Source: Sedimenticola sp.
GTDB taxonomy: Bacteria; Pseudomonadota; Gammaproteobacteria; Chromatiales; Chromatiaceae
Direction of reading: 5' to 3'
DNA: 64,000 nucleotides
Assembly (NCBI GenBank): GCA_027068915.1
Contig: JAMOLT010000061.1
Location: 62,001-126,000, forward strand
Positions 1-64,000 of this stretch are shown here, piece after piece (the first letter of the stretch is position 1; every line of letters begins with the position of its first letter). Below the pieces are notes generated by a model. The model was given only the letters and a program-made list of their open reading frames with translations, was not told the origin of the DNA and made no database searches. The position numbers and the translations under genes are program-made.

Positions 1-163
1 GTTGCGGCTGTTCAACCTGCGCAAGCAATACGGGCTGCCCGCATACCAGGCACATAATGCACTCATGGACGCCATCGCCACCGCAGAACTGTTTCTGGCC
101 CAGCTCGCCCATAGCAACTACCGGAAACCGCCACCCCTGAAGAATTTTCTCCTGCACCCTTGA
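1..163 (+). CDS. 3'-5' exonuclease, DnaQ-like (3' end only)
   Basis: Only the last 53 residues are present; the frame opens at base 2 and stops with TGA at 161-163. The visible segment HNALMDAIATAEL matches the ExoIII motif (HxAxxDAxAT) of DEDDh exonucleases such as the DNA polymerase III epsilon subunit and its stand-alone relatives. The His and Asp of this motif bind the catalytic metals and activate water. The tail after the motif is short and proline-rich, with no further domain. The gene ends about 50 bases before acs on the same strand. Whether this is a polymerase proofreading subunit or a separate exonuclease cannot be decided from the fragment. Confidence 0.75.
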   Translation, partial: LRLFNLRKQYGLPAYQAHNALMDAIATAELFLAQLAHSNYRKPPPLKNFLLHP

Positions 164-214
164 CCTGTGCCCGGGAGTGGAATAAAACGAATCAACCAAA
201 CAACGGAGATTATC

Positions 215-2161
<1,947 letters not shown>

Positions 2162-2189
2162 TTGCCTAAAAAGCCGTTCAACATTCATC

Positions 2190-2250
2190 ACTCCGGCGAA
2201 AGCCGGAGCCTGGGAAAGCCAGCACCATGGATCCCGGCCTGCGCCGGGAT
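2190..2250. repeat. Pair of GC-rich palindromes between acs and ppsA
   Basis: Two perfect hairpins follow acs. CTCCGGC (2191-2197) pairs with GCCGGAG (2202-2208) around a GAAA-type loop, and ATCCCGGC (2231-2238) pairs with GCCGGGAT (2243-2250). The pattern CCGGCGAAAGCCGG plus CCGGCCTGCGCCGGGATGA resembles the small dispersed intergenic palindromes common in proteobacterial genomes. No T-run follows either stem, so a classical intrinsic terminator is not supported. A related degenerate pair lies near 31165-31245. Confidence 0.55.
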
Positions 2251-2292
2251 GAGAAATGCTGCAACCCCGCCAACACAAAAAGAGATCCCCCC

Positions 2293-4650
2293 ATGCCGGA
2301 ACAAATCATTTGGTTCGAAGACCTCTCCATGGACAGTCTGCCCCTGGTGGGCGGGAAAAACGCCTCCCTGGGAGAAATGATCCGCAACCTGTCGCAAGCC
2401 GGTGTACGGGTTCCCGGCGGCTTCGCCACCACTGCCCATGCATTCCGCGAGTTTCTCGACTACAACAAACTCCGGGAGCGCATCGACCCCCTGCTGCACG
2501 AGCTGGACGTGAGCGACGTGGTTGCACTGGCGGCAGCTGGCAAGACCATTCGCCAGTGGGTGGTGGACGCCCCCCTGCCGGAAGCGCTGGAGGGAGCTGT
2601 TACCGCCGCCTACCGGAAAATGTACATCAATGGCGAAGCTCCCGCGGTGGCCGTGCGTTCTTCCGCCACTGCGGAAGATTTGCCCGACGCCTCTTTTGCC
2701 GGGCAGCAGGAAACCTACCTCAATGTGACTGGCCTGGAAAACGTGCTGCATTACATCCGCGAGGTTTTTGCCTCTCTGTACAATGATCGCGCCATCGCCT
2801 ACCGGGTGCACCAGGGTTTCGATCATGGCCAGGTGGCCCTTTCCGCCGGCATTCAACGCATGGCGCGCTCCGACATCGGTTCCGCCGGGGTGATGTTCAC
2901 CCTGGATACGGAATCCGGCTTCCGGGATGTGGTGTTCATCACCTCCAGCTACGGCCTGGGCGAGACTGTGGTGCAGGGTTCGGTAAATCCGGATGAATTC
3001 TATGTCCACAAGGACACTCTTTCCGCCGGAAGGCCCGCCATATTGCGCCGCAGCCTGGGCGGCAAGGCCATCAAGATGGTCTATGGGACTGACCCCCGTC
3101 AGCCGGTGAAAACCGTGGATGTGCCCGCAGACGAGCGGCAGCGCTTTTCCCTGAACGACGAGCAGGTGCAGGAGCTGGCCCGTTACGCCATCATCATCGA
3201 AAACCACTACCAACGCCCCATGGACATCGAATGGGCGCTGGATGGCGAAGACGGCGAGCTTTATATTCTCCAGGCGCGGCCAGAGACCGTGGAAAGCCGC
3301 ACCGGCGCAGGGCTGGAAAATTATGAGTTACAGGAAACCGGCCCCCTGCTCTGCCAGGGGCGCGCCATCGGTCAGCGCATTGGCGCGGGTACGGCGAGAG
3401 TCATTCAGCACGCCACGGAAATGCACCGGGTACAGCCTGGCGACGTGCTGATCACCGACATGACCGACCCCGACTGGGAACCCATCATGAAGCGCGCCGC
3501 GGCCATCGTCACCAATCGCGGCGGGCGCACCTGCCACGCCGCCATCATCGCCCGGGAAATGGGCATTCCCGCCGTAGTGGGCTGCGGCGATGCCACGGAG
3601 AAGATCAACGAGGGCCAGCCGGTTACGGTTTCCTGCGCCGAGGGCGATGACGGCTTCATCTATGCAGGCCTGCTGAAATTCGAAATCAAACACACAGATA
3701 TCGGCAACATGCCGGAACTTCCGGTAAAGATCATGATGAACCTCGCAGCCCCTTCGCGGGCATTCGGTTTTTCCCGCATTCCCAACCATGGTGTAGGGCT
3801 GGCCCGTCTGGAATTCATTATCAACAATACCATCGGCATTCATCCCAGAGCCCTGTTGGAGTTCGATCAGCAGCCTGCAGAAATACAGAAGCAGATACGC
3901 AATCGCATTTCCGGCTATTCCGATCCGCGCAGCTTTTATGTGGCCAAGCTGGTGGAAGGAATTGCCACCCTTGCCGCTGCGTTTAAAGGCAAACCGGTGA
4001 TCGTGCGTCTGTCGGATTTCAAGTCCAATGAATATGCCAATCTTCTGGGCGGCAGGTCTTACGAGCCGGAGGAAGAGAACCCCATGCTGGGTTTCCGCGG
4101 CGTTTCCCGCTATCTGTCGAAGGAGTTTCGCCCCTGCTTTGAACTGGAATGCGAAGCCCTGCGCCAGGTGCGCGATGAGATGGGCTTTACCAACGTGGAA
4201 GTCATGGTGCCATTTGTCCGCACCCTGAAAGGAGCCAGGAAAATCATTTCCCTGCTGGCGGAAAACGGGCTGGAGCGTGGTGTCAATGGCCTGCGGGTGA
4301 TCATGATGTGTGAAATCCCTTCCAACGCATTGCTTGCCGAAGATTTTCTGCAGATTTTCGATGGCTTTTCCATCGGCTCCAATGATCTGACCCAACTCAC
4401 TCTGGGCGTGGATCGTGACTCTGCGCTGGTTGCGGACAAATTCGATGAGCGCAACCCTGCGGTCAAAGTCCTGCTGAAAATGGCCATCGATGCCTGCCGC
4501 AAACAGGACAAATACATCGGCATCTGTGGCCAGGGGCCGTCGGATTACCCGGATCTGGCGGCATGGCTGCTCGCCCAGGGCATCAGCAGCATTTCCCTGA
4601 ACCCCGATACTGTATTGCAGACCTGGCTCCATTTGGCAGAGAAACAGTGA
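2293..4650 (+). CDS. ppsA: Phosphoenolpyruvate synthase
   Basis: This 785-residue enzyme converts pyruvate, ATP and water to PEP, AMP and phosphate, the entry step of gluconeogenesis from three-carbon compounds. The order is the usual one: an N-terminal pyruvate phosphate dikinase/ATP-grasp domain ([11 protein letters not shown] near the start, [10 protein letters not shown] near its end), a swivelling phosphohistidine domain with [21 protein letters not shown], where His is the phosphorylated residue, and a C-terminal PEP/pyruvate TIM barrel with MCEIPSN and [16 protein letters not shown]. The ATG at 2293 begins [13 protein letters not shown], the normal family start; longer in-frame starts run into the palindromic repeat. 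The gene overlaps ppsR by four bases (GTGA), so enzyme and regulator are probably translated together. Confidence 0.97.
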
Positions 4651-5459
4651 GCAGGCGGGTATTCATCCTCTCGGATCATACCGGCATTACCGCAGGCTCC
4701 ATTGCCCGGGCGCTGCTGGCGCAGTTTCCGCATCAGGACTTTGCCCTGGAGGAACACCCTTTTCTGGACGACAGGAAAAAGTTATCCGCTGTTGCCGAGC
4801 AGATCGAATCCCTGCTGCTGGCCGGCACTCCCCCGCTGGTGTTCAGCTCCATCGTCGATGGAGATTCCCGCGCATTGCTGAAGGAAAAATCCGGCGGGCG
4901 TCTGTTCGACATCTTCCAGGCATTCACTCCAGGCCTGGAAGAATTGCTGGGGGTGGCTGCATCTCCGGTTGCCGGTCATTTACATGGCATCGGCAATGCA
5001 GATCTGTACATTGAGCGCATTCGGGCGCTGGACTACGCGATCATCCATGACGATGGCAGCATCACCAAGAACTATACGCAAGCAGATACCATTCTGATCG
5101 GCGTATCCCGTAGCGGCAAAACCCCAACCTGCCTGTATCTGGCCCTGCACAATGGCCTGCAGGCCGCCAACTATCCGTTGGTGGATGAAGATATGGAAGC
5201 AACCCGGCTTCCGGCAATACTCAGGGACCACATTGACAAGCTTGTCGCCCTGACCATCGACCCGGAACAGCTGCACCGCATTCGTCAACAACGCCGCCAG
5301 GGCAGCCGTTACTCCTCCCTGGAACAATGCCAGTGGGAAGTCCATCAGGCGGAAGCCCTGTTCCGCAAATACCGCATCCCCGTCATTGACACCACCGCCA
5401 TTTCCATCGAGGAAATCGCCATGCGCATTACCACCGAAATCATGCAAGATACGTATTAA
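4647..5459 (+). CDS. ppsR: PEP synthase regulatory protein (bifunctional kinase/pyrophosphorylase)
   Basis: This 270-residue DUF299 protein is expected to switch PEP synthase off and on by ADP-dependent phosphorylation of a threonine and by phosphate-dependent dephosphorylation. The P-loop-like motif [15 protein letters not shown] and the N-terminal [11 protein letters not shown] are diagnostic. The GTG start at 4647 overlaps the ppsA stop and gives the canonical N-terminus. In E. coli ppsR is transcribed away from ppsA; here the two are co-directional and coupled. The stop codon TAA (5457-5459) lies inside the repeated 12-mer TATTAACCCGGC (5454-5465), so the gene's 3' end appears to have been supplied by a dispersed repeat end. 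Confidence 0.95.
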
Positions 5460-5465
5460 CCCGGC
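5454..5465. repeat. Solo repeat end TATTAACCCGGC at the ppsR stop
   Basis: This exact 12-mer equals the outermost bases of the terminal inverted repeats of the elements at 10554-10840 and 50589-50873. Here it stands alone and provides the ppsR stop codon. Confidence 0.7.
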
Positions 5466-5489
5466 ATCTGGCCAGGCGGGGATTTTTTT
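5460..5489 (+). terminator. Probable intrinsic terminator after ppsR
   Basis: CCCG (5460-5463) can pair with CGGG (5477-5480) around an inner CTGGCCAG palindrome, and a run of seven T follows at 5483-5489. The stem is short, so strength is uncertain. Position directly after the ppsA-ppsR pair and before the convergent fadL-like gene fits a terminator. Confidence 0.5.
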
Positions 5490-5508
5490 ATTTGCTCTAC
5501 AGCACCCG

Positions 5509-6792
5509 TTACAGCGCCATACCCCAGGAGATGCCGATGGAGTTCTGGTACATCTTGATATCGGCTTCACCGCCACCAAAGTTCGGCGGTATGGAAGCGG
5601 AGCCCTTCACCTCGTTCTCAAAGGCATGCATATAGGTGAAGGTGATTTCCTGGCCATTGCCCAAATTCCAGGTTGCGCCCAGGGTCAGGTGATCCTCGAC
5701 CACTCCGGGTGCCAGCGTGCTAAAAAATGTTTCGCTGTTTGGAATTGGGCTGTCGCCATGATTCCAGCCGCCACGCAGGGTCCAGTCGGGGTTCAACTCA
5801 TAGGAGATGCCCAGCTTGTACACCGTCTGATTCTCCCAGCCGAAGCCGGGACCATTGCTCGAACCCAGCGGATTGCCCAGGAACAACCGGGACATGGAAT
5901 TGCCAATGGCTTTGACACTGTTATAGTTGATTCGCATGATGTCGAAGGCGAGCAGCAGCTTCGGGGTGGCCTGAATGGCAATGCCTGCACCGAAGTTCTC
6001 AGGGATATCGAAGTCACCCTGCTCGGCGAACAGTCCCTTGTAGTCATCGAACTCTGACATGTAGGTACGGCTCTGATAGGTGGCGCCCAGCGTCACCATG
6101 TCACTGATCTGGCCAATCCAGCCAAAGCGGATGCCCGCGCCATAGGAGGTATCATGGCCGTTGTTGGTCACGCTGCCGGGCGCCTCAGACATCTGCTGCG
6201 GGGTTCCTGCAGGTGCATCAAAGTTCTGCAATCCCTTGGCACTGAACAACTGGGCGGCCAGATTGAGGCCAATACCGATGGAGTGCTTGTCGTTGATCTT
6301 CCAGGAGAGGGAGGGAACCACGAACAACTGCATCAGGTCGATGCCGGTGACATGTCCGCTCTGGTTAAAGAAAGGAATGCCGTTGGCATAGCGTGTATTC
6401 ATGCCGCCGGTGCCGAATACCGATACACCCAGTGCCATGCGCTCATTGATCATGCGATTGTAGCCGAACTCCGGGATGAAGAAGTTCTTGGCGTCGCTGC
6501 CGTCATAGTAGGAGGGTAGGCCAAACCCATCGATCATGCTGTTGCCGACAAATTCGGTGCTGCGGATCGGGCGAAACCACTCCAGGCCGACGTCGAGGCG
6601 GTTGCCGAGATCCACCATTCCTGCGGGGTTCATGCCGCCACCAACGGAGTCCTGAACCAGGGCGATGCCAACACCTCCCATACCTTTGGATTTCTGTCCG
6701 ATACCGTGAGGGGCGTAACCGTTCGTGGCCCAGACGCTGGATGCAAACAAAGATGCGACAGCGATTGCTGCCAGACGCTTTTTTGACTTCAT
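5509..6792 (-). CDS. FadL/OmpP1/TodX-family outer-membrane transporter
   Basis: This 427-residue protein belongs to the FadL family of 14-stranded outer-membrane barrels that let long-chain fatty acids or other hydrophobic molecules diffuse in. Residues 1-22 form a signal peptide (MKSKKRLAAIAVASLFASSVWA). The mature N-terminus TNGYAPHGIGQKSKGMGG matches the plug-hatch segment of the family. Alternating aromatic strands continue to the end, although the last residue is Leu (ISWGMAL) rather than the more usual Phe. A strong GGAGGAGG lies just upstream of the ATG. The gene is monocistronic and convergent with ppsR. The substrate cannot be read from the sequence; fatty acids, alkanes or aromatics are all possible for this family. 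Confidence 0.9.
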   Translation of the reverse strand: MKSKKRLAAIAVASLFASSVWATNGYAPHGIGQKSKGMGGVGIALVQDSVGGGMNPAGMVDLGNRLDVGLEWFRPIRSTEFVGNSMIDGFGLPSYYDGSDAKNFFIPEFGYNRMINERMALGVSVFGTGGMNTRYANGIPFFNQSGHVTGIDLMQLFVVPSLSWKINDKHSIGIGLNLAAQLFSAKGLQNFDAPAGTPQQMSEAPGSVTNNGHDTSYGAGIRFGWIGQISDMVTLGATYQSRTYMSEFDDYKGLFAEQGDFDIPENFGAGIAIQATPKLLLAFDIMRINYNSVKAIGNSMSRLFLGNPLGSSNGPGFGWENQTVYKLGISYELNPDWTLRGGWNHGDSPIPNSETFFSTLAPGVVEDHLTLGATWNLGNGQEITFTYMHAFENEVKGSASIPPNFGGGEADIKMYQNSIGISWGMAL

Positions 6793-7111
6793 CGAATCCT
6801 CCTCCCGTCGTGAATCGCTGGAGCGATCTGGCGGATAACAGTAAGGTTTATTAGTAAACCATTATATTTTATTGATATTATTAACCTGGCAATACTGATT
6901 TATCCACCTGCCACTGTCAAGGCAGGGTTCGCGGAGCGGAACTCTACGCACCCCTCACCGCTACCCACGCATGGCAGGCATATTAAAGGAATGGTCAGGG
7001 CAAACGCATGAAATTCAGGCCGGAATCCATAAGCTCTCGAAAATTTTGGACACCGGCCTGGCCTACACCGGTGTGACGAAAACCGAATTTATCGAGATGC
7101 CCCAAGGCGCA
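6793..7111. other. Intergenic region upstream of the fadL-like gene
   Basis: No coding frame is supported here. The part near 6840-6900 is AT-rich and should hold the promoter of the minus-strand fadL-like gene; a TATTAACCTGGC variant of the dispersed repeat end lies at about 6882. A hairpin with arms ACACCGG and CCGGTGT sits near 7048-7074 and could end transcription from either side, but no T-run follows. Confidence 0.4.
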
Positions 7112-7714
7112 TTACCTGCCAAGCACCTGCGGTAACCACAGGATCAGATCCTGCACGATGTTCGCCACCGCGGTGTTGATAGCGGCCACGGTTCCTTTTG
7201 CATCCGTCGTCCGGGTTGCCACCCGCGATTCAAATTCCTTTGAGGCCAGCAATCTACCCTGCTCATGCATAAGATAAAAACGCATTCTGACCACGGCAAC
7301 GGAACCGCCGTCTAGCTGCAGATGCTGGGAAAAATCAAACAACGTGGTTTCCAGCAATGCATCAGCCTCTGCCATGGATGAGGAAGGAAGCACCGCCTGG
7401 AACAGGCCGCTTCGCTCCAGCCCGTCCTGAAGCACCAGTTGCAGCATATTTACCGGGGTATCCTCCCAGCGGCTGTATGCGTAACGGTTCCGGGAAAAAT
7501 CATCTTCCCCGTAATACAGGTCTGTGGTGGAAAATACCTGTGAGGCGACAATGGGAGACAGCTTTATGCTCATGGACAAGTGCTGTGCAGGGGAAGCCGG
7601 CATTCGCAACGCAGGCGCAAGGGTATATTCGGTTACTGGTGGCAGAATCTCCCGCGCACAGGCCGGCAGCAGCAACAGTATTCCCAGGATGAGCAGGCAT
7701 CTGATGATTTTCAT
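7112..7714 (-). CDS. ABC-type transport auxiliary lipoprotein (PqiC/DUF330-like)
   Basis: This 200-residue protein has a lipoprotein signal with lipobox LLPAC, so Cys19 would be acylated and the protein anchored in the outer membrane. The remainder resembles the PF03886 family of auxiliary lipoproteins that accompany MCE-domain transport systems (PqiC and homologues). It is the last gene of a four-gene minus-strand operon and overlaps the MCE gene by four bases (ATGA). By analogy it forms the outer-membrane end of a lipid-shuttling bridge; direction and lipid are unknown. Confidence 0.8.
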   Translation of the reverse strand: MKIIRCLLILGILLLLPACAREILPPVTEYTLAPALRMPASPAQHLSMSIKLSPIVASQVFSTTDLYYGEDDFSRNRYAYSRWEDTPVNMLQLVLQDGLERSGLFQAVLPSSSMAEADALLETTLFDFSQHLQLDGGSVAVVRMRFYLMHEQGRLLASKEFESRVATRTTDAKGTVAAINTAVANIVQDLILWLPQVLGR

Positions 7715-8595
7715 GGCGATTCTCCCGGGCCGGGCTTGGGCCTGGTGCGTTTGAACAACAAGTCGCCAGGGTTTTCTTCCAGGCGCTGCAGGGACTGGCG
7801 CAAGTCCCTGGAAAGGAGATCCAGATTGCCCAGCAGTTGCCTCAACAGGGCAAAGCTGTTGTGCAGGTCTTCCCGCAGATCCTGGCCGAGAACCGAATAG
7901 GTTAGCCCCAGGTCATCAGACATCTTTTTCACACTGCCTGCAGAGGATTCTATCTCGGCAAAGGCGACACTGATCTTGCGTCCTGTGGCGATCCCCTCAT
8001 CGATGAATATTCCAATATCCTCTGTCTGTTGCCGCAACTGAGTGACCAGCAGTTTGCTTTTGCCCAGCAATTCGGAGAAGGCTTGCAGATTGGCATCACT
8101 GAGCAACAGATCAATTCTGTCCAGAACCCGCACGGATTTGTCCGCAAGTTCGCTCAGTCCTTCATCCAGGCGCGCAAAGGTCGAGGGCATGGATGCAATC
8201 ACCGGGATTTTTCCCTCCTCCGCCTCGAGAACAGGCGCGTCTTTGCTGCTGCCTTGCAGTTCGATGTAACCCAGGCCGGTGACGCCGTAGAATCTGATAC
8301 TCGCCCGCGTATCGGTTTTTACCGGCGTTCCCTGTTTGATGCGCAAGGTTAACATCACCTGCTCTGCGTTTTCTGGATCCAACTCCATGCGCGTCACCGT
8401 TCCCACTTCCACGCCCCGGTATTTTACGGAAGCATCTGTGGTCAGACCGGCAACAGATTCGCTCATATAAACCCGATAGAGTGAATACTCCTCTCCGCCA
8501 CCATGCTTTGCCAGCCAGTAGGCAAAACCCAGCAAGCCGGTGGTAAGCAGCACCACGAAGAGCCCGACAATCGTATAGTTGACCTTACTTTCCAT
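7711..8595 (-). CDS. MCE-domain lipid transport protein (MlaD-like)
   Basis: This 294-residue protein has one N-terminal transmembrane helix (about residues 8-29, VNYTIVGLFVVLLTTGLLGFA region) followed by a single MCE domain (about 38-120) with the expected GVEVGTVTRMEL and GLGYIELQG segments. A long, mostly helical tail with heptad-like leucines follows, longer than in E. coli MlaD. MCE proteins form periplasmic rings that carry phospholipid between the inner-membrane ABC complex and other parts. The ATG at 8595 is used because the ATPase gene overlaps it by 11 bases and the N-terminus then fits the family. An in-frame start at 8643 would lie deep inside the ATPase gene. Confidence 0.9.
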   Translation of the reverse strand: MESKVNYTIVGLFVVLLTTGLLGFAYWLAKHGGGEEYSLYRVYMSESVAGLTTDASVKYRGVEVGTVTRMELDPENAEQVMLTLRIKQGTPVKTDTRASIRFYGVTGLGYIELQGSSKDAPVLEAEEGKIPVIASMPSTFARLDEGLSELADKSVRVLDRIDLLLSDANLQAFSELLGKSKLLVTQLRQQTEDIGIFIDEGIATGRKISVAFAEIESSAGSVKKMSDDLGLTYSVLGQDLREDLHNSFALLRQLLGNLDLLSRDLRQSLQRLEENPGDLLFKRTRPKPGPGESP

Positions 8596-9349
8596 GCTGA
8601 CTCCGAATCCGCCCGCGTTCCCCATGGAAAAACTGTTTAACAATGGGATGCGGCTGTCTCATGACTTCCTCCAGACTGCCTTCGGCAATTACTTTCCTAT
8701 CACCCAGCACTGCCAGACGATCAACGATGGTCCAGATGGAGTCCAGATCATGCGTGACCATCACCACGGTCAAATCCAGCATCTCCCGCAGTTCCAGTAT
8801 CAGTTTATCAAATGCCTCCGCCCCTATGGGGTCGAGACCGGAAGTCGGTTCATCCAGAAACAATAGGCCTGGATCCATGGCCAACGCCCTGGCCAGCGAT
8901 GCGCGTTTGATCATGCCGCCACTGAGTTCCGCCGGATACAACTCCGCAGCATAGTCTGGAAGCCCAACCATGCGGATCTTCATGCGCACAATTTCCCCAA
9001 GGATGTTTTTGGGCAGATGGGCATATTCCTTGAGCTTGATGCCGATGTTCTCCGCCACGGTAAGGGAGGAATACAACGCCCCGGCCTGAAACAGCACCCC
9101 CCACTGACGTTGCAGCCAGGCCGCCTCTTTTCGCCCCAGGGACATCAGATCATGGCCCAGCACGGAAATTTCACCCGCCTGGGGGCGCTGCAGCATGATC
9201 ATTTCCCGCAGCAATGTGGATTTTCCCGAACCGCTTCCTCCAAGCAGGCCGTAGATCTCCCCCTTTTGCACCTTCAAGCTGATTCCGTCATGCACAAGAT
9301 TGTCCCCAAATCTGGTAACGACATCAGAAACCAGAATGACCGGGTTCAT
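8585..9349 (-). CDS. ABC transporter ATPase (MlaF-like)
   Basis: This 254-residue ATPase drives the MCE lipid transporter from the cytoplasmic side. It has Walker A GGSGSGKSTLL, the signature LSGGMIKRASLARALA (the LSGGM form is typical of the Mla/MCE class), Walker B LLFLDEPTSGLDP and the H-loop VTHD. It overlaps the permease gene by four bases and the MCE gene by eleven, which argues for a single co-translated operon. The C-terminus ends soon after the ATPase fold, as in MlaF. Confidence 0.93.
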   Translation of the reverse strand: MNPVILVSDVVTRFGDNLVHDGISLKVQKGEIYGLLGGSGSGKSTLLREMIMLQRPQAGEISVLGHDLMSLGRKEAAWLQRQWGVLFQAGALYSSLTVAENIGIKLKEYAHLPKNILGEIVRMKIRMVGLPDYAAELYPAELSGGMIKRASLARALAMDPGLLFLDEPTSGLDPIGAEAFDKLILELREMLDLTVVMVTHDLDSIWTIVDRLAVLGDRKVIAEGSLEEVMRQPHPIVKQFFHGERGRIRSQHGK

Positions 9350-10494
9350 ATTCCCAGCTCCGTCAGCAACACCGAGAAAAGTGCATCACAGGCAATCACC
9401 AGAAATATGGCATTGACTACGCTGATGGTGGTGTAGCGACCTATGCTCTCCGTGTTTCTGGAAACCTGGAAGCCACGAAAGCAGCCCGACATGGCAATGA
9501 GCCAGGCAAAGAACGGGCCTTTGGCAATACCGATCCAGACATGCTTCACTTCGAGTACGTTTTGCAGGCGGTGGATGAACTCGGTAAAAGAAATGTTCAG
9601 GTGAAAATTGGCAACCAGCATGCCACCAAGAATCCCGATAATATCCGCAAAAAAGATCATCAGGGGCAAGGCGATCATTACCGCAATCACCCTCGGCAGT
9701 ACCAGGAAGCGATGGGGTTCGAATCCCATGATGCGCATGGCATCGATTTCCTGGGTGATTTTCATTACCCCGATCTGGGCGGTATAGGAAGAGCCGGTGC
9801 GCCCGGCAACCACAATTGCCGTGATCAGCGGCGCCAGCTCCCGGGTCACGGAAATGGCGATCATATCCACGACAAAAATATTGGCGCCAAACTTTTGCAG
9901 CTGCACCGCTCCCTGGTAGGCAATCACCACGCCGATAAGAAAGCTGGTCAGGGTGACTATCGGCAGCGCCCCGACCCCTGCATCCTGAATATTCCTGACA
10001 ATCGCCCGGTAGCGGAATTTCCAGGGCTGCAACAGCAGCAACATCAGCACCACAAAGTTCTCCCCCACGAAAGAGAGGAAGGCATTGATATCGCGCAGGA
10101 ATGCCATTGCCAACTCGCCCAGACGGTTGAACGGCCGCAATAAACGCGACTGGGGGCTTCCCCGTATTTCCGGAGACGCCGAAATATAGGAAGTGACCAT
10201 CCGGTACAGCTTCTGCTGTGCTGGCGATGCGCCCACGACTTCAACCTTGCAGCCTTGCGCCTGCAACTGATCCAGGTAATGCTTGAAAAGAACGATGCCG
10301 GCCGAGTCTATGGATGAAATCCGGGACACATCCCAACGCAGGGACTGATTTCGTATGTTGCGGGTTTGTCGCTCCAGGATTGGCACAACCATTTTCAGTG
10401 CAGCCACTCGCCATGAGCCGGAGCTGACAACCAACAGCTCTCCTTCTTCATCTTGAAGAAAACGCACATCCGCCTGGTGATCCATTGTCTTCAT
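9346..10494 (-). CDS. STAS-MlaE fusion permease
   Basis: This 382-residue protein joins an N-terminal STAS domain (about 1-105, with WDVSRISSIDSAGIVLFKHYL) to an MlaE-type permease with several membrane helices. The permease carries the family segment GRTGSSYTAQIGVMKITQEIDAM. In E. coli the STAS protein MlaB is separate and binds the ATPase; here it is covalently attached to the permease, an arrangement seen in several proteobacterial MCE systems. It is the first gene of the operon and overlaps the ATPase gene by ATGA. The start at 10494 is an ATG; an alternative in-frame ATG three codons later cannot be excluded. Confidence 0.9.
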   Translation of the reverse strand: MKTMDHQADVRFLQDEEGELLVVSSGSWRVAALKMVVPILERQTRNIRNQSLRWDVSRISSIDSAGIVLFKHYLDQLQAQGCKVEVVGASPAQQKLYRMVTSYISASPEIRGSPQSRLLRPFNRLGELAMAFLRDINAFLSFVGENFVVLMLLLLQPWKFRYRAIVRNIQDAGVGALPIVTLTSFLIGVVIAYQGAVQLQKFGANIFVVDMIAISVTRELAPLITAIVVAGRTGSSYTAQIGVMKITQEIDAMRIMGFEPHRFLVLPRVIAVMIALPLMIFFADIIGILGGMLVANFHLNISFTEFIHRLQNVLEVKHVWIGIAKGPFFAWLIAMSGCFRGFQVSRNTESIGRYTTISVVNAIFLVIACDALFSVLLTELGI

Positions 10495-10553
10495 CTGGCT
10501 AGCGACCTTTTCTCCAGACTATATCAGCAACTGCACCAGGCGTGGATCATTAC

Positions 10554-10840
10554 TATTAACCCGGCACCAACTATATGCCATATTCAGCCATTGCGAGCGA
10601 AGTCGTAGCAACGCGGCGAAGCGCCGCTGTAGTGATTCTATAGCAAGCTTCACCAACGTAGTCTGCGGGTCTGCTCGCAACGGCTTATTATCGATATCAA
10701 CAAGTCAGGAGCTTCAGGCATGCGCCGGATCTGCGCTGCAGTGCTTGTCAATGGACTGACCATTCCCTGCGCACTGCACACCTTGATCCACCGTATGCCT
10801 GAAGTTCTGAATATGGCATATAGTTGGTGCCGGGTTAATA
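10554..10840. repeat. Structured palindromic mobile element, full copy A (287 bp)
   Basis: The element is bounded by perfect 34-bp inverted repeats at 10554-10587 and 10807-10840; each starts TATTAACCCGGC and ends with the complement of CTGAATATGGC. Between them are two hairpin arms. Arm 1 (about 10588-10678) is closed by TTGCGAGC/GCTCGCAA and holds the small hairpins GCGGC/GCCGC and CTGTAG/CTATAG. Arm 2 (about 10700-10804) is closed by CTTCAGGCAT/ATGCCTGAAG and holds AATGG/CCATT. A second copy at 50589-50873 has the same length and layout in the opposite orientation. No transposase is encoded inside. It lies between the mla-like operon and tRNA-Leu. Confidence 0.85.
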
Positions 10841-10896
10841 AGACAATCTTAAAGAAAAAGGCTGGCTGCAACTTTCAACCAACCTCTGATTCCATC

Positions 10897-10983
10897 TGGT
10901 GCCCAGGGCCGGAATCGAACCGGCACGGTGTCGCCACCGAGGGATTTTAAGTCCCTTGCGTCTACCAATTTCGCCACCTGGGC
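10897..10983 (-). tRNA. tRNA-Leu (anticodon TAA)
   Basis: The minus strand folds into an 87-nt leucine tRNA with acceptor GCCCAGG pairing CCTGGGC, a D-arm TGGCGAAATTGGTAGACGCA, anticodon loop CTTAAAA, a long variable arm (TCGGTGGCGACACCG), the T-arm GGTTCGATTCC and an encoded CCA at 10897-10899. In E. coli the homologous leuZ follows cysT; here a lipoprotein gene and glk separate the two. Confidence 0.97.
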
Positions 10984-11164
10984 CGCTTTTGCAGCGCAGC
11001 GAGATTCTAGCATACCCGGCGGTACGCTAGTGTACTGCATCACAATTAAAGGCCCTTCAGTGAGTCACAATGCGGCGAGATGCTGACTTGCAGCAATGCA
11101 AATCCCGGCAACTCCCTATACACTTTGAATAAAACCTATTCTTCTCCATCCCAGGGAACAGGCC

Positions 11165-12151
11165 TTGAAAATTCTTGCAGGAGACATTGGCGGCACCAAC
11201 ACCAGGCTGGCGGTCTTCGATACCGGCGGAAAGATGGAAGCACTGGCTGCGCAAACCTATTCCAGCCGGCAGTACGCATCATTGCGGGATATCCTGCGGC
11301 TATTTCTGGATACACACAAACCAGATTTTCAGGGCGCGGCCTTTGGCATTGCCGGCCCGGTTCGCAACGACGTGGGAAGGGTTACCAATTTACCCTGGAA
11401 AATAAAAAGAGGCCAGCTGGCCAGAGATATCGGTATCCCTCAAGTGTGGCTCCTGAACGACCTGGAGGCAAATGCCTGGGGGATTGCAGCCCTGGACAGA
11501 CAAGACCTGCATACCCTTAATCCGGGAAGAGAAAATGCGCAGGGCAACCGCTCCATCATTTCTGCAGGCACCGGCCTTGGCGAAGCCGGGCTTTTCTGGG
11601 ACGGCAAGCACCATCGGCCTTTTGCCTCGGAGGGGGGGCATAGTGATTTTTCCCCCGCCAGCGAAATCGAAATCGCCCTGCTGCAGTATCTTCAGCAACG
11701 TTACGATCACGTCAGTTGGGAACTGGTTGTTTCCGGCATGGGCTTGATCAATATCCATGATTTCCTGTGCGCTTATCGTCAGGAAAAAACACCTCAATGG
11801 CTGCTTGATGCAATGTTCAGCAGCGATTCTGCCGCTGTTATATCCCGGGCCGCTCAAGAGGGAAAATGCCCGATATGCACCGAGGCGCTAAACCTGTTTG
11901 TGCGCCTGTATGGGCGTGAAGCGGGAAATCATGCACTGAAAATCATGGCAACTGGTGGCGTGTACATTGGTGGCGGCATCGCGCCAAAAATTCTGGGGCA
12001 ACTGCGCGATAGCGCATTCCTTGAAGCATTCTTCTCCAAGGGCAGTATGGAAGCACTGATGCGGGATATGCCGGTAACTGTGATTCTGAATGAAAACACT
12101 GCGCTGTATGGAGCGGTGCTCTATACGGTAGCTCAAATGAACAGGCGGTAG
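11165..12151 (+). CDS. glk: Glucokinase
   Basis: This 328-residue ROK/ASKHA-fold kinase phosphorylates glucose to glucose-6-phosphate with ATP. The N-terminal phosphate loop AGDIGGTNTRLAVFD, the GTGLGEAGL adenosine/catalytic region and the SEGGHSDFSP segment identify the bacterial Glk family. The first codon is TTG at 11165, preceded by AGGGAA; there is no ATG early enough to keep the DIGGTN loop, so the TTG start is well supported. The gene stands alone on the plus strand between tRNA-Leu and a minus-strand lipoprotein gene, inside a block that is contiguous in E. coli, so it probably arrived by insertion or rearrangement. Confidence 0.92.
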   Translation: MKILAGDIGGTNTRLAVFDTGGKMEALAAQTYSSRQYASLRDILRLFLDTHKPDFQGAAFGIAGPVRNDVGRVTNLPWKIKRGQLARDIGIPQVWLLNDLEANAWGIAALDRQDLHTLNPGRENAQGNRSIISAGTGLGEAGLFWDGKHHRPFASEGGHSDFSPASEIEIALLQYLQQRYDHVSWELVVSGMGLINIHDFLCAYRQEKTPQWLLDAMFSSDSAAVISRAAQEGKCPICTEALNLFVRLYGREAGNHALKIMATGGVYIGGGIAPKILGQLRDSAFLEAFFSKGSMEALMRDMPVTVILNENTALYGAVLYTVAQMNRR

Positions 12152-12163
12152 CTGGCTACCAGT

Positions 12164-12772
12164 TCAAAACGGCCATAAAGACCATCCCTTGTTCCCCAAA
12201 CGCTTTTCACAGTTTTTCAGCTGCCCGGCATAAGCCCTGGACTGACGATCCACCTTATCTGCCACTTTCATCAGCCAGGGTTTCTTTTTGTAGCTGCGGT
12301 TGCGATAGCCCCCATGGCCCTCATGATAGGCAAGGTACTGGTGTTTGGCGTCCCATTTGGAAATGCCCAGCTTGCCGTGGCTGACAGTTGTGTACCAGCC
12401 GACAAAATCCACCGCATCACCAAAATCATCACGATCTGCACCACGGTTGCCGGTTTTCTGAATGTACCAGTCCCAGGTTTCATCCTTGGCCTGTGGATAA
12501 CCGTATGCAGAGGATGGACGTTTCCACGGAATTATCCCAAGGAGCTTCCCCCTGGGAGGTTGGGCATCATCCCGAAACGCCGACTCCTGGCGCAGGATAG
12601 CCATTTGCACATGAATGGGTGTGCCCCAGTTTTTTTCCGAGGCCCTGGCGCTCTGGTACCAGCCATCCTTTTCTTCGAAGATTACACATACATTGTTGAT
12701 GTTGGTCGGGGGAGTTGTTGCACAGCCACTGATTACAACGCCAACAAGCAGTAGCACAGGAAAATTGCGCAT
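12164..12772 (-). CDS. Lysozyme-like (transglycosylase-fold) lipoprotein
   Basis: This 202-residue protein begins with a lipoprotein signal (MRNFPVLLLVGVVISGC; lipobox VISGC). The following domain contains MAILRQESAFRDDA, which resembles the catalytic Glu region of soluble lytic transglycosylases, then SAYGYPQAKDETWDWYIQ and a Tyr-rich LAYHEGHGGY. The pattern fits the SLT/lysozyme fold, so peptidoglycan cleavage is inferred, not shown. The ATG at 12772 is preferred to an in-frame TTG at 12802 because it gives a compact signal sequence. It is convergent with glk. Confidence 0.7.
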   Translation of the reverse strand: MRNFPVLLLVGVVISGCATTPPTNINNVCVIFEEKDGWYQSARASEKNWGTPIHVQMAILRQESAFRDDAQPPRGKLLGIIPWKRPSSAYGYPQAKDETWDWYIQKTGNRGADRDDFGDAVDFVGWYTTVSHGKLGISKWDAKHQYLAYHEGHGGYRNRSYKKKPWLMKVADKVDRQSRAYAGQLKNCEKRLGNKGWSLWPF

Positions 12773-12800
12773 ATCACTGATATTGTTTAATGGTTTTAAC

Positions 12801-12837
12801 AAAAGAAAACAACCCGCATGGCAACTTGCGGGTTGTT
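12801..12837 (-). terminator. Intrinsic terminator after tRNA-Cys
   Basis: On the minus strand an 11-bp perfect stem AACAACCCGCA/TGCGGGTTGTT (12808-12818 with 12827-12837) is followed by a T-rich tract (TTGTTTTCTTTT region). It ends the minus-strand tRNA transcript before the lipoprotein gene. Confidence 0.85.
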
Positions 12838-12863
12838 CCGGATTCCTTCAGGGGAAGGTTGTA

Positions 12864-12937
12864 TGGAGGCTGAGCCCGGAATCGAACCGAGGTCCACGGC
12901 TTTGCAGGCCGCTGCATAACCACTCTGCCACTCAGCC
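12864..12937 (-). tRNA. tRNA-Cys (anticodon GCA)
   Basis: The minus strand gives a 74-nt tRNA with acceptor GGCTGAG/CTCAGCC, anticodon loop CTGCAAA, T-arm GGTTCGATTCC and an encoded CCA at 12864-12866. It corresponds to cysT in the E. coli glyW-cysT-leuZ group. Confidence 0.97.
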
Positions 12938-12970
12938 ATTGAGTGTAACAGCTTCATTGCTGTCAAAACG

Positions 12971-12995
12971 AAAAACCCCGCCGGGCTGCGGGGTT
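12971..12995 (-). terminator. Hairpin with T-run between tRNA-Gly and tRNA-Cys
   Basis: On the minus strand AACCCCG pairs with CGGGGTT (12989-12995 with 12974-12980), followed by five T and then CGTTTTG. It has the form of an intrinsic terminator placed between two tRNA genes that are co-transcribed in E. coli, so it may act as a partial terminator or RNA-processing signal. Confidence 0.65.
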
Positions 12996-13006
12996 GATCG
13001 AAAATC

Positions 13007-13082
13007 TGGAGCGGGAAACGAGATTCGAACTCGCGACCCCAACCTTGGCAAGGTTGTGCTCTACCAGCTGAGCTATTCCCGC
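13007..13082 (-). tRNA. tRNA-Gly (anticodon GCC)
   Basis: The minus strand folds into a 76-nt tRNA with acceptor GCGGGAA/TTCCCGC, D-arm AGCTCAGCTGGTAGAGC, anticodon loop TTGCCAA, T-arm AGTTCGAATCT and CCA at 13007-13009. It corresponds to glyW, directly downstream of pgsA as in E. coli. Confidence 0.97.
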
Positions 13083-13135
13083 TTGGTGAGGCGGTATTCT
13101 ACTGGCGCCGCCGCAGTTGTCAAGCATCGGCACCA

Positions 13136-13696
13136 CTATTTATCCTCTGCCAGGCTCGGCCAGGCAGCGCGCAGATACACCATCATGGACCAGAGGGTAA
13201 GCACCACCGCCACATACAGCAGCAGCTCACCAATACGATAGACTGGCAGGCCAAACAGATCATGGCGATAGATCAGCAGTGTGATCGCCCCCATCTGCGT
13301 GGCTGTCTTGAACTTTCCTACCCAGGATACCGCCACGGTACCCCGGGAACCCAGCTCTGCCATCCACTCCCGCAGGGCGGAAATGGCGATCTCACGACCA
13401 ATGATGACCACAGCGGAAACCGCCATCCAGGGAGAGGGATTGTCAGCCACCAGCAGCACCAGCGCCGCTGCCACCATGAGCTTGTCCGCCACTGGATCCA
13501 AAAAGGCGCCAAGAGGAGAAACCAGCCCCATACGGCGCGCCAGATAGCCATCCAGCCAATCGGTGAATGCCGCAATCGTGAACACCAGCGCAGCCATCTG
13601 GTGATTCCAGGGGGCAGGCAGGTAAAACAAGCCGATGAAAACCGGGATCATGATGATCCGGGAAAACGTCAGCAGATTAGGTATGCTCCACATCAT
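13136..13696 (-). CDS. pgsA: CDP-diacylglycerol-glycerol-3-phosphate 3-phosphatidyltransferase
   Basis: This 186-residue inner-membrane enzyme makes phosphatidylglycerophosphate, the committed step to phosphatidylglycerol and cardiolipin. The CDP-alcohol phosphotransferase motif is complete in DGYLARRMGLVSPLGAFLDP, with the metal-binding Asp residues in place and VADK following, and several membrane helices surround it. The gene overlaps uvrC by four bases (ATGA at 13693-13696), the same coupling as in E. coli. tRNA-Gly lies immediately downstream. Confidence 0.96.
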   Translation of the reverse strand: MMWSIPNLLTFSRIIMIPVFIGLFYLPAPWNHQMAALVFTIAAFTDWLDGYLARRMGLVSPLGAFLDPVADKLMVAAALVLLVADNPSPWMAVSAVVIIGREIAISALREWMAELGSRGTVAVSWVGKFKTATQMGAITLLIYRHDLFGLPVYRIGELLLYVAVVLTLWSMMVYLRAAWPSLAEDK

Positions 13697-15516
13697 TCTG
13701 CCCCATGGAATGCCTGATAAATTTTTTCCGCCAGTTTGCTGCTGATACCATCCACAGTGGAGATATCCTCCACCCCAGCGCTGGACAAGCCTTGCAAACC
13801 ACCGAACTGCTTCAACAGGATCTGGCGCCGTTTCTGCCCGATTCCGGGAATTTCTTCCAGAATGGAGTGCGTACGGGCCTTGTTGCGTCGCTGCCGGTGG
13901 CCGGTAATGGCGAAGCGGTGCGCCTCATCCCGAATATGTTGAATCAGGTGCAGCGCCGGAGAATGGGCGTCAAGTATAAGGGGCAGCTGGTGTTGCAACA
14001 AGAAAAGTTGTTCCATTCCTGCACGCCGCCCAGGCCCCTTGGCCACACCTACCAACAAAACGCCATATACGCCAATTTCGGCCAGTATGTCTGCGGCCGT
14101 GGAAAGCTGCCCTTTGCCGCCGTCAATAAACAGGATATCCGGCAGCCTGCCCTCACCGGAAAGAATGCGCGTATAGCGCCGTTGCAGCGCCTGGGCCATG
14201 GCTGCATAGTCGTCCCCCGGCGTAATGTCCTTGATATTGAAGCGCCGGTAGTCACTCTTCAGGGGCCCTTCGGCATTGAATACCACGCAGGAAGCCACTG
14301 TTCTTTCTCCCGCCGTGTGGCTGATATCAAAACACTCCATACGCGTTGGCGACTCATCCAGCCCCAGTGCTTCCTGCAAAGCTTCCAGGCGCACCCGGGC
14401 GTTGCTGCTGCTGGCAAGGCGGCTCTGCAGGGCGATCTGTGCATTGTGCACTGCCATTTTCAGCCAGCGAGCACGTTCGCCGCGTGGAGACTGGCGCAGG
14501 CGCACTTTTCTGCCCGCCTGCCGCCCCAGTGTTTCCTGCAACAGTTCCTGATCCTCTACCCTGTGGTTGACCAGGATCTCGGCAGGCACCTGCTTCCCCA
14601 GGTAGTACTGTGCGATAAAAGCAGAAAGTATGTCATCAACCTCCCGCCCCTTGCTGCCACGGGGAAAAAACTGTTTATTGCCAAGGTTCCTTCCCTGGCG
14701 GATGAAGAACACCTGTACACAGGCCTGTTCTTCCCCCATGGCACAGGCAACGATGTCCAGATCCCCTTTTTCACCACTGACGTACTGGCGTTCCTGCACC
14801 TTGCGTATGGCCTCGATCTGATCCCGGTAACGCGCTGCCTGCTCGAATTCCAGAGTGGCGGAGGCCTGCTCCATACGCTCTACGAGACCATTCACCACAT
14901 CATGGGCCTTGCCTTGCAGGAACAAGGTGATGTCCTGTACATCCCGCATGTAGTCCTGCCTTCCAATCAACCCCACACAAGGGCCGGAGCAACGCTTGAT
15001 CTGATGCTGCAAACAGGCTCGGGAGCGATTGTTGTAATAGCTGTTTTCACACTGGCGTACGGGAAACAGCTTCTGCAACAGATACAGGGTTTCCTTTACC
15101 GCTGCACTACTGGGATAAGGGCCAAAGTAACGCCCTTTGCCCTTGCGCGCCCCACGGTAGAAGCTGATGCGGGGGTAGTCATCATCCGAGAGGTAAATGT
15201 AGGGGTAACTCTTATCATCCCGTAACAGGATGTTGTAGCGAGGCTTGAGCTCCTTGATCAGGTTGTTTTCCAGCAGCAGTGCCTCAGCCTCTGTGTGCGT
15301 CACGGTGATTTCAATACCCTGAATCTGCGACACCATGGTTTGGATGCGCAAATTGCCAGAGCGCTGAAAGTAACTGCTGACCCGGCGCTTCAGGTTCTTC
15401 GCCTTGCCCACATACAGCACTTTGCCATCCACGCCAAGCATACGGTATACGCCTGGCCTGTGGGTCAGGGTCTTGAGAAACGCTGCGTAATCAAAGGGAG
15501 TTTTCTTTTTTGCCAT
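13693..15516 (-). CDS. uvrC: UvrABC system protein C (excinuclease subunit)
   Basis: This 607-residue nuclease makes both incisions around a DNA lesion in nucleotide excision repair. It starts with a GIY-YIG domain (PGVYRML, VLYVGKAKNLKRRVSSYF), followed by a Cys-containing segment (CLQHQIKRCSGPC), a UVR motif, the RNase H-like C-terminal nuclease with ECFDISH and FIDGGKGQL, and a tandem helix-hairpin-helix end (IPGIGQKRRQILLKQFGG). The ATG at 15516 gives MAKKKTPFDY; longer in-frame starts add residues with no family match. The neighbours pgsA and the UvrY-like regulator match the E. coli order, but a uracil-DNA glycosylase gene is inserted upstream. Confidence 0.96.
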   Translation of the reverse strand: MAKKKTPFDYAAFLKTLTHRPGVYRMLGVDGKVLYVGKAKNLKRRVSSYFQRSGNLRIQTMVSQIQGIEITVTHTEAEALLLENNLIKELKPRYNILLRDDKSYPYIYLSDDDYPRISFYRGARKGKGRYFGPYPSSAAVKETLYLLQKLFPVRQCENSYYNNRSRACLQHQIKRCSGPCVGLIGRQDYMRDVQDITLFLQGKAHDVVNGLVERMEQASATLEFEQAARYRDQIEAIRKVQERQYVSGEKGDLDIVACAMGEEQACVQVFFIRQGRNLGNKQFFPRGSKGREVDDILSAFIAQYYLGKQVPAEILVNHRVEDQELLQETLGRQAGRKVRLRQSPRGERARWLKMAVHNAQIALQSRLASSSNARVRLEALQEALGLDESPTRMECFDISHTAGERTVASCVVFNAEGPLKSDYRRFNIKDITPGDDYAAMAQALQRRYTRILSGEGRLPDILFIDGGKGQLSTAADILAEIGVYGVLLVGVAKGPGRRAGMEQLFLLQHQLPLILDAHSPALHLIQHIRDEAHRFAITGHRQRRNKARTHSILEEIPGIGQKRRQILLKQFGGLQGLSSAGVEDISTVDGISSKLAEKIYQAFHGAE

Positions 15517-15569
15517 GATTGGAAAACCAGTCTGCATACAGTGTACTGCGTTGGAACTTTGCGGCAACC

Positions 15570-16202
15570 CTAAAGCAACTGTCCGGCACGTTCAAACACC
15601 TGCTGGAACATCAATGGCGTCAGGCGCCGGGTCTGGGTGTTGTAGCGGCTGCAATGATAGGAATCCAGCAGTACCTTTCCCTTGTCCAAGTCATGTTCGG
15701 CTCCATGGGCAAAGGGGAAGTCCACCTGCCGCTTGCCCATGGCTGTAACTACCGCACGATGGGCTATGCCCCCCAATGCCAGAACCACGCATGCAGGCGG
15801 CAATAACTGCAATTCCTGGCGCAGAAAAGCATTGCACTCTCGCACTTCACCACCGACGGGCTTGTTCTGGGGCGGTAGGCATTTTACCGCATTGGTGATG
15901 CGGCAGTTTGCAAGCTGCAGGCCGTCATCCACATGCGTCGACGCGGGCGCGCTGGAAAAGCCACATGCATACAGTGTTTCGTACAGCAGGATGCCCGCAT
16001 GATCGCCGGTAAATGGACGACCCGTGGCGTTGGCGCCATGCATGCCCGGCGCCAGACCTACAATCAGCAGGTGTGCATCAGGGTCTCCAAAAGGGGCCAC
16101 AGGACGACAATGATAATCCGGGTGTTGTTCCTTTACCTCCAGCAGAAAACCCGCCAGGCGCGGACAGGCCTGACAATCCGGATCGAACTCAGCATCTCTC
16201 AT
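15570..16202 (-). CDS. Uracil-DNA glycosylase, family 5 (UDGb-like)
   Basis: This 210-residue protein would remove uracil or other deaminated bases from DNA. Motif 1, GLAPGMHGANATGRPFTGD, is the UDGb signature, which lacks the usual catalytic polar residue of family 1. Near the end, HCSRYNTQTRRLT corresponds to motif 2 (HPSxxNTxTGRLT) although the Pro is replaced by Cys. Cys residues near the N-terminus (CQACPRL) fit the iron-sulfur cluster found in families 4 and 5. The start codon overlaps the response regulator stop by four bases and uvrC follows after about 50 bases, so a repair operon is likely. Confidence 0.85.
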   Translation of the reverse strand: MRDAEFDPDCQACPRLAGFLLEVKEQHPDYHCRPVAPFGDPDAHLLIVGLAPGMHGANATGRPFTGDHAGILLYETLYACGFSSAPASTHVDDGLQLANCRITNAVKCLPPQNKPVGGEVRECNAFLRQELQLLPPACVVLALGGIAHRAVVTAMGKRQVDFPFAHGAEHDLDKGKVLLDSYHCSRYNTQTRRLTPLMFQQVFERAGQLL

Positions 16203-16843
16203 CCATTCAACTCAATCAACCCGTAACGCAGGGCGAAATGTGTCAACTCCACATCATTATGGATTTCCAGTTTTTCAAACAGGCGGGTGCGATAGGTGCT
16301 GATAGTCTTTGGGCTGAGGAACAACGCATCTGAAATCTGCTGGGTAGTGTTGCCTTTGGTAATCATCAACATGACCTGCATCTCCCGGGGGGAGAGCTTG
16401 GCCAGAGGCGTTGATTTCCCTTTGTTCACCAGTGAGGAAAGACTCAGGCGCTGAGCCACTTCATTGCAGATGTAATGCTCTCCCCGCGCCACCTGGCGGA
16501 TCGCCTGGGACAATTCTTCTGCCGGACAACCTTTGGTCAGGTAGCCTGCGGCTCCGGCATCCAGCAGTTGGTTGGGAAAAGGCTGATCATCCAGTGCTGT
16601 CAGGGCAATCACCTTGTTTTCAGGGTCGATACGAACAATGCGGCGAGTGGCCTCAATGCCGCCAATGCCTGGCATATGCACATCCATCAGCACCACATCC
16701 GGCGACATCTGGCGTACCAGCTCTACCGCATCTTCACCGTTCTCCGCTTCCGCCACCACCGTAATTCCGTCCTGGGCATCAAGAATGCTCTTCATTCCCG
16801 AGCGGAACAATGCGTGGTCATCTACCAGTAAAACCTGAATCAT
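16199..16843 (-). CDS. uvrY: NarL/FixJ-family response regulator, UvrY/GacA-like
   Basis: This 214-residue two-domain regulator has a receiver domain (about 1-120: [10 protein letters not shown], the phosphorylatable Asp in [10 protein letters not shown], the conserved Thr in IALTALD, and Lys in GYLTKG) and a LuxR-type helix-turn-helix domain (about 148-205: [38 protein letters not shown]). The length and position upstream of uvrC match UvrY/GacA, the regulator that activates small RNAs antagonising CsrA, normally with the BarA/GacS sensor, which is not in this window. The ATG at 16843 is preceded by AAGGAACG; the upstream in-frame start would add 21 unconserved residues. Confidence 0.88.
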
Positions 16844-16988
16844 CTCGTTCCTTACAATTGACAAGGGCAGTTCAAACAATAACGGAGCCATCCTACTCCA
16901 TGGCAAAGCCTATTTCCAACCGCAAAGATATCCAATGTCCGCCTCACTGATGTAAACTTGCGGATATCGAGATAACGGTGCTTTCCCT
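16844..16988. promoter_or_regulatory. Divergent intergenic region between uvrY and the RiPP-like operon
   Basis: This 145-base gap must hold promoters in both directions. Two similar half-sites, CGCAAAGATATCC near 16921 and TTGCGGATATCG near 16959, lie about 40 bases apart on the same strand and could bind a regulator. No convincing paired -35/-10 boxes were found by eye. Confidence 0.3.
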
Positions 16989-17387
16989 GTGGCCACTGAT
17001 CAAGACAACCCCGCCAGCAGACTTCGCCCCTTTGCCGGGGCAACTTTCCATATCACCATCAAGGGGGACTGCATGGCGCCTGCGCTGGGTAACGGTCAGC
17101 TGGCGCCAGTGCGAGAATCATTTCTGTATGTGCCTGGCGATATCATTGTCTTTGAAGCTGATTTCGGACAAATGTTTGCCCACAGACTGCTCGGATACTA
17201 TCTTCGCCGGGGTGAACTCCACTTTCTCACCCAGGCCGACAATGCATCAGACGTTGACAGAGGGATCTCCAGACAACAAATCATCGGAAAAATCCAATGC
17301 CCTGTCACCTTCAAAAAGCGCCTGTTTAGCCTAATGCGATTTCTGCAATATATCTATAAGATACTGATAATTCGTGAACTTCGCTGA
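16989..17387 (+). CDS. S24/S26-type peptidase homologue with Cys in the nucleophile position
   Basis: This 132-residue protein matches the catalytic fold shared by signal peptidase I and LexA-like peptidases. The nucleophile box reads IKGDCMAPAL, where the family has GDSMxP; the codon is TGC, so Ser is replaced by Cys. The general-base position is His (GDIIVFEADFG...MFAHRLLG), as in the Sec11/archaeal class, and LTQADNASD supplies the conserved acidic region. A Cys-His-Asp arrangement could still be proteolytic. A hydrophobic stretch near the C-terminus (FLQYIYKILII) may touch the membrane. Translation starts at GTG and the gene overlaps the kinase gene by 14 bases. In this operon it is the candidate leader peptidase for the small peptide at 19638. 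Confidence 0.75.
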   Translation: MATDQDNPASRLRPFAGATFHITIKGDCMAPALGNGQLAPVRESFLYVPGDIIVFEADFGQMFAHRLLGYYLRRGELHFLTQADNASDVDRGISRQQIIGKIQCPVTFKKRLFSLMRFLQYIYKILIIRELR

Positions 17388-18288
17388 AGAATTTTTGCGC
17401 CAAACAGGTGCCTTTCCTCATCGACGGCAAGGCACGCCCTGGGGGGAGGAACGCACGGCTATCGACTTTCTTGGCGGGCCTTATGTATTTGACGGGCTGA
17501 ACCAGATTCAGGTCAAGACCATCAGCCGCCGTTTCTCGGGTTTGGTCTGTGCTGCACCAGCTGAAAATTCCCCGGCCATCCACACGCATATCCGCAAGCT
17601 GCCAGAGGGGCATTTCAAAACCATTGACACCAGAGACTGGGAATACCGGCTGGATTTCGACTACCAGCAAAAATGCCTGCGCATTGCCGGCCTGCGGTTC
17701 GTTGCCCATGTGCAGCTGGAACCCCATATTGAAGCATGGATGTGGACGCCAGATGATGAAAATCTGATCGCCAACAGCGCATTCGAAAATATCTTTCGGG
17801 TTATCGTCGCATACCGATTACTGGCTCAGGGTGGCATGGTGCTGCACAGCGCCGGTCTTGCACTGGATAAAAAAGCCTGGTTATTTATCGGACGCTCCGG
17901 GGCCGGCAAGTCCACCATTTCCAGGCTGGGTGAAAATGCAGGCCTGACCATACTCAGCGACGATATGAACGCCATTGTTCTGCGGGATAAAAAATACCTG
18001 ACAGAACAGTTACCTTTTGCCGGAGAACATGGGCAAACTGCTCTCACCAGGGGAAAATTCTCTGTACAGGCAGTGTATTACCTGCAAAAATCAAAACAAA
18101 ACAGGCTGAAAGAAACACCAGCCGCCAAGCGACTGGCAGAATTGATGGTTTGCAGCCCATTCGTCAACTCCGACCCTTACCGATATGCTGTTTTGGCACA
18201 AAACCTTGCCGCCCTCAGAGATAAAACCAACGGTGGAAGCCTGGAATTCCACCTGGACGGCGGCTTTCAAACTCTCTTGAAAAGATAA
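17374..18288 (+). CDS. HprK-like serine kinase of a peptide-modification cluster
   Basis: This 304-residue protein has a C-terminal half like the HPr kinase/phosphorylase fold: MVLHSAGLALDKKAWLFIG leads into Walker A GRSGAGKST (residues 173-181), followed by LSDDMNAI, whose acidic pair would bind metal. The N-terminal 140 residues do not match the HprK N-domain. Homologues in some lasso-peptide clusters (ThcoK, PadeK) phosphorylate the C-terminal serine of the precursor peptide. The candidate precursor two genes downstream ends in Ser-Ser, which suits that role, but this is inference. The GTG start lies inside the end of the preceding gene. A phosphorelay role with HPr is unlikely because no PTS gene is nearby. 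Confidence 0.8.
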   Translation: MNFAEEFLRQTGAFPHRRQGTPWGEERTAIDFLGGPYVFDGLNQIQVKTISRRFSGLVCAAPAENSPAIHTHIRKLPEGHFKTIDTRDWEYRLDFDYQQKCLRIAGLRFVAHVQLEPHIEAWMWTPDDENLIANSAFENIFRVIVAYRLLAQGGMVLHSAGLALDKKAWLFIGRSGAGKSTISRLGENAGLTILSDDMNAIVLRDKKYLTEQLPFAGEHGQTALTRGKFSVQAVYYLQKSKQNRLKETPAAKRLAELMVCSPFVNSDPYRYAVLAQNLAALRDKTNGGSLEFHLDGGFQTLLKR

Positions 18289-18303
18289 GCCAAGGAAGCT
18301 CTT

Positions 18304-18582
18304 ATGCACGTAGAACCGGCCTCTGTATTGCAATTGAATTCCGATATTCGCCACACCCGGCTTACTGATGAAGGCATTATCCTGCGCCAGGACGATGGTG
18401 AGATTCTAGTAGTCAATGAAGTTGCTATCCGCTTCATTGAGCTGGTCGACGGCAACAGGAATTTGGATGAACTGGCTGATCTGCTGCTACAGGAATACGA
18501 GGTTGAACGTGATGCCCTGGTTACTGACCTTGCGGAATACACACATGAGTTGCTTGGTCAGGGTGTGCTGGTTCAGCGCTGA
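18304..18582 (+). CDS. PqqD-family peptide recognition protein (RRE)
   Basis: This 92-residue protein has the PqqD/RRE fold pattern: three N-terminal beta strands (HTRLTDEGIILRQDDGEILVVN) and then helices with the characteristic IRFIELVDGNRNLDELADLL and a C-terminal DLAEYTHELLGQGVLV. PqqD proteins bind the leader part of a ribosomally made peptide and hand it to a modifying enzyme, often a radical SAM protein. It lies 15 bases after the kinase gene and only three bases before the radical SAM gene, which fixes its context. Confidence 0.9.
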   Translation: MHVEPASVLQLNSDIRHTRLTDEGIILRQDDGEILVVNEVAIRFIELVDGNRNLDELADLLLQEYEVERDALVTDLAEYTHELLGQGVLVQR

Positions 18583-18585
18583 AGC

Positions 18586-19623
18586 ATGAGTGATTTTGCA
18601 GAAAAAATGCGCCAGACCTGGGAACAGAACATTCTGTTTTCCGTGTTGCTGGAACTTACCTATGGCTGCAATCTGAATTGTGCATTTTGCTATAACGACA
18701 AAACCCTGCAAGGAAAAACCATCAGCCGCAAACAGTATCTGGCGCTTTTTCAGGATCTGCGCAACATGGGGGTTTTGAACCTGATTCTCAGCGGTGGCGA
18801 GCCCCTGGCTCACAAGGATTTTTTCTTTCTGGGGCGCCATGCCAGGGAAATGGGGTTTGCAATCAGAATCAAATCCAACGGCCATGCCCTGCACCCAACC
18901 ACGGCAAGGCGCCTGAAAGAAGAAGTGGATCCATTCATCATCGAAATCAGCATCCACGGCAGCTGCGCCAATACCCATGACAGACAGACAAGGGTGCAAG
19001 GCAGTTTCAGGCAACTGATCAAGAACCTGCACACCCTGAAGGCGCTTAAGCTTCGATTTCAGCTCAACAGTGTACTGACCTGCTGGAATGAAGATGAAAT
19101 CGCCGAAATGTACAGCCTGGCGGAGAAATTCGAAGTGCCGCTGAAGTTTGACAGCCAGGTCACGCCAAAGGACAACGGCGACCAATCACCACTGGAGCTG
19201 GCCCCTGGCGAGCGGGGCTTGCGCAATCTGCTCCACATCCAGCTTCAGTCCGCCCGGCAAACGCAGGAAGGAAAAACAGGAAATACCCCACAAACCCGAA
19301 CATACTGTGGCGCTGGCGCCTCCACCGTTGCCATCGACCCCGTTGGCAATGTATACCCCTGTGTACAGTGGCGGCAGGCTGTCGGTAATTTGCACAATCA
19401 GAACATACAGCAGATCTGGCAGAACAATGCCGCACTGGGCAGTATCCGCAAGACCAACGAACAGGCGCAGAAGAACATGCTTGAGCAGGGTGAGAAAGCC
19501 GCTCTTGGATCGTTTTGCCCCGGTATGGCAAACCTTGTCGGTGGCGATGCAGCAGCGATCTATCCTTCTGTGCATTTGCGCAGTAAACTACGCAAAGACC
19601 TTTTGAACAACACGGGCAGGTAA
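18586..19623 (+). CDS. Radical SAM/SPASM-like peptide-modifying enzyme
   Basis: This 345-residue enzyme has the radical SAM motif CNLNCAFCY (Cys28, Cys32, Cys35) binding the 4Fe-4S cluster that cleaves S-adenosylmethionine, the GGE motif in LILSGGEPL, and a C-terminal cysteine set (YCGAG, NVYPCVQW, SFCPGM) typical of SPASM or twitch domains that bind auxiliary clusters. It belongs to the PqqE/anaerobic sulfatase-maturase class. With a PqqD partner next to it and a 58-residue Cys-containing peptide after it, the likely job is to install a cross-link or thioether on that peptide. The reaction type cannot be read from the sequence. Confidence 0.92.
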   Translation: MSDFAEKMRQTWEQNILFSVLLELTYGCNLNCAFCYNDKTLQGKTISRKQYLALFQDLRNMGVLNLILSGGEPLAHKDFFFLGRHAREMGFAIRIKSNGHALHPTTARRLKEEVDPFIIEISIHGSCANTHDRQTRVQGSFRQLIKNLHTLKALKLRFQLNSVLTCWNEDEIAEMYSLAEKFEVPLKFDSQVTPKDNGDQSPLELAPGERGLRNLLHIQLQSARQTQEGKTGNTPQTRTYCGAGASTVAIDPVGNVYPCVQWRQAVGNLHNQNIQQIWQNNAALGSIRKTNEQAQKNMLEQGEKAALGSFCPGMANLVGGDAAAIYPSVHLRSKLRKDLLNNTGR

Positions 19624-19637
19624 TAGGCCAGGTGACG

Positions 19638-19814
19638 ATGAAAAACATAGAAACAGGCTCACAGGAACGAGCAGAAAAGGCCACTCCCAAAAAGCCTTAC
19701 GACAAGCCCAGCACCTTGAGCAGGGAGCCATTGGAAGCCATGGCAGTGGTATGTTCCGGCCCCACAGCGAAGGCTACTCCTTTCGGCTGCAATCTTGGTC
19801 CCATTTCATCCTGA
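19638..19814 (+). CDS. Candidate RiPP precursor peptide
   Basis: A 58-residue open frame follows the radical SAM gene after 14 bases, with AGGTGA before the ATG; an in-frame GTG at 19632 is less likely. The N-terminal half is charged and resembles a leader: KKPYDKPSTL (residues 18-27) recalls the YxxPxL leader motif bound by PqqD-type RREs. The C-terminal half is small-residue-rich with Cys39 and Cys51 (VVCSGP, FGCNLGPISS) and ends in two serines. No known family is claimed. Its position, size and composition fit the substrate of the four genes before it. The next gene is convergent, so the operon ends here. Confidence 0.75.
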   Translation: MKNIETGSQERAEKATPKKPYDKPSTLSREPLEAMAVVCSGPTAKATPFGCNLGPISS

Positions 19815-19865
19815 ACTCCAGGGTCACAGAATCCAGCCGCGATCACAGGAGCTTTTCAGGGCAGG

Positions 19866-22800
19866 CTATTTCAGCGACAGCGTACAGGCTCCCGAACCCG
19901 CACTGAAACTCCCTCTCACACGAAATCCGCTTTTCAGTTCAATACCGGGGGCGCAGAAGCGTACGTTTATGCCGGCTTCCACTTCGGTATTTTCCGCTTC
20001 CAGGTAACTTGAGGCGGCACACTCACGATCCTGATCAAAAAGCTTGTCACTCAATTTTACCCTTCGCCCAACGCACTGCATGGCGCCGCCTGTTCCTACC
20101 TGTCCACCAGCAAGATCATTTGACTGATTGGAACTGGTGTTGATGATTCGTTGACTTTTCACTGCGCCGGGGCGAATTTTTACCGCCGGGTCACCCAGCA
20201 AGGTATAAACCTTTGGCATGTGGCTTACCGGATTGGAAGGAGCATACGCCTGCAGCGCAGCAACGATCGCATCTCCGAGCACCGGATGACCGGTAGTATA
20301 AACCGCCTGCAACAATGCGCGATTCAGCCCCACTGCACTGGCGTTTTGCGACAGGCCGGTAGGCGCCCACATGGCGATTGCACCTGCATCCGTACCCACC
20401 ACCAGCTGCTCACCCAGGCTATCCACGCCCGCAAGGGCGTGCCGGTTGACCACACAGCTCAATGCCGTCATTACCGGAGTTTGGGCGTTGGCGAGATCCG
20501 GCACATGGCCGGAAGTAAGAATCCCCTCCTCCGCCAGCCTGTCGATTCCACCATGTCCCAGATAATTCACCAGTCCCCTACCGTCATTCAGGGCCGCCAG
20601 CAGATCATCATGGGCCTTGCCGGGATTTGTGGCATCCAGATAAACGTCCTGAGCCGCAAGGAGGACAGCGGGCACTTCCGGCCGAAGAGTATTATTGCTG
20701 TCAGCGGGAAAATCTCCGGCCGTCGGGTCTGCATTGTCCGCCACCAATTGCACCAGCTGATCGGTAACCAGCGCCGATTCCCAGGCCTGCAGCTTGGCGA
20801 GATAGGCGAGTAGTTCCTGGTTGGTTCTGACCGGTATTCGGCCCACGGCCACCCGCGGCGCATTTCCGCGCATGGCGCCGTAGAGGTTGTCTGCTGCAAA
20901 AATGCCATCAGGGGTGCCGACGAATAGGGCCGGTACTTTATGGTCATCCCTTACTCCACCAAGCAAGTGACGGTGGTCATAGCTGCTGTCGCCAACCAGG
21001 GCCAGATAACGCGGCGCGACCAGCCAATGGTCACGAGCGTAGTCTATAAACCACCCAATGGCGGCCGGGTCTTCTACACCATGATTGAATGCAAGATAGA
21101 TTTCCTTCAGGGTCACCACCCTGGTGATCAGCCCGGAGCTGGCGCGATAATCCGCCAATGCCTGGGCGGCATCCTTCAGCTCCGCCGGGGCAACAACCAG
21201 ATAATCCGCCTGGTTCGCCGGTATGTTCAATTGCGGCTCGACATAACCTTGCAGCCATGCCGGCGCTTTTACGGCTCCATCCTCAACCAGGATGAAGCGC
21301 CCCTCGCCTCCACTGATAAAGCTTGCCCGGTAACCGCTACCGGAAGCTTCCAGGGAAATGTTCTCCATCAACACAGGCCGCCCGGGATTGTCGATACGCA
21401 GGATGCGCACCGCGGCGCCGCTCAGGCCGTCGATGGTCGCCACCGTATCGGTGCCGGTGTAAAAATACAAGGCGCCGTTTTGCACCACCAGGTTGCGTGG
21501 ATAACGAACATCAAAGCTGTTGAAATAGACCCAACTGACAACACCGGGAATATCCGGGTGAAGCAGCGTCAGCGTATTTTCACCCTCCCTGAGCACACCG
21601 GATGGCACTGCAAGCTGCGCTGTATGCGCGCGCTGCCCGTCCCAGTTCAGGTCGTCGATTTCAACACCATTGAGTTGCACATTTACCGCATGCTCTGTTT
21701 CCGAATACCCTTCCAGTTCCAGCGCCAGCTCTGCGGCGCCACCAGCGACACCGTGTAATTGAAAACTGTATTCAGCCTGCCGATAATCCGTAGGCGGGGT
21801 GGTGGTATTGTCTGTAAAATTGGCAAGCTCTCCCCAGAACCAGTAATCCCGGACAGCACGAACCAGTACAGGCTTCTTGTCCTGCTCAAAATGTTGCTCG
21901 GAAACAAAAGTCGCCAGTGATACAGATGCAGGATTTTCACCATCTTCCGCAGCCATGGCGCTTCCCGGGCCAATTTTCAGCAGCAGCACATTGTCCCGGG
22001 TGTAAATGCTGTCGATAGCCTCCGCATAGAAATAGAGACCAGCGCCATTGTCTGCGGGCAGCCAGGCGATTTCATTTCCACCCGATTGCAAAATCAGTTG
22101 GTGCTGCTGGATGTAGGTATTGATGGATGCTTCAGCCATGTTCAACCGCGTTGCAACTTCCGTGGCTGACAGATAATACAAACCTGTTTCGCGGATACCG
22201 ATGCGGATTCCATCCACAGCACCCGGAGGAGCTTCCGCCATGCCCGCAAACTGATCGCCCCCTGACGTCACTTTTGTAGCAACCGCAACCGTTTTTGCCG
22301 TCACGCTATAGGGTGGCCGGGCGGCACTTGTCTGAATCAATTCACCATCTGTTTCCAGAGTGACTTCATAAGGGCCGTGAATACGCTGATTGCCCTTGGA
22401 TTCCAGCTCAACAAGACGATACAGCAGGGTTTCACCCGGCGCAGCCTCATTGTCCACATAAGTGTATGCGCCCCCCTGGGGATCGGTAAGTCCGAGGCCG
22501 GGGAGAAGTCCGCCTCGATTCAACCGCTCCCACCCGCCGGAGCTCCTACGCTCCACATGGAAGCCGAGGGTGCCCACTTCCGATGCCGTATTCCAATGCA
22601 GCAAAACGCCACCGGCATGAGCTGAAGCGCCAAAATCTGTAACCACCGCCTGGGTCAGGGCTGGCCCGATGCGCAATTCGCACAGCCCGCCAGTAGTGAA
22701 GGGAGTGGTCGTCTCATCGTCGAAGCTGGCCCGGGTCGCGTTCGCGGAAGTGGCACCCGCAGTAACAATGGTAACGACATTCGGATCGGGCACGCTGATG

Positions 22801-24119
22801 TTGTAAGCCAACACAGCAGTCTGACCTGCCGCTACTGTGCCGGGATTCCAGGTCAAGGCGCCGCTGCCGCCCACTCCCGGTTCGACAGCCATGCTGCCAT
22901 GGGTGGGAAAGCCGACGCGTACACCACCATAAGTTACCGGAGATGGAACTACAGCATCCACCACGGCATTGGTGATATCGAAGGCTGTGGGGTTGATCAA
23001 GCGGATGGTGACAGTGAATTCGTTTGGATTTCCACCAGGGTCATTCTGGCGCACCCACTGGGCGAGATAGGGCTTGACCGGAGCGCCGACAGGATTGCCG
23101 GTGGTGCCTGTTCCAAGATAGGAGCGAAAAGCCCGCCCATCGTTCAGGGCGAAACGGCTGGCTGGCGGGGCGGCGCTCCCTCCGGCTTCCGGGTAAAAGA
23201 GCCAGTTCCCGTAGTTGGCTCCGGCAGTCAGGGAAATATTTGCTGTCCAGACGCCATAGTCTTCTGCGCTATCATCGCTGGACTCGAAAATCCGGCTGTC
23301 ATTCTGCCAGTTGCCATTCCCGGAAAGCCCAAACGCCGCCAGGGTACTGCCCTGCCGGGTGGTCAGGCTCAGGCCGCCATTGTTGTCAAAATCAAAATTC
23401 TGTTGCCCGATAAAACAGCCAGAAGTGACATAGGGATAATTGGTTGTGGATTGTGTCCCCCCGGAGATGCTCGGCCCCATGTTGCTGTTGTAATAAAACA
23501 CGTTGAGGCTGGAATTGCTGGAAGAATCATAAGCCCGCACACCCAGGCGGTTCACATCATTTCCTGTGGTCACCGCGCTGCTTTGGTCCACGCGGAACTC
23601 CCAATATCCTGGTGCAGGATTCAATACCGGACTTGCGCCCCATGTAGCCCAGTTGTTGTCGCACCCTGAGCAGCTTCCTGCTGCCAGCGAAGCATCAAAA
23701 CCAGGATGAATCGCACCTGTCGGATTGTGCAGGGTATAGCGAACAGCGGTATTGTAGCCACTCCTGCCGACATCATGATTGGGCCCGGCTCCAATATCGG
23801 CATCAAAAATGTCCACCTGCAATTCGCTGGTTCCCGGTGGCACTTCTATCCAATAGGAATAATAGGTATCCAACCCGGTGGCCCCGCCGGTGCATCCAGT
23901 GTTGTTGTTTGCAGAATAGGCATCACCAAAACTGCAATTGGCGCCGGCACCCTGGAGGGTGATCAAATCCGCCGGGCCCGTGCCGGTTGTGGCTGCAAAA
24001 CCCTGTTCAGCCGGGAGGAAGGCCAGCACCGCTCCCAGCAGCAAAAGGCCAGCCCAAAAACCATAGACCCCACAGAAGAGGCTTTCTCGATACGGCAGAG
24101 CAGAATGCAGATTTTTCAT
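19866..24119 (-). CDS. Secreted C25 (gingipain)-type cysteine peptidase
   Basis: This 1417-residue exported protein starts with a signal peptide after a basic N-terminus (GLLLLGAVLAFLPAEQGFA). The first third has DUF11/Ig-like adhesive features (NPTAFDITNAVVDAVVPSP), then an FN3-like strand region (LLHWNTASEVGTLGFHVER). The C25 domain (about residues 985-1330) contains YLALVGDSSYD, VAVGRIPVRT, the catalytic His in NYLGHGG and the catalytic Cys in LSCVVNR. The end, CAPGIELKSGFRVRG, resembles the C-terminus of the repeat protein at 51080-56113. In gingipains the same core sits behind a propeptide. The ATG at 24119 is used because it leads directly into the signal peptide. The substrate is unknown. 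Confidence 0.85.
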   Translation of the reverse strand: MKNLHSALPYRESLFCGVYGFWAGLLLLGAVLAFLPAEQGFAATTGTGPADLITLQGAGANCSFGDAYSANNNTGCTGGATGLDTYYSYWIEVPPGTSELQVDIFDADIGAGPNHDVGRSGYNTAVRYTLHNPTGAIHPGFDASLAAGSCSGCDNNWATWGASPVLNPAPGYWEFRVDQSSAVTTGNDVNRLGVRAYDSSSNSSLNVFYYNSNMGPSISGGTQSTTNYPYVTSGCFIGQQNFDFDNNGGLSLTTRQGSTLAAFGLSGNGNWQNDSRIFESSDDSAEDYGVWTANISLTAGANYGNWLFYPEAGGSAAPPASRFALNDGRAFRSYLGTGTTGNPVGAPVKPYLAQWVRQNDPGGNPNEFTVTIRLINPTAFDITNAVVDAVVPSPVTYGGVRVGFPTHGSMAVEPGVGGSGALTWNPGTVAAGQTAVLAYNISVPDPNVVTIVTAGATSANATRASFDDETTTPFTTGGLCELRIGPALTQAVVTDFGASAHAGGVLLHWNTASEVGTLGFHVERRSSGGWERLNRGGLLPGLGLTDPQGGAYTYVDNEAAPGETLLYRLVELESKGNQRIHGPYEVTLETDGELIQTSAARPPYSVTAKTVAVATKVTSGGDQFAGMAEAPPGAVDGIRIGIRETGLYYLSATEVATRLNMAEASINTYIQQHQLILQSGGNEIAWLPADNGAGLYFYAEAIDSIYTRDNVLLLKIGPGSAMAAEDGENPASVSLATFVSEQHFEQDKKPVLVRAVRDYWFWGELANFTDNTTTPPTDYRQAEYSFQLHGVAGGAAELALELEGYSETEHAVNVQLNGVEIDDLNWDGQRAHTAQLAVPSGVLREGENTLTLLHPDIPGVVSWVYFNSFDVRYPRNLVVQNGALYFYTGTDTVATIDGLSGAAVRILRIDNPGRPVLMENISLEASGSGYRASFISGGEGRFILVEDGAVKAPAWLQGYVEPQLNIPANQADYLVVAPAELKDAAQALADYRASSGLITRVVTLKEIYLAFNHGVEDPAAIGWFIDYARDHWLVAPRYLALVGDSSYDHRHLLGGVRDDHKVPALFVGTPDGIFAADNLYGAMRGNAPRVAVGRIPVRTNQELLAYLAKLQAWESALVTDQLVQLVADNADPTAGDFPADSNNTLRPEVPAVLLAAQDVYLDATNPGKAHDDLLAALNDGRGLVNYLGHGGIDRLAEEGILTSGHVPDLANAQTPVMTALSCVVNRHALAGVDSLGEQLVVGTDAGAIAMWAPTGLSQNASAVGLNRALLQAVYTTGHPVLGDAIVAALQAYAPSNPVSHMPKVYTLLGDPAVKIRPGAVKSQRIINTSSNQSNDLAGGQVGTGGAMQCVGRRVKLSDKLFDQDRECAASSYLEAENTEVEAGINVRFCAPGIELKSGFRVRGSFSAGSGACTLSLK

Positions 24120-24219
24120 GCGTGCAATTAGTCCTTCGGTGGCCCGGCAAGCAAGTGCAAGCATTTGAAATATAACGCCGTTTTTGACACATAATTCAAT
24201 GCAGTGTACACGTTTCAAT

Positions 24220-24230
24220 AATAACCCGGC
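24220..24230. repeat. Solo repeat end (AATAACCCGGC)
   Basis: This is a one-mismatch version of the TATTAACCCGGC end, in the gap between the C25 peptidase and ydcF genes. No partner end was found near it. Confidence 0.45.
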
Positions 24231-24279
24231 ATACCTTGCGGCGCAAATGATGCGCCAATGGCACGTGCTGGAAAACACC

Positions 24280-25050
24280 CTATGCGCGAAAGACAAACTC
24301 GACAAACATGCCCATATATTCCCTGATCGCTCTCGTTGACCCCGTCAGGGCTGCCGCACCAGGAAGCCAGTCAAGCACTGTTACCGGGGCTTCCACTACC
24401 TGATAGTCCGTTGCAGCAGGTACAATCTGTAATCCAAAGCGCGCAAACGCAAGGCTGGCTCTACGCATATGATAAGCCGAAGTCACCAACAGTATTTTCT
24501 TTATCGCACGCGCCTGCAGCATACCTGACGAGTACTCGGCGTTCTGCCAGGTATTGCGGCTCGCCTCTTCCAGCACCATGGCTTCATCAGGAATGCCCAG
24601 AGCCAGCAGAATCTTTTTCATGGATACCGCTTCTGGCTCGAAACCCGGTGCATTACCTCCGGTCAGCAGAAGAATGGGAGCTTTGCCCGCCTTATACAGG
24701 GCTGCCGCGTGCAACAGACGGTCTACATTGCCGGAAAGATCCGGCACACCAGTTCCGGGCACGACACCCCTGGTCATGCCACCCAGCAAAACGATGGCAT
24801 CCGCTTTCGGTGTCAAGGCTATGGATACGGGAGGAAAGCGCTGCTCCAGTGTGCCTGCTATCCAGTTCGAGAACCGGGGGGTCGAACATACCCAAAGCGT
24901 TACCACAGCAATGCTCAACATTGTCAGCGCCGAAGATCTCTTTCCTCGCCAGATCAAAACCAGGGCCAGCAGGGAAAGAGCAATTGAAAACCCCAGGGGA
25001 TACAAAAACAGGGGCAGCAGCTTGGTCAATTGAAAGCTTATTTCTGACAT
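24280..25050 (-). CDS. YdcF/ElyC-family (DUF218) membrane protein
   Basis: This 256-residue protein has two N-terminal membrane helices (about 10-30 and 38-58) and a DUF218 domain with the family motifs AIVLLGGMTRG, LLLTGGNAPG, EEASRNTWQNA and LLVTSAYHMRRA. E. coli ElyC affects envelope and peptidoglycan maintenance, and YdcF binds S-adenosylmethionine; the reaction of this member is unknown. It lies upstream of and co-directional with the C25 peptidase gene, with 160 bases between them. Confidence 0.85.
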   Translation of the reverse strand: MSEISFQLTKLLPLFLYPLGFSIALSLLALVLIWRGKRSSALTMLSIAVVTLWVCSTPRFSNWIAGTLEQRFPPVSIALTPKADAIVLLGGMTRGVVPGTGVPDLSGNVDRLLHAAALYKAGKAPILLLTGGNAPGFEPEAVSMKKILLALGIPDEAMVLEEASRNTWQNAEYSSGMLQARAIKKILLVTSAYHMRRASLAFARFGLQIVPAATDYQVVEAPVTVLDWLPGAAALTGSTRAIREYMGMFVEFVFRA

Positions 25051-25098
25051 TTTTCTGTCCGCAGAACAGCAGTGCGGGGAATCCCTGCTTATGCCAGG

Positions 25099-25713
25099 CT
25101 ATTGCACTGGCATTTCATCGCTGCATGTAACACAAGCATCCAGGTCTTTCAGAATTCCATTCTGGATATTATAGATCCATCCGTGAACAGACAGCTCCCG
25201 CCCCTGCTTCCAGGCATTTTGCACGATAGTGGTATTGCAGACATTTGTTACCTGCTCACGCACATTCAGCTCACAGAGCAGATCCAGCTTTTCCTCATGA
25301 CCATGCCCTTCAAACCGTCCAGCATTGAAGCGGATGACATCCTTGATATGTCGCAGCCAGTTGTCGATGAGCCCGTGCTCCTGATCCTCCATCGCCGCCC
25401 TGATGCCACCGCATCCATAATGGCCGCATATAATGATATGCTTGACCTTGAGGACATCCACTGCAAACTGGATAACGGAAAGGCAGTTCAGATCCGTATG
25501 AACAACAACATTCGCAATATTGCGATGCACAAATACTTCACCGGGCGGCAAATTAACAATTTGATTGGCAGGAACCCGGCTGTCTGAGCAACCAATCCAC
25601 AGGTACTCTGGAGCCTGCTGCTTGGACAGCTCAGCAAAAAACTCCGGATCCTCCTCCTTGATTGTATTTGCCCACTCCAAATTTCTGTCGAAAAGATATT
25701 TTAATGTTTTCAA
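25099..25713 (-). CDS. can: Beta-class carbonic anhydrase
   Basis: This 204-residue zinc enzyme interconverts CO2 and bicarbonate. Zinc ligands are visible in IGCSDSRVP (Cys, with the Asp-Arg dyad) and IICGHYGCGG (His and Cys), and HTDLNCLSVIQFAVDVL follows the E. coli Can sequence closely. The likely start is TTG at 25713, which overlaps the preceding gene's TGA and follows GGGGAG; it gives MKTLKYLFDRNLEWA, matching Can. An in-frame start at 25794 would add 27 residues lying inside the neighbouring gene. Translational coupling to that flavoprotein gene is expected. Confidence 0.93.
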   Translation of the reverse strand: MKTLKYLFDRNLEWANTIKEEDPEFFAELSKQQAPEYLWIGCSDSRVPANQIVNLPPGEVFVHRNIANVVVHTDLNCLSVIQFAVDVLKVKHIIICGHYGCGGIRAAMEDQEHGLIDNWLRHIKDVIRFNAGRFEGHGHEEKLDLLCELNVREQVTNVCNTTIVQNAWKQGRELSVHGWIYNIQNGILKDLDACVTCSDEMPVQ

Positions 25714-26279
25714 GACCTTGATTCTCCCCGTATGTTTTTCATCAAAATATTCGTTGGCCTGCCATCCAGGCTTACCTGATTCTTCTGGCGCCAATACTCT
25801 ACCAGACCTTCCTCACCCTTTTTTTCGGCCCATCTCAGCAACGCCTCCCTGTCCTCAACATACTCAAAACAGGGTACCGCCATGCCACAAGAAGTCTGAA
25901 CGAGATCGACAGCGAGGTCAAAAATCTGCCTTGCTCCCGGAATTGGCTTGAACAGAGAAAACAGCTCATCCCATTCCGGGTCATTCCTGTGCACTGCCTT
26001 TGCTGTGCCATAAAGACGCAGAATCATTGGCTTTCCCTCAAAGGCGGCAAACATTATCGTCATCCGGGGATTTTCCTGTATATGGGCTGAGGTTTCATTT
26101 GCGCTTCCGGTGAGATTTAACCAGGCCACCCTGTTGCTGTCGATGATTTCCAATGAATCCATACCCTTTGGAGATACGTTTATCCTGCTGTCAGCTGTTG
26201 CCGTACCCACAAAAAATATTTTCTGGTTGCGGATGAAGCGCACCAGCTCATCTGATATTTCTGAATACAGTTGTCCCAT
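25710..26279 (-). CDS. Pyridoxamine 5'-phosphate oxidase-like flavoprotein
   Basis: This 189-residue protein has the split-barrel FMN-binding fold of the PNPOx-like group (FFVGTATADSRINVSPKG near the N-terminus, FEGKPMILRLYGTA further on). Members reduce or bind diverse flavin or heme-type substrates; the specific role here is unknown, and it lacks the full PdxH pattern. ATG at 26279 follows GAGG; a GTG four codons earlier is possible. It overlaps the carbonic anhydrase gene. Confidence 0.75.
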   Translation of the reverse strand: MGQLYSEISDELVRFIRNQKIFFVGTATADSRINVSPKGMDSLEIIDSNRVAWLNLTGSANETSAHIQENPRMTIMFAAFEGKPMILRLYGTAKAVHRNDPEWDELFSLFKPIPGARQIFDLAVDLVQTSCGMAVPCFEYVEDREALLRWAEKKGEEGLVEYWRQKNQVSLDGRPTNILMKNIRGESRS

Positions 26280-26328
26280 TTTATCCAGCACCTCGATCGG
26301 AGCTTTTCCTGTGAAAGCCTGAAGCAGA

Positions 26329-26356
26329 TATTAACCCGGCAACAATATATATCGTG
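26329..26356. repeat. Solo half of the structured element
   Basis: The sequence TATTAACCCGGCAACAATAT and its continuation match one arm of the terminal inverted repeats of the copy at 50589-50873 over about 26 bases. No opposing arm lies nearby. It sits between the PNPOx-like and psiE-like genes, so it may be the remnant of an excised or degraded copy. Confidence 0.65.
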
Positions 26357-26372
26357 CCGCGGCAATTGCCCG

Positions 26373-26837
26373 TCAGCTCTTTTTGGAGATAAGCCAATAG
26401 GTGATTCCAAGAGCAAATACGACTGCTGCCGTCCCGAGAATAAACGGTGGCGTAATTTTCTCAAAATCAAATATGATTACTTTACGCGAAATAGCCATCA
26501 AAGCGGTGGCAACCACCAACCTGACAGGAATAACATCGGTTTTCAGATACATCGAAATATTTATAAATATTTCGATGGCGATCAGCACGGCCAGGAATGC
26601 GCCGAATGTGGCGAGTATATCATTGATGCTCAGGAGCAAAAACGGGGGAGCAGTAATGCGCTGATACAGCACATAAATGACGTCACCTATGCCCCAGACA
26701 ATCACCAGCACCATCAATAGCGCCAATACTTTTACAGCAAAACGTATAATGCAATGCAAAAACTCTATAAACGGATCTTCGTGCTCTTTGGTTAAATCAT
26801 GGCCAGGCTCAACAAGGTCGTCAGTTTCTTTATCCAT
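26373..26837 (-). CDS. PsiE-family phosphate-starvation-inducible membrane protein
   Basis: This 154-residue protein has four predicted membrane helices (VLALLMVLVIVWGIGDVIYVL, LATFGAFLAVLIAIEIFINI, VRLVVATALMAISRKVIIF, FILGTAAVVFALGITYWLI regions) and the PsiE hallmark ISRKVIIFDF. PsiE is induced by phosphate starvation in E. coli; its biochemical role is not known. The ATG at 26837 is preceded by GGGTGA, and the longer in-frame start at 26912 adds no family sequence. Confidence 0.8.
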   Translation of the reverse strand: MDKETDDLVEPGHDLTKEHEDPFIEFLHCIIRFAVKVLALLMVLVIVWGIGDVIYVLYQRITAPPFLLLSINDILATFGAFLAVLIAIEIFINISMYLKTDVIPVRLVVATALMAISRKVIIFDFEKITPPFILGTAAVVFALGITYWLISKKS

Positions 26838-27070
26838 ATCGATCACCCATATACAGTCAAAGCGCAGTCCTGAATCCGTGATGCCAAAAACATCCCAAAA
26901 CGCTTCTGGCACGATCTAAACGGGCAAGATACGGTTATTGATAGCAATTCAATCTTCCCGGAAGATGAACTTCTCATACAGTTCATTCTGGAGCAAAGCA
27001 ACACGGAAATCTACTCTTGCGCTATCGACCTTGTCCTGGGTAACACAGCCGTCCACCAGTCCGCACGATC

Positions 27071-27199
27071 TCACAGCCTTTCGCCCAGTTTATCGAGTAG
27101 ATGCCCTTTATCCAGCAGGCAAAGAAAAGTTGAATAGAGCCAGCGGCAAGCTCTTGCTGCCAAACCATGCTTCACCGGGCTGAAACGAACATGCTTTAC
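27071..27199 (-). pseudogene. Remnant of a REP-associated (IS200-like) transposase
   Basis: In the gap of about 480 bases between the psiE-like gene and the next membrane protein, a 43-codon minus-strand frame encodes FSPVKHGLAARACRW and then LYSTF. This is close to the C-terminal signature of RAYT/TnpA(REP) transposases (NPVKHGLVxRxxDWPYSSF). The catalytic HUH and Tyr regions are missing and no start codon is usable, so it is a decayed fragment. Transposases of this group act on REP palindromes, which is relevant because this window carries a dispersed palindromic element. The rest of the gap shows nothing else. Confidence 0.5.
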
Positions 27200-27319
27200 G
27201 CTAATGCACTGCGTCGGCAAACGCTCGGCTGAGGATGGACAGGTCAAATCATGATATCGAAGGAAGCCAGGGCCAAGTCCATTGCGTTATTTTTACCTGC
27301 CGGTGCGATGAAAATCGAA

Positions 27320-27904
27320 TTATTCTAGGTGCCCTTCCCAATGCTGCTGCCGGAACCGGCGGAATTTCCACCAGGCAATGGAAAAGCCCGCTAACAAGAT
27401 ACCCCCGGCCACGGGGATCAATACCCACATGTAAGCCTCCATGTAGGCAACCAGCAACGTTGCCAGGCTCAAGAACAGTCCAAGAACAATGAAGCGCCAA
27501 CCAATGTAGACCCCAGCCATATAGGTAGACAAAGACAGAACCATTAACAATGACAGAGCGGTTGCGTCATTGTCAAAACGCCCGATCTGATTCAACAGAA
27601 ATATTGTCTTGATGGCGATAAACACAGCCGCCCAATGCAGGATCTGTTGCCTGACAAAAGCATAGCCATCGATTTCATTGCGCTTGTAACGTGACCATTC
27701 AGAAGCAATTGCTGCAACAGCAAATACTGGAATCATCCACAACCAGTAGTGGTAGCTGCGCACAGAAGCAAAATTTGTATACGCCACTCCAATGAAACAC
27801 AGTATCAACAAGAAGATGAATATCGCTTCATTGACAAAAACACGATGAAACCAGCCATGCGGGTTATGCAATACAGAAGTTACTCCAGACTCGTCGTTAT
27901 TCAT
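27320..27904 (-). CDS. Uncharacterised integral membrane protein
   Basis: This 194-residue protein has six probable membrane helices (for example AIFIFLLILCFIGVAYTNF, LWMIPVFAVAAIASEW, FIVLGLFLSLATLLVAYM, VLIPVAGGILLAGFSIAWW) and a basic C-terminus. I do not recognise a family with confidence. The gene follows the YflT-like gene on the minus strand with 15 bases between them, so the two are probably one transcript. Confidence 0.7.
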   Translation of the reverse strand: MNNDESGVTSVLHNPHGWFHRVFVNEAIFIFLLILCFIGVAYTNFASVRSYHYWLWMIPVFAVAAIASEWSRYKRNEIDGYAFVRQQILHWAAVFIAIKTIFLLNQIGRFDNDATALSLLMVLSLSTYMAGVYIGWRFIVLGLFLSLATLLVAYMEAYMWVLIPVAGGILLAGFSIAWWKFRRFRQQHWEGHLE

Positions 27905-27919
27905 AGATCACATTTCCTG

Positions 27920-28261
27920 TCAGGGGGCATTAAAGTGGACGGAAACCTCAGCCTGCTCCTGCTTTTCAAGGTGGCTGCAGGCCTGCTCCACCTCTTCGTA
28001 GTCACCGCTGACAATAACGAGATAGGAGCCACCCAGAATCAGGCATTTGTAACAATGAAAGTTTGCCTCTTGTACGCCAAGCCGCTGGAGGTCGTCATCC
28101 AGTGCAGAAATACCTTCAGCAGCCACTCTTCCTTCCTGGGCATCTTTTCCCACCAACGATATCTGGCCACGATCAACACTCGCAGCCATCAGCTTTTCAA
28201 CAGCTTCTCTGGCATCCGAATATTTCGTGAACACGGCGATGCAACTGCTTGCTTTTTCCAT
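27920..28261 (-). CDS. Stress-protein-like small protein (YflT/DUF1269-like)
   Basis: This 113-residue cytoplasmic protein begins CIAVFTKYSDAREAVEKLMAA and ISLVGKD, the pattern of the general-stress YflT-type and DUF1269 domains, with a second similar strand-helix set (YLVIVSGDYEEVEQACSHLE). No catalytic residues are visible. The ATG at 28261 gives a compact start; the longer frame to 28312 has poor context. It probably shares a transcript with the downstream membrane protein. Confidence 0.65.
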   Translation of the reverse strand: MEKASSCIAVFTKYSDAREAVEKLMAASVDRGQISLVGKDAQEGRVAAEGISALDDDLQRLGVQEANFHCYKCLILGGSYLVIVSGDYEEVEQACSHLEKQEQAEVSVHFNAP

Positions 28262-28335
28262 ATCTCTATATGTCAATAAACAGGTTGTTTTACATGGACT
28301 AAGAAAAAGCATAAAAGACAGAAAGCCCTGGTGCT

Positions 28336-28349
28336 GTCACCTAGGTGAC
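28336..28349. promoter_or_regulatory. 14-bp perfect palindrome GTCACCTAGGTGAC
   Basis: This perfect palindrome lies between the YflT-like gene (transcribed away, about 75 bases on) and the end of the HAD phosphatase gene. It could be an operator for the small stress operon. The bound protein is unknown. Confidence 0.35.
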
Positions 28350-28391
28350 AAACAAACTGTTGATTGTGATGGCAGGCTCTACAAACCCCGA

Positions 28392-29186
28392 TCAGCGGAA
28401 TATACCCGCCGCCCTAAGCGCAGCCTGTAACTCGGTCAGCGTCTCCACATCCCAGTCTGCTCTCGCGATATCTTTTGGCCAGGGGCTTCCTGGCAGAAAA
28501 CGTCCTGTGCGCACCAGCGCTGTTTTCATGCCCATCGCTGCAGCACCGGCAACATCAGTGTCCGGCCTGTCTCCAACCATAATACAATCATCAGGCGATA
28601 CACCCAGACGCTCCGTAGCCATTTCATACAGGAATCTGTGTGGCTTGCCGATGACTACGGCTCTTTGCCCCGTGGCCACTTCAAAAGGAGCCACCAAAGC
28701 ACCACCGCCGGGCAACACCTGCGCTTCGCCCTTGCACCATGAATCCACACTGGAATCCGGATTGGTTGCTACCAGCCTTGCTTTTCTGGACAGCACAAGA
28801 TTGATACCTAACGTCAGCTTTTCGTAATCGAGACCAGGGCCTTCACCAACGACCACGAAATCAGCTTGCTCCGGATCATCCGTGCCAGCTTTTGCCAGCG
28901 TTTCATGAAGCGCTTTCGCGCCAATAGCAAAGTAGCGAAACCCGGGTTTCTGCTGACCCAACCAAAGCGCAGCAGCGTCGGCAGAGGTCAATACCTGTTC
29001 AGCACACACATCTGAAAAGCCCATTTGGGAGAGTCGATCTGCCACTTGTGCAGGTGAACGTGTTGGATTGTTGGTGACAAACAGGTATTGGTGTTGTGAA
29101 ACCTGTTCTACAAATTCCAATGCACCCTGAAGCACTTTGTTGCCGTGATAAAGCACCCCGTCCATGTCAAGCAGGAAGGCTGTCAT
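28392..29186 (-). CDS. HAD-IIA phosphatase (NagD/phosphoglycolate phosphatase-like)
   Basis: This 264-residue enzyme has HAD motif I in FLLDMDGVLYHG, the C2 cap region with FVTNNPTRSPAQ, and motifs III/IV in VIGKPHRFLYEMA and MVGDRPDTDVAGAAAMGM. These are the marks of the NagD/PGP branch, which acts on sugar phosphates, nucleotides or 2-phosphoglycolate; the sequence does not settle the substrate. The second ATG, at 29186, is chosen because GGAG lies six bases before it; the ATG at 29198 has no spaced ribosome site. Confidence 0.88.
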   Translation of the reverse strand: MTAFLLDMDGVLYHGNKVLQGALEFVEQVSQHQYLFVTNNPTRSPAQVADRLSQMGFSDVCAEQVLTSADAAALWLGQQKPGFRYFAIGAKALHETLAKAGTDDPEQADFVVVGEGPGLDYEKLTLGINLVLSRKARLVATNPDSSVDSWCKGEAQVLPGGGALVAPFEVATGQRAVVIGKPHRFLYEMATERLGVSPDDCIMVGDRPDTDVAGAAAMGMKTALVRTGRFLPGSPWPKDIARADWDVETLTELQAALRAAGIFR

Positions 29187-29310
29187 AAGGGGCTCCATTG
29201 CTTCGTGCAGGTCTGTTGACCTGATGTTATTGATCTGGCAACCATGATGGCGCAGCGAAAAATCATTCTCGAATCCTTGCTGCCTGCTTAGCCAGCCGCA
29301 AGCCAGTGGA

Positions 29311-29643
29311 TCAGCCGATGAAAGTGGCTCCCGGCAGCAGTTCTTCGCTGAAGTTATCGGGGAGTGAACCCAGCAACTTCATACCCTCCTCCAGAGACAT
29401 TTTGCTTTGCAACATGCCCTTGCCTTCCGGGTAAAGCAATTCAACAACCATGTCTTTTCCCGTCAGATAAAACTGCAGGATAGTCTCCGCGCTGTCGAGC
29501 ACCCCCAGATAGTTGTCCTCTGCCGCCAGCAAATGCTCGGCCAGAGGCACGAGGCGATCCGCCGCCAGGAATTCCGGTTTGGAGGAGCTGATGGACGAAT
29601 CGTGGATGAAATCGCAGTAGTAGATTTTGAAGCCTCTTTCCAT
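29311..29643 (-). CDS. Hypothetical protein downstream of cysS
   Basis: This 110-residue protein (MERGFKIYYCDF...ATFIG) is acidic with no signal or membrane segment, and I recognise no family. It begins five bases after the cysS stop on the same strand and is probably co-transcribed. The regular mix of hydrophobic and acidic residues and the clean start argue for a real gene. Confidence 0.6.
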   Translation of the reverse strand: MERGFKIYYCDFIHDSSISSSKPEFLAADRLVPLAEHLLAAEDNYLGVLDSAETILQFYLTGKDMVVELLYPEGKGMLQSKMSLEEGMKLLGSLPDNFSEELLPGATFIG

Positions 29644-29648
29644 GTCGT

Positions 29649-31109
29649 TTATTCCCGTCTCCAGGTCGTTCCGCCGGCCCCGTCTTCCAGCACGATGCCT
29701 TTGGATTTGAGCTCATCACGAATACGATCGGCCTCGGCCCAGTTTTTTTGTGCGCGAGCGGTATTTCGATCCTCGATCAGCTTTTCTATCTTGCTTGAAG
29801 AAAAAGCAAACGACTCTGCCGATGTATTTTCACCATCGGCAACAACTCGAACCCCGAATGTATCTTGTAAAGAGAAGGGATCGCTAAAGGCACGTTCATT
29901 CTTCAACCATTTTTCTGGATCATCCTGAAGAATGCCAAGGATGCTGCCCATGCGCTTCAGTTCTGCCGCCATGCGCGCCGCTTTTTGCTCATCCTGACTG
30001 CGGGCCTTATTGATCTCCCGCACCAAATCGAACATGGCCGCCAGGGCTTCCGGGGTATTGAAATCGTCATCCATGGCCTTGTTGAAGGCCCGCACATATT
30101 CTTCCGCTTCCCCTGGTTCAGCTTGGGGCAGGCCCCGCAACGCAGTATAGAAGCGCGTCAGCGCCTGGCGCGCATTGATGAGGTGCTCCTCATCATAGTT
30201 GAGGGGGCTGCGATAGTGGCTGGTGAGAATGAAATAGCGGATCTCTTCCGGACGGTATTGCCTCATGATCTCGCGGATGGTGAAAAAATTGCCCAGCGAC
30301 TTGGACATTTTCTCGTCGTTCATGCGCACAAAACCGTTGTGCATCCAGTAGTTCACAAAATGATGGCAGGTGGCACCTTCGGATTGGGCGATCTCGTTTT
30401 CATGGTGGGGAAAGGTCAAATCGGCCCCGCCACCGTGAATATCGAAGGTATCACCTAGTGCCTTGGTGGACATGGCGGAGCATTCGATATGCCAGCCGGG
30501 ACGGCCCTTGCCCCAGGGAGAATCCCAGGCGGGCTCATCTGGCTTGGCAGCCTTCCACAAGGCGAAGTCCAGGGGATCGCATTTTTCTTCGCTGGATTCC
30601 ACCCGGGCACCGGCTTTGAGGTCTTCGATGGACTTTCCGGACAGCTGACCATAACCCTTGAAGCTTGTGACGGAATAGTAGACGTCACCGCTGTCCGTAA
30701 CATAGGCATGCCCGTTGTCAATAAGGCGCTGGATCATCTCCAGAATTTCCGGCATATGCCCGGTTGCCCGGGGTTCGATGGTAGGAGGCAGCACGCCCAG
30801 GGCATCCAGGTCTTCGTGCATTGCATCGATAAAACGCTGGGTCAGTTTGGTAAAGGGTTCGTTGCGCTCATTGGCACGCTGGATAATCTTGTCATCGATG
30901 TCGGTGATGTTGCGCACATAGGTGACATCATAGCCCTTGGCTTGCAGATACCTGTACACCACATCGAAAACCACGATCATACGTGCATGTCCCAGATGGC
31001 AGTAGTCATAAACGGTCATGCCGCAAACATACATGCGCACCTTGCCCGGTTCTATAGGCTGAAATTCTTCTTTTTTGTTGTGCAGATCGTTGTAAATCTG
31101 GAGGCTCAT
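29649..31109 (-). CDS. cysS: Cysteinyl-tRNA synthetase
   Basis: This 486-residue class I synthetase charges tRNA-Cys. The HIGH-type motif is HLGHAR, the KMSKS motif is KMSKSLGN, and zinc-binding residues are in [14 protein letters not shown] and HHENE. The anticodon-binding helices at the end contain [17 protein letters not shown]. The ATG at 31109 gives [16 protein letters not shown], the family start; the longer frame begins within the upstream repeat. It is transcribed away from the cyclophilin genes. Confidence 0.97.
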
Positions 31110-31363
31110 GGTATCGATGCTGTATATAATAGTGAGGTGAATACGCCAAGCATTAACCCGGCGCGGGCCTGGATTCCGGCCTCGGCAATTGCTCCTGCAT
31201 TGCGCTGCCTTCACCCATCCATGGGTTCGTGCACCGGAATGACGGGTAATGTTTTGGGTTCCATGCCGGCGCCAATCGCATATCCGGTTGATTTTACCCT
31301 ATGCGCAGCCGGGCGCACAGTTGTATCATAGGAGATTGTTTTAAAACCATTGCGAGTACCATC
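31110..31363. other. Divergent gap between cysS and ppiA with repeat ends
   Basis: This 254-base gap holds promoters in both directions. CATTAACCCGGC at 31151-31162 is a one-mismatch copy of the dispersed repeat end. It is followed by ATTCCGG (near 31172) and CCGGAAT (near 31236), an inverted pair of the small-palindrome type also seen at 2190-2250. No coding frame is supported. Confidence 0.5.
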
Positions 31364-31930
31364 ATGAATCGACTTTTACTCTCCCTGCTGTTTGTCCTGT
31401 GCCTGAGTTCTGCGGCTCTGGCAGAACCTGTCAAGGTGCTGATGGAGACCAGCAAGGGCAATATCGAATTGACCCTGGATCAGGACAAGGCTCCCTTGAG
31501 TGTGGCGAATTTCCTGCGTTATGTGGATGAAGGATTTTACAACAACACCATTTTTCACCGCGTCATTCCTGATTTTATGATTCAGGGCGGCGGGATGGAT
31601 ACCGACATGCAGGGAAAACCAGGCCATGCACCGGTCAAGAACGAAGCCAAAAACGGCCTGAAAAACCAGCGCGGCACCATCGCCATGGCACGTACCAGCG
31701 ATCCACATTCCGCCACCACTCAGTTTTTCATCAATCACAAGGACAATACCAATCTGGACTATCCCAGCTTCGACGGCTGGGGTTATGCTGTATTCGGCAA
31801 GGTCAGCAAGGGCATGGATGTGGTGGATGCCATAGCAGCCACCCCTACCAGCACAAAAAACGGTCACCGCGATGTGCCTGTGGAAACCATTCTGATTAAA
31901 TCTGTAAAGCGTGTGGAAACCAAAAAATGA
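31364..31930 (+). CDS. ppiA: Periplasmic cyclophilin-type peptidyl-prolyl isomerase
   Basis: This 188-residue protein has a signal peptide ([17 protein letters not shown]) and a single cyclophilin domain with the active-site region [23 protein letters not shown] and [10 protein letters not shown]. It speeds proline isomerisation during folding of exported proteins. The ATG at 31364 directly precedes the signal peptide. The stop overlaps the start of the cytoplasmic cyclophilin by ATGA, so the two arose by or are maintained as a tandem pair. Confidence 0.93.
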
Positions 31931-32415
31931 TTACACTGAAAACCAATCATGGCGATATCGTCATTGAACTCGATGAAGAAAAAGCCCCCCTCAGTTCAGA
32001 AAACTTCAAGCAGTATGTACGCGATGGCTTTTACGATGGCGTGATCTTTCACCGCATCATCCCCAACTTCATGATCCAGGGCGGTGGCTTCATGCCGGAC
32101 ATGATGCAAAAAGCCACTCGTGAGACTATCGAAAACGAAGCCAAGAATGGCCTGAGCAACAAGAAATACACCCTAGCCATGGCACGCACCATGGATCCAC
32201 ACTCCGCCAGCGCCCAGTTCTTCATCAACACCAAGGACAACAGCTTTCTCGACTACCCCGGACAGGACGGCTGGGGGTATGCCGTATTTGGCAAGGTAGT
32301 CGAGGGCACTGAAGTGGTGGATGAAATCGAGAAGGTGGCCACAGGTAACACGGCAGGCCATTCCGATGTGCCGGTTGAGCCGGTAGTTATTGAGAAAGCG
32401 GAAGTCAGCGAGTAA
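31927..32415 (+). CDS. ppiB: Cytoplasmic cyclophilin-type peptidyl-prolyl isomerase
   Basis: This 162-residue protein is a cyclophilin without a signal peptide. [34 protein letters not shown] and [14 protein letters not shown] match E. coli PpiB closely. It shares about two-thirds of positions by eye with the exported paralogue before it and is translationally coupled to it. Confidence 0.95.
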
Positions 32416-32421
32416 ATACCA

Positions 32422-32448
32422 GCAGGCGCAGCCACTGACTGCGCCTGC
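32422..32448 (+). promoter_or_regulatory. Perfect hairpin between ppiB and lpxH
   Basis: GCAGGCGCAG (32422-32431) pairs perfectly with CTGCGCCTGC (32439-32448) around a seven-base loop. It lies in the 40-base gap between ppiB and lpxH, where lpxH has no clear Shine-Dalgarno. No T-run follows, so it may set mRNA stability or lpxH translation and need not terminate. Confidence 0.55.
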
Positions 32449-32455
32449 ATTCCCT

Positions 32456-33202
32456 ATGCCCAAAGTCCTCTTTATTTCAGACCTTCACCTGTCTCCGAAG
32501 AGCCCGGAAATCCTGCAGCAATTCAGCTTTTTTCTGGAACAAACCGCACCCCAGGCGCAGGCCGTCTACATCCTGGGCGACTTGTTTGATGCCTGGATCG
32601 GTGATGATGACCCCTCGCCCTTTGCTGCCCATGTACGGGATATGCTGCAACAGGCAAGTCAGCACACCCGCCTGTTTTTCCAGCATGGCAACCGGGATTT
32701 TTTAGTAGGGGAAGCGTTTTCCCGAGCGGCAAACTTCAGCTTGCTGGCGGAAGAACATGTCATAGAAATTGCCGGCAAGCCTGTATTGCTGCTGCACGGA
32801 GACCAGCTGTGCACCGATGACAAGGATTACCAGCAGGCCCGAAAACTATTTCGCAGCCCGGAGTTCTACGCACAAATCATGGCCTTGAGCATTCCAGAGC
32901 GCATTCGGAAAGCTGCGGAAATCCGCCAGATGAGCAGCGAAGCCACCACCGAAAAACCTTCAGATATTATGGACGTGAACCAGCAAGCCGTTGAGAGCAT
33001 CATGAAAAAACATGGCGTACAACGGCTGCTTCACGGCCACACCCATCGCCCGGCCAGTCATCAATTCAGGCTCGACGGGCAGCCAGCGGAGCGCATCGTG
33101 CTTTCCGACTGGCGTGCTGACAGGTCAGCCGCTTTGCAAATAGACGACAAAACGGGCATAGCAGAAGCCATACCCTGCCTTGCAAGGAGCGGCCTTACTT
33201 AG
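32456..33202 (+). CDS. lpxH: UDP-2,3-diacylglucosamine diphosphatase
   Basis: This 248-residue metallophosphoesterase hydrolyses UDP-2,3-diacylglucosamine to lipid X in lipid A synthesis. Metal-binding motifs are complete: DLHLS, GDLFDAWIGDD, HGNRDF, LHGDQLCTDD and HGHTHRP. The ATG at 32456 starts MPKVLFISDLHLS; the longer in-frame start lies within ppiB. The gene ends a few bases inside the convergent parvulin gene. Confidence 0.95.
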   Translation: MPKVLFISDLHLSPKSPEILQQFSFFLEQTAPQAQAVYILGDLFDAWIGDDDPSPFAAHVRDMLQQASQHTRLFFQHGNRDFLVGEAFSRAANFSLLAEEHVIEIAGKPVLLLHGDQLCTDDKDYQQARKLFRSPEFYAQIMALSIPERIRKAAEIRQMSSEATTEKPSDIMDVNQQAVESIMKKHGVQRLLHGHTHRPASHQFRLDGQPAERIVLSDWRADRSAALQIDDKTGIAEAIPCLARSGLT

Positions 33203-34229
33203 CTGCCTTTTCATCTAACACGGCATTCACCCCGCCAGACGCCCTCCTGGCCAACGGTCGCTTGCTCACGGAAAGAATTTCTATACTTGCCTGCGCCCTT
33301 AGTTCTTCGATGTGTGCAGCAATCAACTGCCGGCTGCGCTGATTTTGTAAATACCTTTCGATAAAATTCCTTACTTCTTCGTATGGAATCATCCCCGCAG
33401 ACCTCTTGGCCACCAGCTTTACGATGTGAAACCCGAAGCGGGTCTCGATCACATTGCTTATGTCACCCTCCTGCAACGAAAATGCCACCTTGTCGAGTGC
33501 AGCAGGCATATAGCCTTTTTTGATGAACCCAAGATCACCATCCGCCTCCTTGGCTTCCGCACTGTCGGAAAACTGTTTTGCAAGCACGGAAAAGTCCGCT
33601 CCCTGGCTGATCACACGGCGAATTCCCTCAGCCTTATGGCGAATCTCTTTCCTTGTTTCCGGATTCGCGTTCTCATTCACGCTTAGCAAGATATGCTTCA
33701 GGCGCAAAGCCTCTTCTCTCTTGAAGGTTTTTCTGCTGTAAAATTCTCGAATTTCTTCCTCCACAACAACAGGCTTGAGCAGATGATTGCTTTGCAGGTA
33801 TTCATCGATGAAAATCGCCCTCCGGGCAGCCAACCGCAATTGCTCCAGCGTCAATTCATTGCTCTCCAAATAGTGTTGAAAGCGTTCTTCGGTACCGAAT
33901 CTGTCTCTCGTGGACTGCAGTTCTTCCCCAATTTTCTTTTCCAGGTCAGGAATATCCAGTTTCCGGGCAGCTTGATAGAGCAGCTCCCGGTCTATGACTT
34001 TATCCAGCACCTTTTTTCTCACCCGATCTGCCAAAGCCACCGATGATTTTTTGTGCTTACGCATTCGCTGCCGAAGCTCTACCTCCATCTGGCTTGCAAA
34101 AACCGGCTGGCCATTGACTTTCGCTACAATGCTTCCCGCCCCCTCGCCCATCATGATTCCGACTCCGCTACGGCCCACCGGAACCATGAGTACGAGACAT
34201 GCCAGTACTAACCCACCACGTTTGATCAT
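33195..34229 (-). CDS. Exported parvulin-type peptidyl-prolyl isomerase (PrsA/SurA-like)
   Basis: This 344-residue protein has an N-terminal hydrophobic signal, a helical SurA-N-like chaperone region (about 35-165, VNGQPVFASQMEVELRQRM) and one rotamase domain (about 175-285) with LRLKHILLSVNENA, FSVLAKQFSDSAEAKEADGDLGFI and VIETRFGFHIVKL. ATG at 34229 follows AGGAG with five-base spacing. It is the last gene of a minus-strand run after two multiheme cytochromes and a subtilase, and its likely clients are those exported proteins. A general outer-membrane-protein chaperone role is the alternative. Confidence 0.85.
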   Translation of the reverse strand: MIKRGGLVLACLVLMVPVGRSGVGIMMGEGAGSIVAKVNGQPVFASQMEVELRQRMRKHKKSSVALADRVRKKVLDKVIDRELLYQAARKLDIPDLEKKIGEELQSTRDRFGTEERFQHYLESNELTLEQLRLAARRAIFIDEYLQSNHLLKPVVVEEEIREFYSRKTFKREEALRLKHILLSVNENANPETRKEIRHKAEGIRRVISQGADFSVLAKQFSDSAEAKEADGDLGFIKKGYMPAALDKVAFSLQEGDISNVIETRFGFHIVKLVAKRSAGMIPYEEVRNFIERYLQNQRSRQLIAAHIEELRAQASIEILSVSKRPLARRASGGVNAVLDEKAAK

Positions 34230-34241
34230 CTTCACTCCTTG

Positions 34242-35741
34242 CTACTCTTGTACAGAAACAACAACATCTGCAAACGCACCAACACGCCCAAGAGGAATCA
34301 TGATTACCTCCAGTGCACCAGCACTGGCATCCAGCTCGATACTGGCCTGTTGGGGGGCATCCCCCCATGGGTTGGCAAACAATACTGTTTCCGCGAGATC
34401 CTTGCGCATACGGTGATTTTCCAGAACCAGGATGATTACGGCATTGAGGGAATCATTGTCTATGGTGATTTGATACTGCCCACCTTCAAGAGCCACCGTT
34501 TCCAGGTTACCGTACCATCTTGATTTCCTCTCCAGCCTGATGTGCGTGCTGGCGGGAGCGGTGACGGTGGCCGCAGCCACATCAACCAGGCCATACCCAT
34601 ACTGCTCGTCCCGTCCGGCATTTCCAAGATCTACCGCGGTTGTTTGCAACTTCTGCCGCACTTCATGGTTTCTGCTAATGCCGTCACTATCCACATCAGC
34701 CGCACCGGAGGAAATTACCAGGGCCGCCGCACCGGAAACATGGGCGGCAGATTGGGATGTGCCACTGGCTTCGATATACCCCCCCTGCAGGGCGGAAGAC
34801 CAGATGCCCAACCCGGGCGCCGCCAGTTCCACCTGGGGAGCAAGGGGCGAAAAAATACCAATCTGGTCAGCTTCATCAGTACTCGCTACCGCTACGACCG
34901 ATGTATAGGCGCCGGGGAAGGCAGCTTCCCCGCCAAAAGTATTCCCGGCTGCAGCAACAATCAACAGTCCCGCCTCATAAGCGGCGTTACAAGCTGCTTC
35001 CAGCACCTGGGATTCGATTCCCGCAATACTGATATTGAGCACATCCATGTCATTGTCCACGGCCCATTGAATGCTCGCAATTATGCTGTCCAGGGAACCA
35101 AAGCCTGAACCATCCAGCGCCTTGAGCGCATACAGGGAGACTTCGGGAGCCACGCCAACCACACCAGTGCCGTTTGCTTCCGCACCAATGATTCCCGCGA
35201 TATGGGTACCGTGGCTGTTCCAGCTATCATCGAAAGGATCATTATCGTCATAGACGAAGTCATAGCCACCACGATAGTTTTCATCCAGGTCTTCATGGTA
35301 GTAGTCGATACCTGTATCCACGATGGCCAGCTTGACTTCCCTCCCGGTAATGCCCCGCTCATGGGCTTCCTGACTGCCGATACGCAACACACCCCAGGTA
35401 TTCCCGTACTCAGCATCATCGGCAGCAAAAAAATCACGTGCCAGATGCGTGTACTCGGGCTCTATACTGACAACGGTTTTATCTTCTTCCACATAGGCTA
35501 CCGCCGGATCATCCAGCAGCCCGGCAATCGCCTGATCGGGAACAACCGCCACCACTGCGGGAATCAGGTGATAGATACGTTTTACCGTGCCCCCGGCACG
35601 CTGGATCAGTTCCTGTTCCGCCTCTCCCGGCTGATGGTGAAACCCCACGATTACCGAAGAAGCCTGCGCGAACCCTGTTACAGGGAAAATAAAACCAGCA
35701 ATAACAACCACTAAACACAGTTGCTTGTGTATATACCTCAT
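34242..35741 (-). CDS. Secreted subtilisin-like serine protease (S8)
   Basis: This 499-residue exported protease has a signal peptide (to about residue 26), an I9-type propeptide (about 29-92, ending AVAYVEEDKTV), and an S8 catalytic domain with Asp142 (AIVDTGID), His177 (SHGTHIAG), the oxyanion Asn in AAAGNTFGG and Ser329 (SGTSQSAAHVSG). The last 100 residues look like a beta-rich extension (ITIDNDSLNAVIILVLENH). Two ATG codons are adjacent; 35741 has better spacing from GAGG. It lies between the cytochrome genes and the parvulin gene. By analogy with OzpA, which cleaves OmcZ in Geobacter, its substrate could be the octaheme cytochrome two genes upstream. Confidence 0.9.
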   Translation of the reverse strand: MRYIHKQLCLVVVIAGFIFPVTGFAQASSVIVGFHHQPGEAEQELIQRAGGTVKRIYHLIPAVVAVVPDQAIAGLLDDPAVAYVEEDKTVVSIEPEYTHLARDFFAADDAEYGNTWGVLRIGSQEAHERGITGREVKLAIVDTGIDYYHEDLDENYRGGYDFVYDDNDPFDDSWNSHGTHIAGIIGAEANGTGVVGVAPEVSLYALKALDGSGFGSLDSIIASIQWAVDNDMDVLNISIAGIESQVLEAACNAAYEAGLLIVAAAGNTFGGEAAFPGAYTSVVAVASTDEADQIGIFSPLAPQVELAAPGLGIWSSALQGGYIEASGTSQSAAHVSGAAALVISSGAADVDSDGISRNHEVRQKLQTTAVDLGNAGRDEQYGYGLVDVAAATVTAPASTHIRLERKSRWYGNLETVALEGGQYQITIDNDSLNAVIILVLENHRMRKDLAETVLFANPWGDAPQQASIELDASAGALEVIMIPLGRVGAFADVVVSVQE

Positions 35742-35791
35742 CATCCACCTCACAAAATTCAAATTGCCCAAAATGTTTACTACTCCATGAA

Positions 35792-36292
35792 CTACCATCT
35801 GCCGCCTCTACCTCCCCCCATCCCGCGGCTATGACAGGCGCGGCAGTTTCTCTGCAGAAATGTCTGTGTTTGGTGGTGAACATTGTTCCCCCTTCTGGGG
35901 TGGCCGGTGACCAGCGATACAGGATGGCAAAGCAGGCAATCCCGAAACGGCTGAATCACATAGTTGAGTTGCGCATCATCCCAGACGAAGGTATGGCAGG
36001 CTGTACAGTCATAAGGGTCACCGGGAACACCTCCGGGGGCGTCGGGCGCAAGGGAATAATAGATTTCTGGAATAGGTGTTCCGATCAAATCATGATGCCG
36101 ACCAGGGTTGTTTGTTTCCAGTTGAGGAAAGCGTTCCAGATCTTCATGGCAGAGCCGGCATTCTTCTTCTGTGGGAACTCCTGAAAAAATACTCATTCCC
36201 CCCCCGCCCATCCTTGCCTGACTACTGGAAGAAATAACGATTCCCGCAAGCAGCAAGATTGCAGTGCTTATGTATATCCTGGGTTGATTCAT
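35792..36292 (-). CDS. Tetraheme c-type cytochrome
   Basis: This 166-residue exported protein has a signal peptide (to about residue 26) and four heme-attachment motifs: CRLCH, CTACH, CLLCH and CRACH. Spare histidines (GRHHDL, TGHP, NVHHQ) can act as distal ligands. The mature N-terminus (RMGGGGMS) and the C-terminus (GMGGGRGGRW) are both Gly/Met-rich. It lies between the octaheme cytochrome and the subtilase and is probably an electron-transfer partner. It does not match a named tetraheme family that I can recognise. The start follows GAGGGGC. Confidence 0.88.
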   Translation of the reverse strand: MNQPRIYISTAILLLAGIVISSSSQARMGGGGMSIFSGVPTEEECRLCHEDLERFPQLETNNPGRHHDLIGTPIPEIYYSLAPDAPGGVPGDPYDCTACHTFVWDDAQLNYVIQPFRDCLLCHPVSLVTGHPRRGNNVHHQTQTFLQRNCRACHSRGMGGGRGGRW

Positions 36293-36330
36293 TGCCCCTC
36301 CTGCATTTATTCGGATGTTTCTGGAAGAGT

Positions 36331-36401
36331 GTTGAAAAACTGCGCTTTTCAACAACCTGCCAGTGAAAAGGAGAGAAACGCGTTTTTCCGCGTTTCTCTC
36401 C
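36331..36401. terminator. Double hairpin between the octaheme and tetraheme genes
   Basis: GTTGAAAA/TTTTCAAC (36331-36338 with 36346-36353) is followed by a strong 13-bp perfect stem GGAGAGAAACGCG/CGCGTTTCTCTCC (36370-36382 with 36389-36401). On the minus strand they follow the octaheme gene, where they could reduce read-through or stabilise its mRNA relative to the downstream genes. No long T-run follows the strong stem. Confidence 0.6.
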
Positions 36402-36429
36402 CCGTCAGGACGTTTCTATCTATGCTGTA

Positions 36430-37911
36430 TCAGTTACATGAAACCTCCTCATAGGCGCTGCCGAAAATGCTTTCCACCGCCAGGCCGCCACAGCTTGTCT
36501 CTTCACAGCTGGCGACGATTTCACTGTCAGTCCAGGAATCAACAGTACAGGCGGCGCCGGCAACGGTGATGCCAGTACCCGAACCAACCGCATTCATATA
36601 GGAACCAAACCCGCTGCCTGAAACCGTGAGGCTGTTGCCGGTTCTGCTGACTCCTTCGATCGCCACATATGGCAGGATCACCAGAGGCATGGGGTTACTC
36701 TCACTGCGTCCTTTGACTACACGCAGGTAGTAGCTACCCGGGCTGAGGGTGGCCGGCAGAGTGACATCCATGGAAGACACGGAGACTGTGTCCGGCGCCA
36801 GTTCGGTAACGGCTCCATCTGGCGCAGTCAACCTGGCCCTTGACTTGATCTCCATTGGCCCCATAAAGGTCAGCACTTCATTGATAAACGATGTACCAGT
36901 AATCGTGATAGCGGCGGTGGAGCCAGCGGTAACACTTTGCTGGCTCAGACCGGCAAGCTCGGGGGTCACAGGGCCAGAGAAAGGCGCAGGCATGAAAGAT
37001 GCCGCCAGATAGCCACCATGGCAGCCATTACAATCCTCAGGCGAGCTACCGATATGGCCAAAGCCCGGATCCTCTCCTCCGATAGTGATTATTCCGTCAT
37101 TATTGGAGTCAGCCTGGATATTGTGGATGGACTTGATGCCATGGCAATCCTGACATTTGCGGATTGCCCAGTCCGTACCCATCTGGTCATGACAGACGTT
37201 GCAACCAAGGCCGGAAATACCATCCTGGCCAATGCCCGTGCTGTGGTGATTTACGTCATTCCCCGGGATCAAGCGCCCGGTAACATCCGTACCCGTAGCA
37301 TGGCAGAAATCACAAGCACCCTCACCATTCGGGCCTTTTCCGATGCTGGTGCGTGGTGTAACCGAAGTTGGCGGCCGATTCGTAGGAATGTAATGGCCGT
37401 CACCGGGATTATCGACCAGTGAACCATGGCAATGCTGACAATTCAGCGCCTGAGCTGGCGCGGTCAGGTGGTGTACAGATGCCTGTCCGGGTATCTGCTG
37501 ATGGCAGTTCAGGCAGTTCTCGAAGTTTTTTCCCACCTCGAAATATCCCAGATCCGGATTGAACTCCATAACATGGCAAGCGATGCACTCATAGACCTCA
37601 CCCGGCGTGCCGAATGGCGCATCCGTCGGATCCTGAATCACCTGTCCGATCCGCCCATGGTGCCGGTTGGTGATGATTCCGGGCTTGATTTCAGGCGGGT
37701 CGAAAGTCCAGCCAATCTCCGTCAGGTCATCCGGGGTCAAGCGATCTGAGGCGTGGCAGTACCAACAGTTACGCCTTTCCAGGTCATTGAACACACCATC
37801 CGGAATCCCGATATTCTGGTTTACCGGTGGAGCAGGTACGGCTGCCCAGCTGGCGGTGGCGATCCCTCCCGCCACAACCAGCAAGCAAATTTTTGCAAGT
37901 CGCGTAAACAT
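36430..37911 (-). CDS. Octaheme c-type cytochrome with C-terminal TIG-like region (OmcZ-like layout)
   Basis: This 493-residue exported protein has a signal peptide (residues 1-23) and eight CxxCH motifs at about 49, 109, 133, 158, 200, 237, 253 and 294 (CWYCH, CIACH, CLNCH, CQHCH, CDFCH, CNVCH, CQDCH, CNGCH). Distal-ligand candidates include NRHHGR, SVHHLT and NHHSTG. Residues from about 312 are heme-free and look like one or two IPT/TIG beta-sandwich domains. Geobacter OmcZ is also an octaheme protein of similar length, with its hemes in the N-terminal part and a C-terminal part removed by a subtilase. The ATG at 37911 follows GGGAGAT. It is the first gene of the cluster. Confidence 0.88.
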   Translation of the reverse strand: MFTRLAKICLLVVAGGIATASWAAVPAPPVNQNIGIPDGVFNDLERRNCWYCHASDRLTPDDLTEIGWTFDPPEIKPGIITNRHHGRIGQVIQDPTDAPFGTPGEVYECIACHVMEFNPDLGYFEVGKNFENCLNCHQQIPGQASVHHLTAPAQALNCQHCHGSLVDNPGDGHYIPTNRPPTSVTPRTSIGKGPNGEGACDFCHATGTDVTGRLIPGNDVNHHSTGIGQDGISGLGCNVCHDQMGTDWAIRKCQDCHGIKSIHNIQADSNNDGIITIGGEDPGFGHIGSSPEDCNGCHGGYLAASFMPAPFSGPVTPELAGLSQQSVTAGSTAAITITGTSFINEVLTFMGPMEIKSRARLTAPDGAVTELAPDTVSVSSMDVTLPATLSPGSYYLRVVKGRSESNPMPLVILPYVAIEGVSRTGNSLTVSGSGFGSYMNAVGSGTGITVAGAACTVDSWTDSEIVASCEETSCGGLAVESIFGSAYEEVSCN

Positions 37912-38532
37912 GATAATGATCTCCCATTTCCCTAACCGTATGGCGGAATTGCACATACGGCGCAATAGGCAATCAGCAATACTTATGCCAGCACAAATAA
38001 TTTTTTATGGCGCTGCGCTGTAAGGTACGAGGAAGAAAAAAACTACGGGGGAAACAGGGGATTTTCTTTTAATTCATTGCTTTATCGAATAAGCGGGTGA
38101 TTTCATCAGCATTACGGAAAGAAGGAACAGCCCTATGCCAGATGCATAAAAACAGCGTGGCTGACAGTTATTTACGGAAGGAAAATATTGCGTATTCAAT
38201 AGGTTGCAATCATTTGCCGAAGATAGCGGCCAAAGATATAAACGTACCTTGCAGACACCACATGGTTGCGGAGCAGGATTACATAAGTCGTTGATTTAAT
38301 TGTGAATGCACTTCGAGAAAAAAAGATCATCCCAAGCTTGATCGAACTGGCGGGCAAGCCAAACCGGATTCTTTGGCGCAAATCTGTCGCCATATGAATA
38401 CACAATATTACTATGCCTACATCAAGTACTTGAAATAAATGGAGATGTCTCTGTCGCCGGGGGGAGACGCCTACCCGGGATTCGCGATTGATGGTGAAGG
38501 GTCTTTAATTCTGACGCTAGGACGCTAGTACA
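37912..38532. other. Gap of about 620 bases upstream of the cytochrome cluster
   Basis: No gene is supported. Short open frames on both strands lack ribosome sites and family resemblance. The region is AT-richer than its neighbours and should include the promoter of the octaheme gene near 37912-38050. Near 38512-38535 a small tandem GACGCTAG repeat and CTAGTACACTAG give three CTAG sites in 25 bases, which is unusual because CTAG is rare in such genomes. Confidence 0.4.
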
Positions 38533-39339
38533 CTAGCTTGCACACAGGCTCTCCAGCTGATCCAGCTCAAACTGTGTAAAGCCTGCCGCCAGGCGAGCCT
38601 CCTTGTGCAGGGGGCAACTCATATGTCCATGCAGGTACTCGTCAATTAGCGAAAAATAGGTTTCTTCGGAGTCCAGCTGCCGCTGTTCACATAAATAGTG
38701 GAACCAGCGTGAACCCGCCTCCACATGCCCGACTTCATCCCTGAGAATGATTTGCAGCACCGCAACGGTTTTGACGTCACCAATGGCTTCAAACTTGCGC
38801 ATGATGCCCGGCGTGACATCCAGTCCCCTGGCTTCCATCACCCTTGGCACCATAGCCATGCGCACCAGCAGGTCATGGGCAGTCTGTTGCGCCAACCCCC
38901 ACAGGCCATTGTGGGCGGAAAAATCCCCGTATTCATACCCAAGGTCACGCAACCGTTGGCGTACCAAATCAAAATGATAAACCTCTTCTGCCGCCACCTT
39001 AATCCAATCGCCATAATAGGCTTCGGGCATGCCGGGAAAGCGATACACGGCATCCAGCGCCAGGTTGATTGCGTTGAACTCGATATGAGCAATGGCATGA
39101 AGCATGGCTGCCTGCCCCTCCACCGTACCAAGTCTGCGCCGCGGCACCAGCCGTGGCGCAACCAGCTCCGGCTTTTGCGGATGACCCGCCTGCTCAACGA
39201 CGGGAAGAGCGGAAGGGGAAACCAGGTTTAGCTCACCTGCCAGCCATGCCTTGGACAACTGTTTCACACAGGCCATCTTGGCCTCAAGGTCATTTTCCTG
39301 CAGGCATTCCAGGGCGCGCTCGTGAACTGCTTTTTTCAT
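38533..39339 (-). CDS. DUF455 family ferritin-like protein
   Basis: This 268-residue protein matches the DUF455 group (ferritin-like di-iron fold): HAIAHIEFNAINLALDA, AAEEVYHFDLVRQRL and LRDEVGHVEAG carry the Glu and His residues expected to bind two metal ions. The enzymatic role of the family is unknown. It is transcribed alone; the start is ATG at 39339. Confidence 0.85.
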   Translation of the reverse strand: MKKAVHERALECLQENDLEAKMACVKQLSKAWLAGELNLVSPSALPVVEQAGHPQKPELVAPRLVPRRRLGTVEGQAAMLHAIAHIEFNAINLALDAVYRFPGMPEAYYGDWIKVAAEEVYHFDLVRQRLRDLGYEYGDFSAHNGLWGLAQQTAHDLLVRMAMVPRVMEARGLDVTPGIMRKFEAIGDVKTVAVLQIILRDEVGHVEAGSRWFHYLCEQRQLDSEETYFSLIDEYLHGHMSCPLHKEARLAAGFTQFELDQLESLCAS

Positions 39340-39371
39340 CCAGGGATTGTAACAGCGGAACCCCGGGAAAC

Positions 39372-40805
39372 CTACTCAAAGCCATCAGCAAATATGGGTT
39401 GGCATTCCAACTCGGGACAATATTCAAATGCACCGAGATCCTGAACGCTGGATTGAGAACGCGCTTCTGATTGGGCGTGTTTCACATATTGCCGCAGCAC
39501 CGGATAGATCACCGCGCCAGTTGCCAATGGTGCTGCCTGGTCAATCGCAGCAGATCCCTGGGTCAGGGAGAAATCCTGCGCCCCCCCTTCCTTGAATCCC
39601 GGGTCAACACCGCTGATGTTGTCTATTGCATTCAGGCTGCCACCCAGGGCGCCATGAGCCGCCACCCAGCCGGAAGAAATCCAGTTGTTGCGCAATTCGG
39701 CAATGCCATCTTCATTCAACATGGCCAGATAGCGGCCGCCAGAGGATGCATACAGGATGTTGTTGCGAATATCGGCATGCTCGTCGTTGCTGGACAGGCG
39801 CACCAGGGTGGCATTGCCGCTACGGGTGGAGACCACGGTGTTGTGATAGAAATACAATGTACCTTTGCGGTAGATGCTTTGGTTTCCACTGTCTCCGCCA
39901 TAATGCACGATCTGGCTGTTTCCGGCGCCGTCCAGCTCGATAAGGACATTGCCGTATACATAGGTTTTTCTGTAGTCCGGGTGATTTACCACGGCGGCCG
40001 AATCTTCTCCATCCACCAGATCCAGCTGGCGGTTCCCCGCTTCGATCCAGTTGTTGCGAACGATCAGCCCGGCGGATCTATCCTTGAGATTATTGCCCCT
40101 GGCGCCGTCACGCAGCGGCCCCAGGTAATTGTATTGATACAGGATTCCCAAAGCCGCGGTATAGGTGTTGTGTTGATAGATGGAACCATCAATACCGTTG
40201 TCGTAGATACGGTTGCCTTCAATGAGAATGTCCTGCGTATTGCCGCCATTGACTCCGATAAACAAGCCATTGCCGGAATCTCTCAAGATACAGTTTCTGA
40301 TCGTCAGGTGCTGCGCAACCTCCACATAGATCGCGGCGGCATTGCTGGCGTAATTCTGCCTTGCTCCATTGTCATTGGTGAAACCGTATGGGGGACGCCC
40401 GGAGCGAATATCCAGGTTTTCAATCACAATATGGGCAGGCGGTTCCTCATTGGGATTCAGATCGGCTCCCACCTTGATCACGCCCCGGGGTTCATTCCAG
40501 TAGCTCAGGTTCGTGGGCGTCACCGCATCCCTGCCATCGATCACCGGCAGCTGCCCCGCCGGCCCCGGCACCCCGGATACAACAATGGGTGAACTGGCGG
40601 TTCCCAGCCCGGAAATAATCCACTTTTCCTTGTAGGGGGTATTTTTCCAATGAATGAGCACGCGATCTCCGGGGCGCAAATCATCCCAGGGGGCATCGGC
40701 AATCCTGGTTAGACTCTGGCCGGGGCCGATATGGTAATCGACGGCAGCGGCCGTTTGAACAAACAACAAAAGTCCCAGGATGGCGGGTAAGCGGAATTGC
40801 AGCAT
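39372..40805 (-). CDS. Secreted right-handed beta-helix protein
   Basis: This 477-residue protein has a signal peptide (LPAILGLLLFVQTAAA) and then repeated strand turns typical of parallel beta-helix proteins: IVIENLDIRSG, LTIRNCILRDSGNGLFIG, ILIEGNRIYDNGID, LIVRNNWIEAGN and ADIRNNILYASSGG. This fold occurs in polysaccharide lyases, pectate lyase-like proteins and adhesins; no catalytic residues are certain. The protein ends IFADGFE, a short terminal motif seen on many exported proteins of gammaproteobacteria. The gene is monocistronic, 32 bases from DUF455. Confidence 0.8.
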   Translation of the reverse strand: MLQFRLPAILGLLLFVQTAAAVDYHIGPGQSLTRIADAPWDDLRPGDRVLIHWKNTPYKEKWIISGLGTASSPIVVSGVPGPAGQLPVIDGRDAVTPTNLSYWNEPRGVIKVGADLNPNEEPPAHIVIENLDIRSGRPPYGFTNDNGARQNYASNAAAIYVEVAQHLTIRNCILRDSGNGLFIGVNGGNTQDILIEGNRIYDNGIDGSIYQHNTYTAALGILYQYNYLGPLRDGARGNNLKDRSAGLIVRNNWIEAGNRQLDLVDGEDSAAVVNHPDYRKTYVYGNVLIELDGAGNSQIVHYGGDSGNQSIYRKGTLYFYHNTVVSTRSGNATLVRLSSNDEHADIRNNILYASSGGRYLAMLNEDGIAELRNNWISSGWVAAHGALGGSLNAIDNISGVDPGFKEGGAQDFSLTQGSAAIDQAAPLATGAVIYPVLRQYVKHAQSEARSQSSVQDLGAFEYCPELECQPIFADGFE

Positions 40806-40955
40806 TATTCGGAGGCTCGGCGTAGATTTGCTTGTAAGTTAGAAGAAGCAAATCTAGCAAAAGTTCAATCCCCGGTTCGTGAGCCACTTTACAAAGCTGA
40901 ACAAGGCAACGCGGTGCACCACATTTTCCCGGACAATCTGTTTTTCAGGGTTTGA

Positions 40956-42200
40956 TCACAAACATGGCAATCGCAGGCCGATAAGCAAATCCATAACATT
41001 GGTTCCAGTAGGGCCCGTATTGACCAAATCCCCGGTGACTTCCAGTACCCTGCCGCTATCGGCCTGCTGCAACGCCAGCTCCGGATCCAGCCCTTCTTCC
41101 ACAGCCCGCTGCCAGGTTTGTCCGTCCACCAGCGCGCCGGCGTCATCGCTTGAGCCATCGCTGCCATCTGTACCGGCTGACAACAGCAATACATCATCCC
41201 GGCCCGCCAGTACTTTTGCAGCAGCAAGGGCCAGATGCTGGTTTCTGCCGCCGCGGCCAGGGTGCTGCGGCAATACCACCGTGGTCTCGCCCCCGAGAAT
41301 ATGCACCCCCGGAGAAGCCTCACAAAGAAAAGCAGCAAAGGCGGCACCCTGCTCCCCTGCTTCCCCTTGCAGCAGGGGATAATCCGCCCGCACGGGGTAA
41401 TCCAGCACCTGCGCCCGGCGGGCAGCGGCCGCCACTGCATGGGAGGAAGTGGCGATCAGATGATGGGGCAACGGAACCTGCCCGGTCACCGGCGCTTCCC
41501 GCAACAGGGAGGAAATCCAGCCGGGCACCTCCGGCAATGCCTCCTGCCATTTCTGCGGGTACAACAAACCGGAACCAATGATTGCCGGATCATCTCCGGG
41601 CACATCGGAAATCAGCAATACCTTGCCGGGACGCCCCTGCACATACCGCAACAGCCCACCGCCTTTGATGCGGGAAATCCGGCAACGCAGATTATTCATC
41701 CCGCGTATATCCAGGCCACTGCCAAGCAGCCATTGGTTCAGACGCCGCAAGTCCTCCAGGCGGACGCCGGGGGAAAGCACCTCTACCAGGCTCGAAGCTC
41801 CTCCGGAAAGCAGAAACAACAAGGGCCTGTCATGGGGCTGGCGGCTGATAAAATCAAGCAGGTGCTGGCCTGCAAAGAGGCTGCTTTCGTCCGGCACCGG
41901 ATGGGCGGATTCAAGCTGCACGATGGTGGGATGATGCAAAAGCCGGGGATCCGCATGACCCTTGCGGGTAATCACCAGCCCTTGCAGCAATTGTTCTTCC
42001 AGCACCTGCACGGCACCGCACATCATCGCCGGAGCCGCCTTGCCGATGGCGACAACGGCGCAAGCTTCCCAGCCCCTGCCATTCAGCCATCGGGACACCA
42101 CCAGTTCTCCTTCAACTTGTTGCAGGGCAGATGTATAGATATCCAGCAGATCCCGCCGGAATCTTTCATTTGCAGTGTCTGTGTTAGTATAAAAGCCCAT
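40956..42200 (-). CDS. Glycerate 2-kinase (MOFRL family)
   Basis: This 414-residue kinase phosphorylates D-glycerate, usually giving 2-phosphoglycerate. The N-terminal GK domain contains VVAIGKAAPAM, FLLSGGASSL and NNLRCRISRIKGGGL. The C-terminal MOFRL domain contains LGGETTVVLP, GRGGRNQHLALAAA and LSAGTDGSDG, and ends with NVMDL. Length and order are normal. It is divergent from the MotA-like gene, with only 29 bases between start codons, so the two promoters must overlap coding sequence or each other. Confidence 0.92.
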   Translation of the reverse strand: MGFYTNTDTANERFRRDLLDIYTSALQQVEGELVVSRWLNGRGWEACAVVAIGKAAPAMMCGAVQVLEEQLLQGLVITRKGHADPRLLHHPTIVQLESAHPVPDESSLFAGQHLLDFISRQPHDRPLLFLLSGGASSLVEVLSPGVRLEDLRRLNQWLLGSGLDIRGMNNLRCRISRIKGGGLLRYVQGRPGKVLLISDVPGDDPAIIGSGLLYPQKWQEALPEVPGWISSLLREAPVTGQVPLPHHLIATSSHAVAAAARRAQVLDYPVRADYPLLQGEAGEQGAAFAAFLCEASPGVHILGGETTVVLPQHPGRGGRNQHLALAAAKVLAGRDDVLLLSAGTDGSDGSSDDAGALVDGQTWQRAVEEGLDPELALQQADSGRVLEVTGDLVNTGPTGTNVMDLLIGLRLPCL

Positions 42201-42229
42201 CAGCGCCAGCCATTCGGAGGTCGGGAATC

Positions 42230-43159
42230 TTGCAGATTATTACATTTCGCAGCCATTTCAGCCGCAATACGCTGTTACTCATGCTAGTTCTGGCAGCTGT
42301 TGCCGCCAGCATCTCCATCTGGAAGTTCGATTTAATCCAAACCGTCTATTTCAAAGACCAGTTGACCGCCACGGGCTGGATCATCAACGGCTCCATTGTC
42401 GCACTCTTTCTGGCTGGAATTACCCGCATCATCGCTATCTTCCTCTCCTACAGCCGGGAAGAAACCGCCACTGCCAGATTCATTCGCAACCAGGAGGAGG
42501 ACATTGAAAACCCCCTGGATCAGGTTCCACAAAACAGCATCATCGCACGCCGTTATCTGGTGATGGAGCGCCTGTTCAACTCCAGCTCTCCCATCAACCA
42601 GGGCGCTCTGGCGGCAACCCTGCTGGCAAACGAGAGCACTCGCGCCAGCCTGCCAAAATACATCAGCAACATCCTGATTCTGACCGGGGTATTCGGCACC
42701 ATTGTATCCCTGTCGCTGGCGCTGCTGGGCGCATCCGACCTGCTGGAAAATGCCGTGGACGTGGGTGGCATGGGCCTGGTCATACACGGCATGTCCACCG
42801 CATTGTCCACCACCATAACCGCCATCATCTGCTATTTGTTCTTTGGCTATTTTTATCTCAAACTGACCGATGCTCAAACCAACCTGCTTAGCGCCATCGA
42901 GCAGGTCACCACCACTTATCTGGCGCCCATGTTTGTCGTGGAGCAGGAAACCACCTTGTATGAGTTCACCGGGCTGGTGCGCTCCCTGCAATCCCTGGTC
43001 AAGCAAATGCAGGTTTCACAAAAAATCGTGACCAAGGCAGAAACCCGGTTACTGACTGCTGTGGATGAATATCAGAAACAGCTGACCGAAAGCAACAAGG
43101 ATATGGCTGCGATCATCAACCTGTTGAAACGCGGCTTCCGCCTCCGGGATGATGAATGA
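42230..43159 (+). CDS. MotA/TolQ/ExbB-like proton channel subunit
   Basis: This 309-residue inner-membrane protein has helices near residues 14-30, 45-70, 146-170 and 185-215. The pair ISNILILTGVFGTIVSLSLALLG and MGLVIHGMSTALSTTITAIICYL matches the conserved TM3/TM4 region of MotA and TolQ, where Thr/Ser line a proton path. The C-terminal 100 residues are helical. The start is TTG at 42230, nine bases after GGAGG. The partner gene overlaps by four bases (ATGA). It resembles the ZorA/MotA arrangement but its size and partner are distinct; I do not assign a named system. Confidence 0.8.
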   Translation: MQIITFRSHFSRNTLLLMLVLAAVAASISIWKFDLIQTVYFKDQLTATGWIINGSIVALFLAGITRIIAIFLSYSREETATARFIRNQEEDIENPLDQVPQNSIIARRYLVMERLFNSSSPINQGALAATLLANESTRASLPKYISNILILTGVFGTIVSLSLALLGASDLLENAVDVGGMGLVIHGMSTALSTTITAIICYLFFGYFYLKLTDAQTNLLSAIEQVTTTYLAPMFVVEQETTLYEFTGLVRSLQSLVKQMQVSQKIVTKAETRLLTAVDEYQKQLTESNKDMAAIINLLKRGFRLRDDE

Positions 43160-44148
43160 ACAATCACGGCAGCTTCATTGATCTGCGCCTGAACCACCAG
43201 GACAGGCAGGGCAACGAGAGCTTCTGGCCCTCATTTACCGACATCATGACCGTTATCATGATGATCTTCCTCATCTCCATCGTGGTGGTATTGCTGCGCA
43301 ACATGGAGCTGGTAAAGGAGATCCGCGCCACCATGGAGGCAGAGCGACAAGCCATGGAACTGGCGCGCTCCACCGGCATGGAAAAGGAAACGCTCGCCAG
43401 TCAGCTCGGTACGGCCTTGGAGCAACTGCAGGCCGGCGATGCCCGCATCAACGAGTTGCAACTACAGGTGCTGCGGCTGCAGGAACAAAATACCGTGCGC
43501 GCCCAGGCGGTAACGGATCGAGACAGGCAATTGAAAACCCTGCTGGAAGAACGCAATGCCCTGACCCAGCAAACAGCACAGCTGGTGCTTGACATACAGA
43601 CGGCAGCCAAGACAGCTGCAACAGCAAAGGACAAGGAAACCCTGTCCCGGCGGCGGCTGGCGGATTTTCAGCAGCAATATCAGCAGCTGAAGGAACAACT
43701 TGACCGCCAGAGTCTGCAGATCGCAGTACTCAAGAGTAAGCTGCAAAATCAGAAAGAGCAACTGGCAGCAAACCGCCATGAACGCCAGACGGTAGAAGAA
43801 AAATACCTGGTGCTGGCAGACCAGTATGACACCCTGAAAGTGCGTTATGACAAGCTGGTGCGCCCTGCCCGTTCCGCCAAGGGGCGGCATCTCGTGGAAG
43901 TGCGTTACTTCAAGAAACAGGGAAAGCCGCACATCGAATGGCGGGATGGAAACAGCGGGGCATTCAGGGCCGTTTCACGCGATCAACTGGACAAGGCCCT
44001 GGCCGCTCTGAAGCAGCAACATGTGGATGGACTCTACATCAAGGTCATCCTGCCGGAAACCAGCGGCCTGTCCTACAGCGAGGCCTGGAAGTTCACCAAC
44101 GACCTGCACAAGAAATACGACTACTACTTCCAGGAAACAACGAATTAG
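43156..44148 (+). CDS. MotB/ZorB-like stator subunit with coiled coil
   Basis: This 330-residue protein has one membrane helix (about 28-48) in SFWPSFTDIMTVIMMIFL, where the Asp is in the position of the proton-binding Asp of MotB. Residues about 50-230 form a long Gln/Glu/Leu-rich coiled coil. The C-terminal 80 residues (RHLVEVRYFKKQGKPHIEW, VDGLYIKVILPETSG) look like a small alpha/beta domain, not the OmpA-type peptidoglycan-binding domain of MotB. A force-transmitting role across the periplasm is inferred. No nuclease or helicase gene follows, unlike in Zorya defence loci. Confidence 0.75.
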   Translation: MNNHGSFIDLRLNHQDRQGNESFWPSFTDIMTVIMMIFLISIVVVLLRNMELVKEIRATMEAERQAMELARSTGMEKETLASQLGTALEQLQAGDARINELQLQVLRLQEQNTVRAQAVTDRDRQLKTLLEERNALTQQTAQLVLDIQTAAKTAATAKDKETLSRRRLADFQQQYQQLKEQLDRQSLQIAVLKSKLQNQKEQLAANRHERQTVEEKYLVLADQYDTLKVRYDKLVRPARSAKGRHLVEVRYFKKQGKPHIEWRDGNSGAFRAVSRDQLDKALAALKQQHVDGLYIKVILPETSGLSYSEAWKFTNDLHKKYDYYFQETTN

Positions 44149-44186
44149 GGCCTGTTCAGGACTTCCTTAACCACTACCCCTGTACG

Positions 44187-46001
44187 CTATGTAGCTTCAC
44201 TGGCAATATACTTTTCCACCTGCTGCTCGAGAAGAGACAATGGCAAGGCACCATTCTTCAAGATAACATCATGAAAGCGGCCATAATCAAATTTTGCACC
44301 CAGGGCGGATTTCGCCTTTTCACGCAACTCCAGTATTTTAATCATGCCGATTTTGTAGGCCAGCGCCTGCCCCGGCATCACCAGATAGCGTTCGATTTCC
44401 GCTACCACATCGGTTCTGGATTTGCCTGTCTTTTCCAGCATGTATTCAATTGCCTGTTCCCTGCTCCAGCGTTTGTGGTGCAATCCGGTATCCACCACCA
44501 GCCTCACCGCACGAAACATTTCTGCCTGCAAACGTCCCAGGTCATCATACGGATCGTCCAGCATACCGATTTCCTTGGCCAGGCGTTCTGCATAGAGCGC
44601 CCAGCCTTCCACATAGGCGGTAAAAGGCAAGACCTTGCGGAAGGTGGGCAGCCCCTGCAGCTCTCTGGCAATGCTGATTTGAAAGTGATGTCCCGGAGTG
44701 GCTTCATGATAGGCAAGCGTACGCATGCCCCATTTGTAGGTGCTGTCTATCTTGTAGAGATTGGCATAGAACACCCCGGGGCGGCTCCCGTCCATGGAAG
44801 GCGCGTTGTAGTAGGCACCAGGAGCCGTTTTTTCCTTGAACACGGGGATGCGCTTGACCTGCACACCGGATCGGGGGCGAACATCGAAATACGCCTCCAG
44901 TCTGGCATCGATCTCATTGATAATCGCCTGATAGTCTTCCAGCACCTGCCGCCGTCCCGCATCATCATCCGGGTAGAGAAAACGCGGCTCCGTGGCCAGG
45001 GCAGCCATGCGTGTGCCCACGCTGCCCTCAGCATATCCCTGTCCCTGCAACAGCTGATCCATCTCCTTCTCAATCCTTGCCACTTCCTTCTTGCCCAGGT
45101 TGTGTATTTCCTCCGCACTGAGGTCGGTGCTGGTGTTGCTGCGCACCTTCCAGGCATAGTAGGCCTCGCCATCGGGCAAGCTCCATACGCCGTGATTGAC
45201 CAAAGTCCTGGATTGCAGTTGCTCGAAATAAGAAATCAACCGGGCATAGGCGGGATACACATTTTCCCGGATTTGCTTTTCCACCCCCTTCAGCAAGCGC
45301 TGGCGGGTCTGCTCATTCAGCTCCACCACGTTGCCCAGGCGCTCAGAAAAACTGGTGTAAAGCATGTTTTCCTTCGGCGCTTTGGCAACGAATTCGTTCA
45401 TTTCGGCAAGCACCTTTTCCACCACAAACCGTGGCGGCAGGATCTTTTTCGACTCACGCAGCGCCAGCCCCTCCAGCACCTGGTCAAACTTGTTGCCGAA
45501 CAGAGACAAACGCCGGATATAGTTTTCCGCATCCTCCTCATCTGCAAGAGGGTGGATGGTCGCCATGAAGGTGGGCAGCTGGCTCTGTACGCCAAACATC
45601 TGATTGACCGGATAATCGTGATAGCGAAACCCGTATCCCGCTACTGCTGATTTCAAAAAATAGTCAAGCACATCATAAGACAGTCGCTCCTCATCATCCA
45701 TGCCTGCCCGGTCATAGGCATGCAGTTGCCGCAAGCTATCACTGATGGCAGCGGCGGCTTTTTCCGTAAGCGCTGGCGAAACATCCGTAAGCTTGGCATT
45801 GTGGCCGTCAATACCATATTGCTCCAGGAAACCCAGCTGGGTAAGTAATTCAGGGTCTTCCAGCAGGCGCTGGACAAAAACCTTCTCATAGAAAATCCGG
45901 ATGTCGAAAGGCCGGAAGAAAACAACCTGTGTAGCCAATACAGCGCCCAGCAGCACGATTGCGCCCAGCAGAGCCGCGAACCATCGAAATAATTTTTTCA
46001 C
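44187..46001 (-). CDS. DUF885 family zinc-peptidase-like protein
   Basis: This 604-residue protein has an N-terminal membrane anchor (about 8-28) and a DUF885 domain with YHEATPGHHFQ (HExxxxH-like zinc site), VEGWALYAERLAKEIG and PGQALAYKIG near the end. DUF885 proteins resemble M3/M32-like metallopeptidases, and a few are dipeptidases; the substrate here is unknown. It is convergent with the MotB-like gene. Confidence 0.88.
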   Translation of the reverse strand: MKKLFRWFAALLGAIVLLGAVLATQVVFFRPFDIRIFYEKVFVQRLLEDPELLTQLGFLEQYGIDGHNAKLTDVSPALTEKAAAAISDSLRQLHAYDRAGMDDEERLSYDVLDYFLKSAVAGYGFRYHDYPVNQMFGVQSQLPTFMATIHPLADEEDAENYIRRLSLFGNKFDQVLEGLALRESKKILPPRFVVEKVLAEMNEFVAKAPKENMLYTSFSERLGNVVELNEQTRQRLLKGVEKQIRENVYPAYARLISYFEQLQSRTLVNHGVWSLPDGEAYYAWKVRSNTSTDLSAEEIHNLGKKEVARIEKEMDQLLQGQGYAEGSVGTRMAALATEPRFLYPDDDAGRRQVLEDYQAIINEIDARLEAYFDVRPRSGVQVKRIPVFKEKTAPGAYYNAPSMDGSRPGVFYANLYKIDSTYKWGMRTLAYHEATPGHHFQISIARELQGLPTFRKVLPFTAYVEGWALYAERLAKEIGMLDDPYDDLGRLQAEMFRAVRLVVDTGLHHKRWSREQAIEYMLEKTGKSRTDVVAEIERYLVMPGQALAYKIGMIKILELREKAKSALGAKFDYGRFHDVILKNGALPLSLLEQQVEKYIASEAT

Positions 46002-46023
46002 TCAGGGATTCCTATCTTCAAGG

Positions 46024-46392
46024 TTATTCAGACTGGATGAGTTCCAGGGTGTTGCCGTCCGGATCCCGGCAAAACAGCGCGGCGCGCCCCGACCTGCTGC
46101 GCGTATAGGCGATGCCGCCTTCCTCTAGCAACGAAACCAGCGCCTCGAGATCCCGGACGGTTAACGCCAGGTGCCGGTCTCTGCCACCGTGCTGCGGGCG
46201 GGATAGCGGATCGGGATTCGGCAGCGCAAGCAGGTGAAGCTGTTGATCGCCAACGGTCAACCAGACACCGGCAAAACCAAGATCCGGCCGCTCGGCCATT
46301 TCCAGGCCGAGTATGCCTTGATAGAACACCAGGGATTCCTCGACGCTGGAGACAAGCAGGCTTACATGGTGAATGGTGCAAACATTGTTCAT
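46024..46392 (-). CDS. VOC (glyoxalase/bleomycin resistance) superfamily protein
   Basis: This 122-residue protein has the two beta-alpha-beta modules of the VOC fold: IHHVSLLVSSVEESLVFYQGILGL and RHLALTVRDLEALVSLLEEGGI, ending CRDPDGNTLELIQ. Metal ligands would be His and Glu residues in these segments. It could be a lactoylglutathione lyase-like or a ligand-binding member. It lies 20 bases upstream of the DUF885 gene on the same strand. Confidence 0.85.
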   Translation of the reverse strand: MNNVCTIHHVSLLVSSVEESLVFYQGILGLEMAERPDLGFAGVWLTVGDQQLHLLALPNPDPLSRPQHGGRDRHLALTVRDLEALVSLLEEGGIAYTRSRSGRAALFCRDPDGNTLELIQSE

Positions 46393-46455
46393 ATATGCTT
46401 TCTCGCGGCATTTTCAGTAGACAAAACGTTGGCGTAAATGACGGTTTCATTGTTG

Positions 46456-46461
46456 TATAAT
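46456..46461 (+). promoter_or_regulatory. Possible -10 box TATAAT upstream of the dap operon
   Basis: A consensus TATAAT lies about 46 bases before the dapC start. The -35 region is poor; TTGGCG lies 21 bases upstream, which is too far for the usual spacing. Confidence 0.4.
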
Positions 46462-46507
46462 CCTTTACCTAATCCACGCAACCGGCAGGGACGCCACCCT
46501 GCGCAGT

Positions 46508-47707
46508 ATGAACAGTGACCTGAAAAAACTCCAGCCCTATCCCTTCGAAAAGCTGCGCAAGCTAAAGGAAGGCTGCCAGCCACCACCAGCGCTGGATCAC
46601 ATCGCTTTGTCCATCGGCGAGCCCAGACACCCGACCCCGGCATTCATCACCGAAGCGGTATTGTCGCATTTGCACGGATTGTCCGCCTATCCCCTGACCA
46701 AAGGAGCACCCGGGCTGCGCGAGGCCATCTGCGACTGGCTGACACAGCGCTTTCGGCTGCCTGAAAACAGCCTGGACCCGGAACACCATGCGCTTCCCGT
46801 CAACGGCACCCGTGAGGCCCTGTTCGCCTTCGCGCAAACCATCATCGACCGCCGCCAGCCCACACCTCTGGTGCTGATGCCCAATCCCTTCTATCAGATC
46901 TACGAAGGCGCGGCATTACTGGCGGGCGCCCGGCCGGAATTCCTCAACTGCACCGAGGCGACCGGGCTGATACCGGATTTCGATCAGGTGAGCGAACAAA
47001 CCTGGAAGCATTGCCAGCTATTGTATCTATGCTCCCCCCACAACCCTACCGGAGCAGTGATACCCGAGGACAGCCTGGCCCGCCTCATCGATCTGGCGCA
47101 CAAACATGATTTCATCATCGCTGCCGATGAATGCTATTCGGAGATCTATTTCGATGAAAACCAACCACCCCCCGGCCTGTTGCAGGCGGCGGCGAATGCC
47201 GGGAATGAGCAGTATTCAAGATGCGTGGTTTTCCACAGCCTTTCCAAGCGTTCCAATGCACCCGGATTGCGTTCAGGATTCGTCGCCGGAGACAAGGATG
47301 TCCTGAAACAGTTCCTGCGCTACCGCACCTATCACGGTTGCGCCATGCCTCCCCACCACCAGGCCGCCAGCATTCTGGCATGGCGGGATGAAAAACATGT
47401 GAGAGAGAGCCGCAGTGCCTACCAGGAAAAATTTGCAGCCGTACTGGACACCCTGGGCAGCCACCTGCCCGTGGAAATGCCGGAAGCCGGCTTCTATCTA
47501 TGGGCGAGAACCCCAGGATCGGACACGGATTTCGCCCGCGAATTGTACAGCCAGCAAAATGTTACCGTGCTGCCCGGCAGCTATCTGTCGCGCACGGCGC
47601 GGGGAATCAATCCCGGCAGCGATCACATCCGCATGGCCCTGGTCGCCCCCCTGGACGAGTGCATCGATGCTGCCAACAGAATCAGACAACTAACCGAATC
47701 CATTTGA
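46508..47707 (+). CDS. dapC: Succinyldiaminopimelate transaminase
   Basis: This 399-residue fold-type I aminotransferase transfers an amino group from glutamate to N-succinyl-2-amino-6-ketopimelate in lysine and meso-diaminopimelate synthesis. The PLP features are visible: SPHNPTG, the Asp/Tyr in AADECYSEIYF, and the Schiff-base Lys in HSLSKRSNAPGLRSGF. The neighbours dapD and dapE, acting before and after this step, support DapC over other aminotransferases. dapD starts nine bases after the stop. Confidence 0.93.
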   Translation: MNSDLKKLQPYPFEKLRKLKEGCQPPPALDHIALSIGEPRHPTPAFITEAVLSHLHGLSAYPLTKGAPGLREAICDWLTQRFRLPENSLDPEHHALPVNGTREALFAFAQTIIDRRQPTPLVLMPNPFYQIYEGAALLAGARPEFLNCTEATGLIPDFDQVSEQTWKHCQLLYLCSPHNPTGAVIPEDSLARLIDLAHKHDFIIAADECYSEIYFDENQPPPGLLQAAANAGNEQYSRCVVFHSLSKRSNAPGLRSGFVAGDKDVLKQFLRYRTYHGCAMPPHHQAASILAWRDEKHVRESRSAYQEKFAAVLDTLGSHLPVEMPEAGFYLWARTPGSDTDFARELYSQQNVTVLPGSYLSRTARGINPGSDHIRMALVAPLDECIDAANRIRQLTESI

Positions 47708-47716
47708 GGAACAATC

Positions 47717-48538
47717 ATGAGTGAAATGAAAAATATTATCGAAGAGGCCTTTGAGCGGCGCGCAGACATCACGCCACGCACAGTAGATACCCTGGTTCGT
47801 GATGCCGTCATGGAAACCATCGATCAAGTCGATGCAGGTAGCTTGCGCGTGGCCCAGCCCGGTAAGGATGGCTGGGTAGTCAATGAGTGGGTGAAAAAGG
47901 CTGTCCTGCTGTCATTTCGCATCAATGACAATGAGTTTCTGAAAGGCGGCTTCACCAATTACTACGACAAGGTGCCATCCAAATACGCCGATTACAACGC
48001 CCGCGAGTTTCGTGAAAGCGGTGTACGTGTAGTGCCACCAGCCAGCGTACGCAAAGGCGCCTATATCGCCCCTTCCTGTGTGCTCATGCCCTCCTATGTG
48101 AACATCGGTGCCTATGTGGACTCAGGCACCATGGTGGACACCTGGGCGACCGTGGGCTCCTGCGCGCAGATCGGCAAGAATGTGCATCTTTCCGGCGGTG
48201 TCGGCATCGGTGGCGTACTCGAACCCCTGCAGGCGGCTCCCACCATCATCGAAGACAACTGCTTTATCGGTGCGCGCTCGGAAGTGGTGGAAGGCGTCAT
48301 CGTGGAAAAAGGTTCTGTCATCTCTATGGGCGTGTACATCGGTCAGTCCACCCGCATCTATGATCGGGAGAAGGATGAAGTGCTGTATGGCCGGGTGCCC
48401 GCTGGTTCTGTAGTGGTATCCGGCAACCTGCCTTCCAAGGATGGCAAGTACAGCCTGTATTGCGCGGTCATCGTCAAACGGGTGGACGAAAAAACCCTCA
48501 GCAAGGTCGGCATCAACGATCTGCTGCGCGATATTTGA
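47717..48538 (+). CDS. dapD: Tetrahydrodipicolinate N-succinyltransferase
   Basis: This 273-residue left-handed beta-helix enzyme transfers succinyl from succinyl-CoA to tetrahydrodipicolinate. Hexapeptide turns are visible in [34 protein letters not shown] and [15 protein letters not shown]. The length equals that of E. coli DapD. GAGGAACAATC precedes the ATG. It sits between dapC and an ArsC-like gene. Confidence 0.96.
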
Positions 48539-48549
48539 TGGACGTCTTA

Positions 48550-48900
48550 ATGACCCGGCTATACGGCATTCCCAACTGCGACACCATGAAGAAAGCTCGC
48601 AAATGGCTGGACGAACATGATGTGCCTTACGAATTTCATGATTACAAGAAACTCGGCATCGACGAGGCCAGCCTGCGGGACTGGATGAACAAAGTGGACT
48701 GGGAAATTCTGCTCAACCGGCGCGGTATCATGTGGCGCAAGCTGTCTCAGGAACAAAGGGACAGCATCAACGCAGAGAAGGCGCTGCTGCTGATGATGGA
48801 AACCCCCTCCATCATCAAGCGGCCGGTACTGATTACAGAAGATGGACATATCGAGGTTGGATTTTCCCTGAACAAATACAAGGAGTTGTTTAATACATGA
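48550..48900 (+). CDS. ArsC/Spx-family protein (YffB-like)
   Basis: This 116-residue thioredoxin-fold protein starts LYGIPNCDTMKKARKWL, the YffB pattern with a single active-site Cys, and contains NRRGIMWRKL and PSIIKRPVLI, as in arsenate reductase-like proteins. E. coli YffB sits next to dapE in the same way, and its function is not clear; arsenate reduction is unlikely. The ATG at 48550 has GGA seven bases upstream; an in-frame ATG at 48538 overlapping the dapD stop is possible. Confidence 0.88.
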   Translation: MTRLYGIPNCDTMKKARKWLDEHDVPYEFHDYKKLGIDEASLRDWMNKVDWEILLNRRGIMWRKLSQEQRDSINAEKALLLMMETPSIIKRPVLITEDGHIEVGFSLNKYKELFNT

Positions 48901-49376
48901 AAAAAACCCTGTTACTTGCCTGCTTGATTGTTGCAGGCAACCATTCGATCCAGGCGGAAGAAAAATGGTACAAATACGAGCGCCTCTACCTTCAGGCCGG
49001 CACCTTCATTCATTTCTCTTCCAGCGATGATCATGACGGCTCCAGTCTTCTGCTCGGCCTGGAAGCGGTAAAATCCAATGGCTGGCTTTACGGACTGGCC
49101 TTGTTTGATAATTCTTTCGGGCAATTTTCTCAATATGCCTATGTTGGAAAAAACTGGAACTTTTCAGGAAAAATGGAGAACTTCCATGCCAAATTAACGG
49201 CAGGCATCATTCACGGTTACAAGGAACCCTGGGACGACAAGATCCCCTTCAACAGCAGTAGCGGCTGGGCGCCCGGCCTCGTCCCTTCCTTTGGCTACAA
49301 GAAAGATCGCTTCGGTGCAGACATCGTGCTGTTGGGCAATTCCGGCCTGCTGTTTACCGTAGGAACAGATTTCTGA
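48897..49376 (+). CDS. Small outer-membrane beta-barrel (PagP-like)
   Basis: This 159-residue protein has a signal peptide ([16 protein letters not shown]) and alternating aromatic strands ending in Phe (FTVGTDF), as outer-membrane barrels do. The segment [19 protein letters not shown] and [13 protein letters not shown] resemble PagP, a lipid A palmitoyltransferase, in position and character, but the PagP catalytic His and Ser residues cannot be assigned with confidence. It overlaps the ArsC-like gene by ATGA and dapE by one base, so it is part of the dap operon although it has no known lysine-pathway role. Confidence 0.7.
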
Positions 49377-50503
49377 TGTCCGATACCCTTGATCTTGCCA
49401 AAGAACTCATCAGCCGCACATCCGTCACACCGGAAGATGCCGGTTGTCAGGATCTACTGATGGCTCGCCTGCGGGCTCTGGGTTTTGAGCTGGAGACACT
49501 GAACTTCGGCGATACCAGAAACTTCTGGGCCCGCCGTGGAACACAATCCCCCCTGTTCTGTTTTGCCGGACACACGGATGTTGTACCCAGCGGGCCGCTA
49601 AAAGAATGGCAGAGCAACCCGTTCCAGCCGGAAGTGCGCAACGGTATGCTCTATGGCCGGGGCGCAGCAGATATGAAGGGCTCGCTGGCAGCAATGATTA
49701 CCGCCACCGAGGCTTTCCTGGCAAAACACCCGGAACACCGGGGATCTATCGCCTACCTCATCACCAGCGATGAGGAAGGCCCGGCCACGGATGGCACGGT
49801 GAAAGTCGTGGAAACCCTGGAGCAGCGAAACGAGAAAATCGACTGGTGTCTGGTGGGCGAACCCTCATCCACAGACAAGCTCGCCGACGTGGTAAAAAAC
49901 GGCCGCCGCGGTTCCCACGGTTGCCGTTTGGTGGTGAAAGGCGTGCAAGGCCATGTAGCCTACCCACATCTGGCCAGAAACCCGGTACACCAAGCCCTGC
50001 CGGCACTCACGGAGCTGGTTGCCCGTAAGTGGGATCAGGGCAACGATCATTTTCCACCCACCACTTTCCAGATCTCCAACATCCATGCGGGCACCGGCGC
50101 CACCAATGTCATTCCCGGCTACCTGGAAGTATTGTTCAATTTCCGCTTTTCCACCCAAACCACCCACAAGGAACTGGAACAACAGGTCGAGGATATTCTG
50201 AACCACCACAACCTAGACTATGAAATTGAATGGATCCTGTCCGGCCCACCCTTTCTGACTGCAGAAGGAGCCTTGCTGGATGCTGCGCAACAAGCGGTCA
50301 AGGACATCATGGGTTACAGCACCCGGCTATCCACTTCTGGCGGCACCTCCGATGGCCGCTTTATCGCCCCAACCGGGGCACAGGTGCTGGAACTGGGGCC
50401 GCGGAACGCCACCATTCACAAGGTTAACGAATGCGTGGACATTGAAGATCTGGACAATCTGTCACAGATCTATGCACGCCTGATGGAGCTGTTGTTGACA
50501 TAG
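49376..50503 (+). CDS. dapE: Succinyl-diaminopimelate desuccinylase
   Basis: This 375-residue M20 metallohydrolase removes succinate from N-succinyl-LL-diaminopimelate. Zinc ligands and the catalytic Glu are seen in [24 protein letters not shown] and [22 protein letters not shown] and [14 protein letters not shown] complete the DapE signature. It is the last gene of the dapC-dapD-arsC-like-barrel-dapE operon, followed by a composite repeat. Confidence 0.96.
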
Positions 50504-50588
50504 AAGCACTGTTCCACCCGTTTGATTTGTTCAGAAATAAAAAATCCTGTAGCCTTTCAGCCAGTGGCTTCCGGTAGACTTTTACTAT

Positions 50589-50873
50589 TATTAACCCGGC
50601 AACAATATATGTCGTATTCAGGGCTTCAGGCATGCAGCGGAACAAGGCGCCGTGCGCAGGCAAGGGTTGCTACCCTTGTCAAGCACTGCAACGCAGGGCC
50701 GGTGCATGCCTGAAGCCCCTAACCATTTGATATGTAACGACAGGCCGCCGTGTGCTGGCCCACAGACTGCGTTAGCAAAACTTGCTGCAGGGTGGCTGCA
50801 GCGGCGTTTTGCCGCCTTGCTGTGGGTCAGCACACAGCGGCTGAATATGACATATATTGTTACCGGGTTAATA
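50589..50873. repeat. Structured palindromic mobile element, full copy B1 (285 bp)
   Basis: Inverted repeats at 50589-50621 and 50841-50873 match with two differences in 33 and start TATTAACCCGGC. The reverse complement of the interior lines up with copy A along its length. The arm-1 stem of 21 pairs (about 50741-50761 with 50820-50840) is nearly perfect, and smaller stems CTGCAG/CTGCAG and CAAGGG/CCCTTG replace CTGTAG/CTATAG and AATGG/CCATT of copy A, keeping pairing. This is strong sequence-level evidence for selection on structure. Confidence 0.85.
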
Positions 50874-51008
50874 GTAACCCGGCGACCATTCAGATGATGT
50901 TCAGCTGCCACGAGCGCGCCTGTGGACATCGTTGCCGCGCTTTGACAGGGAATCACCCTGCAGGCGGCACGATGGCTGAATATGACATGTATTGTTGCCG
51001 GGTTAATA
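50872..51008. repeat. Short derivative of the element, fused to copy B1 (137 bp)
   Basis: A degenerate left end (GTAACCCGGCGACC, then TTCAG) directly abuts copy B1, and a good right end lies at 50976-51008 (CTGAATATGACATG...GGGTTAATA). The interior differs from both full copies and is much shorter. The composite ends 72 bases before the start of the giant repeat protein gene, so it probably contributes its promoter or leader. Confidence 0.75.
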
Positions 51009-51079
51009 TGTTGAGCCGGTGACAGTTGATACCCTGTCCTCCTGGAACCATGGAGCACATTTCAATACAGGAAAAAAAC

Positions 51080-54000
51080 ATGGGATGTTTTTTCAAGCGA
51101 TTTTTCTTGCCATCGGCTGGCTGGCAATCATTGCAGATTGCCATTGTCTTTATGTTGCTGTTCATTGGCCAGGTTCCGCTTGTCCATGCCGCCAACTCCA
51201 TCACCGGGGTTGTCTCCCTGCCTGATGGCGAGATTGCACCTGCCGGGGGAATTTCGTTGACAGTCAGCGTCAGCAATCAGGCTGACAGGGAAAGTAAAGA
51301 TCTGTTCATCCCTGCGGGCGAAGCTTCTGTTTCCTATACCCTCGACCTGCCGGTTTCCCCGGGAAGCACCTGGGTAGTGTCTTACCTGTACTCTGGCGAC
51401 CTGCCTTACCTGCCGAAAGGATACTATTCGGCGCTCAGCACAGCCACCGGAACAACCTGGCCAGGGGGCATGCCGTCAACCAAGCTCGATGGCGACTCCA
51501 GCCATACCGGCATCGACATGATTTTGTTGCCGGGCATCCGCATCAGCGGTGTTGTTTCCCTGCCTGCCGGACAGTTTGCGCCAGCGGGAGGGGTTTCTGT
51601 CGATGTGGTGGTTTCCCGGAATTACCCCATTTCGGCTTCCACGCCTGCCGGCAGCAAAAGGCATTCGGTTTTGATTCCGGAAGGAGAAGCATCCGCGCCT
51701 TATATTCTGACCATAGCGCCCTGGCAACAGCAAACCCAATATATCTATTATGAATATTCGGGTTCCCTGGAGTATCTTCCCTGGGGTTTCTATGCACCCT
51801 CCGGAACCACCGTCCAAGAAGTAAGGAGGCTGCCATTGGATAGGCCTCAAAGCAGCATCAACCTGCGCTTGCTGACAGGCAGTAAGATCAGCGGCAGCGT
51901 CCATCTTCCGTCAGGGAGTGTGGCTGCCGCCGGCGGAGTATGGGTAGATGTCACAGCTGAAGAAGGCAATTTCAGCTACAAGATGAAAACCCGGGTCTTT
52001 ATTGCCGAGGGACAGACATCGGCTTCGTACGATCTGATCGTGCCCTCAATTTACGACTGGATGCACAGGCTGTCCTACTCCTATCCAGGGCCTGGGACAT
52101 ATCTCAGCCGTGGTTACTACAACCCCTCCGGCACATCGGCGGAAAATGCTACGCTTATCGCCGGTGGAACAGACCAGACGGGAATCGACTTGACCTTGCT
52201 TACCGGCAACCGCATCAGCGGCAACTTCACCTTGCCTGCAGGACAGGTCGCCCCCACCGGTGGCTTGCAGGTGCACATACAAGCCTATGACACAGACCTG
52301 GGTGATTTTAGCGGCGTTTTTTCCATTCCCGAGGGGCAGTCATCTGTCTCCTACGGCATTGCCGTTCCTGTCGATTCCCTGGCGCAATGGCAACTTCAGT
52401 ATCACCTTGGTTACCAGCTCTACAGCAATCTGGCTGTTCCCCGAAAGGGGTACTATACGCCGTCCGGCACCACCTGGGACGAGGACGCCACCACCTTGCT
52501 GCCGGGCGGACAGGATCATGGCAATGTAAATCTGACGCCACCGGCGCCCAGTCAGATTCGCGGCAGCATCTCCTTGCCGCCAGGGGAAGTGGCTCCTGCC
52601 GGCGGAGTGGCAGTCAGCATACACAGCCTCAGCTTTTCCAATAATTCTGCGTACACCCAGGTCGTCATTCCTGAAGGCGCTTTTTCCGCCACATATTCCC
52701 TGCAGGTGCCTACTGACGGCAGCGACCAGATCAAACTCTATTATTCTTATGCGGGGGATATGCCGTATTTGCCGAGAGCATATTTTTCAAATTCCGGAAG
52801 CGTCAACAATCCAGAACAGGCAACGCTTCTTGCCGGGGGCGGCAATCATGACCATATTGATTTCACACTTCTCGAAGGCTTGCGGTTCAGCGGGGAAGTG
52901 AAGCTGCCATCCGGAGAAACCGCAGCTGCGGGGGGGATTTTCATCACGGTATCGGCTTATGACCGAAACAGCAATCAGCACATGGGGCAAGGCAAACTTG
53001 TCTATATCAAGCCCGGCGCAGCATCGGCGCCCTACGCCCTTGTCCTGCCGTATCACCCGGATGCAGCATTGACATTGTCTTATGAGAATGAATCGCGCTG
53101 GGGGGAATTGAGATACCTGCGCACCGGGTATTACGCAAGCACAGGGACGACCTGGGACGTCATGGCCGCCACATTGCTGGACACGGAAAACTCCCGTGAA
53201 AATCTGGACCTGACCTTGTTGACGGACAGCAGAATCAGCGGCAACCTGTCCTTGCCTGCGGGACAGGTTGCACCTTCCGGCGGGCTGATGATCCATGTTC
53301 GCGCCTTCTCCGATCAGCCGGACAGCAAACAGGTAGAGCAGCACTTTTTCATTGACCAAGGTGTAAACGCCATCCCTTACGCTCTTGTTGTGCCACCTTC
53401 TGCGCCTCAACAATGGAGAATCTCCTACAGCTACAATGGCAGCACGGGAAACTTCCATCACCTTGGATACCATGCCACTTCCGGGACAACCTGGGAGTTC
53501 AGCCAGGCCACTGTTTTAGCAGGGGGTATGAATCATACCGGTATAAACCTGGCGTTGATTGCCCAGCCACAGATCAGCGGCACCATTTCCCTGCCATCAG
53601 GAGAAGTTGCACCAACGGGTGGAACCGAGGTTTATGTCCGGGGAATGCCCCAGAACCAAGAGTATTGCGGGGATGGCGAGTGGTTTTTTATCGCAGAGGG
53701 AGAAACCTCCGTGGCCTATGCCATCAATATCCAACCGGGTCTGGATACTACCTGGATCATTGGCTATGGCTATAATGGCAGCGCACCGTACCTGCCCGCG
53801 GGCTATTATGCAGTTTCCGGAACCCAACCGAACCTGGCCCAGGCAAGCCTTCTTCCTGGCGGACACAGTTTGAGCGGGATTGACCTGACCCTGCTCCCGG
53901 GACAGCGGATATCCGGCACCCTGGCCTTACCCCAGGGAGAAACCGCTCCCCCTGGAGGAATGCAGGTCAGCATCAGTGCTACCAACCAGGAAGGCGACTA

Positions 54001-56113
54001 TCTGGGCCTGTTCTACGCTCAAATCCCCGGGGGCGATTCTTCTGTGCCGTATATCTTCTCGGCAAATGCTGATCCAGGAACGAACCTGAGTATTTCCTAC
54101 ACGCATTCTGGAAGCTTGCTGTATCTGCACAAGGGCTACTACAGGGATGCAGGTACAACCTGGGACAAGAGCAGTGCGACCATCCTCCCTGGCGGAAGCG
54201 ACCTGACAGGCATCGACCTGACCTTGTTGCCCGGCAGCAGGATTTCCGGCCAGGTTTCCTTGCCTGCCGGAGAGCTGGCGCCTGCAGGAGGGCTTTATGT
54301 CCATCTTGATTTTTCCGACAGGGACAGGCATTTAACACACTCCAAGTTTGTTCACATTCCGGCAGGAGAGGCTTCTGCACCCTATGGTATTGCCCTGCTG
54401 CCTGATGCAACTGCCAACTGGGCAGTTTCCTACAGGCTTTCTAAAGGCGGCATGTATTTGTCACAAGGCTACTATTCGGCATCAGGAACAACGTGGAAAG
54501 CCTCTGAGGCCGCGCTGCTGGCCGGAGACTCTTCACACCCGGACAGCAACCTGACCTTGCTCACCGGCAAGCGTATTTCCGGCAGTTTGTCATTGCCGGC
54601 GGGCGATGTGGCATCCGCAAAAAGCATGACCCTGAGAATGGCGGTGGAAGATGAAAGCGGAGTTGAGGCGAATTGGCAGTACATCACGATCAAGCGGGGA
54701 CATCGCTCAGCCGGGTATACCCTGGCCACGATTCCGGATGACACAAAGAGCTGGATAGCATCCTACTCTTATCCTTACGAAAACACCCCCTATTCCCGAT
54801 CTGGCTTCTATAACAGCATTGCCACCACCTGGAATAAAGCAGCGGCAACCATACTTGCAGGCGGCGCTGATCATTCGGATATCAATCTGGTGGTGTTGAG
54901 AAACCACAAGATCAGCGGCCAGATATCCTTGCCGCTCGGAGATGTTGCTCCTGCCGGCAGTATTGTTGTCGGCATATCCGCTTCACGGCAACAAAGCTCC
55001 AGCACAGAATCACAAACCAGTATCACCATAGAAGAAGGCGACTCCAAAGCACCCTACACCTTATGGCTGGATCCCGATGATGAAGCCCAATGGGTGTTGC
55101 AGTATTCGTATCATGGAACCGAACCTTACATGAACAATGCGTACTATGCCGCTGCCGGGACGACCTGGGACAAAGCCGCGGCAACATTGCTTGACGGCAA
55201 ACATGATCACGCCGGGATCAATCTTGAACTGCTGAAAAAATTACGTTTTAGCGGCACGGTATCACTTCCTGCAGGTGAGGCAGCGCCCTCTGGAGGAATT
55301 GCTTTGTCCATCCAGTTTGATACCCAGTCAACATGGGTGGAAATTGAAGAGGGAAATTTTTCCACGCCCTACGAGTTGTGGGTGCCCATCAACCCAAATC
55401 AGACATCACCACTAAGCTACTGGTTGCCCGACAGTGGGGCCTACTTGCGCTATGGTTATTACACCAGCACAGGAACCACCTGGGATTACTTTCAAGGCGA
55501 ACCGTTTCGAGCAAACGCAAACCACCAAGGCATTGATCTGACTCTGTTGGCTGGCGACCGCATCAGTGGCACCCTGTCCTTACCGGAAGGCCAGGCGGCG
55601 CCAACCGGGGGTATCAGCCTGGAAATACAAAGCAATGACATCCATTCCATGCAGAGAGAATATGCCTATGTGACCATTGCCGAAGATGAATCTGCCGTAG
55701 ATTATATCTTGGTGCAGATCCCGGATGCAGAAGCGCAATGGAAAATCTCCTACATCCACCACGGGATTGAACCCTATATTCAAAAAGGGTTTTACGCCTG
55801 GAATGGCACTGTTTGGGACAGCAGCAAGGCATCCTTGCTCGATGGGGGAAGAACACATGACGGCATCAACCTGCGATTGCTCAAGGACATTCCTGACAGC
55901 TGCCCCCTGGCCGATGAAGTCATTTCCGGCCCGATATTGTATGAGGAGGATTTTCACTGTTCAGCCGAATCCTCGATAACCGCCGGATCTCCCCAAGGGG
56001 TCGTCGTGGGCAAGGGCGTTCACGTCCTGTACTCAGCGCCACAGATAGAACTCAAACCCGGGTTTTCCGTAAATGGTGGTGTTTTCAGGGCGGGAAACAA
56101 CCTGCTGCCCTGA
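51080..56113 (+). CDS. Giant exported protein with 14 tandem repeats
   Basis: This 1677-residue protein has a signal peptide (IAIVFMLLFIGQVPLVHA) and 14 imperfect units of about 110-118 residues. Each opens with RISGxxSLPAGxxAPxGG, continues with an IPEGxxSxxY strand, then WxxSYxYxG, a GYYxxSGTTWD motif and ends with LLxGGxxHxGIDLTLL. The C-terminal 75 residues contain two Cys and SAPQIELKPGFSVNGG, like the end of the C25 peptidase at 19866-24119. A surface or extracellular structural role is inferred. The ATG at 51080 follows AGGA with good spacing. No anchor motif (LPxTG, OmpA) is present. Repeat 11 is the most diverged. Confidence 0.85.
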   Translation: MGCFFKRFFLPSAGWQSLQIAIVFMLLFIGQVPLVHAANSITGVVSLPDGEIAPAGGISLTVSVSNQADRESKDLFIPAGEASVSYTLDLPVSPGSTWVVSYLYSGDLPYLPKGYYSALSTATGTTWPGGMPSTKLDGDSSHTGIDMILLPGIRISGVVSLPAGQFAPAGGVSVDVVVSRNYPISASTPAGSKRHSVLIPEGEASAPYILTIAPWQQQTQYIYYEYSGSLEYLPWGFYAPSGTTVQEVRRLPLDRPQSSINLRLLTGSKISGSVHLPSGSVAAAGGVWVDVTAEEGNFSYKMKTRVFIAEGQTSASYDLIVPSIYDWMHRLSYSYPGPGTYLSRGYYNPSGTSAENATLIAGGTDQTGIDLTLLTGNRISGNFTLPAGQVAPTGGLQVHIQAYDTDLGDFSGVFSIPEGQSSVSYGIAVPVDSLAQWQLQYHLGYQLYSNLAVPRKGYYTPSGTTWDEDATTLLPGGQDHGNVNLTPPAPSQIRGSISLPPGEVAPAGGVAVSIHSLSFSNNSAYTQVVIPEGAFSATYSLQVPTDGSDQIKLYYSYAGDMPYLPRAYFSNSGSVNNPEQATLLAGGGNHDHIDFTLLEGLRFSGEVKLPSGETAAAGGIFITVSAYDRNSNQHMGQGKLVYIKPGAASAPYALVLPYHPDAALTLSYENESRWGELRYLRTGYYASTGTTWDVMAATLLDTENSRENLDLTLLTDSRISGNLSLPAGQVAPSGGLMIHVRAFSDQPDSKQVEQHFFIDQGVNAIPYALVVPPSAPQQWRISYSYNGSTGNFHHLGYHATSGTTWEFSQATVLAGGMNHTGINLALIAQPQISGTISLPSGEVAPTGGTEVYVRGMPQNQEYCGDGEWFFIAEGETSVAYAINIQPGLDTTWIIGYGYNGSAPYLPAGYYAVSGTQPNLAQASLLPGGHSLSGIDLTLLPGQRISGTLALPQGETAPPGGMQVSISATNQEGDYLGLFYAQIPGGDSSVPYIFSANADPGTNLSISYTHSGSLLYLHKGYYRDAGTTWDKSSATILPGGSDLTGIDLTLLPGSRISGQVSLPAGELAPAGGLYVHLDFSDRDRHLTHSKFVHIPAGEASAPYGIALLPDATANWAVSYRLSKGGMYLSQGYYSASGTTWKASEAALLAGDSSHPDSNLTLLTGKRISGSLSLPAGDVASAKSMTLRMAVEDESGVEANWQYITIKRGHRSAGYTLATIPDDTKSWIASYSYPYENTPYSRSGFYNSIATTWNKAAATILAGGADHSDINLVVLRNHKISGQISLPLGDVAPAGSIVVGISASRQQSSSTESQTSITIEEGDSKAPYTLWLDPDDEAQWVLQYSYHGTEPYMNNAYYAAAGTTWDKAAATLLDGKHDHAGINLELLKKLRFSGTVSLPAGEAAPSGGIALSIQFDTQSTWVEIEEGNFSTPYELWVPINPNQTSPLSYWLPDSGAYLRYGYYTSTGTTWDYFQGEPFRANANHQGIDLTLLAGDRISGTLSLPEGQAAPTGGISLEIQSNDIHSMQREYAYVTIAEDESAVDYILVQIPDAEAQWKISYIHHGIEPYIQKGFYAWNGTVWDSSKASLLDGGRTHDGINLRLLKDIPDSCPLADEVISGPILYEEDFHCSAESSITAGSPQGVVVGKGVHVLYSAPQIELKPGFSVNGGVFRAGNNLLP
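51190..55885 (+). repeat. Fourteen in-gene tandem repeats of about 340 bp
   Basis: The units begin near residues reading ITG/ISG/IRG/FSG plus xxxLPxG; fourteen such openings can be counted. Unit length varies slightly at the central loops. Codons differ between units, so the array is old rather than a recent expansion. Confidence 0.85.
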
Positions 56114-56143
56114 TATGCCGTGAGTTTCTATCCGATTAGCATC

Positions 56144-56155
56144 TATTAACCCGGC
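56144..56155. repeat. Solo repeat end TATTAACCCGGC at the hinT stop
   Basis: This exact copy of the element-end 12-mer supplies the TAA stop codon of hinT (minus strand, 56146-56148) and its last codons. Confidence 0.7.
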
Positions 56156-56490
56156 GGCCAGTGCATCGGGCGGCCGCCCAGCACATGCATATGGATATGG
56201 AATACGGTCTGCCCTGCGCCGGCATTGCAGTTGAATACGACACGATACCCCTCGTCGGCAATACCTTCCTGGCGGGCCACGGTTTTTGCCGCCAAGGACA
56301 TTTTTCCGACCAGTGGTGCATTTTCCGGCTGCAGATCATTGAGCGTGGGGATATGGCACCGGGGAATCACCAGCACATGGGTGGGGGCCTGGGGATTCAG
56401 ATCCCGAAACACCAGAACATCCTCATCTTCGTAGATAATATCTGCAGGGATCTCGCCCGCAACGATCTTGCAAAATATACAGTCTGTCAT
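56146..56490 (-). CDS. hinT: HIT-family nucleotide hydrolase (HinT-like)
   Basis: This 114-residue protein hydrolyses AMP-linked phosphoramidates or similar adenosine conjugates. The histidine triad HIHMHVLGG and the N-terminal CIFCKIVAGEIPADIIYEDE match bacterial HinT. GGAGAGG precedes the ATG at 56490. The C-terminus MHWPPG ends within the dispersed 12-mer, which replaced the usual tail. recR lies 19 bases upstream on the same strand. Confidence 0.93.
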   Translation of the reverse strand: MTDCIFCKIVAGEIPADIIYEDEDVLVFRDLNPQAPTHVLVIPRCHIPTLNDLQPENAPLVGKMSLAAKTVARQEGIADEGYRVVFNCNAGAGQTVFHIHMHVLGGRPMHWPPG

Positions 56491-56509
56491 GATCCTCTCC
56501 TGATTCCGG

Positions 56510-57112
56510 TCAGATTCCCACTTTGCGACGCCCCACAAAGGCATGCGCCAACGTGCCACCATCCACATATTCCAACTCCCCGCCAAGGGGGACGCCGTGG
56601 GCGATACGGGTCGCCTGGATATCCTTGTCTGCGGCCATATCACTGATGTATTGCGCAGTAGCCTCGCCTTCCACCGTGGGATTGGTCGCCAGAATCAACT
56701 CCTCCACCCTGCCCTCAGCCAGAATACCCGCCAGTTGATCCAGGCCGATCTCCCGCGGACCAATGCCATCCAGTGGTGAAAGCCTGCCTCCCAGTACGAA
56801 GTACCGCCCGCGATAATCCGTCGCCTGTTCGATCGCCAGCACATCTGCAGGCGTTTCCACCACACAAAGCTGGACATCGTTGCGCTGCTCATTGGTGCAC
56901 AGCCCGCACAGATCATTTTCACTAAGGGTACGGCAGCGCTGGCAATGGCCGATATTGTCCACCGCCTGTACCAACAGCCGGGAAAGCCGGCGACCACCAT
57001 CGCGGTCACGCTCAAGAATATGGAATGCCATACGCTGGGCGGTTTTTGGCCCTACGCCGGGCAGGCAGCAGAAGCTGTCCATCAGTTGCTGCAGCAGGGA
57101 GTTGCCTGTCAT
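56510..57112 (-). CDS. recR: Recombination protein RecR
   Basis: This 200-residue protein acts with RecF and RecO to load RecA at gaps. It has an N-terminal helix-hairpin-helix ([17 protein letters not shown]), a four-Cys zinc site (CQRC...CGLC), and a Toprim domain with [13 protein letters not shown] and [14 protein letters not shown]. It starts one base after the ybaB stop. The dnaX-ybaB-recR order is conserved in many bacteria. Confidence 0.97.
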
Positions 57113-57113
57113 T

Positions 57114-57437
57114 TCAGAACGGCAGCTTCATACCCGGAGGCAGAGAAAGGCCAGCAGTCAGGCCACTCATCTGGTCTTTGGTTTTTTCCTCGATACGATG
57201 CACGGCATCATTGCAGGCCGCCGCCACCAGGTCTTCCAGCATTTCCTTGTCGTCCCCCACCAGGGAATCATCGATTTCCACGCGGCGCACTTCATGGCGA
57301 CCATTCATGGTGACCTTGACCAGGCCGCCACCGGATTCCCCGGTTATTTCCGCCTTTGCCAGCTCTTCCTGGGCCTTTTGCATATCGGCCTGAATTTTCT
57401 GGGCCTGTTTCATCAGGTTCCCTATACCACCTTTCAT
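57114..57437 (-). CDS. ybaB: YbaB/EbfC nucleoid-associated protein
   Basis: This 107-residue DNA-binding protein has the family start [20 protein letters not shown] and the central [19 protein letters not shown]. It forms dimers that bind DNA and is normally co-transcribed with dnaX and recR, as here (14 bases after dnaX). Confidence 0.95.
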
Positions 57438-57451
57438 AACATCACCTAGAT

Positions 57452-59086
57452 TTAGTTGCTATTGAGTTTGATACTGTCCACCAGCAATTCGCCATCGAAA
57501 TCTTCTTTCAGCACCTGTACCACCGGGTCATTCTGCATAGCGAGCACTGCCGCGGCCTGCTTTTCCCGGTGCTGGCGCTCGGCAATCTGGGCTGGTGTTT
57601 CTTCAGCAGCTTCTGCCACTTTGATTTCCATCCGGATACTCCGCCCCAGATAACTTTCCAGCGCCTGTTGCAGCTTCTGCCGCGGCATGGAACCTGCCAA
57701 GGCACCACCGGTGGGATTGAGAGTAAGCAGCAAGTGGTCATCCTGCCAGGATTTTACTGTACAGTGCGCCGCCAATTGAGAGGAAACCCCTCCCAGCCTC
57801 AATGCCGGCAGCAAACGATGCCAATCATTCAGATCAACACTTCCCTGCGGCACCGGCGCGGGTTCTTGCACTTGCCCCACCGACTTTTTTTGCCCGGACA
57901 GCGCCTCATTTCCAGCAGAAGCAGGCCCGCCTCGTCCCCCGGCATGGCCGGAAGGTGATGACCGGCGATTGGATGCCTGGCCGACGTCCGCTTCCGGCGC
58001 TAGCGGGCGAAAGGCCAGCATTCGCAGCAGGATCATCTCAAAACCACTGCGCGGATCCGGCGCGAGAGGCAGGTCCCTCTGGCCGCGCAAGGCGATTTCA
58101 TAAAAAAGCTGTACATCTTCCCTATGCAGCAACCCTGCGAGCTCCTGCAGTGCCTGCATATCGCCCCAACCGGCGGCATCAGCGGCTCCAGGAGAAGCCT
58201 GGTGCAGGGCGATACGGTGCAGCAGCAACAGCAGGTCTTTCAACAGGGTGGAAAAATCCGGTGACTGTCGGGCTGCTATGGAAATTTGCTCCAGTACCGC
58301 AGCGGCATCATTGTCGATAACTGCCTGCAACAGTTGCGGCAGCTGATCCTGCGCAACCACGCCCAGCATGGTTTTTACATCTTCTTCCCTGACCTGCCCA
58401 CCACCAAAGGCGATAGCCTGATCAAGGATGCTCAAGCCGTCGCGCATGCTGCCATCCGCCACCCTGGCCAGTAAATCCAGCGCAGGTGCTTCCCATTCCA
58501 CTTTTTCCGCCTGCAAGATATATTCGAACTGCCCGCGGATCTGCTCCGGCGGCATGCGCTTTAAATTCATCTGTAGACAGCGCGAGAGCACAGTGACCGG
58601 CACTTTCTGCGGATCTGTGGTCGCCAGTAAAAATTTGACGTGGGGCGGTGGTTCTTCCAGGGTCTTCAGCAGGGCATTAAAGCTGGAATTGGAGAACATG
58701 TGCACCTCATCAATGAGGTATACCTTGTAGCGGCCGCGGATGGGCGCAAAGGGCACGTTCTCCAGCAGCTCCAGGGTTTGATCCACCTTGGTACGGGAAG
58801 CGGCATCCACTTCCAGCAGGTCTGCGAAGCGGCCATCGTCCACTTCCTGGCAAATGCTGCACTCTCCACAGGGCGTGGAGCTGACGCCTTTTTCACAGTT
58901 CAGGGATTTTGCCAGGATGCGCGCCAGGGTGGTTTTTCCAACCCCACGGGTTCCGGTAAACAGGTACGCATGGTGCAGGCGATCATTATCCAGGGCATTG
59001 CTCAGTGCGCGCACAACATGCTCCTGCCCAACCAACTCTTCAAAGGTTCGGGGTCGCCATTTACGCGCTAGTACCTGATAGGACAT
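57452..59086 (-). CDS. dnaX: DNA polymerase III subunits tau and gamma
   Basis: This 544-residue tau protein is the clamp-loader ATPase. It has Walker [17 protein letters not shown], a Cys zinc module (CGECSIC), Walker B in [10 protein letters not shown] and the SRC motif in TVLSRC. After a Pro/Gly/Ser-rich linker the C-terminal domain contains [13 protein letters not shown] slippery A AAA AAG (57884-57890) in frame at codons 400-401 would allow -1 shifting to a TGA 16 codons later, giving a gamma of about 417 residues, as in E. coli. The ATG at 59086 gives [12 protein letters not shown]. ffs is directly upstream. Confidence 0.96.
57834..57892 (-). other. Programmed -1 frameshift site in dnaX
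   Basis: In the zero frame the minus strand reads CAA AAA AAG TCG, exactly the A AAA AAG heptamer used in E. coli dnaX. After a -1 slip the frame reads 16 more codons and meets TGA at 57834-57836. A GAGG lies about 12-15 bases upstream and could act as the stimulating Shine-Dalgarno; GC-rich sequence downstream can form a stem. Confidence 0.75.
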
Positions 59087-59097
59087 AGAAGATTTAC

Positions 59098-59219
59098 AAA
59101 AAAACTGGTGGCAACCGTACCAGCCACACCCCGGCACACACTGTCACTGCTGCGGCTGCTCCCTTCCGGGCCTGACCGGGTTCACAGCTGAGTGTTGCGA
59201 GGGGACCGATACGGCCGCC
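59098..59219 (-). ncRNA. ffs: Signal recognition particle RNA (4.5S)
   Basis: The minus strand forms one long hairpin from GGCGGCCGTA to TACGGTTGCC. The conserved apical part is present: CCCGGTCAGGCCCGGAAGGG, then AGCAGCC and the GTGTGCCGGGGTGTGGCTGG arm, matching E. coli 4.5S RNA. A run of seven T (59098-59104) follows and ends transcription. It lies just upstream of dnaX, as in other gammaproteobacteria. Confidence 0.95.
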
Positions 59220-59472
59220 ATAAACATTTATCCTGAATCTACAGAATCAGATTACCCCCCGAAACATGCATCCAGGGAGAGCTGTGGATTATGACCGATT
59301 TATGTGGGTTTAGCCATGCTTTCTGATGGTTTCTGTTCACACGCAACCACAGGATCCCGGGCCGCCGTCTTTGCCTTGTACAAGGTTTCACCTGCAGCAA
59401 CATCAGCACAATCTTTTTCAGCGTCTGATCCCCGGCGGATGCAGCAAAGCCCGAACCTGCTATCGTACAGTT
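59220..59472. other. Gap of 253 bases between ffs and the patatin gene
   Basis: The part next to ffs (59220-59260) should hold its promoter; GATAAA near 59229 may be the -10. The rest has short unsupported frames and no visible repeat. Confidence 0.35.
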
Positions 59473-60411
59473 TCAGCTTTTTCCAAACAATCGCGCAACA
59501 TTTTCCATGGTGTATTCAATCATTGGCCGCATGCGCTGCACACAGCGCTCGCCTTCTGCAATCGCTTCATCTGCACGATGAAATTCCAGCAGGCCAATTT
59601 CGGCCAAACGTGGTTCGAGGAGGATATCCGGAGGATCACCGGCCATGCGGCTGCGGGTAATCCTGTCCTGGGTAATATTGACAGAGCTTGCCAGCACATC
59701 AAACATGCCGGGAGGGGCATCTTCCCGGTTGTCCGGGAAGAGGTTGGATGAATAGCTTTTTATTGTCCCCAAAATACCGTCAATCGCTCCACTTTCTGCC
59801 GCGAGATCCGGTTTTTTCGGTGACAAATGCTTGCCGAGGATATCAGCATTGAGGTTTACCGCAATCACGACTTCGGCCCCCAGGGCGTGACAAAGGGAAA
59901 CCGGAACAGGATTGACCAATCCCCCATCCACCAGCCAGCGCCCGTTGAAGCGAACAGGCGCAAACAGCCCGGGCAATGCGATAGAAGCCATGATCGAAGA
60001 CAGCACCTCTCCACTGGTAAACCAGATTTCGCGGCCATTACCCAGATCGGTGGCAACATTGCCGTAGGCCATCTCCATGTCCTCGATCAGAAACCCCTCA
60101 TTCACTACATATTCATGCAGGAAGCTTCTCAGTCGTTCCGCATCGACAAGCCCTTTCAGCCTCCAGCCAATGTCAAAGAAAGCGGCAACATCACGCCGGC
60201 GCAACGAGCACACCCAGTCTTCCAGATTTTCAAGGTTATTGCTCGCACGGGCGGCCCCCACGATGGCGCCAATGGAGCAGCCCGCGATCACATCAGGCCG
60301 CAAGCCCATCTCTTCCAGCGCACGAATAATGCCAATATGAGACCAACCCCGGGAAGCGCCGCCGCCCAGGGCCAGGCCGATGCGCACGCCGTCAGGCTTC
60401 GATTTCGACAA
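59473..60411 (-). CDS. Patatin-like phospholipase (RssA-type)
   Basis: This 312-residue protein has the patatin motifs: the oxyanion box LALGGGASRGWSHIGI, the nucleophile elbow GCSIG (GxSxG) and the catalytic Asp in VDGGLVNPVP. Members hydrolyse acyl chains from phospholipids; the RssA branch in bacteria is poorly understood. The first 20 bases overlap the end of pycB, so it is probably the last gene of the pyc operon. Confidence 0.9.
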   Translation of the reverse strand: MSKSKPDGVRIGLALGGGASRGWSHIGIIRALEEMGLRPDVIAGCSIGAIVGAARASNNLENLEDWVCSLRRRDVAAFFDIGWRLKGLVDAERLRSFLHEYVVNEGFLIEDMEMAYGNVATDLGNGREIWFTSGEVLSSIMASIALPGLFAPVRFNGRWLVDGGLVNPVPVSLCHALGAEVVIAVNLNADILGKHLSPKKPDLAAESGAIDGILGTIKSYSSNLFPDNREDAPPGMFDVLASSVNITQDRITRSRMAGDPPDILLEPRLAEIGLLEFHRADEAIAEGERCVQRMRPMIEYTMENVARLFGKS

Positions 60412-62212
60412 GGGCCTCTTCCGGATTTACGGCATCCCCTTTCTGTACAAATACGCCGGTTACGGTGCCACTGATGGGCGCCTGTACTTCGGTCTCCATC
60501 TTCATGGCTTCGGTGATCAGCACCGCCTGCCCCGCTTCGATGCTGTCGCCTTCCTTGACCAGCACCTCTACGATGCTTCCCGGCATGGAGGTGGTCACAT
60601 GTCCTTCCTTGGTAGCCTTGGGGCGACGTCCGGCGATAGTCCCCTGCACCGCACCCTCGGTACCGCCGGTAAGCACGATTTCGTCCAGCGTCTCCACCAC
60701 GGCTTCTTCGGGCACACCGTCTACGGTCATGTAGAAATGCCTTTCCGGCTGCCCCTTGTGCCCGGCGCCGGTCATCTTGATATGGTAGGTTTCGCCATGC
60801 AACACAATATTGAATTCCGTTGGCGCCCGCTCCTGGGGGCCGTCACCGGGAGGTGGCTCCAGTGGTTCAGGCTGCAAAGTTCCTGCCGCACGCTGCTCCA
60901 GAAACTGCCGGCCAATTTCGGGAAACATGGCGTAGGACAACACGTCTTCATCCGACTGAGCCAGATCGCCGATTTCCTTGCGCAGCTGATCCAGCTCCGG
61001 CGTAATCAGATCGGCCGGGCGCACTTCGATCACTTCCTGATCACCCACGGCCTTGCGTCGCAGCTTCTTATCCACTTCGCCAGGCGCCTTGCCGTAACCG
61101 CCCTGAAGATAAATCTTTACTTCATTGGTGATGGTTTCATAGCGTTTTCCAGTAAGCACGTTCAGCACCGCCTGGGTGCCGACAATCTGCGAAGTTGGGG
61201 TAACCAGGGGCGGATATCCCAGATCCTTGCGCACCCGGGGGATCTCCTCCATGACTTCCGTCATGCGTCCCAGGGCATTCTGTTCCTTGAGTTGATTCGC
61301 CAGATTGGAGATCATGCCGCCAGGAATCTGGTTGACCTGAACCCGGGTATCCACACCGGTAAACTCACTTTCAAATTGGTGGTATTTCTTGCGCACTTCG
61401 TAGAAGTACATGCCGATATCCTGAAGCAGCTCCAGATCCAGTCCAGTGTCATACGGCGTATTCTTCAGGCCGGCCACCAGGGACTCTGTAGGTGGGTGAC
61501 TGGTGCCGCCGGCCCAGGAAGAAATCGCCGTATCCACCCGGTCACAACCATTCTCTATGGCTTTCAGATGACACATTTCCGCCAATCCGGAAGTGGCATG
61601 GGAATGGAGCTGCAGGGGAAGATCCACCGCATCCTTCAACGCCTTGACCAGCTCCTCCGTAGCAAAGGGGGTCAGCAGACCCGCCATGTCCTTGATGCAT
61701 AGGCTGTCGCAGCCCATATCTTCCAGGCCCTTGGCCATTTTCACAAAACCGGCGGTGTCATGCACCGGACTGACGGTATAGCAAATCGTGCCCTGGGCAT
61801 GCTTGCCCGCTTCTTTGGTGGCTTCGATAGCGGTGCGCAGGTTGCGAATATCATTCAGCGCATCGAAGATGCGGAATACATCCATGCCCTGCTCTGCAGC
61901 CTTGATAACAAAAGCCTTTACCACATCATCTGCGTAATGCCGGTAGCCCAGCAGGTTCTGCCCACGCAGCAGCATTTGCAGTTTGGTGTTGGGCAGGGCC
62001 TCCCGCAACTTTCTCAGGCGCTCCCAGGGATCTTCCTTGAGGAATCGCAGGCAGGCGTCATAGGTGGCTCCTCCCCAGCACTCCAGCGACCAGTAGCCTA
62101 CGCGGTCCAACCTCTCACAGGCAGGCAGCATATCTTCGGTACGCATGCGGGTAGCAATAAGGGACTGATGCGCATCACGCAGAATGACATCGGTAATTTG
62201 TATTTTTGACAT
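60392..62212 (-). CDS. pycB: Pyruvate carboxylase subunit B (biotin-containing carboxyltransferase)
   Basis: This 606-residue protein has a DRE-TIM carboxyltransferase domain (VILRDAHQSLIATRMR, ECWGGATYDAC, GHAQ-type KDMAGLL and LHSHATSG), a conserved linker with RAP-like KAPGEVDKKL, and a C-terminal biotinyl domain with the biotin lysine in TEAMKMETEV. The same architecture occurs in OadA of sodium pumps, but no membrane OadB or OadG gene is present and a biotin carboxylase gene is immediately upstream. Two-subunit pyruvate carboxylase is therefore the better call; it makes oxaloacetate from pyruvate and bicarbonate. Confidence 0.88.
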   Translation of the reverse strand: MSKIQITDVILRDAHQSLIATRMRTEDMLPACERLDRVGYWSLECWGGATYDACLRFLKEDPWERLRKLREALPNTKLQMLLRGQNLLGYRHYADDVVKAFVIKAAEQGMDVFRIFDALNDIRNLRTAIEATKEAGKHAQGTICYTVSPVHDTAGFVKMAKGLEDMGCDSLCIKDMAGLLTPFATEELVKALKDAVDLPLQLHSHATSGLAEMCHLKAIENGCDRVDTAISSWAGGTSHPPTESLVAGLKNTPYDTGLDLELLQDIGMYFYEVRKKYHQFESEFTGVDTRVQVNQIPGGMISNLANQLKEQNALGRMTEVMEEIPRVRKDLGYPPLVTPTSQIVGTQAVLNVLTGKRYETITNEVKIYLQGGYGKAPGEVDKKLRRKAVGDQEVIEVRPADLITPELDQLRKEIGDLAQSDEDVLSYAMFPEIGRQFLEQRAAGTLQPEPLEPPPGDGPQERAPTEFNIVLHGETYHIKMTGAGHKGQPERHFYMTVDGVPEEAVVETLDEIVLTGGTEGAVQGTIAGRRPKATKEGHVTTSMPGSIVEVLVKEGDSIEAGQAVLITEAMKMETEVQAPISGTVTGVFVQKGDAVNPEEALVEIEA

Positions 62213-62224
62213 AGGTTTTACCTG

Positions 62225-63643
62225 TTACAAGCCAGCATGAGCGGCTACTGCTACGGCAATCGCCGCAGCAACATCGCTCTTGCACTGTTTCTCGGTGTAC
62301 TCGGTTAATTCCGGATGATCTTCCACAAATGAAGTCGTAAAGTTAGCCGCCCGGAATTCAGGGTGGTGAAGAATTTCCTCGTAATAGAGTTTGGTGGTGC
62401 GAATGCCGTGCACCTCCATATCCTTGAGGGCGCGCTCGCCACGGCTGATGGCGTCTTCCCAGGTCAACGCCCAGACAATTACCTTGGCGATCATGGAGTC
62501 GAAAAACGGTGGTATGGTATATCCGGTATAGATCGCCGTATCTGTACGCACACCCGGCCCACCGGGTGCGTAGTAGCGGGAAATCCGCCCGAAACTTGGC
62601 AGGAAGTTATTCTTGGGATCTTCCGCATTTACGCGAAACTGTATGGCATAGCCTCGGCGCTGGATTTCATGCTGTTGGAAACGCAGCTTCAAACCCGCAG
62701 CAACCCGGATCTGCTCTTCGACAATATCCACACCGGTAATGGCCTCCGAGATGGTATGTTCCACCTGTATGCGGGTGTTCATTTCCATGAAATAGAACCT
62801 GTGGTTCTGATCCATAAGAAATTCCACCGTGCCTGCGCTGGAATATCCCACCGCCTTGGCCGCAATGACCGCCAGACCACCCAGATACTGGCGCTGCCCC
62901 TCGTCCAGCTGCGGAGAAGGCGCAATTTCAATAAGTTTCTGGTTGCGGCGCTGTATGGAGCAATCTCTTTCGTAGAGGTGAATACAGTTTCCGTGGCTGT
63001 CCGCCAGTACCTGCAATTCGATATGCCGGGGGCTGACAATGCATTTTTCCATGAACACTTCTGCACGGCCAAACGCTTTGGTGGCTTCGGAAATTACCCG
63101 GTCGTAGTTTTTGCTCAAGTCATCCGGCGAGTCACAACGACGTATGCCTCGACCACCACCACCGGAAGTTGCCTTGAGCATTACCGGATAACCGATGCCT
63201 GCGGCCACTTCCAGCGCTTCTTCCAGACCAGAGAGATTTTCCTCGGTGCCCGGTGTTACCGGTACACCTGCGGCTATCATGGCCTTGCGCGCTTCGGTCT
63301 TGTCTCCCATGCGCCGGATCACATCTGCACTGGGGCCGATGAAGGTAATGCCACGACGCTCGCAAGCGGCGGCAAAATCGGCATTTTCCGACAGAAAACC
63401 ATAGCCGGGATGGATGGCATCACAGCCCGTCTGCACCGCCAGATTGACGATACGGTGAATGTTCAGATAACCCGCGACAGGATCTTCACCAATGCTGAAG
63501 GCTTCATCCGCCTTCTTGACATGCAGGGCGTACATGTCCGCCTCGGTGTAGATGGCTACGGAACGAATGCCCATCTCGGCGCAGGCGCGGATAATGCGCA
63601 CTGCAATCTCGCCACGGTTCGCTACAAGTATTTTTCGCAACAT
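62225..63643 (-). CDS. pycA: Pyruvate carboxylase subunit A (biotin carboxylase)
   Basis: This 472-residue ATP-grasp enzyme carboxylates biotin with bicarbonate. Characteristic segments are KILVANRGEIAVRIIRA, HPGYGFLSENADFA, the glycine-rich KATSGGGGRGIR, RDCSIQRRNQKLIE and EMNTRIQVEHTISE. AccC is the close relative, but the pairing with pycB 12 bases downstream indicates pyruvate carboxylase. The start MLRKILVANRG is canonical. Confidence 0.9.
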   Translation of the reverse strand: MLRKILVANRGEIAVRIIRACAEMGIRSVAIYTEADMYALHVKKADEAFSIGEDPVAGYLNIHRIVNLAVQTGCDAIHPGYGFLSENADFAAACERRGITFIGPSADVIRRMGDKTEARKAMIAAGVPVTPGTEENLSGLEEALEVAAGIGYPVMLKATSGGGGRGIRRCDSPDDLSKNYDRVISEATKAFGRAEVFMEKCIVSPRHIELQVLADSHGNCIHLYERDCSIQRRNQKLIEIAPSPQLDEGQRQYLGGLAVIAAKAVGYSSAGTVEFLMDQNHRFYFMEMNTRIQVEHTISEAITGVDIVEEQIRVAAGLKLRFQQHEIQRRGYAIQFRVNAEDPKNNFLPSFGRISRYYAPGGPGVRTDTAIYTGYTIPPFFDSMIAKVIVWALTWEDAISRGERALKDMEVHGIRTTKLYYEEILHHPEFRAANFTTSFVEDHPELTEYTEKQCKSDVAAAIAVAVAAHAGL

Positions 63644-63652
63644 GTTTTTTAC

Positions 63653-64000
63653 CTAGTGGCGGTTACTGCCGCCAATTCTGTCCATGAGCGCAAACAGCAC
63701 TCCGGAAACGACTAACGCCATATGTATACCTACCTTCCATGCCAGTTCCTGCTGGGAAACCTCGGTGATATTCATGAACAACTTCAGCAATTCAATGCCT
63801 GAAATAGCGACGATGGAACCGATGAGCTTGATCTTAAGATCAGTAAATCCCACCTTGCCCATCCATTCCGGACGATCATCATGATCCGCCACATCGATGC
63901 GGGATACAAAGTTTTCGTACCCGGCAAAAACAATAATTAGCATCAGATTCGCCACCAGCACCAAATCGACAAGCGCCAGTATTCCCAGAATAACATGGGG
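63653..64000 (-). CDS. UPF0114 (YqhA) family membrane protein, 5' end missing
   Basis: The visible 115 residues contain the family hallmark GYENFVSRIDVAD and DLKIKLIGSIVAISGIELLKLF, with at least three membrane helices. The frame runs off the right edge, so the N-terminus is absent. The family function is unknown. It is upstream of pycA, nine bases away, and may share its transcript. Confidence 0.8.
   Translation of the reverse strand, partial: PHVILGILALVDLVLVANLMLIIVFAGYENFVSRIDVADHDDRPEWMGKVGFTDLKIKLIGSIVAISGIELLKLFMNITEVSQQELAWKVGIHMALVVSGVLFALMDRIGGSNRH

Follow-up and report, generated by a model that had tools for sequence, protein, structure and literature searches.

An HprK-like kinase, a radical SAM enzyme and a serine-ended precursor peptide are encoded together in a RiPP-like module beside a gingipain-family protease gene

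Introduction

The closest described relatives of the gene set reported here are the phosphorylated lasso peptide systems (paeninodin, PadeK/ThcoK/SyanK/PsmK and BsfK), which, in the available portions of PMC9266682 and PMC10368454, combine a YxxP leader and a separate PqqD-like B1 protein with an HprK-like kinase that carries a His-Lys-Asp-Asp signature and with a conserved C-terminal Ser. What phosphorylation and other extra modifications do for lasso peptides is still to be worked out, according to the portion of the review PMC9266682 available to us. In sactipeptide and ranthipeptide systems (SkfB, StsB, 5wgg), a radical SAM maturase with a reduced SPASM/twitch region occurs together with a Cys-containing core and an RRE, and the SynChlorMet cassette (NCBIfam ScmC/D/E/F) names a similar set of proteins.

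Here we describe a locus in a window of 64,000 nucleotides (the whole stretch of Sedimenticola sp. DNA that was analysed) that shares all of the lasso peptide features listed above. Neither a lasso cyclase nor a B2 peptidase was seen near the window genes or among the widely shared families; the locus has a radical SAM enzyme and a conserved pair of Cys instead. The maturase, core and RRE of sactipeptide and ranthipeptide systems are shared as well, whereas the kinase and the conserved Ser end are additions and a thioether linkage is only putative here. The neighboring gene product has the C25 domain of gingipains and PorU with its His and Cys, here beside a RiPP module. In the literature searched, within the portions of the matching papers that were read, no description was found that combines radical SAM chemistry with Ser phosphorylation of the HprK type, and no paper was found that links such peptides to the gingipain protease family.

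Organization of the locus

The five overlapping or closely spaced genes that a sequence-only reading of this DNA had reported are all present, on the + strand, with the start of the kinase gene overlapping the end of the S24/S26-like gene (17374 vs 17387). The five genes of that reading were correct, but it overlooked the C25 gene, the Lys/Arg between the two Cys of the peptide and the Cys/His change of the S24/S26-like protein. Its gene identities stood for the PqqD and radical SAM proteins, which score over their Pfam cut-offs, and for the HprK-like protein by active-site signature, while the kinase and the S24/S26-like protein fall below the curated cut-offs. It had also called the combination without a lasso cyclase unrecognized; no cyclase was seen by inspection, but radical SAM, PqqD and HprK-like proteins together are not wholly unprecedented, given the SynChlorMet models. 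A promoter scan returned one promoter-like site vs 2.0 in shuffles and seven terminator-like sites vs 4.4, all on the − strand.

The HprK-like P-loop kinase, proposed to act on the C-terminal Ser of the peptide, is encoded at 17374..18288 (+ strand, GTG start, 304 aa) and carries H158, G173xxGxGK179S180 and S195-D196-D197, of which H158, K179, D196 and D197 are invariant in 14 of 14 kinases. The spacing of its His, P-loop and Asp-Asp is identical to that of the BsfK lasso-kinase signature (H148-G163-G166-G168-K169-S170-D186-D187) given in the accessible part of PMC10368454, and as far as the active-site signature goes the HprK-like assignment was in this way borne out. In the curated model search the window kinase passed no family cut-off, and its AlphaFold model, made from a shallow alignment of 5 sequences, was too poor for use (pLDDT 34).

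The PqqD-like RiPP recognition element (18304..18582, + strand, 92 aa) matches PF05402 with 44.1 bits (cut-off 23.4). Both hallmarks of RRE-dependent RiPPs are present, namely a PqqD-like protein and a short precursor with a leader of the W/Y-xx-P type, a motif class described in the available portion of PMC12710340. The radical SAM maturase (18586..19623, + strand, 345 aa) has the C28xxxC32xxC35 motif and a reduced SPASM/twitch region with C241, C259 and C311, which are invariant in 15 of 15 radical SAM proteins; its scores with PF04055 (72.0 bits) and PF13186 (33.9 bits) are both over cut-off. It is built like the sactipeptide/ranthipeptide enzymes, with a SPASM or twitch auxiliary-cluster domain, and its relatives with solved structures include SkfB, PqqE and, lower, 5wgg; its NCBIfam StsB score is 109.5 bits vs a cut-off of 625. 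Against the SynChlorMet models, the kinase, the PqqD protein and the radical SAM enzyme score weakly and far under the equivalog cut-offs (ScmC 29.9/125, ScmD 14.1/100, ScmE/F 79.9/400 and 71.0/400 bits), and a ScmC gene search gave zero matches in 143 genomes, with the controls also without match.

The S24/S26 (signal-peptidase-like) protein, the proposed leader peptidase, is encoded at 16989..17387 (+ strand, GTG start, 132 aa). It scores 19.3 bits with PF00717, below the cut-off of 23.3, and its best match, the archaeal signal peptidase model, is like all others under the curated cut-off. The usual S26 catalytic pair is Ser/Lys (or Ser/His). This signal peptidase I pair is absent from the window protein, which has Cys28 (GDCMAP) at the usual Ser place and His65 (AHRLLG) at the usual Lys place; the box surrounding the nucleophile and the PGD box are shared with signal peptidase I and S24/S26 proteins, with Cys-Met for Ser-Met and His-Arg for Lys-Arg. 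Cys-Met is found at the nucleophile box in 22 of 24 sequences, the exceptions being L064, which has Ser and belongs to a different cluster, and L104, in which the box was not found. The AlphaFold model, from a shallow alignment of 3 sequences, was likewise too poor for use (pLDDT 44).

The precursor peptide

The precursor gene (19638..19814, + strand) encodes a peptide of 58 aa, MKNIETGSQERAEKATPKKPYDKPSTLSREPLEAMAVVCSGPTAKATPFGCNLGPISS, with the leader Y21xxP24...E30xxE33xxA36 and the core VVC39SGPTAK45ATPFGC51NLGPISS58. The KKPYDKPSTL motif, the two Cys (Cys39 and Cys51) and the Ser57-Ser58 end that had been pointed out earlier are all present in the translation. A chance ORF was ruled out, since the peptide is kept at 69-97% identity in five close relatives with the same genes alongside. 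The sequence-only reading had proposed a radical SAM modification and a Ser phosphorylation on one peptide; homologues of the precursor were found next to these genes in further genomes, both Cys and the Ser end are conserved, and the idea survived both of the refuting conditions set for it. In the 29-row precursor alignment the leader has a Y/W-x-x-P motif, P24, E30, E33, A36 and C39 are invariant, and a signal-peptidase-like [small]-x-Ala box precedes the first Cys.

A set of 88 entries, with overlaps between the lists and with related species among them, gave 70 distinct peptide ends. The C-terminal residue is Ser in 65 of these, Thr in 1 and another residue in 4, and the baseline for the end residue, taken from the long ORFs of the loci that were fetched, is 24 of 267. 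Cys-[Lys/Arg]-Cys is present in 66 of the 70 distinct peptides and absent from 4; in the first 65 peptides with this pattern, the residue between the Cys pair is Lys in 61 and Arg in 4, and it is flanked by A/G/S/T 56 times before and 51 times after. Because the whole-peptide profile A4 includes the C-terminal end being counted (and A1 and A4 were both built partly from genomes later searched with them), a leader-only model, blind to the end, was run. Its 54 places were spread over 43 of the 247 genomes, and of the 51 readable peptides 48 end in Ser and one each in Thr, Phe and Gln; the remaining places were one interrupted by a contig end and two chance matches (G757 and G774, no Cys-K-Cys). 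Both peptides of G738 lack the Ser end (Gln, Ala), although this genome has kinases.

Of 10 module-bearing genomes searched with the peptide profile, 7 gave one place each and 3 gave no match; the matches were partly expected, since the genomes' own peptides are in the profile, and the informative part is the absence of a second place. Six of the seven peptides directly adjoin the module, and that of G064 lies ~4 kb from the kinase. Across Pseudomonadota at large the profile matched weakly in one further genome of 397 (G867, 1.6e-5, without the pattern), a match judged to be chance and still counted among the 70 ends.

The neighboring C25 protease

The convergent ORF at 19866-24305 (− strand), unmentioned in the sequence-only reading, belongs to the system. 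It encodes a peptidase of family C25, the gingipain family (19866..24119 on the − strand, ~1417 aa if translated from the ATG at position 24119, with the listed ORF running to 24305), which scores 223.4 bits with PF01364 vs a cut-off of 23, the catalytic domain covering residues 1035-1376 of the listed ORF. The protein aligns with PorU (6za2) and gingipain R (1cvr), and the catalytic His and Cys are kept in 25 of 25 homologues. By inspection, on which the choice of start also rests, the N-terminus is signal-peptide-like. The counterpart of Asp163, the Arg-specificity residue of gingipain R, appears in the alignment to be Thr, so that the Lys/Arg specificity of the window C25 protein is only putative.

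In 28 compared loci, selected for carrying the module, six families are common to at least 10, namely the five genes and C25 (smaller sets common to fewer loci were annotated in part). A C25 homologue is found in 25 of the 28 and lies at most ~210 bases from the peptide in 21; in 14 of 22 measured loci the gap is <60 bases or there is a slight overlap, often in the same orientation. Exactly one C25 gene is present in 19 of 35 tested genomes, which were likewise chosen for the module, and the window genome is one of the 19; in these 19, the C25 gene is on the peptide contig in 18, within ~2 kb of the peptide in 13 and 7-11 kb from it in 5. On the presence in 25 of 28 loci, the single-gene linkage and the closeness to the peptide, C25 as a random neighbor was rejected. 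Binomial and hypergeometric figures computed for such counts take no account of relatedness.

Distribution of the module

Other Gammaproteobacteria carry the same five-gene set, and it recurs in a second phylum; gene order and strand are reshuffled. In the phylum sample, the kinase (E up to 1e-12) is found in 43 of 44 peptide-bearing genomes (E up to 1e-4) and overall in 77 of 247. The sole genome with a peptide match and no kinase match (G671) has a peptide that ends in Phe, no C25 match in the genome and no module gene in the 19.9 kb around the peptide, which may be an orphan or a chance match. The class sample gave six kinase matches outside the window genome, of which that of G425 is weak (6.7e-16) and belongs to a different cluster type, and plasmids gave no radical SAM match at 1e-30 and no kinase match at 1e-12.

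Seven of 20 second-phylum regions (L097, L102, L103, L105, L108, L112 and L114) have the kinase, PqqD and radical SAM genes and no adjoining peptide; the genomes of six of these carry a peptide elsewhere, and G807 (L102) carries none. In L111 the C25, peptide and kinase genes are present, with no radical SAM or PqqD gene within 15 kb. No more than 7 of the 20 second-phylum regions gave a match for the S24/S26 gene, one of these matches being weak, so that another leader peptidase would be needed elsewhere. Neither a lasso cyclase (Asn-synthetase-like) nor a B2 peptidase was seen near the window genes by inspection or among the families present in at least 10 of 28 loci, and a plain lasso cluster was rejected.

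Proposed mechanism and alternative readings

The gene set, the C-K/R-C-S conservation, the catalytic signatures and the genomic linkage to C25 are established at the level of sequence comparison. Our main reading, to which we give a probability of roughly 60%, is a six-gene RiPP system whose phosphorylated, probably thioether-linked peptide has the C25 protease as its target or partner. The PqqD protein would bind the YxxP leader and hand the precursor to both modifying enzymes. Of these, the HprK-like kinase would phosphorylate the C-terminal Ser58, a site that we regard as very probable, and the radical SAM enzyme would modify the core, most likely by thioether bonds via Cys39 and/or Cys51, a chemistry toward which the balance tips slightly. 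The Cys/His signal-peptidase-like protein would then cut after Ala36, a position that has an even chance of being right, leaving a core of 22 residues, VV-Cys-x5-Lys-x5-Cys-x6-Ser(P). This product would be destined for the adjoining C25 protease, which looks exported by inspection, and the peptide and C25 are in all likelihood functional partners. The occurrence of a Ser-ended peptide, repeatedly, beside a gingipain-like protease in distant bacteria suggests an undescribed peptide system working with or on the protease; a RiPP here gains a defined partner, which makes a direct assay possible, and C-terminal Ser phosphorylation is offered a testable role.

A Lys/Arg held between two Cys and mostly flanked by small residues resembles a reactive-site loop for a Lys/Arg-specific protease of the gingipain type. 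Given this likeness, the peptide would most likely be an inhibitor or pro-region that occupies the C25 active site, or else a trigger substrate; binding at the active site specifically is a tentative proposal with odds somewhat short of even. Its fullest form, in which a reactive-site loop, locked covalently and phosphorylated at its C-terminus, is an enzyme-built inhibitor or pro-region for the co-encoded C25, matured by a Cys/His protein of signal peptidase fold and constituting a new RiPP class, is speculative and rather unlikely to hold as a whole.

The closeness of C25 to the precursor gene in 21 of the 28 compared loci, its exported appearance and the conservation of the Lys/Arg would also suit an ordinary RiPP that is secreted as an antimicrobial or a signal. 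An extracellular C25 would then be not the target but the processing or activating protease, which cleaves at the Lys/Arg or takes off the leader; the many loci without an S24/S26 gene leave a vacancy for such a leader peptidase. We consider this unlikely, as the conserved Lys/Arg lies inside the Cys-Cys loop, away from the leader/core junction, and no transporter family is common, one ABC-ATPase group being present in only 3 of 28 loci with the kinds differing.

The adjacent and often co-directional peptide and C25 genes, with the short gaps or slight overlaps noted above, are also consistent with a modified peptide that is a tightly bound subunit or cofactor-like part of the C25 protein, for folding or anchoring, and the cross-linked gamma subunit of quinohemoprotein amine dehydrogenase is a model for such a part. 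The core length and the Cys spacing differ among the peptides, which argues against a structural role of this kind and makes it improbable.

The terminal Ser as the phosphorylation site, on which our main reading relies, would be wrong if the kinase targets another residue and the Ser end is retained for another purpose, for example C25 recognition or export. BsfK acts on Ser3, as stated in the available part of PMC10368454; however, no Ser/Thr other than the terminal one is invariant in the 29-sequence alignment, and the single Thr-ended peptide adjoins radical SAM and PqqD genes (L134) in a genome with a kinase (G662), so that we hold such a target for quite improbable. Finally, the YxxP leader, PqqD protein, kinase and C-terminal Ser, all as in paeninodin-type systems, could mark a relative of the phosphorylated lasso peptides that lost its cyclase and makes a linear phosphopeptide with a minor radical SAM step, a reading made very improbable by the two Cys conserved in nearly all peptides and by the radical SAM gene present in most modules.

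A conserved five-gene module with variable gene order

The sequence-only reading had described a compact operon at 16989-19814 of the window, encoding an S24/S26-like protein, an HprK-like kinase, PqqD, a radical SAM enzyme (rSAM) and a 58-residue precursor peptide (19638-19814, + strand), and all five genes were found there, in a host genome of 2.83 Mb; they share the + strand and either overlap or are separated by 3-15 bases. Of the named relatives among the recovered loci, a Sedimenticola sp. MAG comes nearest, its radical SAM protein being 95% identical to that of the window, and this suggests that the host belongs to the class Gammaproteobacteria. PqqD and radical SAM/SPASM were above their Pfam cut-offs; the S24/S26 protein gave 19.3 bits against a cut-off of 23.3 for Peptidase_S24 (Pfam) and matched an archaeal signal peptidase model at E 4e-6. 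Elsewhere in the window, tRNA-Cys and tRNA-Gly lie at 12864-13082 (- strand), and the small ORFs overlapping them are probably spurious.

Relatives of the module were sought by tblastn, motif and profile searches. The complete module was present at loci L026, L027/L031 (one contig), L029, L030, L032, L034, L035, L037, L038, L039, L059, L060, L061 and L062 and, in a sample of 247 genomes from a second phylum (presumably Acidobacteriota, from the Thermoanaerobaculia MAG that carries L028), at L096, L098, L099, L100 and L101. Peptide homologues beside the same four genes, which the sequence-only reading had suggested looking for, are found across many loci and in the second phylum, and on these comparisons the module is a conserved system whose order and strand vary between loci. 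The window order, S24-kinase-PqqD-rSAM-peptide, becomes peptide-kinase-PqqD-rSAM-S24 in L037 and L038, and in L032 and L062 peptide-PqqD-rSAM faces kinase-S24; L059 and L060 have the peptide on the opposite strand and two consecutive PqqD-like genes. In genome G089 (L025) the module genes are divided between two contigs. The incomplete L036 has only kinase and peptide, separated by 4 kb, neither PqqD nor S24 was detected at L063, and no peptide was found within the stretches compared at L033, L040 and L041. Among 20 second-phylum regions, the S24 gene was seen in seven (weakly in L104), kinase, PqqD and radical SAM stood without an adjoining peptide in seven, and L106, L107 and L110 had the kinase alone or with PqqD. 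The kinase (E up to 1e-12) was found in 6 of 368 other genomes in the class sample and 77/247 second-phylum genomes. L105 and L113 each have a single PqqD gene surrounded by two genes for radical SAM enzymes and three for HprK-like kinases, and both clusters adjoin a nucleoside diphosphate kinase gene (by Pfam and by similarity, respectively); L113 also has a gene for a C25 (gingipain-family) peptidase and a 55-residue ORF with a Ser end.

The precursor peptide and its terminal serine

The peptide leader carries Y/W-x-x-P followed, at constant distances and without gaps, by two Glu and an Ala; the P, both E, the A and Cys no. 1 (Cys39 in the window) were invariant in all 29 alignment rows. W/Y-type xxP motifs serve as recognition sites for RREs of several kinds, those of PqqD and lasso systems among them (PMC12710340). 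The conserved Cys and terminal Ser anticipated from the window peptide were borne out: 65 of 70 distinct peptides end in Ser (Thr, Phe, Gln, Val and Ala once each), against a baseline of 24/267 for ORFs 400 aa or longer from the compared loci, and 66 of the 70 contain Cys-[Lys/Arg]-Cys. In the first 65 of these, the middle residue is Lys in 61 and Arg in 4, A/G/S/T precedes it in 56 and follows it in 51, and the gaps are in most cases 1-8 residues for the first interval, 4-7 for the second and 5-8 for the last, which runs to the end. The ends had been part of the whole-peptide profile, so the 247 genomes were searched again with a profile of the leader alone, yielding 54 places in 43 genomes; the 51 peptides read to a stop ended in Ser (48), Thr (1), Phe (1) or Gln (1). 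Two further places were judged chance and one was cut by a contig end. The kinase was also present in 43 of 44 second-phylum genomes with the peptide, the sole exception being G671, whose peptide ends in Phe. Genome G738 (L163, L205) has HprK-like kinases, yet of its two peptide-like ORFs one ends in Gln and the other, without the conserved Lys/Arg, in Ala, which speaks against a strict terminal-Ser rule.

Predicted modification and leader removal

The window kinase passed no family cut-off and was best matched by the ScmC and HprK-related kinase A models; of 14 family kinases, 12 matched ScmC and 11 HprK_rel_A (E up to 0.001). H158, G173, G178, K179, D196 and D197 were invariant (n=14). The lasso kinase motif, in BsfK numbering, is H148-G163-G166-G168-K169-S170-D186-D187 (PMC10368454), and the window kinase has the same His/P-loop/Asp-Asp signature as the kinases of phosphorylated lasso peptides at identical spacing throughout (H158-G173-G176-G178-K179-S180-D196-D197). 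The HprK-like identity proposed earlier is thus favored by the motif and not by any family cut-off. The same source states that lasso peptide phosphorylations reported before BsfK were all at C-terminal Ser, BsfK itself targeting Ser3 (PMC10368454), and a review describes modification of the C-terminal Ser by PadeK, with required His-Lys-Asp-Asp residues (PMC9266682). The sequence-only reading had stated that HprK homologues of some lasso clusters target this residue; a genome-mining paper also mentions HPr kinase in lasso clusters. Because of the BsfK-like spacing and the usual lasso kinase target, the predicted reaction, phosphorylation of Ser58, is likely.

In the radical SAM enzyme, core-cluster C28, C32 and C35 together with C241, C259 and C311 were invariant (15/15), and by sequence this Cys set is a reduced SPASM/twitch pattern. 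SkfB (sporulation killing factor maturase) and PqqE were the best of 21 solved sequences matched; 5wgg ranked behind two cytosylglucuronate decarboxylases. The plainest guess at the chemistry is thioether formation at Cys39 and Cys51, and the conserved Lys (Lys45) might take part in the cross-link.

The usual signal-peptidase catalytic pair is Ser/Lys. In contrast, the nucleophile box of 22/24 S24/S26 sequences is G-x-Cys-Met-x-Pro, where Ser-Met would be the norm, and His-Arg replaces Lys-Arg in the aligned rows shown, so that the window protein has Cys/His; the exceptions are L064, with Ser (a different cluster), and L104, where no box was found. In 63 of 66 scorable peptides, [A/V/S/L/T/I]-x-Ala stands 1-3 residues ahead of a Cys. 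We infer that a Cys/His enzyme of signal-peptidase fold may cleave the peptide after the Ala of this box (Ala36), which would explain both the Cys/His change and the box.

A probable C25 peptidase partner

When ORFs of at least 70 aa from 28 module-bearing loci were compared, an additional family, a large ORF adjoining the peptide, was found in 25; it was not found in L030, L097 and L105 within the stretches compared. All four such ORFs tested were Peptidase C25 in Pfam (183-223 bits, cut-off 23), the catalytic His and Cys are retained in 25/25, and among solved structures the window protein (19866-24119, - strand) is closest to PorU and gingipain R. Peptide and C25 lie inside the compared stretch in 22 of the 25 loci, within ~210 bases in 21 and 5.8 kb apart in L098. 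C25 precedes the peptide on the same strand in L028, L032, L035, L036, L037, L038, L059, L062, L063 and L095, among others; in the window it is convergent with the peptide, 51 bases away, and is the genome's one C25 match. Among 35 genomes, module-bearing or related, 31 have C25 (no match in G173, G174, G379 and G671) and 19 exactly one copy, which shares the peptide's contig in 18 (13 within ~2 kb, five at 7-11 kb) and lies on a separate contig in G623. A putative peptide-C25 partnership is well supported by this linkage.

In open-access full text, we found no joint description of HprK, radical SAM, PqqD and a precursor peptide, no mention of SynChlorMet, and neither C25 peptidase with radical SAM nor peptidase C25 with RiPP; no gingipain and radical SAM paper looked related, judged from listings, and serine kinase was absent from the RiPP/radical SAM/PqqD papers among the matches listed. 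The sequence-only reading's suspicion that radical SAM modification and Ser phosphorylation on one peptide had no description agrees with this open-access literature. The parts are of known kinds and their assembly with a protease partner was not found described there, which is not proof because subscription journals lie mostly outside the literature searched.

Gingipains cleave after Arg or Lys, and canonical inhibitors, e.g. Bowman-Birk, act through reactive loops; the core likewise offers Lys/Arg between two Cys, mostly with small neighbors. From the Lys/Arg so placed and this cleavage preference, we propose that the mature peptide could bind at the active site of C25, whether as an inhibitor, a pro-region or a trigger substrate; the putative inhibitor role is a bold reading by analogy. 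Where gingipain R has its Arg-specificity Asp, the window C25 seems, on reading the alignment, to have Thr, which weighs against active-site binding.

The C-terminal ~80 residues of the window C25 (19866-20100) hold several Cys, a segment common to L026 and L029 and not seen in the tails of more distant C25 proteins. L095 (contig C13 of G576) has a tandem double C25-peptide pair with almost identical cores. At L111, which has C25, peptide and kinase, neither PqqD nor a radical SAM gene was found within 15 kb; its peptide retains C-K-C-Ser, and another peptide of the same genome adjoins a radical SAM gene (L158). At L167 and L169 (G714, G580), the peptide gene is 9-11 kb from C25 in a larger cluster type, the intervening genes being one that is sigma-factor-like and several with signal-peptide-like starts.
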